Positions 1 to 64,000 of a stretch of 64,000 nt of DNA are shown one piece after another (the first letter of the stretch is position 1; every line of letters starts with the position of its first letter). The stretch comes from Agelas oroides (lineage: Eukaryota; Porifera; Demospongiae; Agelasida; Agelasidae), in contig OX422183.1 in the NCBI GenBank assembly GCA_949130485.1, forward strand, positions 11,754,543 to 11,818,542, read 5' to 3'. The notes below the pieces were generated by a model, which saw only the letters and a program-made list of their open reading frames with translations, made no database searches and had not been told where the DNA came from. The position numbers were made by a program, and so were the translations under genes.

Positions 1-400
1 GCACATGTATACTTATATACACACATAAACTTGTGTTTTGTTTCTCCACTATACCCTACTCTCTCCTTTCCCAGAGCCCATACATGCACTTTCCCTTTTA
101 TTTCTGCCCAATGATATACTACTGTCTTGTTTCCCCACAGATGCAGATATCTATGCTGCAGAAAGTACAAAAGTAACAAGTGACTTTATACTTGAACTAA
201 GTAGATGGTATATACTAAGGTTTACTTGCTTTTGCTGTCAGTTCATTTCCTTGTGTGCATTATAATCTGTTTTGCCACAATACTGTCATTCAACAGCAAG
301 GACAAGCTGAATGTACAATACATAGATTATACTGCTATAAGCAGCATGACAATCATACCAATTCATGGATGAAAATCATACTATGTACTCGTGTGATGAT

Positions 401-561
401 CATACCCTTTTTGGTATGAAATTCATACCGTTTTGGTATGATATTAATACCGTTTTAGGTATGAAATCCATACCATTTTTGGTATGAAATTCATACCGTT
501 TTTGGTATGCTCAGTGTAAAAAGCGAAATCATACCTATTTTGGTATGAACTTCATACCATT
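401..561. repeat. Array of small palindromic units (GGTATG...CATACC)
   Basis: Seven to eight units of about 20-24 bp repeat here. Each is built around GGTATGAAATTCATACC, which is almost its own reverse complement, and units are joined by runs of T. The array lies just upstream of the segment that was tandemly duplicated (copy A begins near 575), and it is absent at the start of copy B. Confidence 0.75.
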
Positions 562-1471
562 GTTTTTGCTGTGCACTTACGAATCTTTCAGATGCGCAAG
601 CACAGTCATGAATTGCCGAGTGCCGTACAGTCTTGGTCCCAGGCTGTATGGAACAAAGGCAGGGTGGCACATAACAGGTACTGCATAACCACACCCATCA
701 ATTTTGACAGTGAAGTTCTCTTGCTACTCTTGCTACCAGGTATTGGCAGCTAAGAGATGTGGTTTGTTTAACGTCTGTCTACCTTAAGCTTGGACTTTCC
801 AAAACTGCAAGTTGGGACGATGTCACCGTTCTGTCCCATTTTAATATATAACAGTGCCATTGTGAACTGTCACACTCTTGGCTGGCTACACTTTACCTGG
901 AAATTCCTGCCACAAAACTCTTACCTTCATCTGAGCATACACAGCCTTTAGTATAATCGCTACACTAGTCTTGTGTGCTTGGACTTGACTGTTAGGGGTA
1001 ACCTTGCATGCAAGTTGACACAGAATCCTCTTCAGGTTGGATCATCCAACTTGCAAGGCTACAGCCAGACTATTTAGTTCTATTCTGTGAGCCCAGTAGC
1101 CAAGTCGTGATCTCCATGTCTTTATTCAATGCAACCTGGGACTGAGAACTTACGGCACAGTGATACATGATCATTCTTGGCTTGCCTTGTATGAATTGTG
1201 CAATTAACTTGCAAGGCTGAAGTCAGAGTGTTTTTACCTCTACAGACCTGTTCATTCTCCGTAAAGACCGTGAGTCCAGTAGTCCATTCCAGTAGTCCAG
1301 TCCAGTGAATAGTGACGGCCAACCTGAAATTTGTATCTTCATCAAATTTCGAGTTGGTATAAAATAAGAATTGTTGTGATGCAAGGCAAGAAGACTGATG
1401 GGTTTCAACACAGTGTTATGTATGGCTATATATATTTATGGAACATTTCTGCATATGTTTAGATATTTCAG

Positions 1472-4400
1472 TGTCCTATGGAACTCGACCTAGTACAGCA
1501 GCAGAAACAGACGAATTTGTGTAAGTAACAGAGTAGCAGCATGCACGTTTATAATTGGGGAAAGTGAGGATTCGATTTCTGAAGGTTGGTCTGATGCTTT
1601 ACCAACTGAACCATTGGAGCTGTATGCTAGCTAGAGTGTTGGTAGCATCTCTCTGCCTCACACTCTACGCTCATCTCTACCCCCCTCCCCCTTCCCCCAA
1701 CTCAATTGTTATTTTTAGCAGTGCAAGTCACATGTATTCTAAGTCTTGGGATTGGTTCATCACGGCTACTATATGCGGCACACACACAGGTATGCGAATG
1801 ATTTCTGATGACAGTCACCGGGCTAGCGCTAGGGCTGTTTGTGTTGTACTACTCCTTCAGCTGTGCTCACTACTGACAGTGTCTAACAGTCGTTACTGTA
1901 TCGCTTGTACGTACCTTATCCAGCCATTGTTGATGTCCACGGGCTTTACAAACAAATAAATTCCGCCCTCGAATAGTAGCCGCCCTCGAATAGTAGCCAC
2001 CCTTGAATAGTAGCTACCCTTGAATAGTAGCCGCCCTCGAATAGTAGCCGCACAAAAACTTGCAGCGAAAAAATAGTAGCCATGGCATCTGATTGAAGAA
2101 ATATGGTATAATTATATCATTACAATCGTAAGTAGGATACTATATTTAACACACCCCTATATAAGCAATCCCTAAGTATTTCACCCTCAAATATTTTCTT
2201 CTAGATGAAACCTTGCTTAGGTAAATGTATGACTGAGTTTGCTAAACAAAATACAACAAACAAACAACTGAAATTGTTGGCTTGTAGTGGTACAACACAA
2301 CAACATACATTCTCACATTGCACTGTTCAGCTCCTGGTTTTGTTGACTATTAGATCCCAGTGTATTGGAAAAGCAATCATGAAATTTTACACAAAATAGC
2401 CAATGTAAAATATTCAAGTGCGCATGCTAAACTCTCTCTATGTGCAGGCTTCAGAGTCCACCTCTTGGTAAATCAGCAAAGAGCAATGATTATCAAGAGC
2501 AACAGCCTGAAGATCCTCCTTCACCGTACTACAACTGCCTCAGCAAGTACCAGAATGGCCTACAGGAGCAGCCAAAGCAGGACTATGGAGTTGACGTTCC
2601 AGATACTGGTGTGCAGTACTTCCAGCACAACCCTCGGCCTGTTCCCAACCCAGCCTACAATGACCACATCCCTACTAACCTGGGTCAGCCGAGTCCGAAG
2701 AGTCCCCACCAAACCTCCTTGCCTCGCAGCCTTACTAACTATCAGCAAGGTGAAGAGATTAAATGTCGGTGAAGGGGCATGGTAATGTGCATGTAAGAGT
2801 ACCAAGGGCAGAGAAACAGACCTAGCACCGAAGGAGCTCAGCTAGGCCTTTAGTATACCATTTCAACTTGCAGCACAGACTTGGCCATTGGCTGAGCAGG
2901 ATTGTCACTCAAATCTGTAATCATTCAATATACCCCAGTGTACATGAAGTATAGACTCAAAAATTTGGGTCCGCTGGAATAACATCTTCATGCCTGGCCT
3001 GGCTTGTGGACTTTTGTCTGCAATCACTACACTAAACAAAATATTTTAGTGGGACTATAGTGGCTGTTTTAGCCTGAAAGTGGCCTCGAAGCAATCTCAG
3101 AGTAGCTAATTTCTCTGAGGGAGCACATCCCGGACCCCCTATATACCTGCCAGGTTTGGTTGTATCTAATCACTGGACTGGATTGTGGACTGGATTGCTA
3201 GACTGGACTGATGGACGGGATTATTATTTGCTCATGTCACATGACTTCCATCCAATGAAATGTCGTAAATTTGGTTACAGTAACTGCCTTATTATAAGCT
3301 GCACTTCATCTTCTCACTGCATGCCAGGGTATGTACGAGTGCACAATGCACAAGCTACATGGACGGATGTGTACCATGAGTTCATGGTCTACATGCAGTG
3401 AGCTCAAAGCACCCTCTGATTATGGCGAGTATGCAAAGAGCATCAAAAGTAATGACAAAGGCCTTTTCACTACAAAATGTACTGTGCCAAGGCAGGGCCG
3501 GCGGCAATGGTACGGTCGGTACGGCCGTGGCCGTACCGGTTTTGAGGGAGAAAAAATGACGTCGCTTGGATTCTAACTCACGTGTGCGTTATGGAATAGC
3601 CTCTCACAAGCATCCAAAGTAGCGACCAGAGGATTGAGGCTTTCTCAATTTTCTATGGCAATATTTGAGTGCGAGACGAAATTGGGGCGGGGCTAATATG
3701 CGAGCATGAAATGCCCGTGTGAGGCGGTCATTTTAGCCAGCACGGTTCAATCACTTCATGATCACTGGCTGCAGAAACTACAAGTGGGCAGATTCTAGTA
3801 GCATTCTTGTCTCAGAAGCGATCTCAGAGTACCTAATTTTAAAAATTTCCCAGGGGAGCATGCCCCCAGACTCCCCTAGCTTCTTCACACTTATGACATA
3901 CCTAGCCTCGTTCCCAGGCCCCGCCCAGCTTTCTGTCGCTTATTACCACGGCTTTTCCGTACTGCAAGCGACGGAAAGCTGGGCGGGGCCTGGGAACAAG
4001 GCTATGACATACCCTCATCCGTCGCCAATGGCTGTACCAGTTTAAAATAACTGGCTCCGGCCCTCCAAGGAGAACACTGGTGTAAAATACCATGCTGGTT
4101 AGTGGTTACCCAGGCTATTATTACCCATAGTCTTGTTGAATGTAGCCATGTAAAAGCTAATGCTTGGTCAGCGAGAGGTCTTGCATAGAATAGACTACAG
4201 TGCCAATTGGCCTACCAAGCAGTTCCATCTGCTTAGTTACCTTTCAAGGTCTCTTAGGCACAAAACTCCCACAGTTGTATGCATGCTGTGTCCTTTGTTT
4301 CACGGCAATCCATTAGCCACAAAGCATCAAACATGTGACCCAATTCAGCACATCTGATTGGGGAGATCATGCGGTACACACAATTTAAGTTCAAAGGTCA

Positions 4401-6247
4401 GTCTAGTAATCCAGTCCATCAGTCCAGTCCAGTGATCCAGTCCACGGTGATCCAGTCCACGGTTATCCAGTCCACAATCCAGTCCAGCGATTCACATTAC
4501 TCAGCCCCTCCCCCCGTCCAATCTGAAGTATTTTTCTTCACCACTGATTTGGAACTGAATTTGCTCCTCTCAGGGTATGTAGGTGTAAGTGCCTTTATAA
4601 TTGGGAATCAGTAGTGATCTTTATCAGTCTCCACTAACTGATGATAATCAATATATCAGTTTAAATAATAAGGTGAACAGGAAGGACCTCCCACAAAATT
4701 GTTTTTCAAAGACCAAAAATTAGATAAATATGTACAAGCATGGTATAATGGGTACAGTCAATAGTACAGTATATGCCACGAGGCATACTGTATGGGCATG
4801 AAACTCAATGTCTCCAATTTAATCATTACACTTTGATAATCACTGAAAATTGTGAAATGGATGTTGATAGCTAATCGATTTTCCGATGTATCGATCCCAG
4901 CCTTATTAAAAGATTTATAGTCATGTGATTGCGAGTGTGTTTAGCAACAGTAATTGTAGTTGTCATAGATATGGAATTGGGGTGAGCTTTGAATGCCCAC
5001 TGTTTGTGCAAGTCCATGGCAAGCAGTACTGCAAGAATTGTTCAGAGCTTTAGTAGATGGGGAAGACAGGAAGGCTATGTTGCCTCTTGTGATACTGTAA
5101 TTGCTGCTGTTCATGTAAAATTTCCTCACTCTGCATTAACAACACTGTTTAGCCATTCTGAGATTACCATTGAGATTTTGTGCAAGCCTCAGTGTGTGAA
5201 CATGTGTAGCCATGCAGGCTCTTTCTCCCAAGGTGTGGTTGTGGTATGTGACTCTGCAGCTGCATAACATTACACTGACCATCTTCTACCTTAGTGAGAG
5301 AAAAAATGGAGACATAAACTTGATTGTTTTGCGATTTTTGATCACACCACCAAATTATATTCTCTCAACTATTCATTCCTGTGATGCCAATTGTGTGGGG
5401 TAGTTATCATTGTGCATCACTGTTAAAAACACCCATATATGTGTATGGCTAGTGACTTCTCCTTTTGCCACATATTCATAATGCAGGACCGTAGCCAGGA
5501 TTTTCAGAAGGGGGGTTACATAGATATGTGATGTGCATGTATGCATGTATAAGCATACAAAGTAGGGGGGTCTGGTGGTATGCTCCCCCAGCAAATTTTG
5601 AAGCATAGATGCTCTGAGATTGCTTCTAAGACCATTTTGGGACAGAAGCAGAGCTGTAGTAGCTACGTGGTCTGCAGAGTATTGCATCCAGTTTTTGCCT
5701 GTATCGTATCCATGTATGGTCATTACTAAGCCAGCTGATATCAAAGGAAATGTAGTGAGAAAACAGCAGGTGGAGTGACAAATGGTCTAGGTTGTTCAGC
5801 TTCCACTTCTTTCTTGGCAGAAACTCAGTAGAAGGACAAACTCTCGAGCACCAGCGATTTAATTATGCAACTATATTGCAGTGGCGTAAATGTGTATGCA
5901 TTCCAGGTTCACCCGCTGGTCCTCAGTAACAAACGCGTTGCACAGCCAAACTTGTTTGGACAGTGGTGACTCTCAATGGCAGGCTAGTGGATAGCTTAAG
6001 AACGGCATAACGTATAGCTAGGCGGTGTATAGAATCTTTTGGAAGCTAAAAGGGGAGATTTGAGTGAACCCCCTGGCCTGTAAATGCATTCATAATGTTT
6101 CACCTTTGTTTCCACACAGGTAATGGTCATACTGGCAGCAAGCAGTATCCTGAGTCAGTGGTGTCCGATAAACAGTTTCCTACTTCTCCCATACATGTCA
6201 CCCCACTAAGAGCTCCCCTCTCAAAGAGCACACCACTGGTGAGTTAG
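1472..6247 (+). CDS. Receptor gene copy A: cytoplasmic-tail exons (5' part outside window)
   Basis: Three coding exons are visible: 1472-1520 (49 nt), 2448-2749 (302 nt) and 6120-6247 (ends at TAG). All have AG acceptors; the first two end at donors GTAAGT and GTGAAG. Phases fit (1 in, 2, 1, stop). The product is a cytoplasmic tail, not an enzyme: proline-rich, with many tyrosines in the middle exon (NDYQEQ, PYYNCL, KQDYGV, VQYFQ, PAYNDH, TNYQQG), which look like docking sites for SH2/PTB or SH3 adaptors. The matching copy B gene puts an FN3 exon and a transmembrane exon before these, so copy A is probably the 3' end of a paralogous receptor whose ectodomain lies left of the window. The last exon could also splice at 6239 (GTGAGT) instead of reading through to the stop. 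No family name is recognised. Confidence is high that these are exons and moderate for the exact gene model. Confidence 0.7.
1560..1640 (-). repeat. tRNA-derived SINE-like sequence, copy A
   Basis: Read on the minus strand, this has a tRNA-like A box (TGGTTCAGTTGG), an anticodon-arm-like stretch and a B-box-like TCGAATCC. It cannot fold into a complete functional tRNA and is followed by a pyrimidine-rich tract. The same sequence lies in copy B at 13617-13700. A decayed tRNA gene is the alternative. Confidence 0.5.
1967..2060. repeat. 18-bp minisatellite (GAATAGTAGCC unit)
   Basis: Five tandem units built on GAATAGTAGCCGCCCTC occur in copy A; the matching position in copy B (14047-14090) has only two. 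The repeat has therefore changed length since the duplication. Confidence 0.8.
3168..4492. mobile_element. Candidate inverted-repeat element with iterated CCAGTCCA ends, copy A
   Basis: The left end begins AATCACTGGACTGGATTG and repeats TGGACTGGAT several times. The right end is the inverted counterpart, repeating ATCCAGTCCA and finishing in GCGATT. No transposase is encoded; the interior is non-coding. It is present in both duplicated copies (3168-4492 and 15218-17236), so it pre-dates the duplication. Related CCAGTCCA blocks at 1262-1320, 10998-11030 and 13335-13372 look like ends of a relative. Confidence 0.45.
3903..4004. mobile_element. 102-bp hairpin MITE with 9-bp target duplication
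   Basis: Nearly the whole element is one inverted repeat, starting TAGCCTCGTTCCCAGG and ending with the reverse complement. It is flanked by identical TGACATACC at 3894-3902 and 4005-4013. Copy B has the uninterrupted site at about 16765, which defines the insertion exactly. A 9-bp duplication is typical of Mutator-like (MULE) transposition; no protein is encoded. Confidence 0.9.
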
Positions 6248-9200
6248 CAGAAATAAAATTTAATAGTTATTCCTGTTTTGTAAACTTGCATGGCAACAGT
6301 GATGTAGACAGGATCCTGAAGATACCTGCGGACAACAAGGGCACACAGAATTTGTCAGAGCTTCTTAGTGAGTCAATGATGTTAGTGACTTATCCAAACC
6401 TTACTATTGGTGGTACTAATACCAACAAGAGAGAGTCAAGGCATGATAGCTAAGTTGATATTATGACCAACCTGCCCAAATTGGAGGTCAGCGATGAGAA
6501 GCTAACATCTAGTAAGTAGTCCATTTTAGTGAAGATACACTGGAGTAGTGTTACCATAGTCTCATGAAAGAGCGCCGACTCACAAAAGAGTGCCCGCCCC
6601 CTACTTTTGGCCCAATTTCCGGTATAGGGTCAAAGTTTACTCAAATGAGTGCCCACCCTGGAGCGAGCTTAATTGAGAAGCACAGCCTCAAGTGCTATGC
6701 ATTGAGGTAAGAAACTTTGTACCGTTGTATGTTATTGCTTGTCCAATTACTTACTTCGAGGGCATTGAGTCACTTTAAACATGACAAGGGCACTCCTTGG
6801 TTAAATGCGGAAACACTCGAAAAAGCACCCACCCCCCTCTTTGGTGGACTTGTATAAGGTGCTCCACCCATGGGCGCTCTTTTGTGAGACTACAGTATTT
6901 GTTTTTGTCAGATTTCTTTTTGTCTGGACCAAACAATAATGTTGGTTAGCTAAACTGAGATAGTGTACTCCACAGTAAGATTGTATACCTGGTACTCTGC
7001 TCTTTTTCCCTCTGGCACCTGCACACATCTCTTCAGATAACTGACAGATACTCAGACAGTCTACCAAAACCAGCTATGAGCTACATGACAGATGTCTAAA
7101 CACTGTTGCATGTGTGCTATCACCAGTAATCATCCTTCAGTATTGTAGTTAGGCCCATCTTTTAACTCAGCATGTGTTGATCTTTGTATACCAGTAACAA
7201 CAATTTGACTGTGTGCTTCACTTTGTTATCTCACTCATCTGTACTGTACTGTGCTACATGAAAATATAGTGCAAACTATAGTGATTAGTCAGGCTTAAGT
7301 ACTTCATTATCCCATTTCTAAGTTTTCTGCTTGTTCTGAGTCTTTCGCTTGCAAAATCAATGTGCCATCCAAAACTTGCAAACTTCTGTCATCATGTGCA
7401 CTACATACATGATAAACTAAGCCATGTGGTTCTGAACAAGTTTTGTGGCAACATATTTATCACGCTAAGCACAGGATTTAACAAGCCAGCTACCTTTTTT
7501 TAATACTATAGAATATTTAAAACCTACAAAATTTCTGTCAATATGCACACTACGCACTTAACTTTAACTGTGCATGCTATGTAGCCCAATTCTCTGTTGT
7601 TCATGTTTAGAGATAGTATAATGTGATAAATGTTGTATCCTACATGAGTGCATCTCCAATACCTAAATTCTTATGTCAAATTTGCACAGTTACAGAACCA
7701 CAAAATAACATATTTTGTCCAGGCAACAGTATAACAAGCAGTATATCACATCAATTATTAGACCATCACAATTAAAACCGGTCCTACGGTATGTCAATAT
7801 ATTACAATTACAGACCCCCCTATACTCCATGTTTTGTCCAAGCAACAATATTACCAGCAGTATCAACAGCAGTATCATAGTTACTGTGAAAGTGTATAGC
7901 AATTGCCTGATACAGACAACTTGCATGTGCTCTTCCGTTTGCATGATGTAAATATTCATGACCTCAATTGTATAGTATGAACACAGGATATATCTTGCAA
8001 GAAGTGTCCAGTCACCATGGCAACAGAAATTCATTGTGTTGTATCCCATAAATTGTGCCTGTCCTATATATAGTATCACCTGGGGATCATATTTCACATG
8101 AATTCTGTTACATACCAATGAACATTTAGCCTCCAACCATTGGATGTACTAGGGGTAATTGTGCTTATACTAGTACGGGTAAATGCCTTAGAATGATCTG
8201 CCTGAAAACATAGTATACTATACCTCAAGTTCACAGGCAAAAGGCACATGCAAAATGTGCAACAGTCCACTAAATGACAATGCTCATATGGATTTCCCCT
8301 TGATCAATGATCAATGAGGTACATTTTCTAAAATTGTTTGAAACGCCTTGTCTCATCTATTGGGTTTGTAGTTAGGCTTTTTTGAGTAATGAATCAGAGA
8401 TACAAAACATTAATGCAGCACAATACTGGCATCTTACTGCTGTTTGCTTTAAATATGGGATGGGATTGATGATGAAGCAGGCATGTGATGACATTTGATA
8501 CAGATCAGCAATAACAAATCACAATGACATAAACAATGAGACAAATGTTCTAAATTTGTATGTAGCACTGATTAGTGGGGTACCACTATATGTTTCAGCC
8601 ACTTTCAAGAAGTGTTGCCAACATGCTGGGCAGTTGCTGTACTCAACAGTAAGTTGGTGTGAAGTGCAGCATGCAAAAAAATATTATGCTTGTTCTTCTG
8701 GAGGAGGGTGGGGCTGACTGGGCAGTTGTACATATGTGGTTACTCAGGTCCTGTACTCTATACTCTGCATGTGATGTCACCTCATTGATCATGATTGACA
8801 AGACTTCTTGTCTTTGGACTATTGTAGTTCCAAAGTTTCAAGAAGTAAGCTTTTATACTAACAATGTTAATTTTTCCCACTCTATGTGCATAATCTAATA
8901 TCCTATATATAATCATAATGCTTTGTTGAATCAACAATAAACGGATGTCTAGCCCACTAGGCAATGAATTTGCACACATGAATTCTGCATGGTATACAGA
9001 GAAGCAGATAACTATAGTCACAGTCTGTGGGTGCAATTGAGAATATGTGAGTATATATTCATATATACTTGTGTTATTGCATGTCCATTTGTCACATGAT
9101 TGCACAAACAACGGATGGACCATAAAAGCAGTATTCATGGTGAAATTTTTTATTGCAGTCGACTATTGCATAGCATATCTTTAACCCCTAAGTGACAAAA

Positions 9201-9315
9201 GGCAGCTCAGAAGGTGACAAAGGTCAGAAATGAAGTCTAAACTGTCAGTGAGTGAGGTTGTAACCACTTTCCATTAACTGTTTAAGTTTGAGAACCCTAC
9301 TTTCCCCCTTTTCAG
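6248..9315. other. Gene-poor stretch between receptor copies A and B
   Basis: No convincing exon was found. The part 6670-6895 and the part 8070-8290 are also found near 19.5 and 20.2 kb, and 7868-8090 resembles 25690-25890, so these are pieces of the old duplicated unit. The 5' exons of receptor copy B, if they exist, should lie here but are not recognisable. Confidence 0.6.
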
Positions 9316-12300
9316 GACCTCCCAGCAAGCCAACTACACCCATCATCAATGCCACCACCATCCAAACACTTTCTCTGTTGATTTTGGGTCAAGCCCTATC
9401 CGCTTCTTCCTCGTCAACATCACTGAATACCCTAATGGGTCACCAAACACCTTGAATATTTCAGCTGATGATACATCAGGAATCATTCAATCATTAACTA
9501 TGTTTGAAAGGCGGCGGACAGTTTTGGCGCATTACGTGGAAATGAGACTTTCTAGTCAATTAAACAATCAGGTTGACTATGTGTTTGCTGTGGCAGCAGA
9601 AAATGATATTGGTGTCGGAGAGTTCAGTAATGCAAGCAGCCCTGCACGTCTAGGTGAGCACTCACACGTATGTGGATTCTAGGTAGTTAACTACTGAAAG
9701 GTTTACAGATTATGTTCAGGATGGATGCAGAATTTATATATTACCTTGCCATCCATGAAGTGTAGTAACACCTCGGGGACAGAAATATCACAATCATCAA
9801 AGTCACCTTAGGGGCCCTATTTCCACAAGGGAGTTTTGAAAGTCGATCTAACTTTTGTTTCTCATCTCTATTTCTTATCCATGTCCCACAACTACCTCTA
9901 TGATGGACTTCAATCCAGAAGATGGTAAGCTTGTACGTACCGCATATGCAGCTAGTTGACTCATAACGAGATTAGTCCATTGAGAACATTTACGGTTCCT
10001 AAATAAAAGTAACACTGAATTAACTAAATGGGCCCTTGCTAGCAAACAGTCTGTGCATCGCTACTATTAGAAAGTAAAATCAGTATTGATGGTTGCCTGG
10101 AAAATGGTTAAAATCTAGGTGATTATATTCACAGTGACAGAATTGGTAAAGTATAGCCTCATTCCTGCGTATGCTTGCACAGATGTTGCAGCTTGGTTAA
10201 TGACACTTAATGTTGAGATTGATCTCTCAAGCACTGTCTATTGCACTGCAGAATAATACTAAGAACTGACAGAATATCTACATGTATACTGTGTCTGGTA
10301 TACTCACCTGGCTCCCTAGTGCAGTGAATGACCAGAATCAATACATTGGAGCAACCTCTTTGTACTTCACAAATAATTTCTTGTCTCAGTGGGAACTGGC
10401 CTTGTTTTTGTTTTTCTGGAAGACAAGCTTTTCATATATGTTGCAGTTCAAAAGACAAACCATATTTTGATTGTTGAAAGCATCATTAATAAGGGAGGGA
10501 CCCATATCCTCTGCATCAGATAGTGACATATGCCTTATTATAAATATGTATGTATGCTGCTTCACATTCTCTTTTTTCACTAAAAACTCTTTCTCCATTT
10601 CCTCTTCAGCACGTGCACTCTATGGCATCATTGCTGGTGTGGTAGGAGGATTGTTGCTGGTTGTGATAATAATCTTAGTGGTGATAGCGATCATTGCAGT
10701 CAGGAAGAAGAAGAAGAATAAGACGACGGGAAAAATGAGTGAGTAACATTTGACACGATTGACTGACTGCAGATCAATGCAGTAACTATGTAACAACATG
10801 CAAGCTTCAGTGGGTAGCCATGTTCAATTTGTCAGGGTTGACTCAGAACATGATAAGTCACTTCTAACTCTGCAACAAACTAGTAATGTGTCTTAAATGA
10901 TGGATGTAACTGCTGTATAAGCATTTGACACTTGGGCACTGTGCACCCTTGTATATAGTAGTAATTTAGTGTTCATGAAAACCTTCTCATTTAAAGTTAT
11001 AGTCACTATTCAATGGACTGGACTACTAGACTGAATGAAGAGCACTGAAGTGCTTAACCCTCGGCACTAATAACGCAGAGTCACAGGACATAGCTAAGTA
11101 GGCGAAGAAATTCATGTGGTATGATGGTACACTAGATAGCTAGCTGAGACTACACAAAGTCGTACAAGATAACAGTGTCCCAGGCCAAGTTGTCCTAGTA
11201 TCCCTTTATCTTTCCCCAACAACCCCCTTCCTAATGTAGTGAGCATGTGTAGTGAGTATAGGGAATGTGTGGGACATTCCCCGCGCGGTAATCCTGGATA
11301 TGTACCATGCCTGCAGTGGCGGATCTAGAAATTTAGAAAGGGGGGTTGAGTCACCGGCGCGCGAAGCGCGCCGGAAATTTTTAGGGGTTGCCACGCCCAC
11401 TTTCGGTCACGTAAACGCATTCTTACAATAAAAATAAAATATAGCTGGAAGGCCGAACCGAGGGGTCCGTCACAAAAGACTGTCCGACGGTGTTGTTTTA
11501 GTTAACTATAACTTTAACTAAATACATTTCAGTATGGCCTTTTTAAAATTTAGTTAACCAAAACTACAAACCTGTCGGCAGAAATCCAAACTGAAATCCA
11601 GAAATCCACTGTGAAATCCACAAATCCACTCTGAAATCCGAAATCCACGTCAAATCCAGTGGATTTCGAAATCTCGTATGCCGAGGCGCGCCGTGGCGGA
11701 TCCCTCGGGCCGAACTGAATATCTCGAAGCAACTCTAGGCCTAGTCAAACGTCTGGAGATCAGTAAGGAACTGATATGTGAGTGTGTAGCTGTGCCTGGA
11801 TGTTGTTGCTGCATGCCACTGCTGCATAATCATTTGATGGACTCGTGCAGTTATGTACGCAAAATACATTACTAGCCGCCAAAGGGGGGTGCATTTGCAC
11901 CCCCCTTACCCCCCCTAAATCCGCCACTGGCCTGTACATACATATTGTAGCCGCAGTATTGACCCGATGCATGTACATACATATTGCAGCAGTATTGACC
12001 ATGCATGTACATACATGTTGTAGCAGTATTGCCCATATATGCTTCAAACCGAACGAGGACCGATTTCGCCAAGAACGTTTCGTTCAAGAGTTATGCTGCG
12101 ATTCGTTTGCCACGCCGGCGAGCGCTAGTCGGCCATATTCTAGTCTGAGAACGAGTTCACGCGCCCTGGTCTAGTCTGGGATCCCGGGAGTACTGCGGCG
12201 CGGCGCTGCACTCCCGGGATCCCAGACCAGGGCGCGTGAACTCGTTCTCAGACTAGAATATGGCCGAATAGCGCTCGCCGTGGCAAACGAATCGCAGCAT

Positions 12301-15300
12301 AACTCCTGAACGAAACGTTCTTGGCGAAATCGGCTCAATTTAAACACATCCTCGTTCGGTTTGAAGCCTATCTGCGTCCAAACTTCAGAGATTTAGCCGC
12401 CAGGTGAGCCAAGCTAGTTGTAACAGACAGACAGACAGACACACAGACAGACAGACAGACAGACAAACGAAGTACTGTAACCCTCGCTGCGCATGCGCGC
12501 CGAGGGTTAACTACTGAACTCATGGAAAATTAATGATGGACAGGGCAATGATGCTATAAACACCCTGACTTTAGCCTTGCAAGTCATACAAGACAAGCTG
12601 AAGTAAACCTACAAATCTTTCAGATGAGCAAGCACAGTCATGAATTGCCGAGTGCTGTACAGTCTTGGTCCTGGGTCGTATGGAACAAAGGCAGGGTGGC
12701 ACATATGTAACAGGTACTGCATAACCACACCCATCAGTATTGACAGTGAAGTTCTCCCCAATCAATACTCTTATTACCAGGTATTGGCGGCTAAGAGATG
12801 TGGTTTGTTTGAACTCCGTCTACCTTAAGCTTGGACTTCCAAAACTGCAAGTTGGAACAATGTCACCATTCTGTCCCATTTTAATATATAACAGTGCCAT
12901 GAACTGTCACACTCTTGGTTGGCTACACTTTATCTGGAAGTTCCTGCCACAAAACTCTTATCTTCATCTGAGCAGTGCACACACAGCCCTTAGTATAATT
13001 GCTACAATAGTCTTGTGTGCTTGGACTTGACTGTTTGCATGCCAGATCTAGGGGTAACCTTGTGTTTGAGTTGACAAAGGATCCTCTCCTCTCTTGGATC
13101 ATCCAACTTGCAAGGCTACGGCCAGACTGTTTAGCTCTATTCTGTGAGCCCAGTAGCCAAGTTGTGACCTCCATGTCTTCATTCAATGCAACCTGGGACT
13201 GAGAAAGTATGGCACAGTGATACGCGATCATTCTTGGCTTGCCTTGTATGAATTGTGCAACCAACTTGCAAAGGCTGTAGTCAGAGTGTTTTACCTCTAC
13301 AGACCAGTTCATTCTTCGTAAAGAGGCATTTTCCGTAAGTCAAGTAGTCCAGTCCACTGAATAGTGACGACCAATCTGAAATTTGTCAAATTTTAAGTTG
13401 GTGTAAAATAAAAATTGTTGTGATGCAAGGCAAAAAGACTGCTGGGTTTCAACACAGTGTTATGTATGGCTATATATATATTTATTGCAATATATATTAT
13501 TTCTGCATATGTTTAGATATTTCAGTGTCCTATGGAACTCGACCTAGTACAGCAGCAGAAACAGATGAATTTGTGTAAGTATAACAGTAACAGAGTAGCA
13601 GCATGCACGTTTATAATTGGGGGAAGTGAGGATTCGGTTTCTGAAGGTTGGTCTGATGCTCTTACTAACTGAACCATTGGAGCTGTATACTAGCTAGAGT
13701 GTTGGTAGCACTTCTCTGCCTCACACTCTACGCTCATCTCTAGCCCCCTACCCTCCCCCTTCCCCCAACTCAATTTTTATTTTTAGCAGTGCAAGTCACA
13801 TGTATTCTAAGTCTTGAGATTGGTTCATCACAGCTACTATATGCGGCACACGCACAGGTATGCGAATAATTTCTGATGACGGTCACTGGGCTAGCGCGAG
13901 GGCTGTTTGTGTTGTACGACTCCTTTCTATGGCTGACAGCAGGACTCAGAGGCTGTGCTCACTACTAACAGTCGTTACTGTATCGCTTGTACGTACCTTA
14001 TCCAGCCATTGTTGATGTCCGCGGGCTTTCCAAAAAAATAAACGCTGCCCTCGAATAGTAGCCACCCTTGAATAGTAGCCACACAAAACTTGCAGCGAAA
14101 AAAATTGTAGCCGTGGCATCTGATTGAAGAAATATGGTATATATCATTACAATCGTAAGTAGGATACTATATTTAACACACCCCTATATATATACTTAAA
14201 GCAATCCCTAAGTACTTCACCCTTTTCCTTCTAGATGAGATCTTGCTTAGGAAAATGTATGACTGAGCTTGCTAGACAAAATACAACAAACAAACAAACA
14301 ACTGAAATTGTTGGCTGGTAATGGTACAACAAAGCAAAATACATTGACATTGCACTTTTCAGCTCCTGTTTATGTTGACTATTAGATCCAAGTGTATTTG
14401 GAAAGCTATCATGAAATTCTACACAAAGTAATTATTATGTAAAATATTCAAGTGTGCATGCTAGACTCCCTCTACGTGCAGGCTTCAGAGTCCACCTCTT
14501 GGTAAATCAGCAAAGAGCAATGATTATCAAGAGCAGCAGCCCGAAGATCCTCCTTCACCGTACTACAACTGCCTCAGCAAGTACCAAAATGGATTACAGG
14601 AACAGCCAAAGCAGGACTATGGAGTTGACGTTCCAGATACTGGTGTGAAGTACTTCCAGCGCAACCCTCGGCCAGTTCCCAACCCAGCCTACAATGACCA
14701 CATCCCTACTAACCTGGGTCAGCCGAGTCCAAAGAGTCCCCACCAAACCTCCTTGCCTCGCAGCCTTACTAACTATCAGCAAGGTAAATAGATTAAATGT
14801 TTGGGAAGGGGCATGGTAATGTGCATGTAAGTGTACCAAGGGCAGAGAAACAGACCTAGTACTGGAGGACCTCAGCCAGGCCTATAGTATACCCATGTAG
14901 CTACCATTTTAACTTGCAGCACAGAGTTGGCCATTGACTGAGTAGGATCGTCACTCAAATCTGTAATCAATCGTTCAATATACCCCAGTGTACATGAAGT
15001 ATAGACTCAAAAATTTGGGTCCGCTGGAATAACATCTTCATGCCTGGCCTGGCTTGTGGACTTTTGTCTGCAATCACTACACTAAACAAAATATTTGAGT
15101 GGGACTATAGTGGCTGTTTTAGCCTGAAAGTGGCCTCGAAGCAATCTCAGAGTAGCTAATTTCTCTGAGGGAGCACACCCCGGACCCCCTATATACCTGC
15201 CAGGTTTGGTTGTATCTAATCACTGGACTGGATTGTGGACTGGATTGCTAGACTGGACTGATGGATTATTATTTGCTCATATCACATGACTTCCATCCAA

Positions 15301-18300
15301 TGAAATGTCGTAAATTTGGTTACAGTAACTGCCTTACTATAAGCTGCACTTCATCTTCTCACTGCATGCTAGGGTATGTACAAGTGCACAATGCACAAGC
15401 TACATGGATGGATGTGTACCATGAGTTCATGGTCTACATGCAGTGAGCTCAAAGCACCCTCTGATTATGGCGAGTATGCAAACAGCATCAAAAGTAATGA
15501 CAAAGGCCTTTTCACTACAAAATGTACTGTGCCAAGGCAGGGCCGGCGGCAATGGTACGGCCGGTACGGCCATGGCCGTACCGGTTTTGAGGGAGAAAAA
15601 ATGACGTCGCTTGGATTCTAACTCACGTGTGTGCGTTATGGAATAGCCTCTCACAAGCATCCAAAGTAGCGACCAGAGGATTGAGGCTTTCTCAATTTTC
15701 TATGGCAATATTTGAGTGCGAGACGAAATTGGGGCGGGGCTAATATGCGAGCATGAAATGCCCGTGTGAGGCGGTCATTTTAGCCAGCACGGTTCAATCA
15801 CTTCATGCTCAGAACGATTAAGGTGGGCTTAACTTTATTATTCGTAACGCGGAAGTACGCGAGGATATTGCAATAGTTTACGGAAACTGAATTGCTGCCG
15901 AGTGTAAGCGTCTTAACTTTGTCATCGTTATTCTGACCGTTAGTCTTTTCTCCATAGCTTTGTTTTAGCTCTGATAATGAAGTACGTATGTCCGAATTTC
16001 AGAAGGGATATCACTGAGACCGAGAGCCGCGTGTTTCTGCGAGCAGAAGGCAGAAGTATTAAAAGCTCAAGTCATATCGAGCGACGATGACCGATCGTCT
16101 TTGGCGGTTTATGCGGAACACTCACCAGCCTTGGAACCAAGATCTGATGGCTTTTCTGTGTACAGGAGGAGTTGAAGTTGTTATAACCAAGTGGCATTTG
16201 TGCTGTTAACGCTGTGCTGAGAAAGCCTTAACTTTTGAAAGTTAAGGACCACCCGATAAGCCCCAATTTTTACCTATTTTCGATTATATATCAGCCGTAT
16301 AAAGGAAAGCCGTTTCATGCCACTTGGTTTCTGTTAGACCATGATCTATAGTAATAGTGGCTACAATGGCTTAGCTCTCAGGCTACGTCTTCAGTTCCGC
16401 ATTTTGCAGTATTTATTGCTACAAACGGCTTGTTTACACGAGCGCGGCTGCTGTTAATTAGTTGCCATGACAACAAATTGTTTTCATTTACAGAATTGGG
16501 AAGCATCATTGTTGTCATTGTTACAAACCCCATGTTCATACTGCCATGGGTTCATGAGATATTTAAAGTTAAATTCACCATGTAAAAACTTGATGGGTGT
16601 ATCATTTTATATATTTTAGCCTGCCTTAACTGTTCTGAGTGATCACTGGCTGCAGAAACTACAAGTGGGCAGATTCTAGTAGCATTTTTGTCTCAGAAGC
16701 TACCTAATTTTAAAAATTTCCCAGGGGAGCATGCCCCCAGACTCCCCTAGCTTCTTCACACTTATGGCATACCCTCATCCGTCGCCAATGGCTGTACCAG
16801 TTTGAAATAACTGGCTCCGGCCCTCCAAGGAGAACACTGGTGTAAAATACCATGCTGGTTAGTGGTTACCCAGGCTATTATTACCCATAGTCTTGTTGAA
16901 TGTAGCCATGTAAAAGCTATGCTTGGTCAGCGAGAGGCCTTGCATAGAATAGACTACAGTGCCAATTGGCCTACCAAGCAGTTCCATCTGCTTAGTTACC
17001 TTTCAAGGTCTCTTAGGCACAAAACTCCCACAGTTGTATGCATGCTGTGTCCTTTGTTTCACGGCAATCCATTAGCCACAAAGCATCAAACATGTGACCC
17101 GATTCAGCACATCTGATTGGGGAGATCATGCGGTACACACAATTTAAGTTCAAAGGTCAGTCTAGTAATCCAGTCCATCAGTCCAGTCCAGTGATCCAGT
17201 CCACGGTGATCCAGTCCACAATCCAGTCCAGCGATTCACATTACTCAGCCCCTCCCCCCATCCAATCTGAAGTATTTTTCTTCACCACTGATTTGGAACT
17301 GAATTTGCTCCTCTCAGGGTATGTAGGTGTAAGTGCCTTTATAATTGGGAATCAGTAGTGATCTTTATCAGTCTCCACTAACTGATGATAATCAATATAT
17401 CGGTTTAAATAATAAGGTGAACAGGAAGGACCTCCCACAAAATTGTTTTTCAAAGTCCAAAAATTAGATAAATATGTACAAGCATGGTATAATGGGTACA
17501 GTCAATAGTACAGTATATGCCACGAGGCATACTGTATGGGCATGAAACTCAATGTCTCCAATTTAATCATTACACTTTGATAATCACTGAAAATTGTGAA
17601 ATGGATGTTGATAGCTAATCGATTTTCCGATGTATCGATCCCAGCCTTATTAAAAGATTTATAGTCATGTGATTGCGAGTGTGTTTAGCAACAGTAATTG
17701 TAGTTGTCATAGATGTGGAATTGGGGTGAGCTTTGAATGCCCACTGTTTGTGCAAGTCCATGGCAAGCAGTACTGCAAGAATTGTTCAGAGCTTTAGTAG
17801 ATGGGGAAGACAGGAAGGCTATGTTGCCTCTTGTGATACTGTAATTGCTGCTGTTCATGTAAAATTTCCTCACTCTGCATTAACAACACTGTTTAGCCAT
17901 TCTGAGATTACCATTGAGATTTTGTGCAAGCCTCAGTGTGTGAACATGTGTAGCCATGCAGGCTCTTTCTCCTAAGGTGTGGTCGTGGTATGTGACTCTG
18001 CAGCTGCATAACATTACACTGACCATCTTCTACCTTAGTGAGAGAAAAAATGGAGACATAAACTAATCTTGATTGTTTTGCCATTTTTGATCACACCACC
18101 AAATTATATTCTCTCAACTATTTATGCCAATTGAGTGGGGTAGCTGTCACTGTGCATCACTGTTAAAAACACCCATATATGTGTATGGCTAGTGACTTCT
18201 CCTTTTGCCACATATTCATAATGCAGGACCGTAGCCAGGATTTTCAGAAGGGGGGGTTACATAGATGTGTGATGTGCATGTATGCATGTATAAGCATACA

Positions 18301-19079
18301 AAGTAGTCTGGTGGCATGCTCCCCCAGTTTGAAAAATAGATGCTCTGAGATTGCTTCTGAGGCCATTTTGTAACAGAAGCAGAGCCGTAGTAGCTATGTG
18401 GTCTGCAGAGTATTGCATCCAGTTTTTGCCTGTATCGTATCCATGTATGGACGTTACTAAGCCAGCTGACATCAAAGGAAATGTAGTGAGAAAACAGCAG
18501 GTGGAGTGACAAATGGTCTAGGCATTCAGCTTCTGCTTCTTTCCTGGCAGAAACTCACTAGAAGGACAAACTCTCGAGCACCTGAAACGGCGATTTAATT
18601 ACGCAACTATATTGCAGTGGCGTAAATGTGTATGCATTCCAGATTCACCCGCTGGTCCTCAGTAACAAACGCGTTGCACAGCCAAACTTGTTTGGATGGC
18701 AGTGACTCTCAATGGCAGCAAGGCTAGTGGATGGCTTAAAAATGATAGGGCATAATATACTGGACAGCGGTGACTCTCAATGGCAGCAAGGCTAGTGGAT
18801 GGCTTAAAAATGATAGGGCATAATGTATAGCTAGGCGGTGTATAGAATCTTTTGGAAGCTAAAAGGGGAGATTCGAGTGAACCCCCGCGAACCTCCTTGC
18901 CTACGGGCCTGTAAATTCATAATGTGCCATCATTCACCTTTGTTTCCACAGGTAATGGTCATACTGGCAGCAAGCAGTATCCTGAGTCAGTGGTGTCCGA
19001 TAAACAGTTTCCTACCTCTCCCATACATGTCACCCCACTAAGAGCCCCCCTCTCAAAGAGCACACCACTGGTGAGCTAG
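9316..19079 (+). CDS. Receptor gene copy B: FN3 - transmembrane - tyrosine-rich tail (5' end not found)
   Basis: Five exons are supported: 9316-9653 (FN3 domain), 10610-10738 (transmembrane), 13526-13574, 14482-14783 and 18952-19079 (TAG stop). Borders are AG/GT and phases chain correctly. The FN3 exon shows the Y-x-F-x-V-x-A-x-N pattern of the domain's G-strand side (DYVFAVAAENDIG) and a late N-x-S site. Exon two encodes a Gly/Val/Ile/Leu helix followed by a basic stop-transfer stretch (RKKKKNK). The tail is nearly identical to copy A, rich in Tyr and Pro. Likely a single-pass cell-surface adhesion or signalling receptor without a kinase. Oddity: a CT pair at 9373-9376 puts the two halves of the FN3 exon in different frames. 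It may be a pseudogene, a polymorphism or a sequencing slip. No signal peptide exon is seen upstream. Confidence 0.65.
11314..11929. mobile_element. CAGTGGCGG inverted-repeat element (616 bp)
   Basis: Begins CAGTGGCGGATCTAG and ends with the inverse (TCCGCCACTG), with G-rich/C-rich runs just inside both ends. GCCTG is repeated at 11309-11313 and 11930-11934, a likely 5-bp target duplication. It encodes nothing recognisable. It is nested in the TTAA-type element. Confidence 0.75.
12041..12367. repeat. Long imperfect palindrome (two arms of about 150 bp)
   Basis: The left arm starts GCTTCAAACCGAACGAGGAC and the right arm ends with its inverse; near the centre are paired CCCGGGATCCCAGACCAG-type blocks around a short GC-rich loop. 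Arms are highly alike with a few small gaps, so the transcript or single strand would fold into one long hairpin. Probably a foldback-type element; it lies inside the TTAA-type element. Confidence 0.85.
12423..12475. repeat. (ACAG)n microsatellite
   Basis: About a dozen ACAG units with one ACAC interruption follow the long palindrome. Confidence 0.9.
13617..13700 (-). repeat. tRNA-derived SINE-like sequence, copy B
   Basis: Partner of 1560-1640 within the duplication, with the same A-box-like and B-box-like motifs on the minus strand and a few substitutions. Confidence 0.5.
15218..17236. mobile_element. Candidate CCAGTCCA-ended element, copy B (interrupted)
   Basis: Partner of 3168-4492 in copy B, with the same iterated TGGACTGGAT left end and inverted right end. 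It is longer because the 832-bp element at 15808-16639 has inserted into it, and it has fewer CCAGTCCA units at its right end. Confidence 0.45.
15808..16639. mobile_element. 832-bp inverted-repeat insertion present only in copy B
   Basis: Ends are CTCAGAACGATTAAGG and the inverse of CTCAGAACAGTTAAGG (14 of 16 matching). The empty site is readable in copy A at about 3757, where CTTCATGATCAC is uninterrupted. Comparison shows only a 2-bp TG duplicated. No ORF of note, so non-autonomous. The insertion post-dates the duplication. Superfamily not assigned. Confidence 0.85.
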
Positions 19080-19776
19080 CAGAAATAAGTTATTCCTGTT
19101 TTGTAAACTTGCATGGCAACAGTGATGTAGATGGGATCCAGAAGATACCTGGGGACAACAAGGGCACGCAGAATTTGTCAGAGCTTCTTAGTGAAGCACA
19201 TGATTATTTCAGGATGTCTGAGGGTACACGCATTCCTGAATTTGAGAGCTTCTCAGGTCAGTTTTGAAGCCATTTTTAGGCTACTGCATGGCAGATGATT
19301 TCTGTGTCCTACACCGAATGGAACTGCAAAGCAAAGTTGAATGAAGCCCCCAACAAACCAGGGCTAACACTTGGTATTTCTCATTATAGCTGCTTCACTG
19401 CCGTATCAAATTTTGACACTGACATTAATGACATCTCCGAACCTTAGCCGCTGGTGGTTCCGTTGTATGTTATTGCTTGTCCAATTATTTGCTTCGAGGG
19501 CATTGAGTCACTTTAAACATGACAAGGGCACTCCTTGGTTAAATGCGGAAACACTCGAAAGAGCGCCCACCCCCGTCTTTGGCAGACTTGTATAAGGTGC
19601 TCCACCTATGGGCACTCTTTTGTGAGACTACAGTATCACCTGAGGATCATATTTCACATGAATTCTGTTACATACAATGAACCCTTAGCCACCAACCAAT
19701 GGATGTTTACTAGGAAACTGTGTGCTTATACAAGTAGAGGTAAATGCCTTAGTATGTTCTGGCTGAAAATGTAATA

Positions 19777-20200
19777 CAGTAAAACCTCTCTTATCCGGGC
19801 AGCATGGGACCAGGCGGTGCCCATAACTTAGAAGATGCCCGTAACTGAGAAATATGTATGTTGTGTACAGTATAGTGTCCCAAACCCAGTTGTACTAGCC
19901 ACTAGCATCCTTAGAGAAGCCAGAAGGGGATGAAACCACTGAGTGCAGACTGTGTAAACACTGTGGTTGTAGCCTTGTTCCCAGGCCCTCGCCCAGCTTC
20001 CCGTCGCTTCCAGTACCCACTTTACCGTACTGGAAGCGACCGGAAGCTGGGCGAGGGCCTGGGAACGAGGCTACTGTGGATACTGAGTTTACACAAGTCA
20101 CACGCCCCTGACAAGTGCGCGCAGCTGACTAGGGACAGGAAATTAATTTTGTGTGGCTAAAGATAGTGCCCGGTAGAAGGAGGTGCCTGAGGTTCTACTG
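19777..20200. mobile_element. Pogo/Tigger-like MITE flanked by TA
   Basis: Starts CAGTAAAACCTC and ends GAGGTTCTACTG, with TA on both sides (19775-19776, 20201-20202). CAGT(A/G)-AACCTC ends and TA duplication are typical of pogo/Tigger families. Copy A at about 8210 has the empty TA site (TAGTATACTATACC). A hairpin element is nested inside at 19970-20073. Confidence 0.7.
19970..20073. mobile_element. Second copy of the TAGCCTCGTTCCCAGG hairpin MITE
   Basis: 104-bp hairpin, TAGCCTTGTTCCCAGG to its inverse CCTGGGAACGAGGCTA. The flanking nonamers CTGTGGTTG and CTGTGGATA agree at six of nine bases, again consistent with a 9-bp target duplication. Confidence 0.8.
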
Positions 20201-20418
20201 TATACTATACCTCAAGTTCACAGGCAAAAGACACGTGCAAAATGTGCAACAATCCACTAAATGACAATGTAATCCCAAATTGCATTCGAAATCGTACTAT
20301 TAATTATTATATTGGCTTTAACATTAACCACCAAGTGACAAAAGGCAGCTCAAAAGGTGACAAAGGTCATAGATGAAGTCTAAACTGTCAGTGAGTGAGG
20401 TTGAACCCAATAGCCATT

Positions 20419-20625
20419 AGTTGTTTAAGTTTGAGAGCTCTTATCATTATTGCTGGGTAAGTTGTTTAAGTTTGAGAGCTCTTATCATTATTGGTGGGTA
20501 AGTTGTTTAAGTTTGAGAGCTCTTATCATTATTGCTGGGTAAGTTGTTTAAGTTTGAGAGCTCTTACCATTATTGCTGGGTAAGTTGTTTAAGTTTGAGA
20601 GCTCTTACCATTATTGCTGGGTAAG
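20419..20625. repeat. 41-bp minisatellite, five units
   Basis: Five near-perfect units starting AGTTGTTTAAGTTTGAGAGC and ending TTGCTGGGTA. The unit is related to the single-copy sequence upstream of the FN3 exon at about 9280-9300, so a piece of intron was amplified here. Confidence 0.9.
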
Positions 20626-20640
20626 CACTGAGCAATCCCT

Positions 20641-20737
20641 CTTCCAGTACAACCCAGCTTGTAATGACCACACCCCAACAAGCTTGATCAGTCAAGAGCC
20701 ACTCTTTGCCTCACACCCTCACTAACCATTATCAAGG
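20641..20737 (+). pseudogene. Decayed third copy of the receptor tail exon
   Basis: The sequence is recognisably the 3' half of the 302-nt tail exon (2640-2749 / 14674-14783). It starts at the cttccag equivalent and ends in ATCAAG followed by GTGAG. Small deletions and in-frame stops make it non-coding. It belongs with other third-copy fragments at 20337-20406, 24365-24715 and 25690-25890. Confidence 0.65.
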
Positions 20738-20739
20738 TG

Positions 20740-22560
20740 AGAGGATTCATGGCAGGGTAAGGTGCAACTGCCATAGGTTAGTGATTGAGCACATTGTTAA
20801 TTTATTGGTGGGTGCAAATAATTCATAGTTGCCTATTTATTAACAGAAGTGGCAGATAAGAATACTAGTGCTTAGTTACCTCATGCAATCATGGTACCAG
20901 TTTAGCTATATCCTTCCATGGAATATTGCTGTTTTTGATCAACAAAAGTGTGGTAAACTTCGATCCAGAGTTGATCAAGATCTTCCATAGTGCATAACTA
21001 TATTAGCTGCTATTGTTGATGTAACAGACAATATAGCTATATTGTATATTTACTGACCAGGTCTGTGCTCGTGGTAGATAAAGGGATCCATAATCTAGTG
21101 TACTCTTTGTACTTATATGCTTGTATTCCTTCTATTCCTCACCAATTTAAAATTGGTTGTGACCTTACACTCTTCAAGAATATTTTTAGGCAATCAATCT
21201 ATTTACTTCACTCCTCACACACATTAATTCCTTACCAGTTCCCAGCCTTTGCTGGTATTGAGTGTTATTGTTGTAGTGTTGTATTATTGTTTGCCTGAAG
21301 AAGCCTGAGCAATGAAATGTTGCAGCCAAAAATTCAAAACTGTGAGGGAGCTAGAGAATGGCAGCATATAACCCAAGACATGACAGTTCATCCATCACCT
21401 TAGTTGCAGTTTGGCTGCATGGAGGAAGGTTATGGCCCACCTCCCACTTTTGGTTTAGGGTTACATCTCTTGTTCACTGAATGTAGTTTGCAATTCATTT
21501 GTTATTGCATACTTTTGCCAGACAAGGGGTGGAACTCTGGCTATATTCATGTACTGATAGCTCAGGTAATATTCATGGTTGTATTGTTACACAAGTATTC
21601 ATACTTTGTTAGAATAACTATGGCAAAGCGGAAAGTAAATTAGTGTATTCTTGATAGTAACTACCAATTTTGCAGCTATTGTTTAAAATGAAAAATCTTT
21701 GCTGGAATCTTGTCAAACAACAAAATGGGTACAGCTAGCTTGTGAATATTTACTGAAAGTGCAGACATTGGTACTCTAAATTATGGAGATGCTTCATGCT
21801 GTCTGTTTTAAAATCAACGTTCTGCGCACACTCTGCCCAAAGGTATCCTAGTCAGGATTCTCTTAAAAGTCCTGACAATCTTTGTTCACACAGTATATTC
21901 ATTCTACTTTACAAACTCTCTTGCTGTGCTTGAATTACCCACATTCAGAGGCACTATCTTGGATGGGCAGTCTACCTTACCTAGACTAGAGGCAGTGTAA
22001 CTCAGTTGGGGCTAGATGCAGTGGCCAATGTGGAGTGGCCAATATCTCCTAATGTTTTTTGTGACTCGGAAGAACTTAAAAGCTCTATCTAATTAATCCA
22101 TGTGTAACTTTGTTCTCATGCCTCTGCTCAGCATCCTGGCACTTGCAAAAGCTGAACAAGTAATGAGGCCTACAACTCTATTTCAGACAACATTGCAAAT
22201 TTAGACTTTCTAGATGTAGATTGCTAAACTGAGGTACAGACATAATTAATGAGGAAGTAAATAAGCCACAAGGTCGAAATTTAACCTCATCAGGCTCAAG
22301 TAAAATTGAGCCCTAAGCCTTTGTCTAGCCCTACCCTGAACTTCAGGAGGCTCATGAATATCATTATGGTATGAATTAACAACCAGTTGGACAGGTTGTT
22401 CATGAATCTCATTAACAGCCTTGTGAAACCAATTTTACTGGTCACCAGATCCCTCATGAATATCATTAAATGTTCCTTTCATGCTGACCCTTAACACACA
22501 ACCATGTGTACATAAACCAAACATATTAACATAAAAAATACAATGTGCACAAACTCAAAT
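20740..22560. other. Stretch without recognised genes
   Basis: AT-rich. ORFs are short and without any recognised motif. A TGAATATCATTA-type motif recurs near 22350-22460. I see no repeat structure that I can name. Confidence 0.5.
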
Positions 22561-22589
22561 ACTTGTACTATGCATTTTTTAAATTTTTA

Positions 22590-22958
22590 TTTTTTGTCCA
22601 GCAACAAGCACTGAGGCTGTTTGAAGGGGTGGCTGTTCCATCATTAGAACAGAGAAGAGAAGCAGCAGCTATAGGACTAACATGCCGGCTTATCCCAGGA
22701 AATGTGAAACAACCACTCAAACCTCTCACTCCTAAAATGAGGAATCCAAATGAAGACCAAATCCGAAGGTCGATTCGGTTAAAGGGACCCATCCAGCAGC
22801 ACAAACACCAACTACAAAGTCAATGGAGGTACTTAAAAGGAGTTACAGAGGTCGAATCCCCAGTGTTTGGAACAGACAGGAGTCAGAATGTTTGAATGCC
22901 CCAACTCCCGACTGGTTAGCCTGCCGAAAAAGACTACAGAAGGAACATATTGACTAAG
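22590..22958 (+). pseudogene. Retroelement C-terminal remnant (low certainty)
   Basis: An open stretch (LEQRREAAAIGLTCRLI and onward) resembles the post-reverse-transcriptase tail of LINE-type elements, where RRE-x-A-A-x-x-L-x-x-K motifs are common. Around 22820 the similarity moves to another frame, which continues with GRIPSVWNRQ and a C/W pattern (LNAPTPDWLACRKRL) to a stop at 22956-22958. A frameshifted fossil is the simplest reading. A host exon cannot be excluded. Confidence 0.35.
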
Positions 22959-23280
22959 ATCATGTACGATAGCCACCATCTTTCCCACTCATTGCTCCCA
23001 TACTGTATTTTTCCCCAGAAATATTCTCGCTATATATCATCCACTTGGTCTGTACAACGTAAAAAAATAAATAAATAAATTTTAAAAAATAAATAAAAAA
23101 AAGGTTGTGCCTGACTGTGTCCATGCATGGGGGCCCTCCCCTGTTCCTATTCTGCACCTGCTCTGGAATGAGCTGGGTTGTGTTGATGGGGGCACGTGCT
23201 GGGAGCACCTGGCAGGCCATGCAGGTGTGCACACCACATGTGTCTTGTAGGTAGAGCCATCAGCAGGACTCTAAGAATGG

Positions 23281-23371
<91 letters not shown>

Positions 23372-23400
23372 TGCATGCGTGTGTGTGTGTGTGTGTGTTT
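23281..23400. repeat. (GT)n microsatellite
   Basis: About 120 bp of GT with a short GCGCGTGCATGC interruption near the right end. Confidence 0.95.
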
Positions 23401-23659
23401 GGGGGATAAGAGGAAACAAAAACAAATAAAAATAAGGGTTCGGTAGGGTACCTCTCACATGCCAAAATATCCATTTTTGTAATGCTTGCTTTCTATTGCC
23501 AGATGATCCCCTCCTACCTATGCAAGGGACATTTTTATTTTCCTAGAGGCTGTCTGCTTGTGTTAAAGTCCATTCTTTAGTATCAGTATTTAGTTTCGTA
23601 CAGTGTATATGCTAACTGCAGCTGTATTTACTCAACAGTAGCTAACTGTAATTATTTAC

Positions 23660-23848
23660 CTTAATGTTACTTTTAATTGCGCATACTTAATTTAGCGATT
23701 TTGAATACACCTCGTTTAGCATCTATTAATTTTAGCATTTTTTTTTTCAACAGAAACCAACATTAATTCATAATAATTGCGAGTACTTATTTTAGCGATA
23801 ATGACTTTGATCGCTAAAATCGCTAAATTTAGTGTGCGCAACATTAAA
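23660..23848. mobile_element. Small inverted-repeat element (TTAATGTT...TTTAGCGAT ends)
   Basis: The left end runs TTAATGTT to GCGCATACTTAATTTAGCG and the right end is its inverse (CGCTAAATTTAGTGTGCGC then AACATTAA). About 190 bp, non-coding. Likely a MITE. Confidence 0.55.
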
Positions 23849-23892
23849 GTAGGTGGTTTGAATGCTGGTCATCAGGGGAGTTCCCTTTCTAA

Positions 23893-24345
23893 TTATCGAA
23901 AGACCACAGGTTTTGGTCCCTTTAAACTCCCGACCCGTAGCCATCTACAGAAAGGGCAGGACCACTCCCTGTCTAAAGCTTTCTTAGGTTCTGACACTGC
24001 CGGGCACTGCTTGTACAGAAAGGACGATGATGGCAGGTCAAGGCCACTGTCTCTTTTGGGGAGGTATAGGAGGTTGGGGTTGGCAGACTTTGCAAGGCCT
24101 GCCCACCGCTTGAGGAATCTTGTAGCCATTGCCTCCAACTCATGCTTCATCCATGATATAGAAAACTCATGGATAGTGAGGGGCCAGTTGAGCCTAGGGC
24201 AGATACCAAGCTTATACAATTTCTGGCACCGTGTAACTGGGCATCTGTCAACTGCCTGGAGCATCCGGCAGAGGGCTTGTATCAACTGCTGACAGGTTTT
24301 ATAGTATGCTGACAGGGTAGAATAATACGTTGAGGATGCATGCAT
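23893..24345 (-). pseudogene. Non-LTR reverse transcriptase C-terminal fragment
   Basis: The minus frame is open for 150 residues. It reads MATRFLKRWAGLAKSANPN then LLYLPKRDSGLDLPSSSFLY. This K-W-x-G-L-x-x-S-A-x-x-x-x-L-x-L-P pattern marks the thumb/post-RT region of LINE-like polymerases. Neither the catalytic palm nor the 3' end of an element is present, so this is a truncated copy. Family beyond 'non-LTR' is not assigned. Confidence 0.6.
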
Positions 24346-24364
24346 GCAGAATTCAATAATACAT

Positions 24365-24715
24365 TAAGTGGCTGCCATCCATGAAGTGTGGGTGATACTG
24401 TGTACATTTTAGGAAACAAGGTCCAAATCATCAGAATCCTGAAATTAACTTAGGAGTTCTGTTCCCACAGTGAAAGTTGATCTTTCTCATCTCTATTTCC
24501 TATCTATGTCCCACAACTATATACCTCAACTATGATGGACTGTAATCCAGAAGCTGGTAAGCTTGTACGTACCACATTTGCAAGTAGTGGACTCATAACG
24601 AGATTAGTCTATTTAAAACATTTATGGTTCCCAAACACAAGTAACATTGAATGAACTAAATGGGCCCTTGCTAGCAGAGAGCCTGTGCATTGCTACTGTT
24701 GGTAAGTAGAATCAT
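24365..24715. repeat. Third-copy fragment of the receptor intron (matches 9735-10065)
   Basis: Shares CCATCCATGAAGTG, TGTCCCACAACTA, GGTAAGCTTGTACGTACC and TGGGCCCTTGCTAGCA in order with 9735-10065, with many substitutions. It shows that more than two copies of the unit once existed. Confidence 0.75.
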
Positions 24716-25384
24716 TTATTGATGCTTGGATATGGTTATTTCTAGGAGCTTAGTCATATCTCCATAACCTTACTGTTCATGGTTGTTACCTACACGAGAG
24801 GGCTAAGGCTAGCTTCATTTCCAGGCTCCCCTGCCCTGGAATATGAATATGTGAAGAGAGTTGGGTATGAGCCTCATGTGAGCATGACATAGCTAATTGG
24901 AAAAATGTGCACGTTGTTCAACCAACTTGGCATTCAATGCTTGGTGTGTAAGATATTGACTCCCCACTAGTCCATTGGGTACACCCACATGCAATTAATG
25001 TCTTTCTACCCCATATCCTTGCATGTGATAAAAGTTACCAGGCTCTCTCCACCAACACAATTTCAATGTTCATGTTCCAAAGTGGGGAAGCATGGGAATG
25101 AGGCTAGGCTAAGGCATAAATTGTAATCTAAGTTGAACTTGTAACCAACATACCCTATACGAGAAGCCCTTGGTGAGAAACTAACATCCAGTAAAATAGT
25201 CACTGAATGTTGGCACAATCCATTTTAGCAGTGAATTCTGGAGTGCAGTGTTATTTTGCAAACAATAAGTTGGTTCCTAGCTGAGAGAGTATAATATTAC
25301 TTTACAGTTACAGTGTATACTCTATTGCTCAGAGCATCTTGCCTCACGCTGGAAATAAATGAATTTAGATGTTGTGAGGCGAAA

Positions 25385-25465
25385 ATAGAGGAAATTAAAA
25401 AACCCAGAACACCTCTGGTTTGAGCCACCAGTGCTCTGCCACTGAGCCACAACAGCCGGACAACC
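25385..25465 (-). repeat. tRNA-like / SINE head
   Basis: On the minus strand GTGGCTCAGTGGCAGAGCAC is a good tRNA D-arm/A-box match, followed by a paired CTGGT...ACCAG anticodon-like stem. The T arm is degraded into a run of T, so it is not a working tRNA. Confidence 0.45.
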
Positions 25466-26245
25466 ACCAGCCCTCACAATCCTCTATATGTGGTACTGAA
25501 TGCCTCAGTCGCACAAAGGCAGCCACTCAGTATGTGCCGTCAGAACTCTGTTGGGGGTCGACAGGAAAATTCTCTCCATCAGGAAAGAACCCATGCTGAG
25601 TGGTTTGGATATAACAACTTGAGAGAATATTGTCTGCATGAGTGTATTCCTAATACATAAATCTGTTGACCATTTTGCCCAGTCAACAGTGCAACCAGTA
25701 TCATAGTTACTGTAGAAGTAGATAGCTACTGTCAAAGACAACTCATGCCCTAGCTGAGATATGACTGCTTTGATGTAATCACCTCACTTGTTATGAACAC
25801 AATGCTAAAAGGAGAGTCCAGTTACCATGGCGACAGAAATTCTTTGGGTTTTATCCCATAAATTGTACATGTACCCTATATATAGCTCACCTGAGAATCA
25901 CGTATTCAATTAAGCATTAGCCCCAACTATATACCGAAAGTTTTCGAGTGGGAGTTATATGCTTGGGGTCCACATACATGCTTTGATCAAGTGCGTAAGG
26001 AAACACACAATACACCTATGACTATGTAAAGACGTACATACATTTCACCAGTTGCAAACAAAAGATTTTATGCAAATCTTATTTCAACTTGTCTACTGTG
26101 TATTAAACTAAAGTCCAGGATTTAACAATATGTTATCTTCCTCTAAGTGATAGTATCCACAACGTGATAGTTCATGATGTATCATGAGTGGATAGCCACT
26201 GCTGCAACTCCTGCAGTTCAGATTGTATACATGTGTTTGGAAGAA

Positions 26246-26331
26246 ATTACAGATTCCTCAAGGATTGGAACAATCCGATGAGGAGGAAGGATACCGGAGA
26301 ACAACATAGTCATGCAGTTAACAATGCGGTA
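26246..26331. repeat. DIRS right ITR, outer part
   Basis: Contains AGATTCCTCAAGGATTGGAA and ACAACATAGTCATGCAGTTA. Its reverse complement is found in the internal complementary region at about 29745-29830. It stops at AATGCGGTA where the LINE begins; the same string continues uninterrupted in the left ITR. Confidence 0.8.
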
Positions 26332-26344
26332 AGTAAACTCTCAC

Positions 26345-27427
26345 ATGCAGGGTGCTTGCTCTGACCTGAGTTCTACATACTCTCCTAGGCCTAACCCCCT
26401 TAGCCCTCCTGCCTCTTATTCTAATTCTAATTTGAATCTCTGTCATCATGTAAATACTGGTGCACTTTCAATAATGTACTTTAATGCTCGTAGCCTTATC
26501 CCTAAGTTTGATGAACTGTGCTTGTTGGTTGAAACACATCAGCCAGACATTGTGTGCATCGTTGAAACCTGGCTGGATCATAATATCTCTGACAATGAGA
26601 TTTACCTTCCTGGCTTCCAGTTGTACCGGCTTGATCGTAATCGTCATGGTGGTGGCGTACTCATGTATGCCCAGCATAATCTCATTGTGAATGTGTTACC
26701 CTCACAACTTCAGAACAATGTACCTCACAACCTGGAATTTTTACCTATTTCTAGATCTGTTAGACACAATCATTTTAAAGTTGGGATCGCTCTTTTTTAT
26801 AAGCCACCCAGTGCTCCTTCACTTATTTTTGATACTCTTTTTGAGATCATGGAAAATTTGAATATTGCACAGTTTTGTAATTTTATTTTTCTAGGAGATT
26901 TTAATATTAATTTTAATGATCCTTCACACCATATGTACTCAAAACTTTGTAACATTTCCCAGCTTTTTAATTTGACACAGGTTGTGAATGGTTGTACTCA
27001 TACTAGCCCATTCGGTAACCCTGCACTCATTGATCTTGCTTTCGTGTCCTCACCAAGCCAAATTTTGGATTGTTGTGTTATCCCTCCCATTGCTAATTCG
27101 GATCACAATGGTCTCAAGATTAGGGTAAACTGGAAGCCAAGTGCACCACCACCGCAATCTGGCCAGAACACAAGGACAGTATGGCATTATGCTCATGCTG
27201 ACTTCAACAAGGCTAGAGAATTGATACACAACACTGAGTGGAACACTATATGCACATCAAATGATGTCGATACTTGTTGGGTGAAATGGCAAAACACCTT
27301 TTTGTCAATTATGGAGGAAAGCATTCCCAAAAAAGTACTTCCACCTCGTCACCGCAACTTACCCTGGTTAAACAAAAAATCTTGTAAAGTCAATGCGACG
27401 ACGAAATACACTATTCAGAAGGGCTAA
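26345..27427 (+). CDS. LINE endonuclease domain (exonuclease/endonuclease/phosphatase fold)
   Basis: 360 residues. It nicks target DNA to prime reverse transcription. The usual motif series is present: NARS (residues 47-50), E74 in VETWLD, GDFN (184-187), LIDLAFVS (about 228) and the terminal SDH (252-254). All catalytic residues expected for the family are therefore there. The frame is lost at about residue 345, inside a run of A at 27374-27379 (AACAAAAAATC). The continuing frame is the reverse transcriptase ORF, which overlaps by 35 bp. In relatives both domains form one polypeptide, so a one-base change in the A run is the likely break. The true start is unclear because the element is 5'-truncated. 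Confidence 0.85.
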   Translation: MQGACSDLSSTYSPRPNPLSPPASYSNSNLNLCHHVNTGALSIMYFNARSLIPKFDELCLLVETHQPDIVCIVETWLDHNISDNEIYLPGFQLYRLDRNRHGGGVLMYAQHNLIVNVLPSQLQNNVPHNLEFLPISRSVRHNHFKVGIALFYKPPSAPSLIFDTLFEIMENLNIAQFCNFIFLGDFNINFNDPSHHMYSKLCNISQLFNLTQVVNGCTHTSPFGNPALIDLAFVSSPSQILDCCVIPPIANSDHNGLKIRVNWKPSAPPPQSGQNTRTVWHYAHADFNKARELIHNTEWNTICTSNDVDTCWVKWQNTFLSIMEESIPKKVLPPRHRNLPWLNKKSCKVNATTKYTIQKG

Positions 27428-29273
27428 GAAGTCTGGTAACCCACTTCATTTTGCAAAGTTCAAGCATGCAAGAAATAAAGTGGTGTCCGATATGCGCTGT
27501 GCTAAGGCTGAATACTTCAGAAAATTGAACCCTTCAAACAGTAAGCAGTTTTGGAAGTCTCTTAAATATCTCAATAAACAGTCATCTTCCATACCAACTC
27601 TAAACCACAATGGTTCTGAGTATTGCACTGATCCAGAAAAAGCCAATGTACTGAATTCCTACTTTAACAAATGCTTTAATCACACTGTTCCTCCGATATC
27701 CCCATTACCGTCTAATGATGAAGCTGTGTACACATGTCCCCCTGACATTCTTTGCACTGTTGAGGAAGTCCAACATATGTTGCAGAAACTGGACACTGGA
27801 AAGGCTAATGGACCTGATGCCATTTCTGCCCGCATGTTGAAGCATACTGCTAGTGCTATAGCACCCTCAGTGACTGAATTATTCAACCTTTCAATTCGCA
27901 CTGGTCAGCTCCCCAAGGACTGGAAAGTTTCTTATGTAGTGCCCATTCCGAAGCGGCCTGGGGCAAAGTCTCCCTCAGACTTCCGGCCCATATCCCTACT
28001 GTCAGTCCTGAGTAAAGTCCTAGAAAGACATTTTCACATGCTCATATCTGACCATCTATCTGAGCAATACCCATTATCAAATTGTCAGTGGGGCTTCCAA
28101 CCAAACAAGTCTGCTTTGTCTGCATTGATCAGCACGACCCATGACTGGTTGCAACAACTTGAAGCAGGGAATGAGATTGGTGCAATATTCTTTGACTTTG
28201 AAAAGGCATTTGATCGAGTACCTCATCAGCCTCTAATGTCAAAACTCATGGGCCTGGGCCTGGACCCCTATATCATGACCTGGCTACATAACTACCTAGC
28301 CAATAGGAGGCAGAGTGTTGTGGTGGGTGGTACAAAGTCTGCAAGTTCGTATGCGGTCTCAGGAGTTCCACAGGGCTCAATTTTGGGTCCTTTATTATTT
28401 CTCATCTACATTGATGATGTTACCTATTATGGCCCATTCTCTCCTGGAACTCGTATCGTTTTGTTTGCAGATGATATTCTTTTGTATCGCACCATTCTCT
28501 CAAACTCAGACTATTCATACCTGCAATCAGATGCCAACACAGTACAGGACTGGGTAAATTGTAACCACATGTCTCTCAACCCTTCCAAATGCAAGTTTAT
28601 GCTGATCTCACGCAAGCGTAACAGGATAAATAACCCCCCTATGATAACTATCAATGGCCAAATACTGGAAAGTGTCCCTACATTTAAGTATTTAGGCCTG
28701 TTGCTCACATCTGACCTGTCTTGGTCAAAACATATTGAAGGAGCATGCACAAAGGCAAAGAAAATCTTGGGCCTATTGTACCGTCGATTCTACCAGCACG
28801 CTGACCAGGATACTCTTCGCCAACTATATATATCCATTGTACGGCCCCACATGGAGTATGCAGCACCAGTCTGGGACCCACACTTGAGAAAAGATCAAGA
28901 TTTACTTGAAAGCACACAGAAATTTGCGTGTAAAATGATCACAAGAAAATGGGACAAAGGCTATGATGAGCTTCTGAACATGACTAACTTGCCCTCTCTT
29001 GCAGACAGAAGATTGTACCTTAAACTATGTTCCTTGTACAAAATTGTGCACAACTTGTCTTATTTTCCACCTAATATTATTGTACCTAAAGTCACTAGAT
29101 CGTACACAAGCACTCCTTTTACCTTGTACCAGCCCTTTGCACATACTAATTGTTTTTTAAAATCTTTTGTCCCTCACTGTGTATCACACTGGAACTCACT
29201 TCCAGAATCAGTTGTTTCATCTCCTTCCCTTGCAACTTTTAAACATTCACTTAAACAATATTATATGCACTAA
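27393..29273 (+). CDS. LINE reverse transcriptase
   Basis: 626 residues. It copies the element RNA into DNA at the nicked site. Motifs in order: SDFRPISLL (195-203), the first catalytic Asp in FFDFEKAFD (266-274), SGVPQGSILGP (323-333), FADD (358-361) and KYLG in the thumb. After the RT comes the usual LINE tail with MEYAAPVWDP and the ADRR-x-YLKL motif. No frame break inside, and it ends with a TAA 100 bp before the A-rich tail. With the endonuclease frame it forms a near-complete ORF2. It is the least damaged element in the window, which suggests a fairly recent insertion. Most like CR1/jockey-type elements; exact clade not assigned. Confidence 0.9.
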   Translation: MRRRNTLFRRAKKSGNPLHFAKFKHARNKVVSDMRCAKAEYFRKLNPSNSKQFWKSLKYLNKQSSSIPTLNHNGSEYCTDPEKANVLNSYFNKCFNHTVPPISPLPSNDEAVYTCPPDILCTVEEVQHMLQKLDTGKANGPDAISARMLKHTASAIAPSVTELFNLSIRTGQLPKDWKVSYVVPIPKRPGAKSPSDFRPISLLSVLSKVLERHFHMLISDHLSEQYPLSNCQWGFQPNKSALSALISTTHDWLQQLEAGNEIGAIFFDFEKAFDRVPHQPLMSKLMGLGLDPYIMTWLHNYLANRRQSVVVGGTKSASSYAVSGVPQGSILGPLLFLIYIDDVTYYGPFSPGTRIVLFADDILLYRTILSNSDYSYLQSDANTVQDWVNCNHMSLNPSKCKFMLISRKRNRINNPPMITINGQILESVPTFKYLGLLLTSDLSWSKHIEGACTKAKKILGLLYRRFYQHADQDTLRQLYISIVRPHMEYAAPVWDPHLRKDQDLLESTQKFACKMITRKWDKGYDELLNMTNLPSLADRRLYLKLCSLYKIVHNLSYFPPNIIVPKVTRSYTSTPFTLYQPFAHTNCFLKSFVPHCVSHWNSLPESVVSSPSLATFKHSLKQYYMH

Positions 29274-29375
29274 GTAACTTTATCTTATACCTAGGGTACA
29301 ATTAATATTAGCTAAGCTATTTTGTACCCATTGCTTACGCAAAAATTTTATAAAAAAAAAAAAAAGAAAAAAAAA

Positions 29376-29430
29376 GTGCCTTGTATGCTCAATCTGACAG
29401 CAGGGTTCAAAGTTTAAAATGTTATGCAAT
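29376..29430. repeat. DIRS right ITR, inner part
   Basis: GTGCCTTGTATGCTC...GTTATGCAAT is the reverse complement of 35218-35276 with a few differences. It resumes the ITR directly after the LINE's A tail. Confidence 0.8.
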
Positions 29431-29740
29431 AATACATAATCCCCCATTATAAAACTCTGTGTGCGCTCTATTCTCCCGCCGTTTGACTGCGATAAGACCT
29501 AAAATGTTTATTCCGACAATCAATTGATCTCCTAAAATGATTATTATTATTACACCAATGATAATCATAATACTAATTGTTCTTGAAAACTTCATCAGTT
29601 GGATTATCAATAATAATCCTTGTAACTGGAAATCCTTCCTTGATAACAATGTCTTCACTTAACTGCAATCCTAAAAACCTGTAGGACATAAAAGCGGAGA
29701 TCAAGATAACCAGTGGGATGGGCTAATAAATAAGGGTGGG

Positions 29741-29880
29741 GAACTGACTATGTTGTTCTCCGGTATCCTACACCTCCTCATACAATTCATCCTCCTCATC
29801 GGATTGTTCCAATCCTTGAGGAATCTGTAATTGTACTTCGGAGGTTCCGGATACCTACGAACAACATAGTCAGTTAACAA
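29741..29880. repeat. DIRS internal complementary region
   Basis: The left half (29745-29830) is complementary to the outer right ITR, and the right half (29831-29880, ATTGTACTTCGGAGGTTCCG) is complementary to the outer left ITR. Its own edges are also inverted (CTGACTATGTTGTTC and GAACAACATAGTCAG). This is the hallmark that separates DIRS from LTR elements. Confidence 0.8.
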
Positions 29881-30450
29881 TGTGGTATCGTTCAAAGCTT
29901 ACTAGTTCATCCTTGCGGACACTCCAACACCTTTTGGCCAAACTCATTACAGTTGACAGGCCTCTGATAGAATCTCCTGAAATTAGATACCGAACTCCAG
30001 TCGGCCTCTTCAGGATATCTGTTGTAGACACCCCCATCCTTTTGGCCTTGGAGGTTGCTGCACCTCTAGTAGAGTGTGCTGCAAACATGGAGATATTAAT
30101 CCCAGCTTGTGCCATGAGTGATTGGAGCCAGTGCCCAATTGTTGATGCTTTCACTGGTGCATGTGGTTTACGGACCGACAGAAAAAGACATGACATTTCT
30201 GTAAACGCAGTTGTTTGGTCCTTATCTCATACGATTCTAAGGTTCAGACTGGACAAAGCTTCTCATCCTCTGGATAAGAAGGATAGAGTACCTCCTTTGG
30301 TGGAGCTGATCTTCTTGTCCTGGTATAACAAACTTAACTCCCTCTCTCAAGTGTGACCTAAAGCGTAGGTCCAGACTAGCAAGCTCTGAACACCTGTCCG
30401 CATTACTCAGTGCCATTAACATGGCTAATTTGTGTGAAAGCATAGAAATT
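29870..30450 (-). pseudogene. DIRS tyrosine recombinase (broken)
   Basis: It would integrate the circular DNA copy. Two pieces are visible. 30237-30443 carries LAMLMALSNADRCSELASL, which holds the first catalytic Arg with the R-x-x-E-L motif. 29870-30196 carries HSTRGAATSKA, the H-x-x-R box. A frameshift lies between them near 30200, and another after ILKRPTGV, just before the region where the nucleophile Tyr should be, so that Tyr cannot be pointed out. The gene follows RNase H closely and ends at the internal complementary region, as in other DIRS elements. Confidence 0.75.
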
Positions 30451-32410
30451 GCCGATCGAGCAGTATTGATTGCTGTACTGCTTTCCTTCCTGATACAGCT
30501 TGGTGAGGTAATCTAGGACCACATTCAGAGGGGCTGAAACCGGATCAGCTTGTCGTTGAGCACACCAGCTACTCCACCGTCTCCAGACACTGGAATAGGC
30601 TGATTCCGTTGATGTTCTCCATGACATCTGCATGATTGACACCACTCTGTCTGAAAGGCCTTTGCGCCATAAAACTCTCCCTGATACAGGCCATGCGGCT
30701 AGTGGAATATGTCCCTGCTGAACAAGTGGGTGCGGCTCTCCCTGAGGATTCAGTATTATGTCCATCGTGTTGGGGAGCAAGATTGGTGCATCCTGTAGAC
30801 TCTGGAGCAATAATGGGTACCATACCTGGTTGCACCACACTGGTGCTATTACTACAGCCTCCACCTTCTGCCGGTTGATCTTCTCCAGGCAGCGACTGAG
30901 AAGTGAGAATGGTGGGAACAGATAAGGATAATGATCTCTCCATGAGATTGACAGGGCACCGATTGCTATTGCTGATGGGTCCAGTTTCCAGCTGCAATAG
31001 GTTGAAAGCTGAACATTTGTGCGCGACGCAAAGAGGTCTATTGAGAAAGGGCCCAGCCTGTCTTGGAGTTGTTGGAAGATCAGAGGGTGTAGCTGCCAAT
31101 CGCTGCAATCCTGTGTGTGCCGCGGGTGCCAGTCTGCTCTGACATTCAGCTTCCCGGGGAGGTGTTCTGCATGGATGAATAATTCCTCTCCAAGCACCAT
31201 TTCCAAATGTGCACTGCCAGATTGCAAAGTGTCTCTGAATGCGTCCCCCCCCCCCCCCCCCCCACCCATTCTGTTGAGGAAGGCAATGGCTGTCACATTG
31301 TCTAATAGCAGGAGAATTGCCTTGTTGTGTGTGTTGGTGGCAAAGGTCTTGAGGGCCAGAAATGCTGCCAGTAACTCGAGGTAGTTGATGTGGTGTGACC
31401 TCTCTTGTGGTGCCCATGGTCCATGCTGGTGTTGTTGAGACTCGCTCCCCATCCCAGCGTTGATGCATCGGATTCTATCACCATGTCCCACTGCATTATT
31501 CACATCGACCTGCCATTGCGTCTGGGGAGTTCTTGGAGCCACCAGGTTAGATCCTGCCTCATGTTGTCTGAGATTGTCACTACAGTGTTGTAGTTGTGAC
31601 TGTGTCTTAGTGCTGTAATCTTGGCTCTCTCCAAGTGGTGGTAATGCAGTGGGGCTGCCAGAACTGCTGGATGAGTGGATACCATTGAGCCCAGCAGTTG
31701 GGATAGCTTGAGAATGGTTGCCTGTCCTTGGGCTAGGGTCTCTCTGATCAGGCGTTGTATGGACTGGATCCTGGGAGTTGGCAAGGAGATCATCATGGTA
31801 CATGAATCCAGGCAGAACCCCAAGAAAATCACCCTCTGAGTGGGTGTTAGAACACTCTTGTCGAGGTTGAGGATAAACCCCAGATTTGTCAAGAGATGGA
31901 TTGCTGTTGCTAGGTGGGCTCAAGCTTCCTCCTTGGAGCTTGCCATGATCTGATTCCCAGCCTCCTCAGAATTGCCACCACCGGCATGAGGAGCTTCGTG
32001 AAAATGTAAGGGCCGCTGGAGAGCCTGAAAGGAAGTGTGTCAAACTGATATGTTTGGCTCTGCCATTGAAACCTCAGAAGATGTGTGTGTGCCTGATTCA
32101 TTGGCACTGAGAGATAGGCATCCTTCAAATCGAGCTTTGTTAGCCAGTCTCCTCTTCTCAAAAGCCCCTTCACAGTCCTGATACCCTCCATCTTGAAGTG
32201 GTGCTGGGCAATGTGTGAGTTGAGGTCCCAAGGTTGATTATGGGGCGCCAAGACCCATCCGCCTTGGGAACTACGAAAATTGGACTCAGAAATTCGCCTG
32301 GAGAGGCTTCGACTGGCCTGATTGTTTCTTTTTGCAACAGTTTGTCTATCTCTGCAGTGAGCGCAGCTGATTTTTCCCGATTGAGGGCTATGGGTGGCGC
32401 TGGGTGATGC
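30403..32410 (-). pseudogene. DIRS reverse transcriptase - RNase H (broken)
   Basis: RT motifs on the minus strand: SPIFVVPKADGSWRPII (about 32330-32280), FKMEGI, LRRGDWLTKLDLKDAYL with the first catalytic Asp (32170-32130), LPFRLSSGPYIFTKLL (about 32010), then LGFILNLDKSVLTPTQ of the thumb (31880). RNase H shows VIESDASTLGWGAS (about 31475) and INYLELLAAFLALKTF. The stretch that should hold the second catalytic motif (aromatic-x-D-D) is missing: LGIR runs straight into IMASSKEEA near 31955. Frameshifts occur near 32230 and 31950, and a C tract at 31245-31263 adds a run of Gly inside RNase H. The 506-residue frame at 30403-31923 holds RNase H and the linker to the recombinase. Confidence 0.8.
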
Positions 32411-32768
32411 TGCCTTGGTGTGGATGTTCCAAACTGTATTAGCTATCTATAGTACAACCATTTCTCACTCTTCAATTTTCCCACGCTGTCGCTTAATACA
32501 ATTTATGACTTATGGCATTTGGTTACGCCCCTCAAGGGTCGGGCGGGATGTCGTATTGTACCAGACCCCTTTTCCTCTTTGTGAGGGGTGGAGTCTGGGC
32601 ACGAGACTACTGCTCCAGAGTCACTCTGGTCACTGATGAAAGGTAGAACCTGGGAATGAGGCTAGTCTCAAACCCAGTTCATCATTTTTTTGGCCAGATG
32701 CTGGAGCTTCCAGTCAGGCAGTCAAAAAAGTTTACTGTCAGTAAACACAGCTTTTGTGGTAAAAGGTT

Positions 32769-35136
32769 CTATGAGCCACCAAGCTTGGTCACCTTAGCCT
32801 CGTGCATCCCCTTATTGTATTTAGGATCCAGGGGCCATTGGTTGTGGCTTGCCAGTTTGGGAGGAAATGCTGAAGTCTGGCTCCCACGGGTCGTTGAGCT
32901 TCCTGCGATATCCATGTCTAGGGATATCCCCAGACCTGGGAGCAGAGTCTGGGGAAGGGCGTGTAGCACTTCTAATACTTTCTCTGTTGGGGTTTTTGGA
33001 CTGATGGTGATGCGGGCAGTCGTGGCTCGTGGAAGATTGGTTTTTGGCCTGGTCGGTTGTACTGATGGTAGCTTGTCTGGTTGTACGACAGATAGGGACC
33101 TCTGATGGTGTCCCTGTTTTGACCTGCATACTGTGTGTATGGTTGAAAATTCTTGCCCCACCTGTCCCCGTACTTGCCAAGGGGGCCCTTTCAAAAAAAA
33201 AAGGATGGTCTGGGGCCCCGTCCTCTTGTTGGGAGGGAAGCTATTTTCCTTTTTGTGTCTCTTAGTAATAGACACAGCTTTGTCTAGCGCCGTCTCCTTC
33301 TCAACCATTGAGGTGAGCTTTGATTGGAATTCCTCACCGAACAATGCAACGTGTTCTTCTTCGTTGAGAACTCCTCTGAACCAAACTTACTCCAGGAGGG
33401 ATCAATTGCTGTTAGGATCTTCTCCCTTCGGAACTGTGAAGTGAGCTTTGAGGCATTCCCGACAAGGCAGATTGTACGTTGGATCAAGCTCAATGCCTCA
33501 GTGGCGGGGACTGCTATGTCTGGGTTGTCCTTTAGTCCTGCATCCAGGAGATCCCGCCAGGCTGCTGTGAGTGGCCTCAAGATTGCCAAGATTGTTGCCT
33601 GGATCTTTGTCAGCTGTGCTTTGCCATCTTCTGCCATGTACTTGTCAACCTTAGGTACTGTGCATACCTCTGCGTCTGGTCTTGGGTGCTCCTTGAACAG
33701 AGCCTCTCGCTCTTCCTTGGTCAGACATCGCCTCAGGTGTTTAGAGAGGTATGTCTCCACTGATTTGGGAATCACAAAGGTTCCCTCTCTGTTCTTTACC
33801 AGCTCTGTAGGATCAAAATCAAGAACGTCCCCTGACTCTGTCTCTGAGCCGTCCAGGGTTTCACTTGCGTCCCACTTCTGACGCTTCTCCTGAGGTTGGG
33901 GTGTGTCCTCTAGAGGTCCCTTAGGTGCTCTCCTGGGTGTGGCTGGAGCACTACCCCCCTCAGTTGAGGAGTCCCTCCTGTCTGATTGTTGGGGTGGTTG
34001 TCTTGCACTGCTATCTGCCTCCTCTAATAACGCGTCTCTGAGAGACTTGCCTACCGGGCGAAGATTTAATTATTATAATGTGTGCATATCAGTGGTCACT
34101 AGGACACACCTTTAGCATGTCGTGGTCTACCAAGTGGCCGTTTGCCACGGGGCTCTGTTCGAGCCGTAGACCCCTCTATATCTGATCCTTCCGCAGCTAA
34201 TCCCCTGGATGGTGTTTCTGCGGAGTAAAGGGGTCTGCCGAGAGCGGATCTTGCCCCTTTTGACACAATAGATTGTGTCTCTGAGTTAGAAGGCCCGCCG
34301 AAAGTGGCTGTCGGCCCCTCAGATAACTTTCCAGAGCGAGGGAGTCTGCCGAGAGCGGCTGTACAGTGGCGTAGGAACCGTAGCGGCTTTGGCCGCTACA
34401 CTTTTTAGGCCGCAAATTAATATTCATAACGTTACTATAATAGCTAAAGCTAACCTCGTTCCCTGGGAACGAGCCTAAGCTCAAACAGCCTCTTCGTTGC
34501 ACCAGTCTCATATGCAGTTACATGCGTACATTTCCGCTTAAAGTACACACACAAAAGCAATCAAAATCTTGGCAGTAAGATGGTTTGGTACGAGGCTAGT
34601 GCACATTTTCACAGAGACTACTACAAGCGACGAAAGCTGGGCGGTCTCCTGGGAACAACGACAAAGTCAGTACGTATAATCTTACTGTTTTCCAAATATT
34701 TTACTGGACGGTTGGAAGGTCTGAAAGATTATACCCTTGAAAAAAGGCTTTATTTTGCAGTCTAAAGGTACACAGTTTGAAAAAAATTGCTAGGCGCGGC
34801 GAAATTATTTTACATTTTTCCGCCGCGCTTCGCGCGGTACAACATGACCTCTACACTTCAAATTTGCTTCCTACGCCTATGCTGTAACCCCCTGATGCTT
34901 GGCCCTTTTATCTAGAGCCTCGTCCTCTGATGACCCTGTCTCTTGGTCGCTCCAGGCGACCTGATTGTCGTCACGTTCCCCGGTGGCATCGTTGGCCGTT
35001 CGTTCCATCCATTCCTGAACACGCGTCTACGTGCTCCTTCATCCCTCGGGAGACTCTCTAGGATCTCGTCTATCTCCTCCATGGTATAGAGGTCGCAACG
35101 CGTGTGTTGGCCACGTAACAACCTGAAGAAATTCAC
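32769..35136 (-). pseudogene. DIRS Gag-like ORF (broken, with an inserted element)
   Basis: Three frames make up one former ORF: 34912-35136, 33284-33775 and 32769-33344. The middle piece (MIPKSVETYL..., then MAEDGKAQLTKIQATILAIL) has the look of DIRS ORF1 proteins, which coat the RNA. A frameshift near 33378 shifts to the frame with LTSMVEKETALDKAV. Between 34120 and 34360 three related units (GTCTGCCGAGAGCGG) suggest a repeated peptide region. A 510-bp element splits the N-terminal part. No zinc knuckle is seen. Assignment rests on position and resemblance. Confidence 0.6.
34374..34883. mobile_element. CAGTGGCGTAGG inverted-repeat element inside the DIRS gag
   Basis: Left end CAGTGGCGTAGGAAC; right end is the inverse with a short extra stretch (TTCCTACGCCTATGCTG). 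Gag-like sequence resumes on both sides. TA (or CTGTA) flanks both ends. Non-coding. The ends are similar in style, but not identical, to those of the CAGTGGCGG element at 11314. Confidence 0.55.
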
Positions 35137-35217
35137 TCTCAGACCCCACTAGGAGAAAACAACCGCCGTCTTGAGCAGGAAAAATGGCGGAGTTTTATAA
35201 TGGAGGATGATGTAATT

Positions 35218-35326
35218 ATTGCATAACGTTTTAAACTCTGAACCCTGCTGTCAGACTGTTGAGCATACAAGGCACATACCGCATTGACTGTTGTTCGTAG
35301 GTATCCGGAACCTCCGAAGTACAATT
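35218..35326. repeat. DIRS left ITR
   Basis: Contains the inverse of the right ITR inner part (35218-35276), then GCATTGAC, then GTTGTTCGTAGGTATCCGGA, which is complementary to the internal region at 29831-29868. It bounds the element on the 5' side of the coding strand. Confidence 0.8.
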
Positions 35327-35913
35327 ATGGTGCAACTACAATTAAGTAAGCAGTGCCCAATTACAACAGAAATTCATTTATGTCACAAATACTGCTTATG
35401 ATGATGTGCATGGTGTGTGTGTTGAGGGGCTGCTTTTGCACATATATATGCAGAATTCACCTCAGTGGAACCCTCTAATGTATCGTATGAGTACCCAGAA
35501 AGAGATATATTTTAGTTACGTTAACTGTTGCTGCATGTTACCATGTCACATAAATTCAGCTAATATTAGCTCCAGGCAACCTGGAAATTCTATTATATTC
35601 ATATTGGTTCATGCATATCTGCAGCATGCAGACAATTCACTTTTTGACCGTGTAAACATTATTAAGCTGCAACAACACAAGCATCCAAAGGAAAGCTGTA
35701 TGTGTTAAGACTGCAACATTTTCAGTTTGTATAGCCATAGTAATTAGTAATCAACAATGATGTACCTAACAGTTACTAGCTGTTTACACAAAATCACAAG
35801 CTGTCTTTAGTTTTTTAGCCTATCAATGCTTAATCCAAAACCTAATAGTAAATGTCATTAGTCAGTGTAGTCTTGTAATCATGATTTGTTAAACTCTGAT
35901 TCCGGATTCTTAA
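35327..35913. other. Intergenic, no feature seen
   Basis: AT-rich stretch between the DIRS element and the 3' end of the Ig receptor gene. It should hold the receptor's 3' UTR and poly(A) signal; no single candidate is compelling. Confidence 0.5.
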
Positions 35914-38531
35914 TCATGTAGTGGATTGTGGATCCAAAATAGTTCCATATGCTTCATTCTTGGCTGTTTTAATCCTGGGAGGTGGGATTTCATATGCAAT
36001 ATTCTTTTGCAACTTGCACAAAGCTGTAGGATCCCCATGCATAGGTACTTCATGTAACTTAAGTTCATCCGGTTCTTCATATACTGGATCTGTAGGCTTT
36101 TCTTTTCTGTCTGGATAATTGAGAGGTACAGAACAAAACATTCTGTCAATTCAAGAAAGAATAGATCACTGCCATGTTGCTACACACCTGTTTCTTGTTT
36201 TCTATGTGTTCTAATTATGAAACACATTGTCAGGCAAATGATTGCGCTGACAAATACTAGCAACAATATCACCACACTGGCAGAAATCCCTAGGGTATAA
36301 ATGAAGTCAATGTTAATGACTGACTCAAATATCATAGTATACTTTAGCATATAGCACTTTGGTGTACCACCGATTAGTAGAGTGGATGTCTGCATCTGCT
36401 TCATATTATTCTGTGGTGTTGCTGACATGCTTTTCCAACTGCAGTTGTCAACAGTGAGTGAATTTGTAGTTGCAGAACTTGTGACCCTACTGTATGCATG
36501 TGATTTTTGAGACAGCTGTAGGCTGGGACTAATTGACGGACTGCTCACATATTCACTGTTGCTGACACTTAGTGCAAAATCTACAAAACATAACAAAGAA
36601 GTATTGTAAATTAAAGATAGCACTTTCACTGTGGTGTGCACTTACAAGTCACTTAATGGAAACACTACACTCATTGCTACACAGAAAGAGCACAATTATT
36701 TATACATACCATTTGAGGTCGGTGATATTCTGTCAGCTGCAAGCCAACAAAAATTAGCATTGGCTAAGTGATGAGTACAGTTGTGTATCCAATTCAGTGA
36801 CAGGTGCAATTATTTACTTTACTTACGTCTAATCCTGACAGTGATAATGGCAGGCTGGCTCTCAATGTCTTCAAGGACCCCTCTTCCAACATGAACAGTA
36901 AAGAAACAAGTGAAAACTGTGTTATTAAGCTGTACCCAAACACTAGGAATATGCAGTCCTTCATTTGTATACACATAACCAGCTGGGAGGCTAGAAGATG
37001 AATGTGGAAACCCTGCAATTCTCCACTGTGGCTTGTCATCAGTTCCAGTGTATTGGCAAGGAAGTGTGACAGAATCTCCGACACATGCCACAATATTGGT
37101 TGGTCCTTGTGTGATGTTGATTTTACTTCCTAAACAAAAGCAAAACAAATGTAAAACAACAAACTCATACCATACAAAGACAGGGACACTTTAGATCATG
37201 CAAAATACTGTTTATTCACCTTTTGCTACATACTAGGTAATCATTCAGATTGCAGTAGGAAGTCACTTATCTGAACATGCTGGGACCTAGTGAAATGTTC
37301 GGATAAGTGAAACAACACTATTAATTTTGTATACAAAGCAGAGTACTTTCAATTCAATGTACAGCAAAATATCTATGAATATCATTTATAATTTAGGGTT
37401 TGGGTAAGTGAAGATTTGGATAACTGAAGTTTGGATAAGTGACTTCCTATAGTATTTTTATTTAGTACATTGTAACTGGCTTAATTCTATTCACTATTTG
37501 AGATGCACTTAGCCAGTTGTGCAATAACTTGGCCTGTTTGGCATGTCATTACTGGTATTTAGTACAGTGTTTCAACAAAGTTGCATTGACCACCTTTGGC
37601 AACTTCATAAGCTGCCATTGGTATTAACATTGGAAAGGCAACACTTCACTGCAATTTTTATAGTTTTTGAGTAAACAGAATCCACAAATATTTCAAATGA
37701 CATAACTACAGCAAATGAGGGTTTAGTGCTACAATAATTAGGGCATCAGGATCCAAAAGAGGATCACATTTAGCTACCACGCTTCCCTCATAAATGAAAA
37801 TGGTTAAGACATGTATGAGTTGTACAGCTACAGTCATTTACACCACTTAGCATACAGTCTACTTCTCTGCATGTAGCTAACCACAATGCAACAACTGATG
37901 GACACTGGAAGTAGTACAGCCAGTTTCAGTAGTCTGTGGTGACTACAAGTTGTAGAATACAAAAAGCCTTAGCACTATAGCTAGATGACCATAGTCTGCC
38001 TTGTACACTAGCCATGGCTACTATTTTGGGGATAGTGTCTGATCAACGGTCGACAGTTTGCAAATGTTATGAGGAGGGGGTTGGTATGGAACTACAATTA
38101 AAAGTGCACTCATATGGGATGTGTACTGCTCCTTCTAACATGGTAATCACATTTATTAGCTATATAGAATAATTTTTGGGTGTATCCAAATGCGTTCGGA
38201 TGACATTGTGCGATTAGCTATAATTATAAAGTGGCTCGATTGGACCGAGTGATTGGTCACTCCAGACCTGGAATAGATAAAAATACCTCAGATTAGCTAA
38301 CCTAGTCTACTTGTAGCCTCATTCCCAGGCTATCCTCTTCGTCAGCACACAGGAGGACCAGCATGGGAACGAGCTAGTCTATTGTCTCCCATTAACAGAA
38401 CTGAGCAAAACACAACTTGACTTCGGTCCCATTTACGATTTATACTTGGCATGCTTACCTCCACTAGAGGATACCAGGAACACAATAACTACGGTAAGCG
38501 TTTGTGCTGTGCGGTAACCCTGGTAGGCCAT
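35914..38531 (-). CDS. Single-Ig transmembrane receptor with tyrosine-rich tail (complete, five exons)
   Basis: Exons (minus strand): 38459-38531, 36827-37129, 36710-36736, 36188-36580, 35914-36110. All introns are GT-AG and every junction is phase 1, giving about 330 residues. Exon 1 is a signal peptide (MAYQGYRTAQ then a Val/Ile/Leu core). Exon 2 is one V-type Ig domain: first Cys in VTLPCQY, Trp in KPQWRIAG, second Cys in VFTCFF. Exon 3 is a nine-residue linker. Exon 4 gives a Ser/Thr-rich stalk, a transmembrane helix (VVILLLVFVSAIICLTMCF) and a basic stop. Exon 5 is a tail with DPVYEEPDEL, IAYEIPPP and NEAYGTIL, plausible SH2-binding tyrosines; the last resembles an inhibitory-type YxxI/L motif. 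Expected at the plasma membrane in adhesion or recognition signalling; the ligand is unknown. No damage seen. The paralogous relation to the FN3 receptors is only architectural. Confidence 0.85.
37258..37447. mobile_element. TA-flanked MITE in receptor intron 1
   Basis: Ends GGAAGTCACTTATC and its inverse, TA on both sides, about 190 bp. The interior repeats TTTGGATAAGTGA. Consistent with a mariner/pogo-type MITE; non-coding. Confidence 0.7.
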
Positions 38532-38837
38532 AGCGTTCTCACTAGGTTCCCGTGAAGTGCAGCCGCTAATAATTGTTATTGCAGCAAGGGCCATCACGTG
38601 CTAATACGTATAAATAGGAATAGCGGATGGTTCCTAAGTTGGGAGGATGGGGGGGGGTTTCTGGGAGTACAGAGACTAGGATTGTAACGGGTTCTAACCA
38701 AAAACAAGCTCCTTCCTCTTTTCCCACCACTTCAACACCTCCACCATTAGCTACCAAGTTATCTATCAATGCCAAATCCAGCCCCTCAATTCTTTTGCCC
38801 AGCATCAGTGCTGTCCTCTCCTGTGCAGTAGCTCCCT

Positions 38838-39101
38838 CTATCTAACCACCAGCACCTTCAATTTCTGTAATCCTTTCCAACAGCTTCTCCCTCTCCCACT
38901 GGAATTCGTCACATCTTTTACTTCCTCACTACCACACAGCACACACCTCTCTTCTTCTGCCATACCGCACCTCTTCTTATCCTCAAACAGTACAGCTGAT
39001 CCTGTCCGCAACCTAAACCTACATCTGGTCACCTCTTGTCCTACCAATGTGTCAATGTATCTCTCTACCTTGAACCCCTCCTTTACTGTTCTATATACCA
39101 T
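38838..39101 (-). pseudogene. LINE 3'-terminal zinc-motif remnant
   Basis: The minus frame reads RLRTGSAVLFEDKKRCGM, then ERCVLCGSEEVKDV. This R-x-x-x-G pattern followed by C-x-x-C is the C-terminal zinc-binding region of many LINE polyproteins. The second Cys/His pair is not clear. It lies upstream of the Ig receptor's first exon and is unrelated to it. Confidence 0.5.
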
Positions 39102-39872
39102 CTCAGGCTACTTTTGCCTTCAACTTCCTCCCACCAGTCTTGTACATTGACCTCTTCAATCCTGGACTTCCACTCTTGGCTAGATGCACTCTCCTGATTC
39201 TCTATTAGCTAACCTATATCTTCTCTGTAGTGCCTCATACTCCTCTCACCATCCAACACCTACTGAAGTATTCAGTTTCTCTGTTACTGGATTCTTCACC
39301 ACCATTATATTGCTTCTGCGAATGGTTGAAAAACCAAGTTTCATGCCAGATGAAACATAAAGAGTGCAAAATCACAAGCTGTCTAACTCAGTCATTGTTC
39401 ATGAAATGGCATCAGACCATGTAGTGGTCATTGCAACATTTACAGATTCTCGGACACATAAGAAGCGTTTCGTTCTTGTTGCGCGTACAGAGATCCAGCA
39501 GACATATAAGAGCTGCAGGATAGGTGTACTATTTGTTTGATAATCAACATACCTGAAATTCAACAGTCAAACGATACATTACATCTGTTCAAGCACCCTG
39601 TCCTGGGGAAAAAAATTCTACTAGCGGACAAGTCTAATATCCATGTATTATATCATCACTAGCCAAATTTTGTAAGGTTTGCGTAAAGTGCAGACAGAAT
39701 GTCACCAATAAAAATGTGCTGCACCACACCCTCTGTGTACTTAGACCTTCAAGAGCCTTGAGTGAAACGAAGCCAAGAAAACTGCAGTTGTGGAAGAGAG
39801 CCGCCATCCCTCAGGTGATCCTTAAGAACCAAGAACTTCAGCCTATAGCTACAATGCACTGTCAGTAAACTC

Positions 39873-39909
39873 AGCAAATATGAACAAGAGACTCTTGTTC
39901 ATATTTGCT
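39873..39909. repeat. Near-perfect 18-bp inverted repeat with 1-nt spacer
   Basis: AGCAAATATGAACAAGAG, one base, then the exact inverse. Better suited to a cruciform or dyad-symmetric binding site than to an RNA hairpin, because there is almost no loop. Confidence 0.85.
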
Positions 39910-39923
39910 CCTTCACACAGAAG

Positions 39924-39962
39924 TCAAACAGTGACAGATGCTTCCCATCTGTCACTGTTTGA
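39924..39962. repeat. Perfect 17-bp hairpin with 5-nt loop
   Basis: TCAAACAGTGACAGATG, loop CTTCC, then the exact inverse. It starts 14 bp after the neighbouring inverted repeat. Could be a terminator-like or small hairpin RNA structure; no promoter evidence. Confidence 0.85.
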
Positions 39963-40333
39963 ATTTGGTTGTCTGTACTAGAAGCAGAAGTTTTCCAGGG
40001 ACATTGCCTATAGCTAGTGCATTATATAGTTTTGATTTTCTAGCCAGAACATAAAGTAAGAAACCTAGGGGAGGGGTCCTAGGAGTGGCCGCAGAACTAG
40101 CTTATATTGACCTCATGAGCAGCAGAGAGGATCCAGAGTTGCATACTAAAATATTCTGTGAGGGGATGGTTCACGGAAGCAGAGACTGCAGGATTGGAAT
40201 GCCTGGTGGATGAGTTCCGAACATTGAAACTTACAGCGACTTTGTAGGGAAATGATCACAGTTACCAATAGTGCAAGACAGCAATTTGAAGCAAGAACTG
40301 ATACCATGATCTTTATAATAGAAGAAAAAAAAA

Positions 40334-40427
40334 ATGTAGGGATGGCATGCCAAAAAGTGTGCAAACAAGGTAGGATGATAGCATAAAAGCAAAGGTCAAC
40401 ACAGAGGCAATGCCCCATCCCTACATC
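40334..40427. mobile_element. 94-bp MITE (ATGTAGGGATGG ends), copy 1
   Basis: Begins ATGTAGGGATGG and ends with the inverse. The interior (GATAGCATAAAAGCAAAGGTC) is shared with the oppositely oriented copy at 40931-41022. Confidence 0.75.
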
Positions 40428-40930
40428 TTTTTCACACTGCAGTTATAACAGTATATTGGAGGTCTCCCTAAAATGTACCACAACCTTACTGGCAGTTCTT
40501 GAAGTGCATGGCTGTAGCCTTGTTCTCAGGTCACGTTCCTCCTCCCACATGGCCAGGGAAGGAGGCTAGTGTATGTGGTCTAGTCTGGACTCCAGACCTT
40601 TCTGAAAGGGCAAGAAGGGTCTGGGTTTCAGACTGCAGTGTGGTCTAGCAGCATGGTGTATGTGTGCCTTGTCGGAAGCTATGCATGTAGCGACCAGGTA
40701 GCTTTCGTTGCTGACATGCTATTTGTGGTAACAGTGGAACCCTTGTTGGCATTGTATACGGACCGCTTGTACAACCTAGACACTGAGCTGAAGTGAGCTG
40801 CAGGGCTGGTCATATAGTAAGTGCTGTAGTATAAACTCAAGTAGTTAGTGTTCATTCACAGCATTATTAACTCCATGGATGGGTGCAGGTTTAGGTTTCA
40901 AGCATGCTGTCTAATTGCAGTGTGATAAAA

Positions 40931-41022
40931 ATGTAGGGATGGGGCATATTTATGTTGACCTTTGCTTTTATGCTATCATCCCTACCTTGTTTGCATACAT
41001 TTTGGCATGCCATCCCTACATC
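40931..41022. mobile_element. 94-bp MITE, copy 2, inverted
   Basis: Reverse-complement relative of 40334-40427 with a few changes. The two copies face each other across about 500 bp. Confidence 0.75.
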
Positions 41023-41320
41023 TTTTACATTTTTAATGTTATTTCTTGTTTCTGTACTTTTTTGATGTTAATCTCAGTTACAGTTAGACCTAAGCCTAAG
41101 AAGATTTCTTTCAAGAGTAACCACAACCCTAGATCTTGAAACAGCATGACTTGACAGCTTAGCAGTGGTTCCAAGCATGTAATATGCCAGCTGGAATCCG
41201 ATGGAGGGCTAATAACTCTCTGTTCCAGATTTTGAGCTCTTTGTGAAGCCGATTTCCTGATTTACGATCACATGACAACTGACCAGCACAAAAAACTGTA
41301 CCGACAGAGCATATATCTAC

Positions 41321-42090
41321 ACTAGGGAAATGTAGAACATTGTGGGGCGAGCGTGAGCAAGCAATGCACTACAGCATTGACTGTTATGTAGCTAAGGCTT
41401 TACCATGAAGTATCAGATCACAGAACACAGGCCATTCATGCATGGCATGTAGCTAAAACGAGGTTTGTAACCTACTGTGTACAAAAGTGCTCAATATATA
41501 TAGCTTAGAAAAATTGTCATGGTTGCAGAGAAGAGCTTTTCATGGGGTAATACCACACAACAGAGCCATTTGTCCTACCAGCACGCAGCTACTCTGCTTG
41601 TTGCAGTTATAGGCTAAGTCAGAACACAGTCTGGCATGCATAGTCCTTCAAGACTTGAGGCATCTTTGAGAAATAGTATAGGGAAGTCGTCACGCATCAG
41701 CTATGGAGCAATATCTCTGCCGCCTACTGCGTTCAGTAAGCTGTATGAGCCTTCTACACAACTGTTAGCCCTTGTACACTTACTGAGTAGGTACTACGCT
41801 CCAGCTGCCTATCCCGAATGTCGTCGCCGAAGCACAACTGCTACCTCTCGTACAGTAGGTGCGCACGCTCCGGCTGTCATTCCTGGCTATCTTTCATAAC
41901 TGTCGTCATTCAAGCTCACCCAAGCTTGCTGCCAGAGCGTCAAGTTGTACGAAAATGTTCTTACACTCCGCATGCGGCCCGCGGCTATCGCGTTAAATTA
42001 TAACGTCAAGAATATACGGAACGACGTGCGACAGAAAATAATTTGGGGCGAGCGTGAGGGAGCCCCACACTAGTGAGTTCTATTGCATAC
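41321..42090 (-). mobile_element. GGGGCGAGCG family, type X copy 1
   Basis: On its own strand it runs from a GGGGCTCCCTCACGCTCGCCCC block (42045-42068) to CGCTCGCCCCACAATGTTCTACATTTCCCTAGT (41321-41354). The terminal AATGT-TCT-ACATT hairpin is followed by CTAGT. About 770 bp, no protein recognised. Closely matched in the opposite orientation by 49345-50101. Confidence 0.8.
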
Positions 42091-42104
42091 ATATATGTAT
42101 TATT

Positions 42105-42650
42105 ACTAGGAGAATGTAGAACATTGTGGGGCGAGCGTGGGCAAGCAATACACAGCTTTAACTTATATATATCAAAGGCTGAATCAGTGAAATGTCACAT
42201 GACAGCACACAGGTGGCGTGGCATGTAGCTGAACAAAGCTTGTCACTCAACTCTCTACAAAAGTGCTTAACAGCTTAGAGAAGATGGTTGCAGAGACTAG
42301 CTTGTCATGGGGTGGTACCATACAATGCAGCCATTAGTGCAGCCATTAGTGCGACCTAAGCATCTACTCTGGCTAACTGTAACTTTACTAATTAAAATGA
42401 GGTCACACTAATTGATTTTTCGTATCTCAACAGACTAGACTAGCTCTCTCGACTTTCACTGAGGTGGGCCCCAGTTTTCAAATCAGGATTCAAGGCTGGA
42501 TCCAGTCATAGAAAAAGCTAAAAAAAACTTTCCATCTTGCAATATCCAAGATCAATTAGTGTGACCTCAGTTGTTTCAATTAGCAAAGGTCAACCATGTC
42601 CGACCTCCTCTGTATAGTAGATACTCACGCTCCAGCCATCTATCCTGGAT
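42105..42650 (-). mobile_element. Type X copy 2, CTAGT-end portion
   Basis: Starts ACTAGGAGAATGTAGAACATTGTGGGG and follows type X copy 1 with many differences to about 42650 (CCATCTATCCTGG). The remaining type X sequence reappears only at 46962, after the MULE coding region. Holds the small MITE at 42398-42569. Confidence 0.7.
42398..42569. mobile_element. 172-bp MITE (TGAGGTCACACTAATTGAT ends)
   Basis: Inverted ends TGAGGTCACACTAATTGAT and ATCAATTAGTGTGACCTCA; non-coding interior. Nested in type X copy 2. Confidence 0.75.
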
Positions 42651-42813
42651 GCGAATTTTTATCTGACGCACACTTTTCGGGCTTAGTCTCTGCACGCAAG
42701 TCAATATTCCATAATGCGCATGCGTGGAGGGGCGGGGCATGGCAAGAGCATGTGTAGTGCAAAGGTTACATTTCAAGCGCGTTTGGCGGGAATTATATGA
42801 TTAGACCCAGAAG

Positions 42814-43080
42814 ATGGCTGTCAGCTACAGAAAGCAGAAGCTCCACTTGTTCTCCTGGAGAGTCTTCTTGTTGTTGCTCTTTGCATCCAATAGTGACCCC
42901 TTGTGCTTTTCAGCACACTCTGGTAGCAAACTGCTGCCAGAGCCTGGGGTGATATCGGATGCAGGGAGTCTCATCGCAATGGTGGTGAAGGAAGTGGTGG
43001 TGATCAGCGGCCCACTGTTTGGAGGAGTAATGGCAATTGTACAGCTAGTGAGTGTCACTGCTGGTGGGAAACATAAAAAG
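42814..43080 (+). CDS. Possible 5' exon of the MULE gene (function unknown)
   Basis: An ATG-initiated 89-codon frame ends exactly at a good donor (AAAAAG, GTATGA). It follows a GC-rich promoter-like stretch with GGGGCGGGG (42730-42740). The product has two hydrophobic segments (FLLLLFASNS; VVVISGPLFGGVMAIVQLV) but no domain I recognise. A candidate downstream exon (43718-43763) joins out of frame, so the link to the MULE gene is only positional. Confidence 0.35.
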
Positions 43081-43871
43081 GTATGACAATAGTATAAAAT
43101 TTGAGCGGAACACTATAAACTTGAAGAGTGGAGTGTGAGGAACAAATAAATAAATAAAAACACTGTGTCTAGAGTCCCAGTAATGAACATTAAATTCTAG
43201 GAATGGCAACTCATGACAGCAAACACCAATTTTAATGCAACTAGTATCAGTACAGCGTTAAAAGAGCTACAAAATGATATAGCCATTACGTTAGGCTGTG
43301 CCTTATGCTGTTGCAAAAACAAATACAAACGCTTAAAGTACCAGTGCTGGTACTTTAAAATATTGTGAAGTGAATTTTACTAGCTACAGTGCCTGTACTA
43401 AAAATATTACTAACAAAAACAGGTCTTTCAGTGTTCTATTGGTGGGTCCATGTTATGAAATTTGTAGTTGCTGTGTATAGCCGCTGAAATTCAATGTTCA
43501 TTATCGGTATATAAAAAACAAAGAAAGAAAGTTGACTATCTCACAGTCGAGCTTGAAAGTATCAGAGTAGAACTGAATATCACATGCAGCACTAGTTTAG
43601 TATCATAATGCGGTAATCAAGATAGCAGTGTCATGGCTAAAAGAACACATTACACATCCTAGAGAATGAAAAGAGGTCCTACAACTGCAGAATGTTTCCA
43701 TATATCTTCTTCTTTAGGCAAACATGGAACTGCATCCTGGCAGCTGAGCGTCCTGTGTACAAGGTGACTGATAAGCATGATGTAAATACACAGAAAGGTA
43801 TTGCCATACTCAATTTGTACCCTCCATTACATAGCAAGCACAAATAACTATAATTTACTTGTTCGTTTTAG

Positions 43872-46800
43872 GGAGGAGGCAGTGGAAAAAGCACCAAAAC
43901 CCAACCCAAAACAGTCACCTTTTTTCCATGTGAGGTAGTAGCTCTGCTGCAGCCTGCACCAGTGTGTGACATCAACAAGGTAAGCATGATTCCCTGTGCA
44001 GAGCAATGTCGTATAGTGCTCAGTCAGTTGTGCAAAGCCAAAGAAAACAATGGAACAAAGTTTTGCTATGCTCAGTTTCCATTTGGCTTAGTGGACTACA
44101 AAGGCCTAAAGCAATTACAGGCACATCACGAAAGTGTTCACGAAAAGCATATTACAACGGAAGAGGTGGAGTGGTTCAAGATTTGTCGATCCACATTTTC
44201 CTCTCACAAACCTGTTTATGTAAGTAAACTACAAGCCTTAGAAGCTTACTTTCAGGATATAGTATGGACCAAGACCATCTCAGAGAAGGGAAGGCAGCTT
44301 AGAAATCTAGTTGGAAGACGATGGGCAACAGATAGAGAAATCACAGCCGTATTTGACATACTTAACAAGCAGCATAGTGATGCTCTATACTTTTCTGCTA
44401 GACCAGGTTCCTTTATGCATTCAGTGCAAAGAGAAGGTACATTTAGTAAAGGAAAGTGGCATAAAGTTGAGGCATTTGTATGTTGCAATCAATGTTGGGT
44501 GTTCACCTGAGAGTGGATATTATGTGGCTGATGGTAACAGAGATGGATGTCATTGGGCTTTGCTATTTGCTGATTTAGAGAAGTGTAAATGTTATTATGG
44601 AGTTCACTTGGATGGCCTCTGCCCACAAACTTAGAGGAAGTGGTTAGACCAAATATTAACAAGATAGAAGAAGACCTTCAAGTTGATTTGTGGAATAGCT
44701 TAAGAAGTATTGCTGTTCTTAATAAGCCCACAAAAGAAACTCACGTTTGCAGTGGTTGTGAAGTCTACCCTTTTCAGACATGTAACAATATATGTGGGAT
44801 AGTCACAATGATCATGGCAGCAATACTAAGTAACTGTGAAGAGTGCTGGCCTGGAATAACTACATCCCACCCACAACATGAGTGGTTGCTACATCCTTCT
44901 GACTACTCAGATTGCCTGCGAATAACAATCATGGATTGGATAATGAAGGAAATTGTTGACATTGGCATACTAAGTGAAAATAGGTGCCATGCTAACGTTC
45001 ATGATGCCACAAGTGCTGCATTCAAAACACACGAAAGTGACACTGATTTTGGTATCAAAGACGATTCTAAATGTAATATATCAGATAGTGATTCAGACGA
45101 TTTTGAAGATAATCACAGTGGCAAAACAATGAGCAAAACAAATATGCCAGTGCCTTTTCATTCATCAGACTCTGAATCGGGTGTACATTGTATCGTTAAT
45201 GAAGGAAACATTCGGCAACTCCTTCCAGAGGGGTATGACTACAGGTTTTCACAGCTTCAGTCTAAAAATGCTGACTCATTTAGCTTTTCATGTGAATTTA
45301 AAATAAAACTCAAGTCAGAACAGGAGGCTAGAAAATGGGTTAACGAATACAATGAGAAAACTAAAGAGACAATGGTATATGAACGTAATAGGAAAGGCAG
45401 TGGAAAGCATGTAGTTAGAAAACTATTTTTGCACTGCCATCATAATCAACAGCAGACTGGCAAGCACAGTAAAAGCACTAGGTTACTCAAAACAACATTC
45501 AGAGAACACAGTAGTAAGCACACTCACTGTCCAGCACAGATGAATGTTACCATTATCTCTCCTAGTGGCAAAAGTGGCAAATTAAATAAGGACTATCTTG
45601 TACTGGTAAACCTCAAACATGACCACAACCATCCAGTTCATGCAGCAGATGCATTGAGATTTAGACCTATTGCAGAAGACACAAGAAAGAAGTATTATGA
45701 GTTGTTCAAACTGGGACATTCTCCTGCCAGTGCACACTTGAGTATGAAACCACACTCATGTTAAAAATGGACAACCCTCAGGCTCTTGCTGATCGAAATA
45801 TCATTCCTAAAGTTAGTGATGTTTACAATATATTCAATGTATGGCAAAAAACTAAGTTGGGAGCAAGAAATGGAAAGGATGTTTATGAGGAGCTGGAACG
45901 AGTTGCTATATACAATGATGACAATAAGAGTACTGGTGGGAAGGCAGTAGTGAAGAGATTCTCTAAAAGCGAAGTGGGATCTGATCAACCACTGGTGCTG
46001 GCTATATGCACTCCTCTCATGGGCAGGGTGCATGAACATGTAAAGCAGGCAGGTGAAATCATGTTTGTAGATTCCTCATCCTCATTAGATGATTTTAATA
46101 ACCCCATGTTCATACTGTCTACTTCATCTGCAGCTGGAGGTCTGCCATTAGGGGTTGTGATCACTTCAGGGGAAAGTTTAATCATCATCTTTGAAGCAAT
46201 GACTACGCTAAAGCAACTATTTCCAAACTGTTCATTTGGGGGCAAAATGTACCCTGATAACATCCTAACAGATGACTGCAGTCCTGAAAGGGAAGGATTA
46301 AACGAAACATGGCCTTCTGCCAAATTGTTCTTATGCGTGTTTCATTTTTTTTCCAAAGTATGTGGTGATGGTTATGGAACAGCAAAAATAGTATAGACAA
46401 AGACGACAAACAGTACCTAATGGAATGTGTAAGGAAACTAGTTTATGCTGAAAATACTGACAAGCTGAAAGCAATGTACCAAAGATTGAAGGAGGATGCA
46501 GCTATACGAAAGTATGACAATTTCAAGAAACATTTGTAAGGTTACTGGGAGCGCTGTGGTGAATGGGCTGTATGCTTCAGAGATCAAACCTTACTTAGAG
46601 GAAACAATACCAATAATTATGCAGAGTCTGGCATTCGGATATTGAAGGACATTGTATTCAAGAGAGTTAAAGCATACAATTTAGTGCAGCTGTTTGAGTT
46701 CATGACAGTTACTTTCGAACTCTACTATGAACGCTGTCTTCTTGCTGTTGCTCATAATAGAATGGACAGATACATTGCTTTACGGTTTAAGGGACTAGGA

Positions 46801-46960
46801 GCTTCAAAAGTAAACATGAGTGAAATTAGGGAGTCTGATTCTGAAGGTGTGTACATAGTTAAAAGTCAGAGTCATGATGGAGTGGAATATGAAGTAGATA
46901 CGAGCAGGTGGCATTGTACATGCATGCACTATTGCTTGGACAGGGAAACCAACAGGTGAG
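43872..46960 (+). pseudogene. MULE transposase with Ulp1-like protease and FAR1-type domains (broken)
   Basis: Read through several frames (43872-44510, 44311-44634, 44589-45764, 45758-46396, 46642-46959). Part one ends in a C48/Ulp1-like fold: the His in GCHWALLF (about 44551) and a Q-x(6)-C-G pair in PFQTCNNICGI (about 44775-44796). The segment after CYYG, where the catalytic Asp should be (about 44603), is where the frame slips. Next comes a FAR1/WRKY-GCM1-like zinc region (FKIKLKSEQEARKW, then HTHCPAQMN and KHDHNHP). Then the MULE catalytic core: Asp in EIMFVDSSSS, Asp in LTDDCSPE, and Glu in NNTNNYAES. At the end is a SWIM-type start (WHCTCMHYCL) that is cut off by type X sequence. Ulp1 fused to a MULE transposase is known in plants (Kaonashi-type); here it appears in an animal setting. 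Several frameshifts and one TAA at about 46538 make it inactive. Confidence 0.8.
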
Positions 46961-46961
46961 C

Positions 46962-47019
46962 CATCGCGGCTATCGCGTTAAATTACAGCTTCAAGAATAT
47001 ACGGAACGACGTACGACAG

Positions 47020-47061
<42 letters not shown>

Positions 47062-47110
47062 CAAAAAAAAAACAAAAAAAAAAAATATATATAATAATAA
47101 TAATAATTGG
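46962..47110 (-). mobile_element. Type X copy 2, GGGGCGAGCG-block end portion
   Basis: GCGGCTATCGCGTTAAATTA and GAATATACGGAACGACGT match type X copy 1 at 41975-42030. It then runs into an expanded AAT/poly(A) tract and a GGGGCGAGCG block shared with the start of type Y copy 1. Confidence 0.7.
47021..47109. repeat. (AAT)n / A-rich / (AT)n tract
   Basis: Simple-sequence expansion of the AATAAT that precedes the GGGGCGAGCG block in the related elements. Confidence 0.9.
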
Positions 47111-48272
47111 GGCGAGCGCAGCGAGCCCCACACTTGTGGTGAAATCGGAAAATTGTCTATATATATGTATATATATATGTATATATATATGTAGGTATGT
47201 TTGGTACGTGCGTATTCCGTATATGCATTCTGCCCTATTTGTGCGCGATGCAATATTTCCGTAATACTGCTTGCTCAAGAGACAGGCTAGAAAGGCTGAA
47301 CAGTGGGAGTCAACGCAACAGGGATTTGAAAACAGTGAGGAAAGGGCGGCACTACTAGCGAGACCGAGACTGATTATTGACGACGTGCTTCGTGACTCTG
47401 CCACCAGCGGGGAGTGCTCAGTGTACAGAGCGATCAGCTTGTGAGAATTCGAATCACAGTGGCCTGCGTGACTCGATCAAGTATGAGCAACAGCTAGAGA
47501 AGAGCTTGTGGAACTCCATACGACAACTCCAGTAATTGTGCTCAGGAAATGAGCTGACAATATAGACTACATCAACAAAGACCTGGCTCCATACTCCATA
47601 GCTGAGAGAATCCTGATTCCACAGCTCTATGGGCTCAGCAAATATCCACTATATAGACATGCACTTGAGGAGACAGTGCCGAAACGTGGAGTCACAGGAA
47701 ACCAATGGAATATACTTGTTCGTACTAAGCTGTTGAACCCTCACCCTTGACTTGCAACTCTTCAGGCCAATTGCTTGGAGACTAAATTTGTTACCTACAG
47801 CTGTAGCTACTACCCCACTGTAATGACACAGTGTGTACACCAGACCAGAGAACAGTCGTCTCCAGCAAATGAGCTTTGCGCAACAGATGAGACTGACCCA
47901 TGAGACTCCGGATCAGAGAGAGACCCGTCTCGAGCAAATGAGCATTGAGCAACAGTAATGACACAGAGTGTGTACAACGAACCCAAGATGAGCCCATACC
48001 CAAGTTATAATTATTGTTCCTTTGAACACTGACATACATTTGATACCCTAGCCTCTTCCCCAGGCATTTTCTGCCTCCAGTTTTACAGGCTACAGTTGGT
48101 GGGGAAGACCTGGGAATGAGACTATTGTTATGTGAGACCATGCATAGATAATAGAGACATCTCTATTACCTATGGTGAGATGTATGCAAGTGGGAAAAGG
48201 TAGTGCTATGAAACGCTAATGCACCATGCAACTCCCTCACGCTCGCCCCACAATGCACTGCATTCCCCTAGT
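47106..48272 (+). mobile_element. GGGGCGAGCG family, type Y copy 1
   Basis: Starts ATTGGGGCGAGCGCAGCG and ends CACAATGCACTGCATTCCCCTAGT. About 1.17 kb. Non-coding apart from short chance ORFs. A (TATATG)n run lies near its start, and a hairpin of the CCTCTTCCCCAGG type near 48050-48125. Confidence 0.8.
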
Positions 48273-48286
48273 TATTACTACTACTA

Positions 48287-49335
48287 ATTGGGGCGAGCGC
48301 AGCGAGCCCCACACTTGTGGTGAAAACGGAAAATTGTCTATATGTATGTAGGTATGTTTGGTACGTGCGTATTCCGTATATATACATCCTGCCCCATTTG
48401 TGCGCGATGCAATATTTCTACACTGTATGTTGACCACCACTGTTGCTCAAGAGACAAGACTAGCAAGACACAATGAAGACAGAAAGGCTGAATAGTGGGA
48501 ACCAACGTAACAGGGACTTGAAAATGGTTAGGAAAGGGAGGCGCGACTAGCAAGACGGAGACTGATTACTAACGTGATGCGTGACACTGCTGCCAACGGG
48601 GAGTGCTCCATGTGCATGTATTAACGACAGAGCGATTAGCTTGTGAGGACCCGAACCAGAGAGGTCTGCGTGACTCGACGAAATACGTAACCGTCGTGAG
48701 CAACAGCTACAGAAGAGCTTCTAAAACCCCATACCACAACTCCAATAATTGTGCTCTGGAAAAGGGCTGACAGTGTAGTCTGCACCACCCTGACTCCATA
48801 CCTCTGAGCTGAGAAAATCCTGATTCCACAGCTGTGTGTGCTCAGCAACTATCAATGCACTATAGACCGTGACTGAGGAGACAGTGCCAAGATTTGGAGA
48901 CACTAGAAACCAACGAAATATATTTGTTCGTACAAAGATGTTGAACCCTCATCCTCAACTTGCAACAGTTCAAGCCGCCTCCAAATATAATGCTTTGAGC
49001 CCTTGTTGCCTGCAGCAGTAGGTACCATTTCACGGTAATGACACAGAGTGTGTACAATGAACCCAAGATTAGCACACATATACCCACGGTATATTGCTCC
49101 ACAAACACCGACATACATTGGATGTCCTACATAGCCTCTTCCCCAGGCGTTCGTCGCCATTAGTTTTACAGGCTACAGTTGGAGGTGGGGAAGACCTGGG
49201 AACGAGACTATTGTTATGTGAGAGGTGGGAAAAGGTAGTGCTATGGATTCCATAGCACTACCTTTTGGTAACGGAACACTAATGTACCATACAACTCCCT
49301 CACGCTCGCCCCACAATGCACTGCATTCCCCTAGT
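48287..49335 (+). mobile_element. GGGGCGAGCG family, type Y copy 2
   Basis: Same ends as copy 1, about 1.05 kb, starting 14 bp after copy 1 stops. Nearly identical to 51866-52933 in opposite orientation. Contains a perfect palindrome GGTAGTGCTATGGA/TCCATAGCACTACC (49230-49265). Confidence 0.85.
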
Positions 49336-49344
49336 AATAATAAT

Positions 49345-50101
49345 ATTCGATGAAAAATCTCGATTCAACTCACTAGTGTGGGGCTCGCTCACGCTCGCCC
49401 AATTATTATTATTTTCTGTCGTACGCCGTTCCGTATATTCTTAACGCTGTAATTTAACGCGATAGCCGCGGGCCGCATGTGGAGTGTAAGTAAAAATTTT
49501 CGTATAACTTGTTACTCTGGGTGAGCTTGTTATGACGACTTGAAGGATAGCCAGGAATGACAGCTGGAGCGTGCGCATCTATTGTACGAGAGATAGCAGT
49601 AGTGTTTTGGCGACGACATTCGGGATAGGCAGCTGGAACGTAGCACCTACTAAGTGTACAAGAGCTAACAGTTGTGTAGAAAAGCTCGTGCAGCTTACCG
49701 AACGCAGTAGGCGGCAGAGATTTGCTCCATAGCTGATGCATGGTGACTTCCCTCTACTATTTCTCAAAGATGCCTCAAGTCTTGAAGGACTATGCATGCC
49801 AGACTGTGTTCTGACTTAGCCTATAACTGCAACAACCAGAGTAGCTGCGTGCTGGTAGGACAAATGGCTCTGTTGTGTGGTACTACCCCATGCCCATGCT
49901 TTGAAAAGCTCTTCTCTGCAACCATGACACTTTTGTAGACAACAGAGTTACAAACCTCGTTTTAGCTACATGCCATGCATGAATGGCCTGTGTGCTGTGA
50001 TTTGATACTTCACTGGCAGTAAAGCCTTAGCTAGATGACAGTCAATGCTGTAGTGCATTGCTTGCTCACGCTCGCCCCACAATGTTCTACATTCCCCTAG
50101 T
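49345..50101 (+). mobile_element. GGGGCGAGCG family, type X copy 3
   Basis: Reverse-orientation partner of 41321-42090. It begins near TCGATGAAAAATC and ends AATGTTCTACATTCCCCTAGT. It follows directly on the end of type Y copy 2. Confidence 0.8.
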
Positions 50102-50102
50102 A

Positions 50103-50690
50103 ATTGGGGCGAGCGCAGCAAGCCCCACACTTGTGGTGCAAACGGAAAATATATGGTACGTGCGTATTCCGTATATGCATTCTGCTCTATTTGTGCGCGA
50201 TGCAATATTTCTACTTTGCACATTCGTTCATATGCTTGCTCAAGAGACAAGACTAGAAAGGCTGAATAGTGGGAATCAACGCAACAGGGACTTGAAAACG
50301 GTGAGGAAAAGGAGGTACTAGTAGCGAGACCGAGACTGATGGTGTGCTTCGTGACTCTGCCACCAACGGGGAGTGCTCAGTGTACAGAGCGATCAGCTTG
50401 TGAGAATTCGAATCACAGAGGCCTGTGTGACTCGATCAAATATCCCTCGTTCAGCAACAACTAGAGAAGAGCTTCTGAAGCTCCATACCACAACTCCAGT
50501 AATTGTGCTCAGGAAATGAGCTGACAAATTATATAGACTACATCAAAAAAGACCTGGCTCCATACTATAGCTGAGAGAATCCTGATTCCACAACTGTATT
50601 GGCTCAGCAAATATCCACTATATAGACATGCACTTGAGGAGTCAGTGCTGAGTCACAGGAAACCAATGGAATATACTTGTGCATGTATAT
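50103..50690 (+). mobile_element. Type Y copy 3, CTAGT end missing
   Basis: Starts AATTGGGGCGAGCGCAGC immediately after the CTAGT of type X copy 3. It follows type Y copy 1 to about AATATACTTGT and is then cut by the oppositely oriented type Y copy 4. Confidence 0.75.
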
Positions 50691-50692
50691 AT

Positions 50693-51681
50693 ACTAGGGG
50701 AATGCAGTGCATTGTGGGGCGAGCGTGAGTGAGTTGTATGGTGCATTAGCGTTCCATACACACTAACTTTTCCCACTTGCATACATGTCATGTAAGAATA
50801 GCCTCATTCCCAGGTCTGACTGTAAAACTATAGGCGGAGAATGCCTGGGGAAGAGGCTATATATCAAATGTATGCCGGTATTTGTGGAGCAATTTAACTT
50901 TGGTATGTGCTAATCTTGGGTTCATTGTATGCACCCTGTGTGTCATCTCTGTGAAATGGTAGCTACTGCAGCAGAAATAAGGTCTCAAAGCAGTTGGAGG
51001 CGGCTTGAACAGTTGTAAGTTAAGGATGAGGGTTCAACACCTTGGTACAAACAAGTACATTCTGTTGGTTTCCTGTGTCTCCAACGTATTCACATCTTGA
51101 CACTGTCTCCTCAAGTCACGGTCTATAGTGCATGGATAATTGCTGAGCACATACAGCAGTGGAATCAGAATTCTCTCACCTATGGGGTATGGAGTCAGGG
51201 TGGTGTAGACTACATTTAATATCAGCCCCTTTCCAGAGCACAATTACTGGAGTTGTGGTATGGGGTTTTAGAAGCTCTTCTGCAGCTGTTGCTCATGAGG
51301 GTTATTTGGTCGAGTCACGCAGACCTCACTGGTTCTGGTCCTCACAAGCTAATCACTGTCTTTAATATACTGAGCACTCCCCGTTGGCGTCAGTGTCACG
51401 CAGCACGTTAATAATCAGTCTCCGTCTTGCTAGTCGAGCCTCCCTTTCCTCATGGTTTTCAAGTCCCTGTTACGTTGGTTCTCACTGTTCAGCCTTTCTA
51501 TCCTGCTAGTCTTGTCTCTTGAGCAACAGTGATCAACATGAATCAACATGCAATGAGGCATCACGCACAAATGGGGCAGGATGTATATATATGGAATACG
51601 CACGTACCAAACATATATACATACATATATATAGACAATTTTCCGTTTACACAAGTGTGGGGCGGGCGCAGCGAGCCCCAA
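50693..51681 (-). mobile_element. Type Y copy 4
   Basis: Minus orientation: ACTAGGGGAATGCAGTGCATT at the left, GGGCGCAGCGAGCCCCA at the right. Diverged from copies 2 and 5 by small deletions. Confidence 0.8.
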
Positions 51682-51865
51682 TGAAAAATCGCAATAGAAC
51701 TGGTGTGGGGCTCGCTCACGCTCGCCCCAATCATCTATGGTCGTACGTATATTCTGTATGCCTTAATTTAACGCGACAGTCGCGCGCCGCATACGGACAA
51801 AAGTAAAATTTCCACTCAGCATGCAGACGTGTCTGCGTGAGTGAAGACACAAGCATAGATAATAT
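51681..51865 (+). mobile_element. Type X copy 4, GGGGCTCGC-end fragment
   Basis: Begins ATGAAAAATCGCAATAGAAC, GTGGGGCTCGCTCACGC, and continues like the start of type X copy 3 until the next element begins. Confidence 0.65.
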
Positions 51866-52933
51866 ACTAGGGGAATGCAGTGCATTGTGGGGCGAGCGTG
51901 AGGGAGTTGTATGGTACATTAGTGTTCCGTTACCAAAAGGTAGTGCTATGGAATCCATAGCACTACCTTTTCCCACCTCTCACATAACAATAGTCTCGTT
52001 CCTAGGTCTTCCCCACCTCCAACTGTAGCCTGTAAAACTAATGGCGAAGAACGCCTGGGGAAGAGGCTATGTAGGACATCCAATGTATGCTGGTGTTTGT
52101 GGAGCAATATAACTTGGGTATATGCTAATCTTGGGTTCATTGTACACACTCTGTGTCATTACCGTGAAATAGTAGCTACTGCTGCAGGCAACAAGGGCTC
52201 AAAGCATTATATTTGGAGGCGGCTTGAACAGTTGCAAGTTGAGGATGAGGGTTCAACATCTTTGTACGAACAAATATATTTCGTTGGTTTCTAGTGTCTC
52301 CAACTTATTCACATCTTGGCACTGTCTCCTCAGTCACGGTCTATAGTGCATTGACAGTTGCTGAGCACACACAGCTGTGGAATCAGGATTTTCTCAGCTC
52401 AGAGGTATGGAGTCAGGGTGGTGCAGACTACACTGTCAGCCCTTTTCCAGAGCACAATTATTGGAGTTGTGGTATGGGGTTTTAGAAGCTCTTCTGTAGC
52501 TGTTGCTCACGACGGTTACGTATTTCGTCGAGTCACGCAGACCTCTCTGGTTCGGGTCCTCACAAGCTAATCGCTCTGTCGTTAATACATGCACATGGAG
52601 CACTCCCCGTTGGCGGCAGTGTCACGCATCACGTTAGTAATCAGTCTCCGTCTTGCTAGTCGCGCCTCCCTTTCCTAACCATTTTCAAGTCCCTGTTACG
52701 TTGGTTCCCACTGTTCAGCCTTTCTGTCTTCATTGTGTTTTGCTAGTCTTGTCTCTTGAGCAACAGTGGTCAACATACAATGTAGAAATATTGCATCGCG
52801 CACAAATGGGGCAGGGTGTATATATACGGAATACGCACGTACCAAACATACCTACATATATATATGTATATATATAGACAATTTTCCGTTTTCACCACAA
52901 GTGTGGGGCTCGCTGCGCTCGCCCTCGCCCCAA
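51866..52933 (-). mobile_element. Type Y copy 5
   Basis: Minus-orientation, near-identical partner of 48287-49335; both encode the same 70-residue chance frame. Its GGGGCTCGCTGCGCTCGCCC end (with a small CGCCCT duplication) abuts the left end of the P-like transposon. Confidence 0.85.
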
Positions 52934-53527
52934 TAACCTTCGGACCGGGATTGGAAACGGATCACGTGCGCTAACTTATCCCCGTATTGAAGCGCTGAAA
53001 CACTCCGCGTTATCAGCAACCTGTGAAAATTTGCACCTCGTAATATTTCACCTAGCCACGAGATTTTATACAGAAGCGGACAAAGAGAGCGATCGAAGGA
53101 CGAATGAGAGCGTAAGAACGGAAAGAGGACGTTCTGGAGCGAACTAAGGTACTTCTTGATTGTTTAATTGTACTTTAGCAGCGTATTGTTTCCTACATTC
53201 TTAATAATGCCCCTTAGTGAACTTTGTTAGCAAGCGTAACGAGACTATGTGGGTGTACTGCGGGACGTAGAGACTTCTGTGCGTAGGTTTGAGGTTTTCA
53301 GTGTATTCCTGGGTAGTTTCTGCGTGGAACGGTACCCGTTTCAAGTGGGTAGAGGAATTATTGATCCATTGAAGAGCCCAGAAAGTGTCAAGAAGATACT
53401 CACACTTATGGCGGAATAGGCTTGCGTTTGTGGGTGTTTTTCATGCTTTGTACACTTTTCCAATTGATTTGGAACTTTTTAGGACGATAGTTCTGTCCAT
53501 ATAGTGTGGAATGGGGTTGATTGCTTA

Positions 53528-56500
53528 GCTGTAAGACCAAGCAAGTGTCAGTTTCACTCAGTTGTTCACACCTGTTCTTGTAGCCATTATCACAGAACTG
53601 GACATCGAAGGTTTCGACTGAGTAGCAAAAAGAATGCAGAGAGGAAAAAGTACAGCCAGAGACCTGCCACTCTGCCTGTGTCTATTCCTCTCAGTGATGC
53701 AATTTCAGTCTAGAAGGTCTCACTCCCCATCGACCTCCTGTCATTCAAGGTCTCCTTACCACTCAAGGCCTTCCTGGATTTGCCCGCAAATTCTTTAGAC
53801 ACCCTACAGGCAAGACTTGTTGCTGGCAAAGCTATCCCTCAAGGTTTGTCATTGCTGATTATGATGTGGCATTTGCATTTTGAAGACATGAGCTTTTTTT
53901 TGGTATTTTGTTTTCTAATTTGTAGGATGGCTTCATGCCTCTCCTGATGCTGGTGATTACACTTCATTTTGCAAGCTACGCTCAGGTCTTCGTGACTCTT
54001 GCACAGTTGAGGGTAGCCTCAGAATCTTTGGTGACTTCACATGGATGTTCTTCTACTGTGGTCGACAGGTGGAACCCAGCCGGACTGCACTGCTTGCAGA
54101 TATTCCAGCAACTTTGAATACAGGTGTTTGCATGTGTGTGTGTGAGTACACATACTCCAATTCCAGTGAATTGTGTGGTTTACAATGTTTATTTATAATA
54201 TTTAGTATCTAGGGTGACTGAAGTGATGGAGAGAGTTGATGCAGCTAAGATTTGCTGTGGTAATCCTGATGACAAGTATGCAGTTTTGCATAACATACGC
54301 AAAGGTCATTTCATGGATTCTTCAGGTTCGCTCAAGTTTGATACACGTGGGCAATAACGTTGAATGTAATTTAGTTTATTTTGCTTATATACAGGAACTC
54401 AGGTTGTGGCATCAGTGGAGTCTGACACTCTTGGGTTCAGTACTATTCGACATGGTGATTGCGAGCTCATTCTAGATGAAAAGGCAAGCATTCGCTGTGA
54501 GAAATGTAAAACAAACCGAAAGTTGCTGAATAGCATGCTAAACCGGTACCAGAGAGGATCCCCAAGTGACAGGGTGAAACCAAGCAGCCACACCAACTTC
54601 CGTCAGCTGTCAACCCCCGAAAAGATTGACCGTCTCCACAATTTGCACCGAGCAAATCGTCAGCTAAAGCAGCGACTTGAGCGAGTTAATCAGCGTATCA
54701 AACAGGTCATTGAACGAGATGGGATTGAACTTGATGAGGTGACTCACTCCGATTTCAAAACCATCATGGAAGAAAGTCGCGAGAAAGCCACAAACACATT
54801 CCCTGATGGTTCATTCCAGAAGCTGTTTTGGGAACAACAGCAACTAGCCTCCTCTGTCAAGGATTCTCGATCAATCAGATGGCATCCAGTTATCATCAAG
54901 TGGTGCATCTATTTGCGGCACCTCTCCAGTGGAGCATATGAAGCACTGCGTTCATCAGGCTGTGTCAAGCTTCCATCACAGCGTACTCTCCGTGATTATA
55001 CGCACTATGTTCGTGCGCTTCCTGGATTCTCCGATGATGTCGACAAACAGCTGATCGAAGCTGCAAAACTTCAAATGTGTGAAGAATTTCAGAAGTATGC
55101 GGTCTTAGTGATGGATGAGATGCACATTAAAGAAGACCTAGTCTACGATAAACACAGTGGAGAGCTTGTTGGCTTCGTCAATCTTGGTGAAACGAACAAT
55201 CACCTCATTCAGTTTGAACACCAGGTTGAGGGCAACACAGGCGAGTACGAACCCCTAGCCAATTCCATGGTTGTCATCATGGTTAGGGGACTGTTCACGC
55301 ACCTTCAGTTTCCCTACGCACAGTTTCCCTGTGCTTCCATTACAGGGGACCTTCTATTCGATCCCCTTTGGGAGGCTGTCTCGAGGGTTGAGATCTGCGG
55401 GTTGAAAGTGATGGCCCTGACCTGTGATGGGACTACAATGAACCGTCGTCTCTTCAAGTTGCACCAAACAGGAACACAGCTAGTGTACAAGGTTGTCAAC
55501 CCAGTTGCCACTGAGCGATACATATACTTCTTCTCCGACACACCACACCTGCTTAAAACGGTGCAAAATGCCTGGCAGAGTAGGAAGCGGCACTTGTGGG
55601 TAAGTACTTAGCATACGTATACATACACACACATTCATACATATATACATACAGTGTCATACGCACAAACTGATTTTAAACCTGTGCCTTTTACAGTGCA
55701 ATGGTAAGGAGATAAAATGGGAGCATTTGGCAGCACTGTATGAGCGTGATAGTGGTGCAGTGAGGGAGGCCCCTGGACTTTCACTGGTCCCCAAACTCAA
55801 GTGGGAGCACATTCATCTCACGTCCTTCTCGAAAATGAGAGTCGACCTTGCTGCACAGATGAGGGAGTAAAATTCCTGTAAATGAGGATTGCAAGTGACT
55901 TCACATACTGAATATCTGTAGGTCCTCAGTGAGTCAGTGGCAACAGCAATGAAGTTGACAGGAGAATCTGAGGTTACTGAGACGGTGAGGTTTGTCACGA
56001 TGTTTGACAGGTTCTTCAACTGCCTCAATGTGAACAACTTCGTGACGGGCTATCACAAAAGAAAGGTGTTTAAGCAGCCCTACAAGTCCGCAAATGACTT
56101 CCGGTTGAAGGTATCTAATTCTAAGGCTCTAGCACTTGAATTAAAATCACTAATCTTTGCTCATTATAATGATTTCAGTGGTTGAAGGAGACCTTTCTTG
56201 GCTATCTGAATGAGTGGGAGCAGAGCGTCAAGGAACGACCAGGATTTTCAAAATTGGAGAAGATGATGTTTCTGAGTCCAGAAACATACTTGGGGTTGAA
56301 GATAACAGGTGTGTTGACACTACTACATCTAATAATACCAACCTCTTTTGAAACTAACAAGTGTGTAGGGGCGTGTTTACATTAATATAACAACCACTGT
56401 CATTGTCTACCCTTCTACAGTGAACTCATTTGTGGAACTTGTGAAGTTTCTCTTCACTATACCTGGCGTGAAGGCATTCCTCAGTGAGAAGCTGTCCCAA

Positions 56501-56654
56501 GACCCTCTGGAGAAGTTTTTTGGTTGCCAGAGACAGAGGGGGAGGGTTAATGAAAACCCTACTGCCACACAGTTTTATAAGAACACACAGGCTTTGAGGG
56601 TCGTAAATTCTTTTTGTATGCCAGAGGAAATTGCCGAGGCAACTTTGAATACAG
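53528..56654 (+). pseudogene. P-element/THAP9-like transposase, multi-exon (damaged)
   Basis: Exon candidates: up to 53843, 53926-54123, 54206-54325, 54395-55599, 55697-55858, 55922-56110, 56179-56308, 56421-56654; phases join. The first piece has an in-frame TAG at 53711. The 54395 exon holds a C-x-x-C pair (IRCEKCKTNRKLL), then a coiled coil (about 54620-54710), then the catalytic core: Asp in VLVMDEMHIKEDLVY and Asp in MALTCDGTTMNRR. The C-terminal exon has KLSQDPLEKFFGC, the D-x-x-E motif of P-type transposases. No THAP finger was recognised at the N terminus. The donor after 55858 reads CAG-ATGAGG where GTGAGG would be expected, so that intron should no longer be spliced. The gene would cut and paste the element bounded by the 25-bp ends. 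Confidence 0.8.
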
Positions 56655-57236
56655 GTGTTTGCATGTGTGTGTGTGAGTACACATACTCCAATTCCAGTGA
56701 ATTGTGTGTTTATTTATAATATTCAGTATCTAGGGTGACCGAAGTGATGGAGAGAGTTGATGCAGCTAAGATTTGCTGTGGTAATCCTGACGACAGGTAT
56801 GCAGTTTTGCATAACATACGCAAAGGTCATTTCATGGATTCTTCAGGTTCGCTCAAGTTTGATACACGTGGGCAATAACGTTGAATGTAATTTAGTTTAT
56901 TTTGCTTATATACAGGAACTCAGGTTGTGGCATCAGTGGAGTCTGACACTCTTGGGTTCAGTACTATTCGACATGGTGATTGCGAGCTCATTCTAGATGA
57001 AAAGGCAAGCATTCGCTGTGAGAAATGTAAAACACACCGAAAGTTGCTGAATAGCATGCTAAACCGGTACCAGAGAGGATCCCCAAGTGACAGGGTGAAA
57101 CCAAGCAGCCACACCAACTTCCGTCAGCTGTCAACCCCCGAAAAGATTGACCGTCTCCACAATTTGCACCGAGCAAATCGTCAGCTAAAGCAGCGACTTG
57201 AGCGAGTTAATCAGCGTATCAAACAGGTCATCCCCA
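56641..57236 (+). repeat. Internal duplication of the transposase exons 54111-54706
   Basis: About 600 bp from AACTTTGAATACAGG to CAAACAGGTCAT is repeated downstream at high identity, including two introns and the CxxC/coiled-coil exon. The second copy is cut at its right end by the next inserted element. It follows directly on the D-x-x-E exon, so a transcript could join a second N-terminal module to the C terminus. Confidence 0.9.
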
Positions 57237-58225
57237 AATCTACATAGATATGTATCTATGATAGATATGGGGACCCCTACCTATATACCATTTTTTTTGT
57301 TGTGCTATGGCTTTGGCTGTGCTTAACTGCATCATTTATGTCACTGACAATCATAAACATTGATGCTATCAAAGAGTGAAAGGAAAAGAAACTGCAATAG
57401 GTTACATGCACTACAAAACCACTGTTCTACACTATTGAGCATAGATCTAAGATTGATGCACCTAAGGTGATACCACTCTCCGCAAGAGTCACAGCATACC
57501 ATGTTGTCCCATGTCTCGGGCGTTTGACAGGTACAAAACACTTCTATTTCATGAAATGGGAAGTGCATCTGTTTAGGCTTATAGCCGATGGAGTGCGGGA
57601 AAGAAGATAGTTTCCTCTGACGAAAGCACCTCTCCAGGTGTTGTCTCATCTTCTGGTGAGGGTTGAATCTTTCACCATGACACTTGTCATGGATGGACGA
57701 AATGGATTTTGTTCTGCTGCTCTCAGTTTTCAATCACAAGCCTCGGTGTTGCGAAATTGTCTTTCCTAGTCAAGAGAAAAGGATGCAGGTTTATATCATA
57801 GTTAATTGCTAGCCGATCGCCAAAAGTCATCAATCCTTCGCTAATTTTGGAAGTGATCAGTCGATAGAGATGCATCTCTTGTGCTTGGAAAAACTTAGAT
57901 TGTTTCCAAAGAGCGAGTTTGTCGTCTTTCTGGACTGTTTCGGGGTACTTTCCATGTTTGATGTAGCCGTAGATCTGTTGATAAGTGAATTTCCCCTCAC
58001 TTTCAGCTTCCATTGCTTTAATTGATACATGTAGCTTCGAAGATAGCTTTTCCTACGGCCTACAGATTTCATATCCTTGGGCTATTAGACTTCACTCAAT
58101 CACGGTACAACCGTTGACATCAATTGACATCAATTAACAGCGGGGTCCCTAAATCTATGCGGCAGTCCCCAAATTGACGTAGAATTAGGGACGGGGTCCC
58201 CATATCTACGGGGTCCCCAATAAGA
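57237..58225 (-). mobile_element. Remnant element with integrase-type zinc region and PHD finger
   Basis: Bounded by blocks with TAGATATGGGGACCCC (57266-57284) and inverted GGGGTCCCCATATCTA (58194-58209). The outer parts repeat CCCCAAATCTA-like motifs. It inserted into the duplicated transposase segment. The coding part is listed below. Confidence 0.6.
57341..58013 (-). pseudogene. Integrase-like N-terminus joined to C-terminal PHD finger (core deleted)
   Basis: The frame 57723-58013 starts MEAESEGKFTYQQIYGYIKHGKYP then has KDDKLALWKQSKFF, the lead-in of gypsy/Ginger-type integrases before their HHCC zinc finger. The overlapping frame 57341-57733 ends in a clear PHD finger: C-x-C in VFCTCQ, C-x-x-C in VCCDSCGEWYHLRC, then WFCSAC. 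The DDE integrase core that should lie between them is absent, so this is an internally deleted derivative. PHD fingers, which read histone tails, are known at the C terminus of Ginger-type DNA transposons. The Ginger assignment is inference from the domain order. Confidence 0.65.
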
Positions 58226-58404
58226 GAACGGAAATAGCATATTCTTGTGATCCTGGTAATGATACAGGTTTCTTATACAGTGATGTACTGGCAAACGCAT
58301 GATTGTTACTTGTGTTGCTGATGTACTGCCCACGTGCACAGTAGCAGGAAGTCCAGACCAGAAACAAAAGTATAACTTCGAATGGCATTATTGTTACTAC
58401 ATTA

Positions 58405-59325
58405 TGATCTCAGTGCACAGACAATTATAGTTGACTCACACTTTAACTTTACACAGCATAGTTGCTTTCGTCCGGGTCCACCAAATTTTGGCTTGTTAAC
58501 ACAAAACGGATGTCACCACAACCTTCCACTAAACACCCTTCACACCCCCTACATTTTGATATCTTCTCGCCTATTAGCAGTAACAACTGTCTCCAGTGCG
58601 TGCATGTGACTTTCCTAATAAGCTGTAAAGTGTGTTGGTTTCACTGGCTTCCGTATATCAGCTGTTGATGCTGCTGCCTCTATTCCGCCTCACCCTTAGC
58701 TTGATATGAGCATACAATGTAGTACTCTTAATGAGACCAACAGACAAAGGCACAAAGTCCCTGCCCATCGGAACAGGGCTTATATTCAAGCAGACTGCCT
58801 TTGTTATTGTAATACACTTCCGCTATCATTTAGAGGCACAGGCAGCAAAATGCCAAGTGTTAGTAAATAGGACTTCCAGTGAAATAACACTTTGATGAGT
58901 TGTACTTCTGCTAGCACTTATAAGCCACTTCACACCAAGAGTGACCACCCTCCCAGCCACACACACCGCAGATTGATATTCAGATCCTAAAAGAGGCTGC
59001 TAAGAAGGCAAATACTGCCCCTGTCATCACGTCCTACTGAAATAGTGCCAGCAGCATCAATGGTTGACATATATATATATATACAGAAGTCAACATGCTT
59101 TTACAGTTTAATGACAGGCACATGCATTCACTAAGAAAAGTCGCTACTTTTTATAGGCAAGAAGGGAGAGCCTGGGAACAAGGCAAGGGTGTTTAGTGGA
59201 AGAGGACTGTCTCTTTCGTGCTGACAAGCCAAAATTTTGCTGGACCCAAACAATAGAAACATTGTTGTGCAAAGAGCAAGTGTGAGCAAACAGTAATTGT
59301 CTGTGCACTGACACATTCACATAAT
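58405..59325. mobile_element. Inverted-arm element (arms of about 145 bp) inside the P-like transposon
   Basis: The left arm 58405-58550 (AGTGCACAGACAATTA, CAAATTTTGGCTTGTTAACA, CCACTAAACACCCTT) is found inverted at 59180-59325 with several changes. Non-coding middle with an (AT)n run near 59070. Either a foldback element or two copies of one element in opposite orientation. Confidence 0.65.
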
Positions 59326-59687
59326 TTTATTGCTGCCCACAACAAAGTCCGGCAAGACTACGACAATGTCACAAGATCTCTCATTACAACTTGGGGCAGG
59401 CTTGCTATTCACAAGCTCAAACTGAACTTTGCCTGGTACTTATGTTGTGTTTCTGTAGTGTGCACCATCGTTTTTACAAATTGCCATAGTGCAGGTCGTG
59501 CAAAGTAATATGTATAGACAGGGTATGTATAGCCAGCTGATCCATTCCATGCCCAGAGGCTTCAAAATGGCCATTTCCAAGCACCTCCCTGAACAGCCTT
59601 ACCTGCTATCTCAGTGCCAGTATTGTAGCAGATGGAGAAGACCAACACATGGCAAGTGAATCTCATTCTGTGACTGATACACTCATA

Positions 59688-60073
59688 TAGAGGTTCTGCA
59701 GTGACGTCATCACCAATTTAAAATTCATAATTAGCCATTCCAAACATTTGCAGGTAATACTGATGGTCCAGCTAACTCAAATCTAAACTATGAAGGCCTA
59801 ACTCCTTTCCATTGATTTTATATAAATTCTTAAAGTCAAACATTTTGCATAGGATTTGTACAGCGAGTGGCAAAATTTGCCACTCGCCATACAAGTTAAT
59901 GCTAAAAGATCAAACTTTGACAATTTATAAAAAATCAACTATCATTAATTTAGAATTTTCACTTGAGATTTAAGCTATTTAGACCTTCCTTATTGCCTAG
60001 AAAAATTGGCAAGACTATTAAATTAAAATTAATAAATTTAACCCTTTTGATGACATCACATGCAGAACCTCTA
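59688..60073. mobile_element. 386-bp TA-flanked MITE with central palindrome
   Basis: Ends TAGAGGTTCTGCA(G)TGACGTCATCA and the inverse, TA on both sides. The centre (59863-59887) is a perfect palindrome, GCGAGTGGCAAA and its inverse. Non-coding. Confidence 0.75.
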
Positions 60074-60360
60074 TAGCTTTCTTCATGACATTTGCTTACT
60101 CGTATCAAAGGGGTTAAACGTACTGATTAATTATTCATAAGGTTTCAAACCGAGTGAATTTAGCGTATCCCGGTGCAAATCGGTGAGAAAACACGCCGTT
60201 TCCAATCCCGGTCCGAAGGTTATATATTATCTATGACACAAGTTACGAGAAACATCTAGGAGGGAAAGCTAGAGCGTAAGCATATACTGTACGAGGCCGA
60301 GGGCAAGCAGGTGTGTAAACAAACCAGGCAACTCACATAATACAGAGATATCCTTCTGGT

Positions 60361-60461
60361 TAGCCGCGTTCCCAGGCCTACCCCGTTTTTTGTTCTTCGG
60401 TTTGCGTTCAATATAATACACGGAGGCGGAAGAGCGAGAAAAACGGGGAAGGCCTGGGAGC
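60361..60461. mobile_element. Diverged copy of the TAGCC...TTCCCAGG hairpin MITE
   Basis: Left end TAGCCGCGTTCCCAGGCC, right end AAGGCCTGGGAGC; stem interior CCCCGTTTTT/AAAACGGGG. The last bases of the right end are lost. Confidence 0.6.
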
Positions 60462-61675
60462 ATTCATCACGTGAATGACGTCAGGTGGACGCGAGGTGGA
60501 CGTAGGGGGAGGGGCCCAACCGCAAATATGTATACGCCCACGCACTTGCGAGCAAGTGCCAATGGTATTATATAGTGCTGCGCTGCCGAGCGGAGTAGCA
60601 TCGAGCGCGCGAACGGCTAGAGTCTGGACTAGGCGACCAAATAGACCATTAGCTGAATTTTCAATGGATTAAAATTTAGGGTCTGAACCAAGCTAGTCTC
60701 GCGAAGCCAAATTCACGCGTTGCAAATTGAACCTCACAGGTACGGCGCTCCAGCACTAGTCATCAGCCAACATTTAACCCAGCGGCAGTAACGATACTCT
60801 TCTTACATTAAAAAATGGTTTCGTAAATGACAAATATACTAAAAATGGAATAGAAATGACATAAGTGGCAAATGAACTGTGATAACTAAAATAGCTAAGC
60901 TAGGGTATAAAACCAAGCACATTTGACATAAAACCAGTCAGAAAGGTAATTGTACAACATGGAATCATCACGTTATAGCTGGATGCAGTGGTTGGAAGTA
61001 TCCTACAATGAAACACCAACCAAAGGGCCAGATGCCAAGCGAGTTAAATTTTCCGACATCCATGGGAGTTTGATGGCACAGTTTCCATCTGATGTGATCT
61101 CCAAGCAGATGGCTGCACATACAATCCAAGAAGCTTTTCCAAATGCACAGAAGCAGCGCTTAGGGCGTGAAAAGAACACATACATTGTATAGGAATACAA
61201 CCACCAGTGCAGCAATCCTGTAGAAGTTTTGCAGGCTCAAAATCAAGAGCTCACTGAGACAGTTTGCCAACTGCAAGCAAGAATTCGCGAGCTTGAAGAA
61301 CAGACATCGCAATCAACTTCGATGCACACCCTTCTACCATCCACGGTGCAAAGTCATTTGGGTACACCTTCCACAGAAGCCCTTCTATCATCTGTGATGG
61401 AAACTCCTGCACATCCAACTTCACAGATTGTGCAGCAGATGGATTCACTGTTGCAGCATGGCCATCAAATCGTACACGGTCCAGATACACCAGACCACTT
61501 TTCAGAATTTTCAATGGATTCTGTCACTAGTGAGCTTCAGTCAATTACACCTGATGCATATCAGTTGTTTGTCCACCTAGGGGATACAGATAGAAACAAA
61601 TCTGATGATGAAACTCCTCTTGAGCAACGGAAGGCCATCATGACCGTCTTTGTGTACCATCCTGAACACAGTTAA

Positions 61676-61797
61676 AAATGGGGTGCTACATTACACCCCT
61701 GGGGCACTACACCATACCGGTTATTAAAAACATCAAAGGGAAGTTTTAATAACCAGTATGGTGTAGTGCCCCAGGGGTGTAATGTAGCACCCCATTT
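61676..61797. mobile_element. 122-bp perfect-hairpin MITE with TTAA duplication
   Basis: TTAA at 61672-61675 and 61798-61801 flanks ends AAATGGGGTGCTACATTACA and the exact inverse. Arms of about 56 bp differ at one base. Typical piggyBac/Kolobok target. It interrupts the DUF6589-like gene. Confidence 0.9.
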
Positions 61798-62793
61798 TTA
61801 ACCGTGAATGCAAGATCTAGGGTGGTAAATGGTTTGCAGCTGCTTTTGAGTTTCATGCTGATAGCCCGAGCTACAAGCAAACAGGTAAGAAATACATGTC
61901 ATTATGTTAGCAATAATGTGTTACTACGACAAACGTTAAACTGTTACACTGCAATTATCCACTACAGGCAATTGCTGTACTGAACCATGTTGGTGTGTGT
62001 GTGTCATATAAAAGAGCATGGTAATACCTTCGACAACTAACAACTGAGGCTCGGTATTTGGAAGTTGTGAGAGGAGGATATTGGATGTGGGTGTATGATA
62101 ATGTCAACATCCACCAGAAAGTTCGACATGAACGTGAAGGTGAGAATGGTAGTCCATGTACTTTTTCATTGTCTGTTAATTTTACAGAAAAAATCCACTG
62201 GGATATTGTTCAGTATTAACTGCTCAATATACTGGTAACATAATACCTTTAATTTGATGTGATTATACTGCATATTTACAGATAAGCATTCAACAATGCT
62301 CAACTTGACTGCATGACTTGCGGTACAAATACAGCACTTACCAGACTGGGAGATTGACTGGAATGACACCACTCCCCAGCGTGATCCAGCTACACTGACC
62401 ATCACAGACATCTTGCCGACTGAAGGTGATGGTCAGAAGCTGAAGAAGTGAGCTGTGCAGTATGTGATGCAGTTTCTGGTGATGGAGTTTGGTTGTCTGA
62501 ATAATCTCACCGGTCCTTCCTACATACGGCATATCTTTATGTAGATCTAAGGAATGCCACTCGTTATGAAGATGGAGAACACATAATCTGCCACTGGAAA
62601 TGGTGGTTACCACGATTTATAGCAACTGGTTGCAAGAACTATGCACTTGAGGCGGCGAATCTCATTGCAAACATCACAGCAAAGTTCCCAAAACACATGG
62701 CCTACATTACTATCCACAACCGTACTGGATGGTAGATGTGGTCATGGCAAGCCAGTAGACCAACTTATGGAGCACTACAACCTGTATGTACTA

Positions 62794-63577
62794 CCGTAGT
62801 GTCCCGTTAATACGCCCCCCCATTTTTACACTACATCCCGCCTAAAGTGGGGGGGGGGGGGGGCTTATATTCGAGGATGCAATTAGTCTCGACTATAAGC
62901 CCCCCCCCCCCCCCCCCCCCCAAAAGATTTTACGCAAGTGCTATGTATACGCAATTAGGACACTTCCAACTAACTATGGCGACGACTTTCAGGATCGAGA
63001 GTACTGTTCGCGGACATCACGTTTACAAAGCTGCGTGGTCTCCCTACATCGGAGAAGAGCTGCCAGTTCAACGCGAGGTCAATAACATTCACGACGACTT
63101 CGCTGTAGCTGTCCTCAAGAACGGCAACACTGTCGGTCATGTACCACGGGAAATTTCCAGAGTCTGCTGGTATTTCTTGCACAAGAGTGGCAGCGAGATG
63201 ACTTGCATCGTCAATGGTGACAGAAGACGTTCTGAAGTTGATGGGAAGGGACTCGTGGTTCCGTGCGTGTACATCTTCAGAGGGAAACAAAAACACCTTG
63301 ACAGACTGATAAACCTGTTTGCTAAACTAGCAGCTTAAAACTTGGAACATCTAACCGGCTTTTCTAAAAGCCACAAAACTTACAAAAGATTCACCGACTA
63401 CTATAGTGACTGAACGCACTTGCAACGTATAGTAAGCACGTGTAGTTTTGATGTTCCAGAAGACGCTCACTGGGGGGCGTTATAACGAGTCAAACTACCC
63501 TGTGCAGGAACTTTGGCGGAAAAGAGGGGGGGGGGGGGGCGTATTTTCGAAGGGGACGTATTAGCGGGACACTACGG
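62794..63577 (+). mobile_element. 784-bp inverted-repeat element carrying a HIRAN ORF
   Basis: TACTA is repeated at 62789-62793 and 63578-63582. The ends are CCGTAGTGTCCCGTTAATAC and the inverse of CCGTAGTGTCCCGCTAATAC, followed on both sides by long C/G runs. Inside the left end a G-tract/CTTATA and TATAAG/C-tract pair can form a hairpin (62848-62925). The only coding content is the HIRAN ORF. It splits the DUF6589-like gene, whose sequence resumes after the right end. Confidence 0.85.
62976..63338 (+). CDS. Stand-alone HIRAN-domain protein
   Basis: 120 residues, ATG to TAA, no break. The protein is almost only a HIRAN domain (about residues 12-100): HHVYKAAWSPYIGEELPVQR, then the signature NNIHDDFAVAVLKNGNTVGHV and PREISRVCWYFL, ending in VPCVYIF. 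HIRAN domains (HIP116/Rad5 N-terminal) bind DNA ends, notably the 3'-OH of single-stranded DNA, and usually sit next to a SNF2 helicase or nuclease domain; here there is none. The basic C terminus (RGKQKHLDRLINLFAKL) may add nucleic-acid contact. An open frame continues upstream of the ATG through the C tract to 62847, but the ATG at 62976 just before the domain is the sensible start. It is the only intact ORF of its element. It may be cargo, or a protein that acts on the element's ends; I cannot tell which. Confidence 0.85.
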   Translation: MATTFRIESTVRGHHVYKAAWSPYIGEELPVQREVNNIHDDFAVAVLKNGNTVGHVPREISRVCWYFLHKSGSEMTCIVNGDRRRSEVDGKGLVVPCVYIFRGKQKHLDRLINLFAKLAA

Positions 63578-64000
63578 TACTACTTATATGCAATACACAG
63601 TACAGCATATCATTTATAATGCATGTTTCTTCCTCATTAGTGTTCTGAAGCAAGCTTTACGCTCAAGTGGAGTCAATGCCACAGAGAAGCACATTGAGGA
63701 TGTATCTCTTTGTAGCATGTTCCTTATGGAGGCTGCTAAGAAGGCAGATATAGAGTCGGTGTCACTCCACGCTCTACCAAACATACTGTTCGTCATGCTT
63801 CTACTGATATCAGGAAAATGGCAATGCATCTGATTGATCACAAAGTCACTGTACAAACAACAGGACGTACCTCTTCACCATTCAAAGATGTTACAGAAGA
63901 TGGTTTCAAGAAGATGTCCCAAAGTTGGCTCAAACAGGTGCTGACAAAGGCTGCAGCTCCTCCCAATGATGATCCAGAACCACCTCTACAGGGAGACATG

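Follow-up and report, generated by a model that had tools for sequence, protein, structure and literature searches.

A HIRAN-encoding repeat of the sponge Agelas oroides is very probably a deletion copy of a two-gene pogo-type transposon

Results

Organization of the 784-bp unit

The window, a stretch of 64,000 nucleotides from Agelas oroides (contig OX422183.1 of assembly GCA_949130485.1), contains a 784-bp unit whose features are listed in Table 1. The inverted ends and the HIRAN gene reported in the initial annotation were both recovered in this study. The ends pair over 26 bp with 92% identity in inverted orientation, and 0.00 occurrences of the two 21-base end matches were expected in shuffled sequences. 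The ORF between them is unbroken and matches the Pfam HIRAN family (PF08797) at 31.4 bits against a cut-off of 24.7 (E=1.7e-7). Sequence comparison revealed that the left 176 bases represent the transposase side of a larger parent element: element positions 1-176 match the copy L062, and positions 65-176 match L106:1105-1201, past the transposase stop of this full-length copy. The subterminal inverted repeat within this part possibly offers extra transposase-binding sites. The motifs CTTATANTCGAG and CGTATTTTCGAA, repeated beside poly-G/C runs near both ends of the unit (62849-62914 and 63526-63550), are candidate transposase-binding sites.

Table 1. Positions of the features of the 784-bp unit (window coordinates) and of the full-length elements (contig coordinates)
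Feature	Position	Strand	Remarks
Whole unit	62794-63577		784 bases; bounded by terminal inverted repeats, without transposase
TA target-site copy, left	62792..62793		TA flanks both sides in 61/64 paired copies
Left terminal inverted repeat, CCGTAGTGTCCCGTTAATACGCCCCC	62794..62819	+	Genome has 245 forward and 249 reverse occurrences of the 21-base form; none for the reversed control
Subterminal inverted repeat	62849..62914 (arms 62849-62875 and 62888-62914)		Also at the transposase end of full-length copy L106
Remnant of the parent's transposase side (terminal region plus 3'-flanking sequence of the deleted transposase gene)	62794..62969	-
Internal deletion junction	62967..62970		CAA common to both sides, by eye, against L062
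HIRAN ORF	62976..63338	+	120 codons plus stop, unbroken
HIRAN-side noncoding and subterminal region	63339..63551		Aligned across copies
Right terminal inverted repeat	63552..63577	-	Pairs with the left end, 26 bp
TA target-site copy, right	63578..63579		Same basis as the left copy
Full-length element on C5	3984766-3987140		2375 bp; size from termini
Full-length element on C3	1982219-1984591		2373 bp; size from termini

The host locus had initially been described as a decayed gene. This was not established: none of the four flanking ORFs reached a Pfam cut-off. When the genome was searched with the sequences flanking the unit, copies of the element took up the 40 places scored among 355 candidates, and no insertion-free paralogue came up among them. 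Elsewhere in the window, a 140-bp segment (61667-61806) with its own inverted repeat at 91% and, by eye, TTAA-like flanks looks like a fold-back MITE. Two pairs of duplicated blocks were also observed (575-3764 with 12607-15811 and 4003-6002 with 16763-18742), at 89% and 95% identity, respectively.

Copies of the unit in the genome

A total of 70 loci were examined for target sites; a pair of ends was recognized at 64 of them and was absent at the other six. Nearly all paired copies are flanked by TA on both sides (Table 1). The TACTA duplication of the initial annotation was rejected as the target duplication and is a coincidence at the window site, since 56 of the 64 paired copies show a duplication of exactly 2 bp and two show one of 5 bp.

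The 21-base end is abundant in the genome (Table 1), and a 27-base HIRAN core, allowing up to two mismatches, was found 107+137 times (control 0). Each of the 39 exact HIRAN cores on contig C1 has an exact end no more than 1 kb away. An exact core is present in 39 of the 53 elements defined on this contig by exact ends, and the remaining 14 include copies with a complete ORF (L078, L100). A DNA search with scores for 40 of 334 candidates gave full-length matches throughout, namely the window copy itself and 39 copies at 96-97%. The association of cores with ends and the similarity of the copies indicate that HIRAN and these ends belong together and that the burst is recent. The ends are thus not a single occurrence, nor do the exact cores of C1 stand apart from them, these being the two observations that the initial annotation had named as evidence against itself. 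A HIRAN ORF of 119-121 codons was found in 19 of 30 similarity-ranked copies by direct reading (18 by alignment columns) and in 13 of 39 copies defined by their inverted repeats; other copies, such as L081, L082 and L084, have lost part of HIRAN.

Analysis of places with the same first 13 end bases, TACCGTAGTGTCCCGR, gave 13 places, four of which were read for 501 bases each. One of these (L103) holds a decayed HIRAN piece. The other three (L101, L102 and L104, at C1:24727127, C3:11214994 and C5:6304120) were set aside as another short repeat family, with TACCGTAGTGTCCCGG as its first 13 end bases and without HIRAN over the 501 bases covered; this family was possibly moved by a related transposase.

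Full-length parent and an older relative

When a diverged HIRAN protein was used as the query, 150 places were scored; one of them (L105) matched at 90% identity, and the others belong to the family of the window unit, at about 59-64%. The L105 element measures about 1.28 kb and has TA-flanked ends of the unit's kind, with a terminal inverted repeat of 33 bp. The start of its HIRAN frame looks damaged by eye, and its opposite strand encodes 116 codons of a transposase N-terminus with an HTH_Tnp_Tc5 domain above cut-off. In a tblastn search with this N-terminus, all 57 candidates were scored and 44 matches were obtained. Two of these sit in 455-codon open frames, on contigs C3 and C5, and the opposite strand encodes a HIRAN copy about 200 bp away from each frame.

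Both termini of the C3 copy and both of the C5 copy carry the ends of the unit, next to TA. For C5, 1201 bases (C5:3985880-3987080, containing the last 340 codons of the 455-codon frame) and both termini were read, and for C3 the termini; the remainder of both elements, including the transposase N-termini, comes from translated matches. The C5 transposase matches DDE_1 at E=4.1e-29, and its three aspartates are separated by 108 and 36 residues. When the genome was searched with the 340 transposase residues, these two places alone matched at 99-100%; the next best match, covering residues 81-256, was 59% identical and contained four stops. A search of solved structures with the transposase fragment gave a single, unrelated match (E=0.58). 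Paired matches to the first ~33 residues of the transposase, ~320 bp apart, were observed at C2:7014093, C1:14264568, C2:5927259 and similar places of the genome (G000), which suggests another MITE family built of transposase pieces.

The genome thus contains what the initial annotation had proposed to look for, a full-length relative that shares the ends and encodes a transposase, and HIRAN is therefore a resident second gene of the transposon. A helper function in end recognition, as also suggested initially, may apply to it. Because ~244 HIRAN cores are found against two full transposases, nearly all copies are derivatives. Taken together, our analysis makes it very probable that the unit derives, by an internal deletion that removed the transposase, from a pogo-type transposon of two genes in which HIRAN stands back to back with the transposase. 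The parent's transposase likely moved the unit in trans, and we infer that the element type found on C3 and C5 supplied the transposase of the burst.

Formation of the derivatives

The copy L062, a third match of the tblastn search with the L105 N-terminus, has an intact HIRAN gene, a transposase N-terminus with a BrkDBD domain above cut-off and a transposase tail, the middle being deleted. Comparison of 69 copies revealed three leader types between the transposase side and HIRAN. Type a, the window's own, is represented by 44 copies, type b by 16, including L062 with the parent's leader, and type c by two, with seven copies unassigned. In type a, the parent sequence resumes six bases ahead of the HIRAN start; as a result, the intergenic region, presumably a shared promoter, is gone. 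HIRAN is therefore most likely a passenger in the window's derivative type. All three junctions leave the HIRAN ORF whole, which is suggestive, and three such events could be chance.

Comparison with known transposon groups

MITEs are internally deleted non-autonomous DNA transposons that are short, present in high copy number and without coding capacity. The unit resembles them in its shortness, its copy number, its lack of a transposase and its sharing of ends with an autonomous-looking element; it differs in that a complete accessory ORF is kept in a good part of its copies.

As described in PMC7386202, the pogo superfamily of IS630-Tc1-mariner has a TA duplication, type 1 inverted repeats of up to 40 bp, a length of 1.2-5.2 kb and one or two ORFs encoding transposases. 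These transposases have a DDE_1 domain, its D,D,D triad having a spacing of 29-59, and an N-terminal HTH_Tnp_Tc5, BrkDBD, CENP-B_N or similar domain (PMC7386202). The parent shares the TA duplication, a short inverted repeat (26 bp in the window, 33 bp in L105), the length range, a DDE_1 transposase with D,D,D spacing and both DNA-binding domains, BrkDBD in L062 and HTH_Tnp_Tc5 in L105. It differs in having a second, divergently oriented gene encoding a HIRAN protein, a word absent from the main text of PMC7386202. The Passer family of pogo is described there as having BrkDBD and HTH_Tnp_Tc5, or HTH_Tnp_Tc5 alone, and DD35D in almost all members (PMC7386202). The parent has the Passer domains, but by our own count it has 36 residues in place of the 35 and is not filed as Passer.

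Extra non-transposase genes are also found in the TET/JBP-carrying DNA transposons of fungi, as presented in PMC12730594, but these encode a DNA-modifying enzyme and not a DNA-end binder. The three-ORF TBE/Tec elements of ciliates likewise carry an extra gene, with another accessory protein and in another host group, according to PMC7325037. No description of a HIRAN gene in a eukaryotic transposon was found in titles and the beginnings of abstracts; subscription papers and Repbase lie mostly outside this scope, and an earlier record may exist.

Relatives in other genomes

HIRAN homologues numbered 210 and 639 in two protein searches, and a third search yielded 230 homologues of the transposase; the comparisons rest on the best 120 matches of each. 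Among the matches listed, 168 HIRAN contigs and 116 transposase contigs showed 11 exact coincidences in size, ten of them with the same source; the coincidence at 1652 was rejected since the sources differ. A shifted-size control gave a mean of 0.88 coincidences (maximum 4). Six coincidences exceeded 10 kb, for which the control mean was 0.0025 (maximum 1). These identical sizes lead us to infer that ten contigs of other assemblies bear both HIRAN and the transposase. Four coinciding contigs are shorter than 3.1 kb, so that the two genes must be close there. The contigs do not come from the window's genome, because the search of that genome with the transposase found no intact copy at the 62-72% identity of these contigs.

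Among the matches listed, the majority of the HIRAN entries and of the transposase entries lack a partner, which fits abundant derivatives and is not proof of them. Close transposase relatives are also unpaired among these matches, for example P0124 (75%), which bears both BrkDBD and HTH_Tnp_Tc5. HIRAN and transposase distances correlated across nine pairs and the window's own (r=0.77, permutation p about 1e-4), the pair P0270/P0243 being omitted as its transposase piece has the N-terminal domains only. Common descent of both genes with their hosts would produce a correlation of this kind as well. One transposase homologue has the gene name Em0011g649a, which we take to be from Ephydatia, a sponge. 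Pattern searches for relatives in viral contigs and in contigs of GTDB genomes gave 13 and 16 matches, respectively, none of which was confirmed. NCBI assigns a HIRAN protein of the window's family (P0251) to a Proteobacteria MAG whose longest contig is 3 kb, an assignment that looks like host contamination.

The HIRAN protein

HIRAN of HLTF binds 3' DNA ends. The window protein is predicted to have the HIRAN fold, the same as in HLTF and Rad5 HIRAN, at 20-22% identity to HLTF. In HLTF and Rad5 this domain is part of a Snf2 helicase, whereas the window protein is a stand-alone, transposon-encoded protein of 120 amino acids. Alignment placed HLTF Y73, N91, D94 and H110 (numbers counted by hand) on the conserved W21, N37, D40 and H55; HLTF Y93 falls on H39, and the DNA-stacking Y72 falls on the non-aromatic A20. 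Y72 and Y93 are named as HLTF HIRAN pocket residues in the text of PMC4666394, where the site is described as accommodating a single-stranded dinucleotide. One solved complex of HLTF HIRAN (6kcs) is with duplex DNA, going by its title.

Selection on HIRAN

Distinct variants against the majority in 55 aligned elements comprised 67 nonsynonymous changes, 30 synonymous changes and four stops; the ORF's own mutation spectrum gives expectations of 66.8%, 30.3% and 2.9%, respectively. Selection on HIRAN inside the recent burst was not seen in these 55 elements, and a count on the 30 copies of highest similarity agreed with this. The youth of the burst explains why the ORF in the window is unbroken. 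Of the initial suggestion that the ORF reflects either recent insertion or selection, the part on recency thus held, and selection was not seen among the recent copies.

R6K is common to six copies with a stop after codon 31 (L010, L019, L028, L029, L072 and L095). Since L028 and L029 have identical flanks, this dead-ORF lineage reached at least five sites. Its amplification, together with the neutral change, indicates that HIRAN is not needed in cis. The presence of this lineage, with its stop at codon 32, at separate sites and the lack of a transposase in the unit speak against captured cargo that spreads by itself, as had been proposed initially.

Comparison of the window with L105 gave another picture at long range. 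The two HIRAN proteins share 66% of residues, and over 113 codons the differences number 30, 23 and 67 at codon positions 1, 2 and 3 (dN 0.27, dS saturated). For the transposase N-termini of L062 and L105, the differences over 93 codons are 25, 30 and 51 (dN 0.36, dS 2.4). On this single pair, HIRAN appears about as constrained as the transposase, and codon comparison suggests that purifying selection on HIRAN is visible at long range only.

Discussion

What HIRAN contributes to the transposon is a matter of graded likelihood. A role of the protein on DNA 3' ends during transposition is predicted with somewhat less than even confidence; the non-aromatic residue opposite HLTF Y72, the neutral change in the burst and the amplified dead-ORF lineage weigh against it. 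In such a role, the shared region of the full-length element would drive both the transposase and HIRAN. The transposase would cut at the ends and join them to TA, and HIRAN, as an accessory factor, would bind the 3' ends exposed at excision, in the donor gap, or at a repair fork. It could thereby steer the gap to repair that restores or copies the element. Interrupted gap repair would yield deletion copies, which the transposase would then mobilize in trans. The wider proposal, that this pogo lineage is a two-component system in which HIRAN grips excision or fork 3' ends while repair copies the element, with the HIRAN-only derivatives as its satellites, is possible and more doubtful.

A small DNA-binding regulator, acting as a repressor or competitor that sits on the subterminal repeats or the ends and through which HIRAN-bearing derivatives damp transposition, would agree with a stand-alone protein of 120 amino acids with a DNA-binding fold, with the many derivatives that keep HIRAN (the exact core in 39 of 53 elements on C1) and with the duplex DNA in the title of 6kcs. 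We consider it unlikely, since the HLTF site takes a single-stranded dinucleotide (PMC4666394) and no sign of selection keeping HIRAN in derivatives was seen. The predicted fold, shared with HLTF and Rad5 HIRAN, and the long-range conservation beside the transposase would also suit a counter-defence protein that mimics the host, competing with HLTF/Rad5-type HIRAN at breaks or forks and blunting repair or surveillance of the excision site. No observation separates such a mimic from a helper, and it is rated less likely than a regulator.

A captured host gene without any role in transposition, lying in the part of the element that deletions spared, would account for the neutral change in the burst (67 nonsynonymous, 30 synonymous, four stops) and for the continued amplification of the dead-ORF lineage. 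It is nevertheless less likely again, because HIRAN is constrained like the transposase between L105 and the window (67 of 113 third positions against 30 first and 23 second positions) and because the presumed pairing on ten further contigs comes with correlated divergences. High copy number is what an independent element with its own mobility would show as well, but a unit that lacks a transposase, has its ends and TA in common with full-length pogo copies and consists on its left of the parent's transposase side is highly improbable as such an element.

Cut-and-paste transposons generally leave the mending of the gap to the host, and the influence of transposons on host gap repair is poorly understood. 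The keeping of a DNA-binding, repair-type domain beside a pogo transposase over deep divergence suggests a transposon-borne factor that faces repair, and the two near-identical full-length copies on C3 and C5 make the role of HIRAN directly testable. For annotators, small stand-alone HIRAN proteins in such genomes may be transposon genes and not host repair genes.
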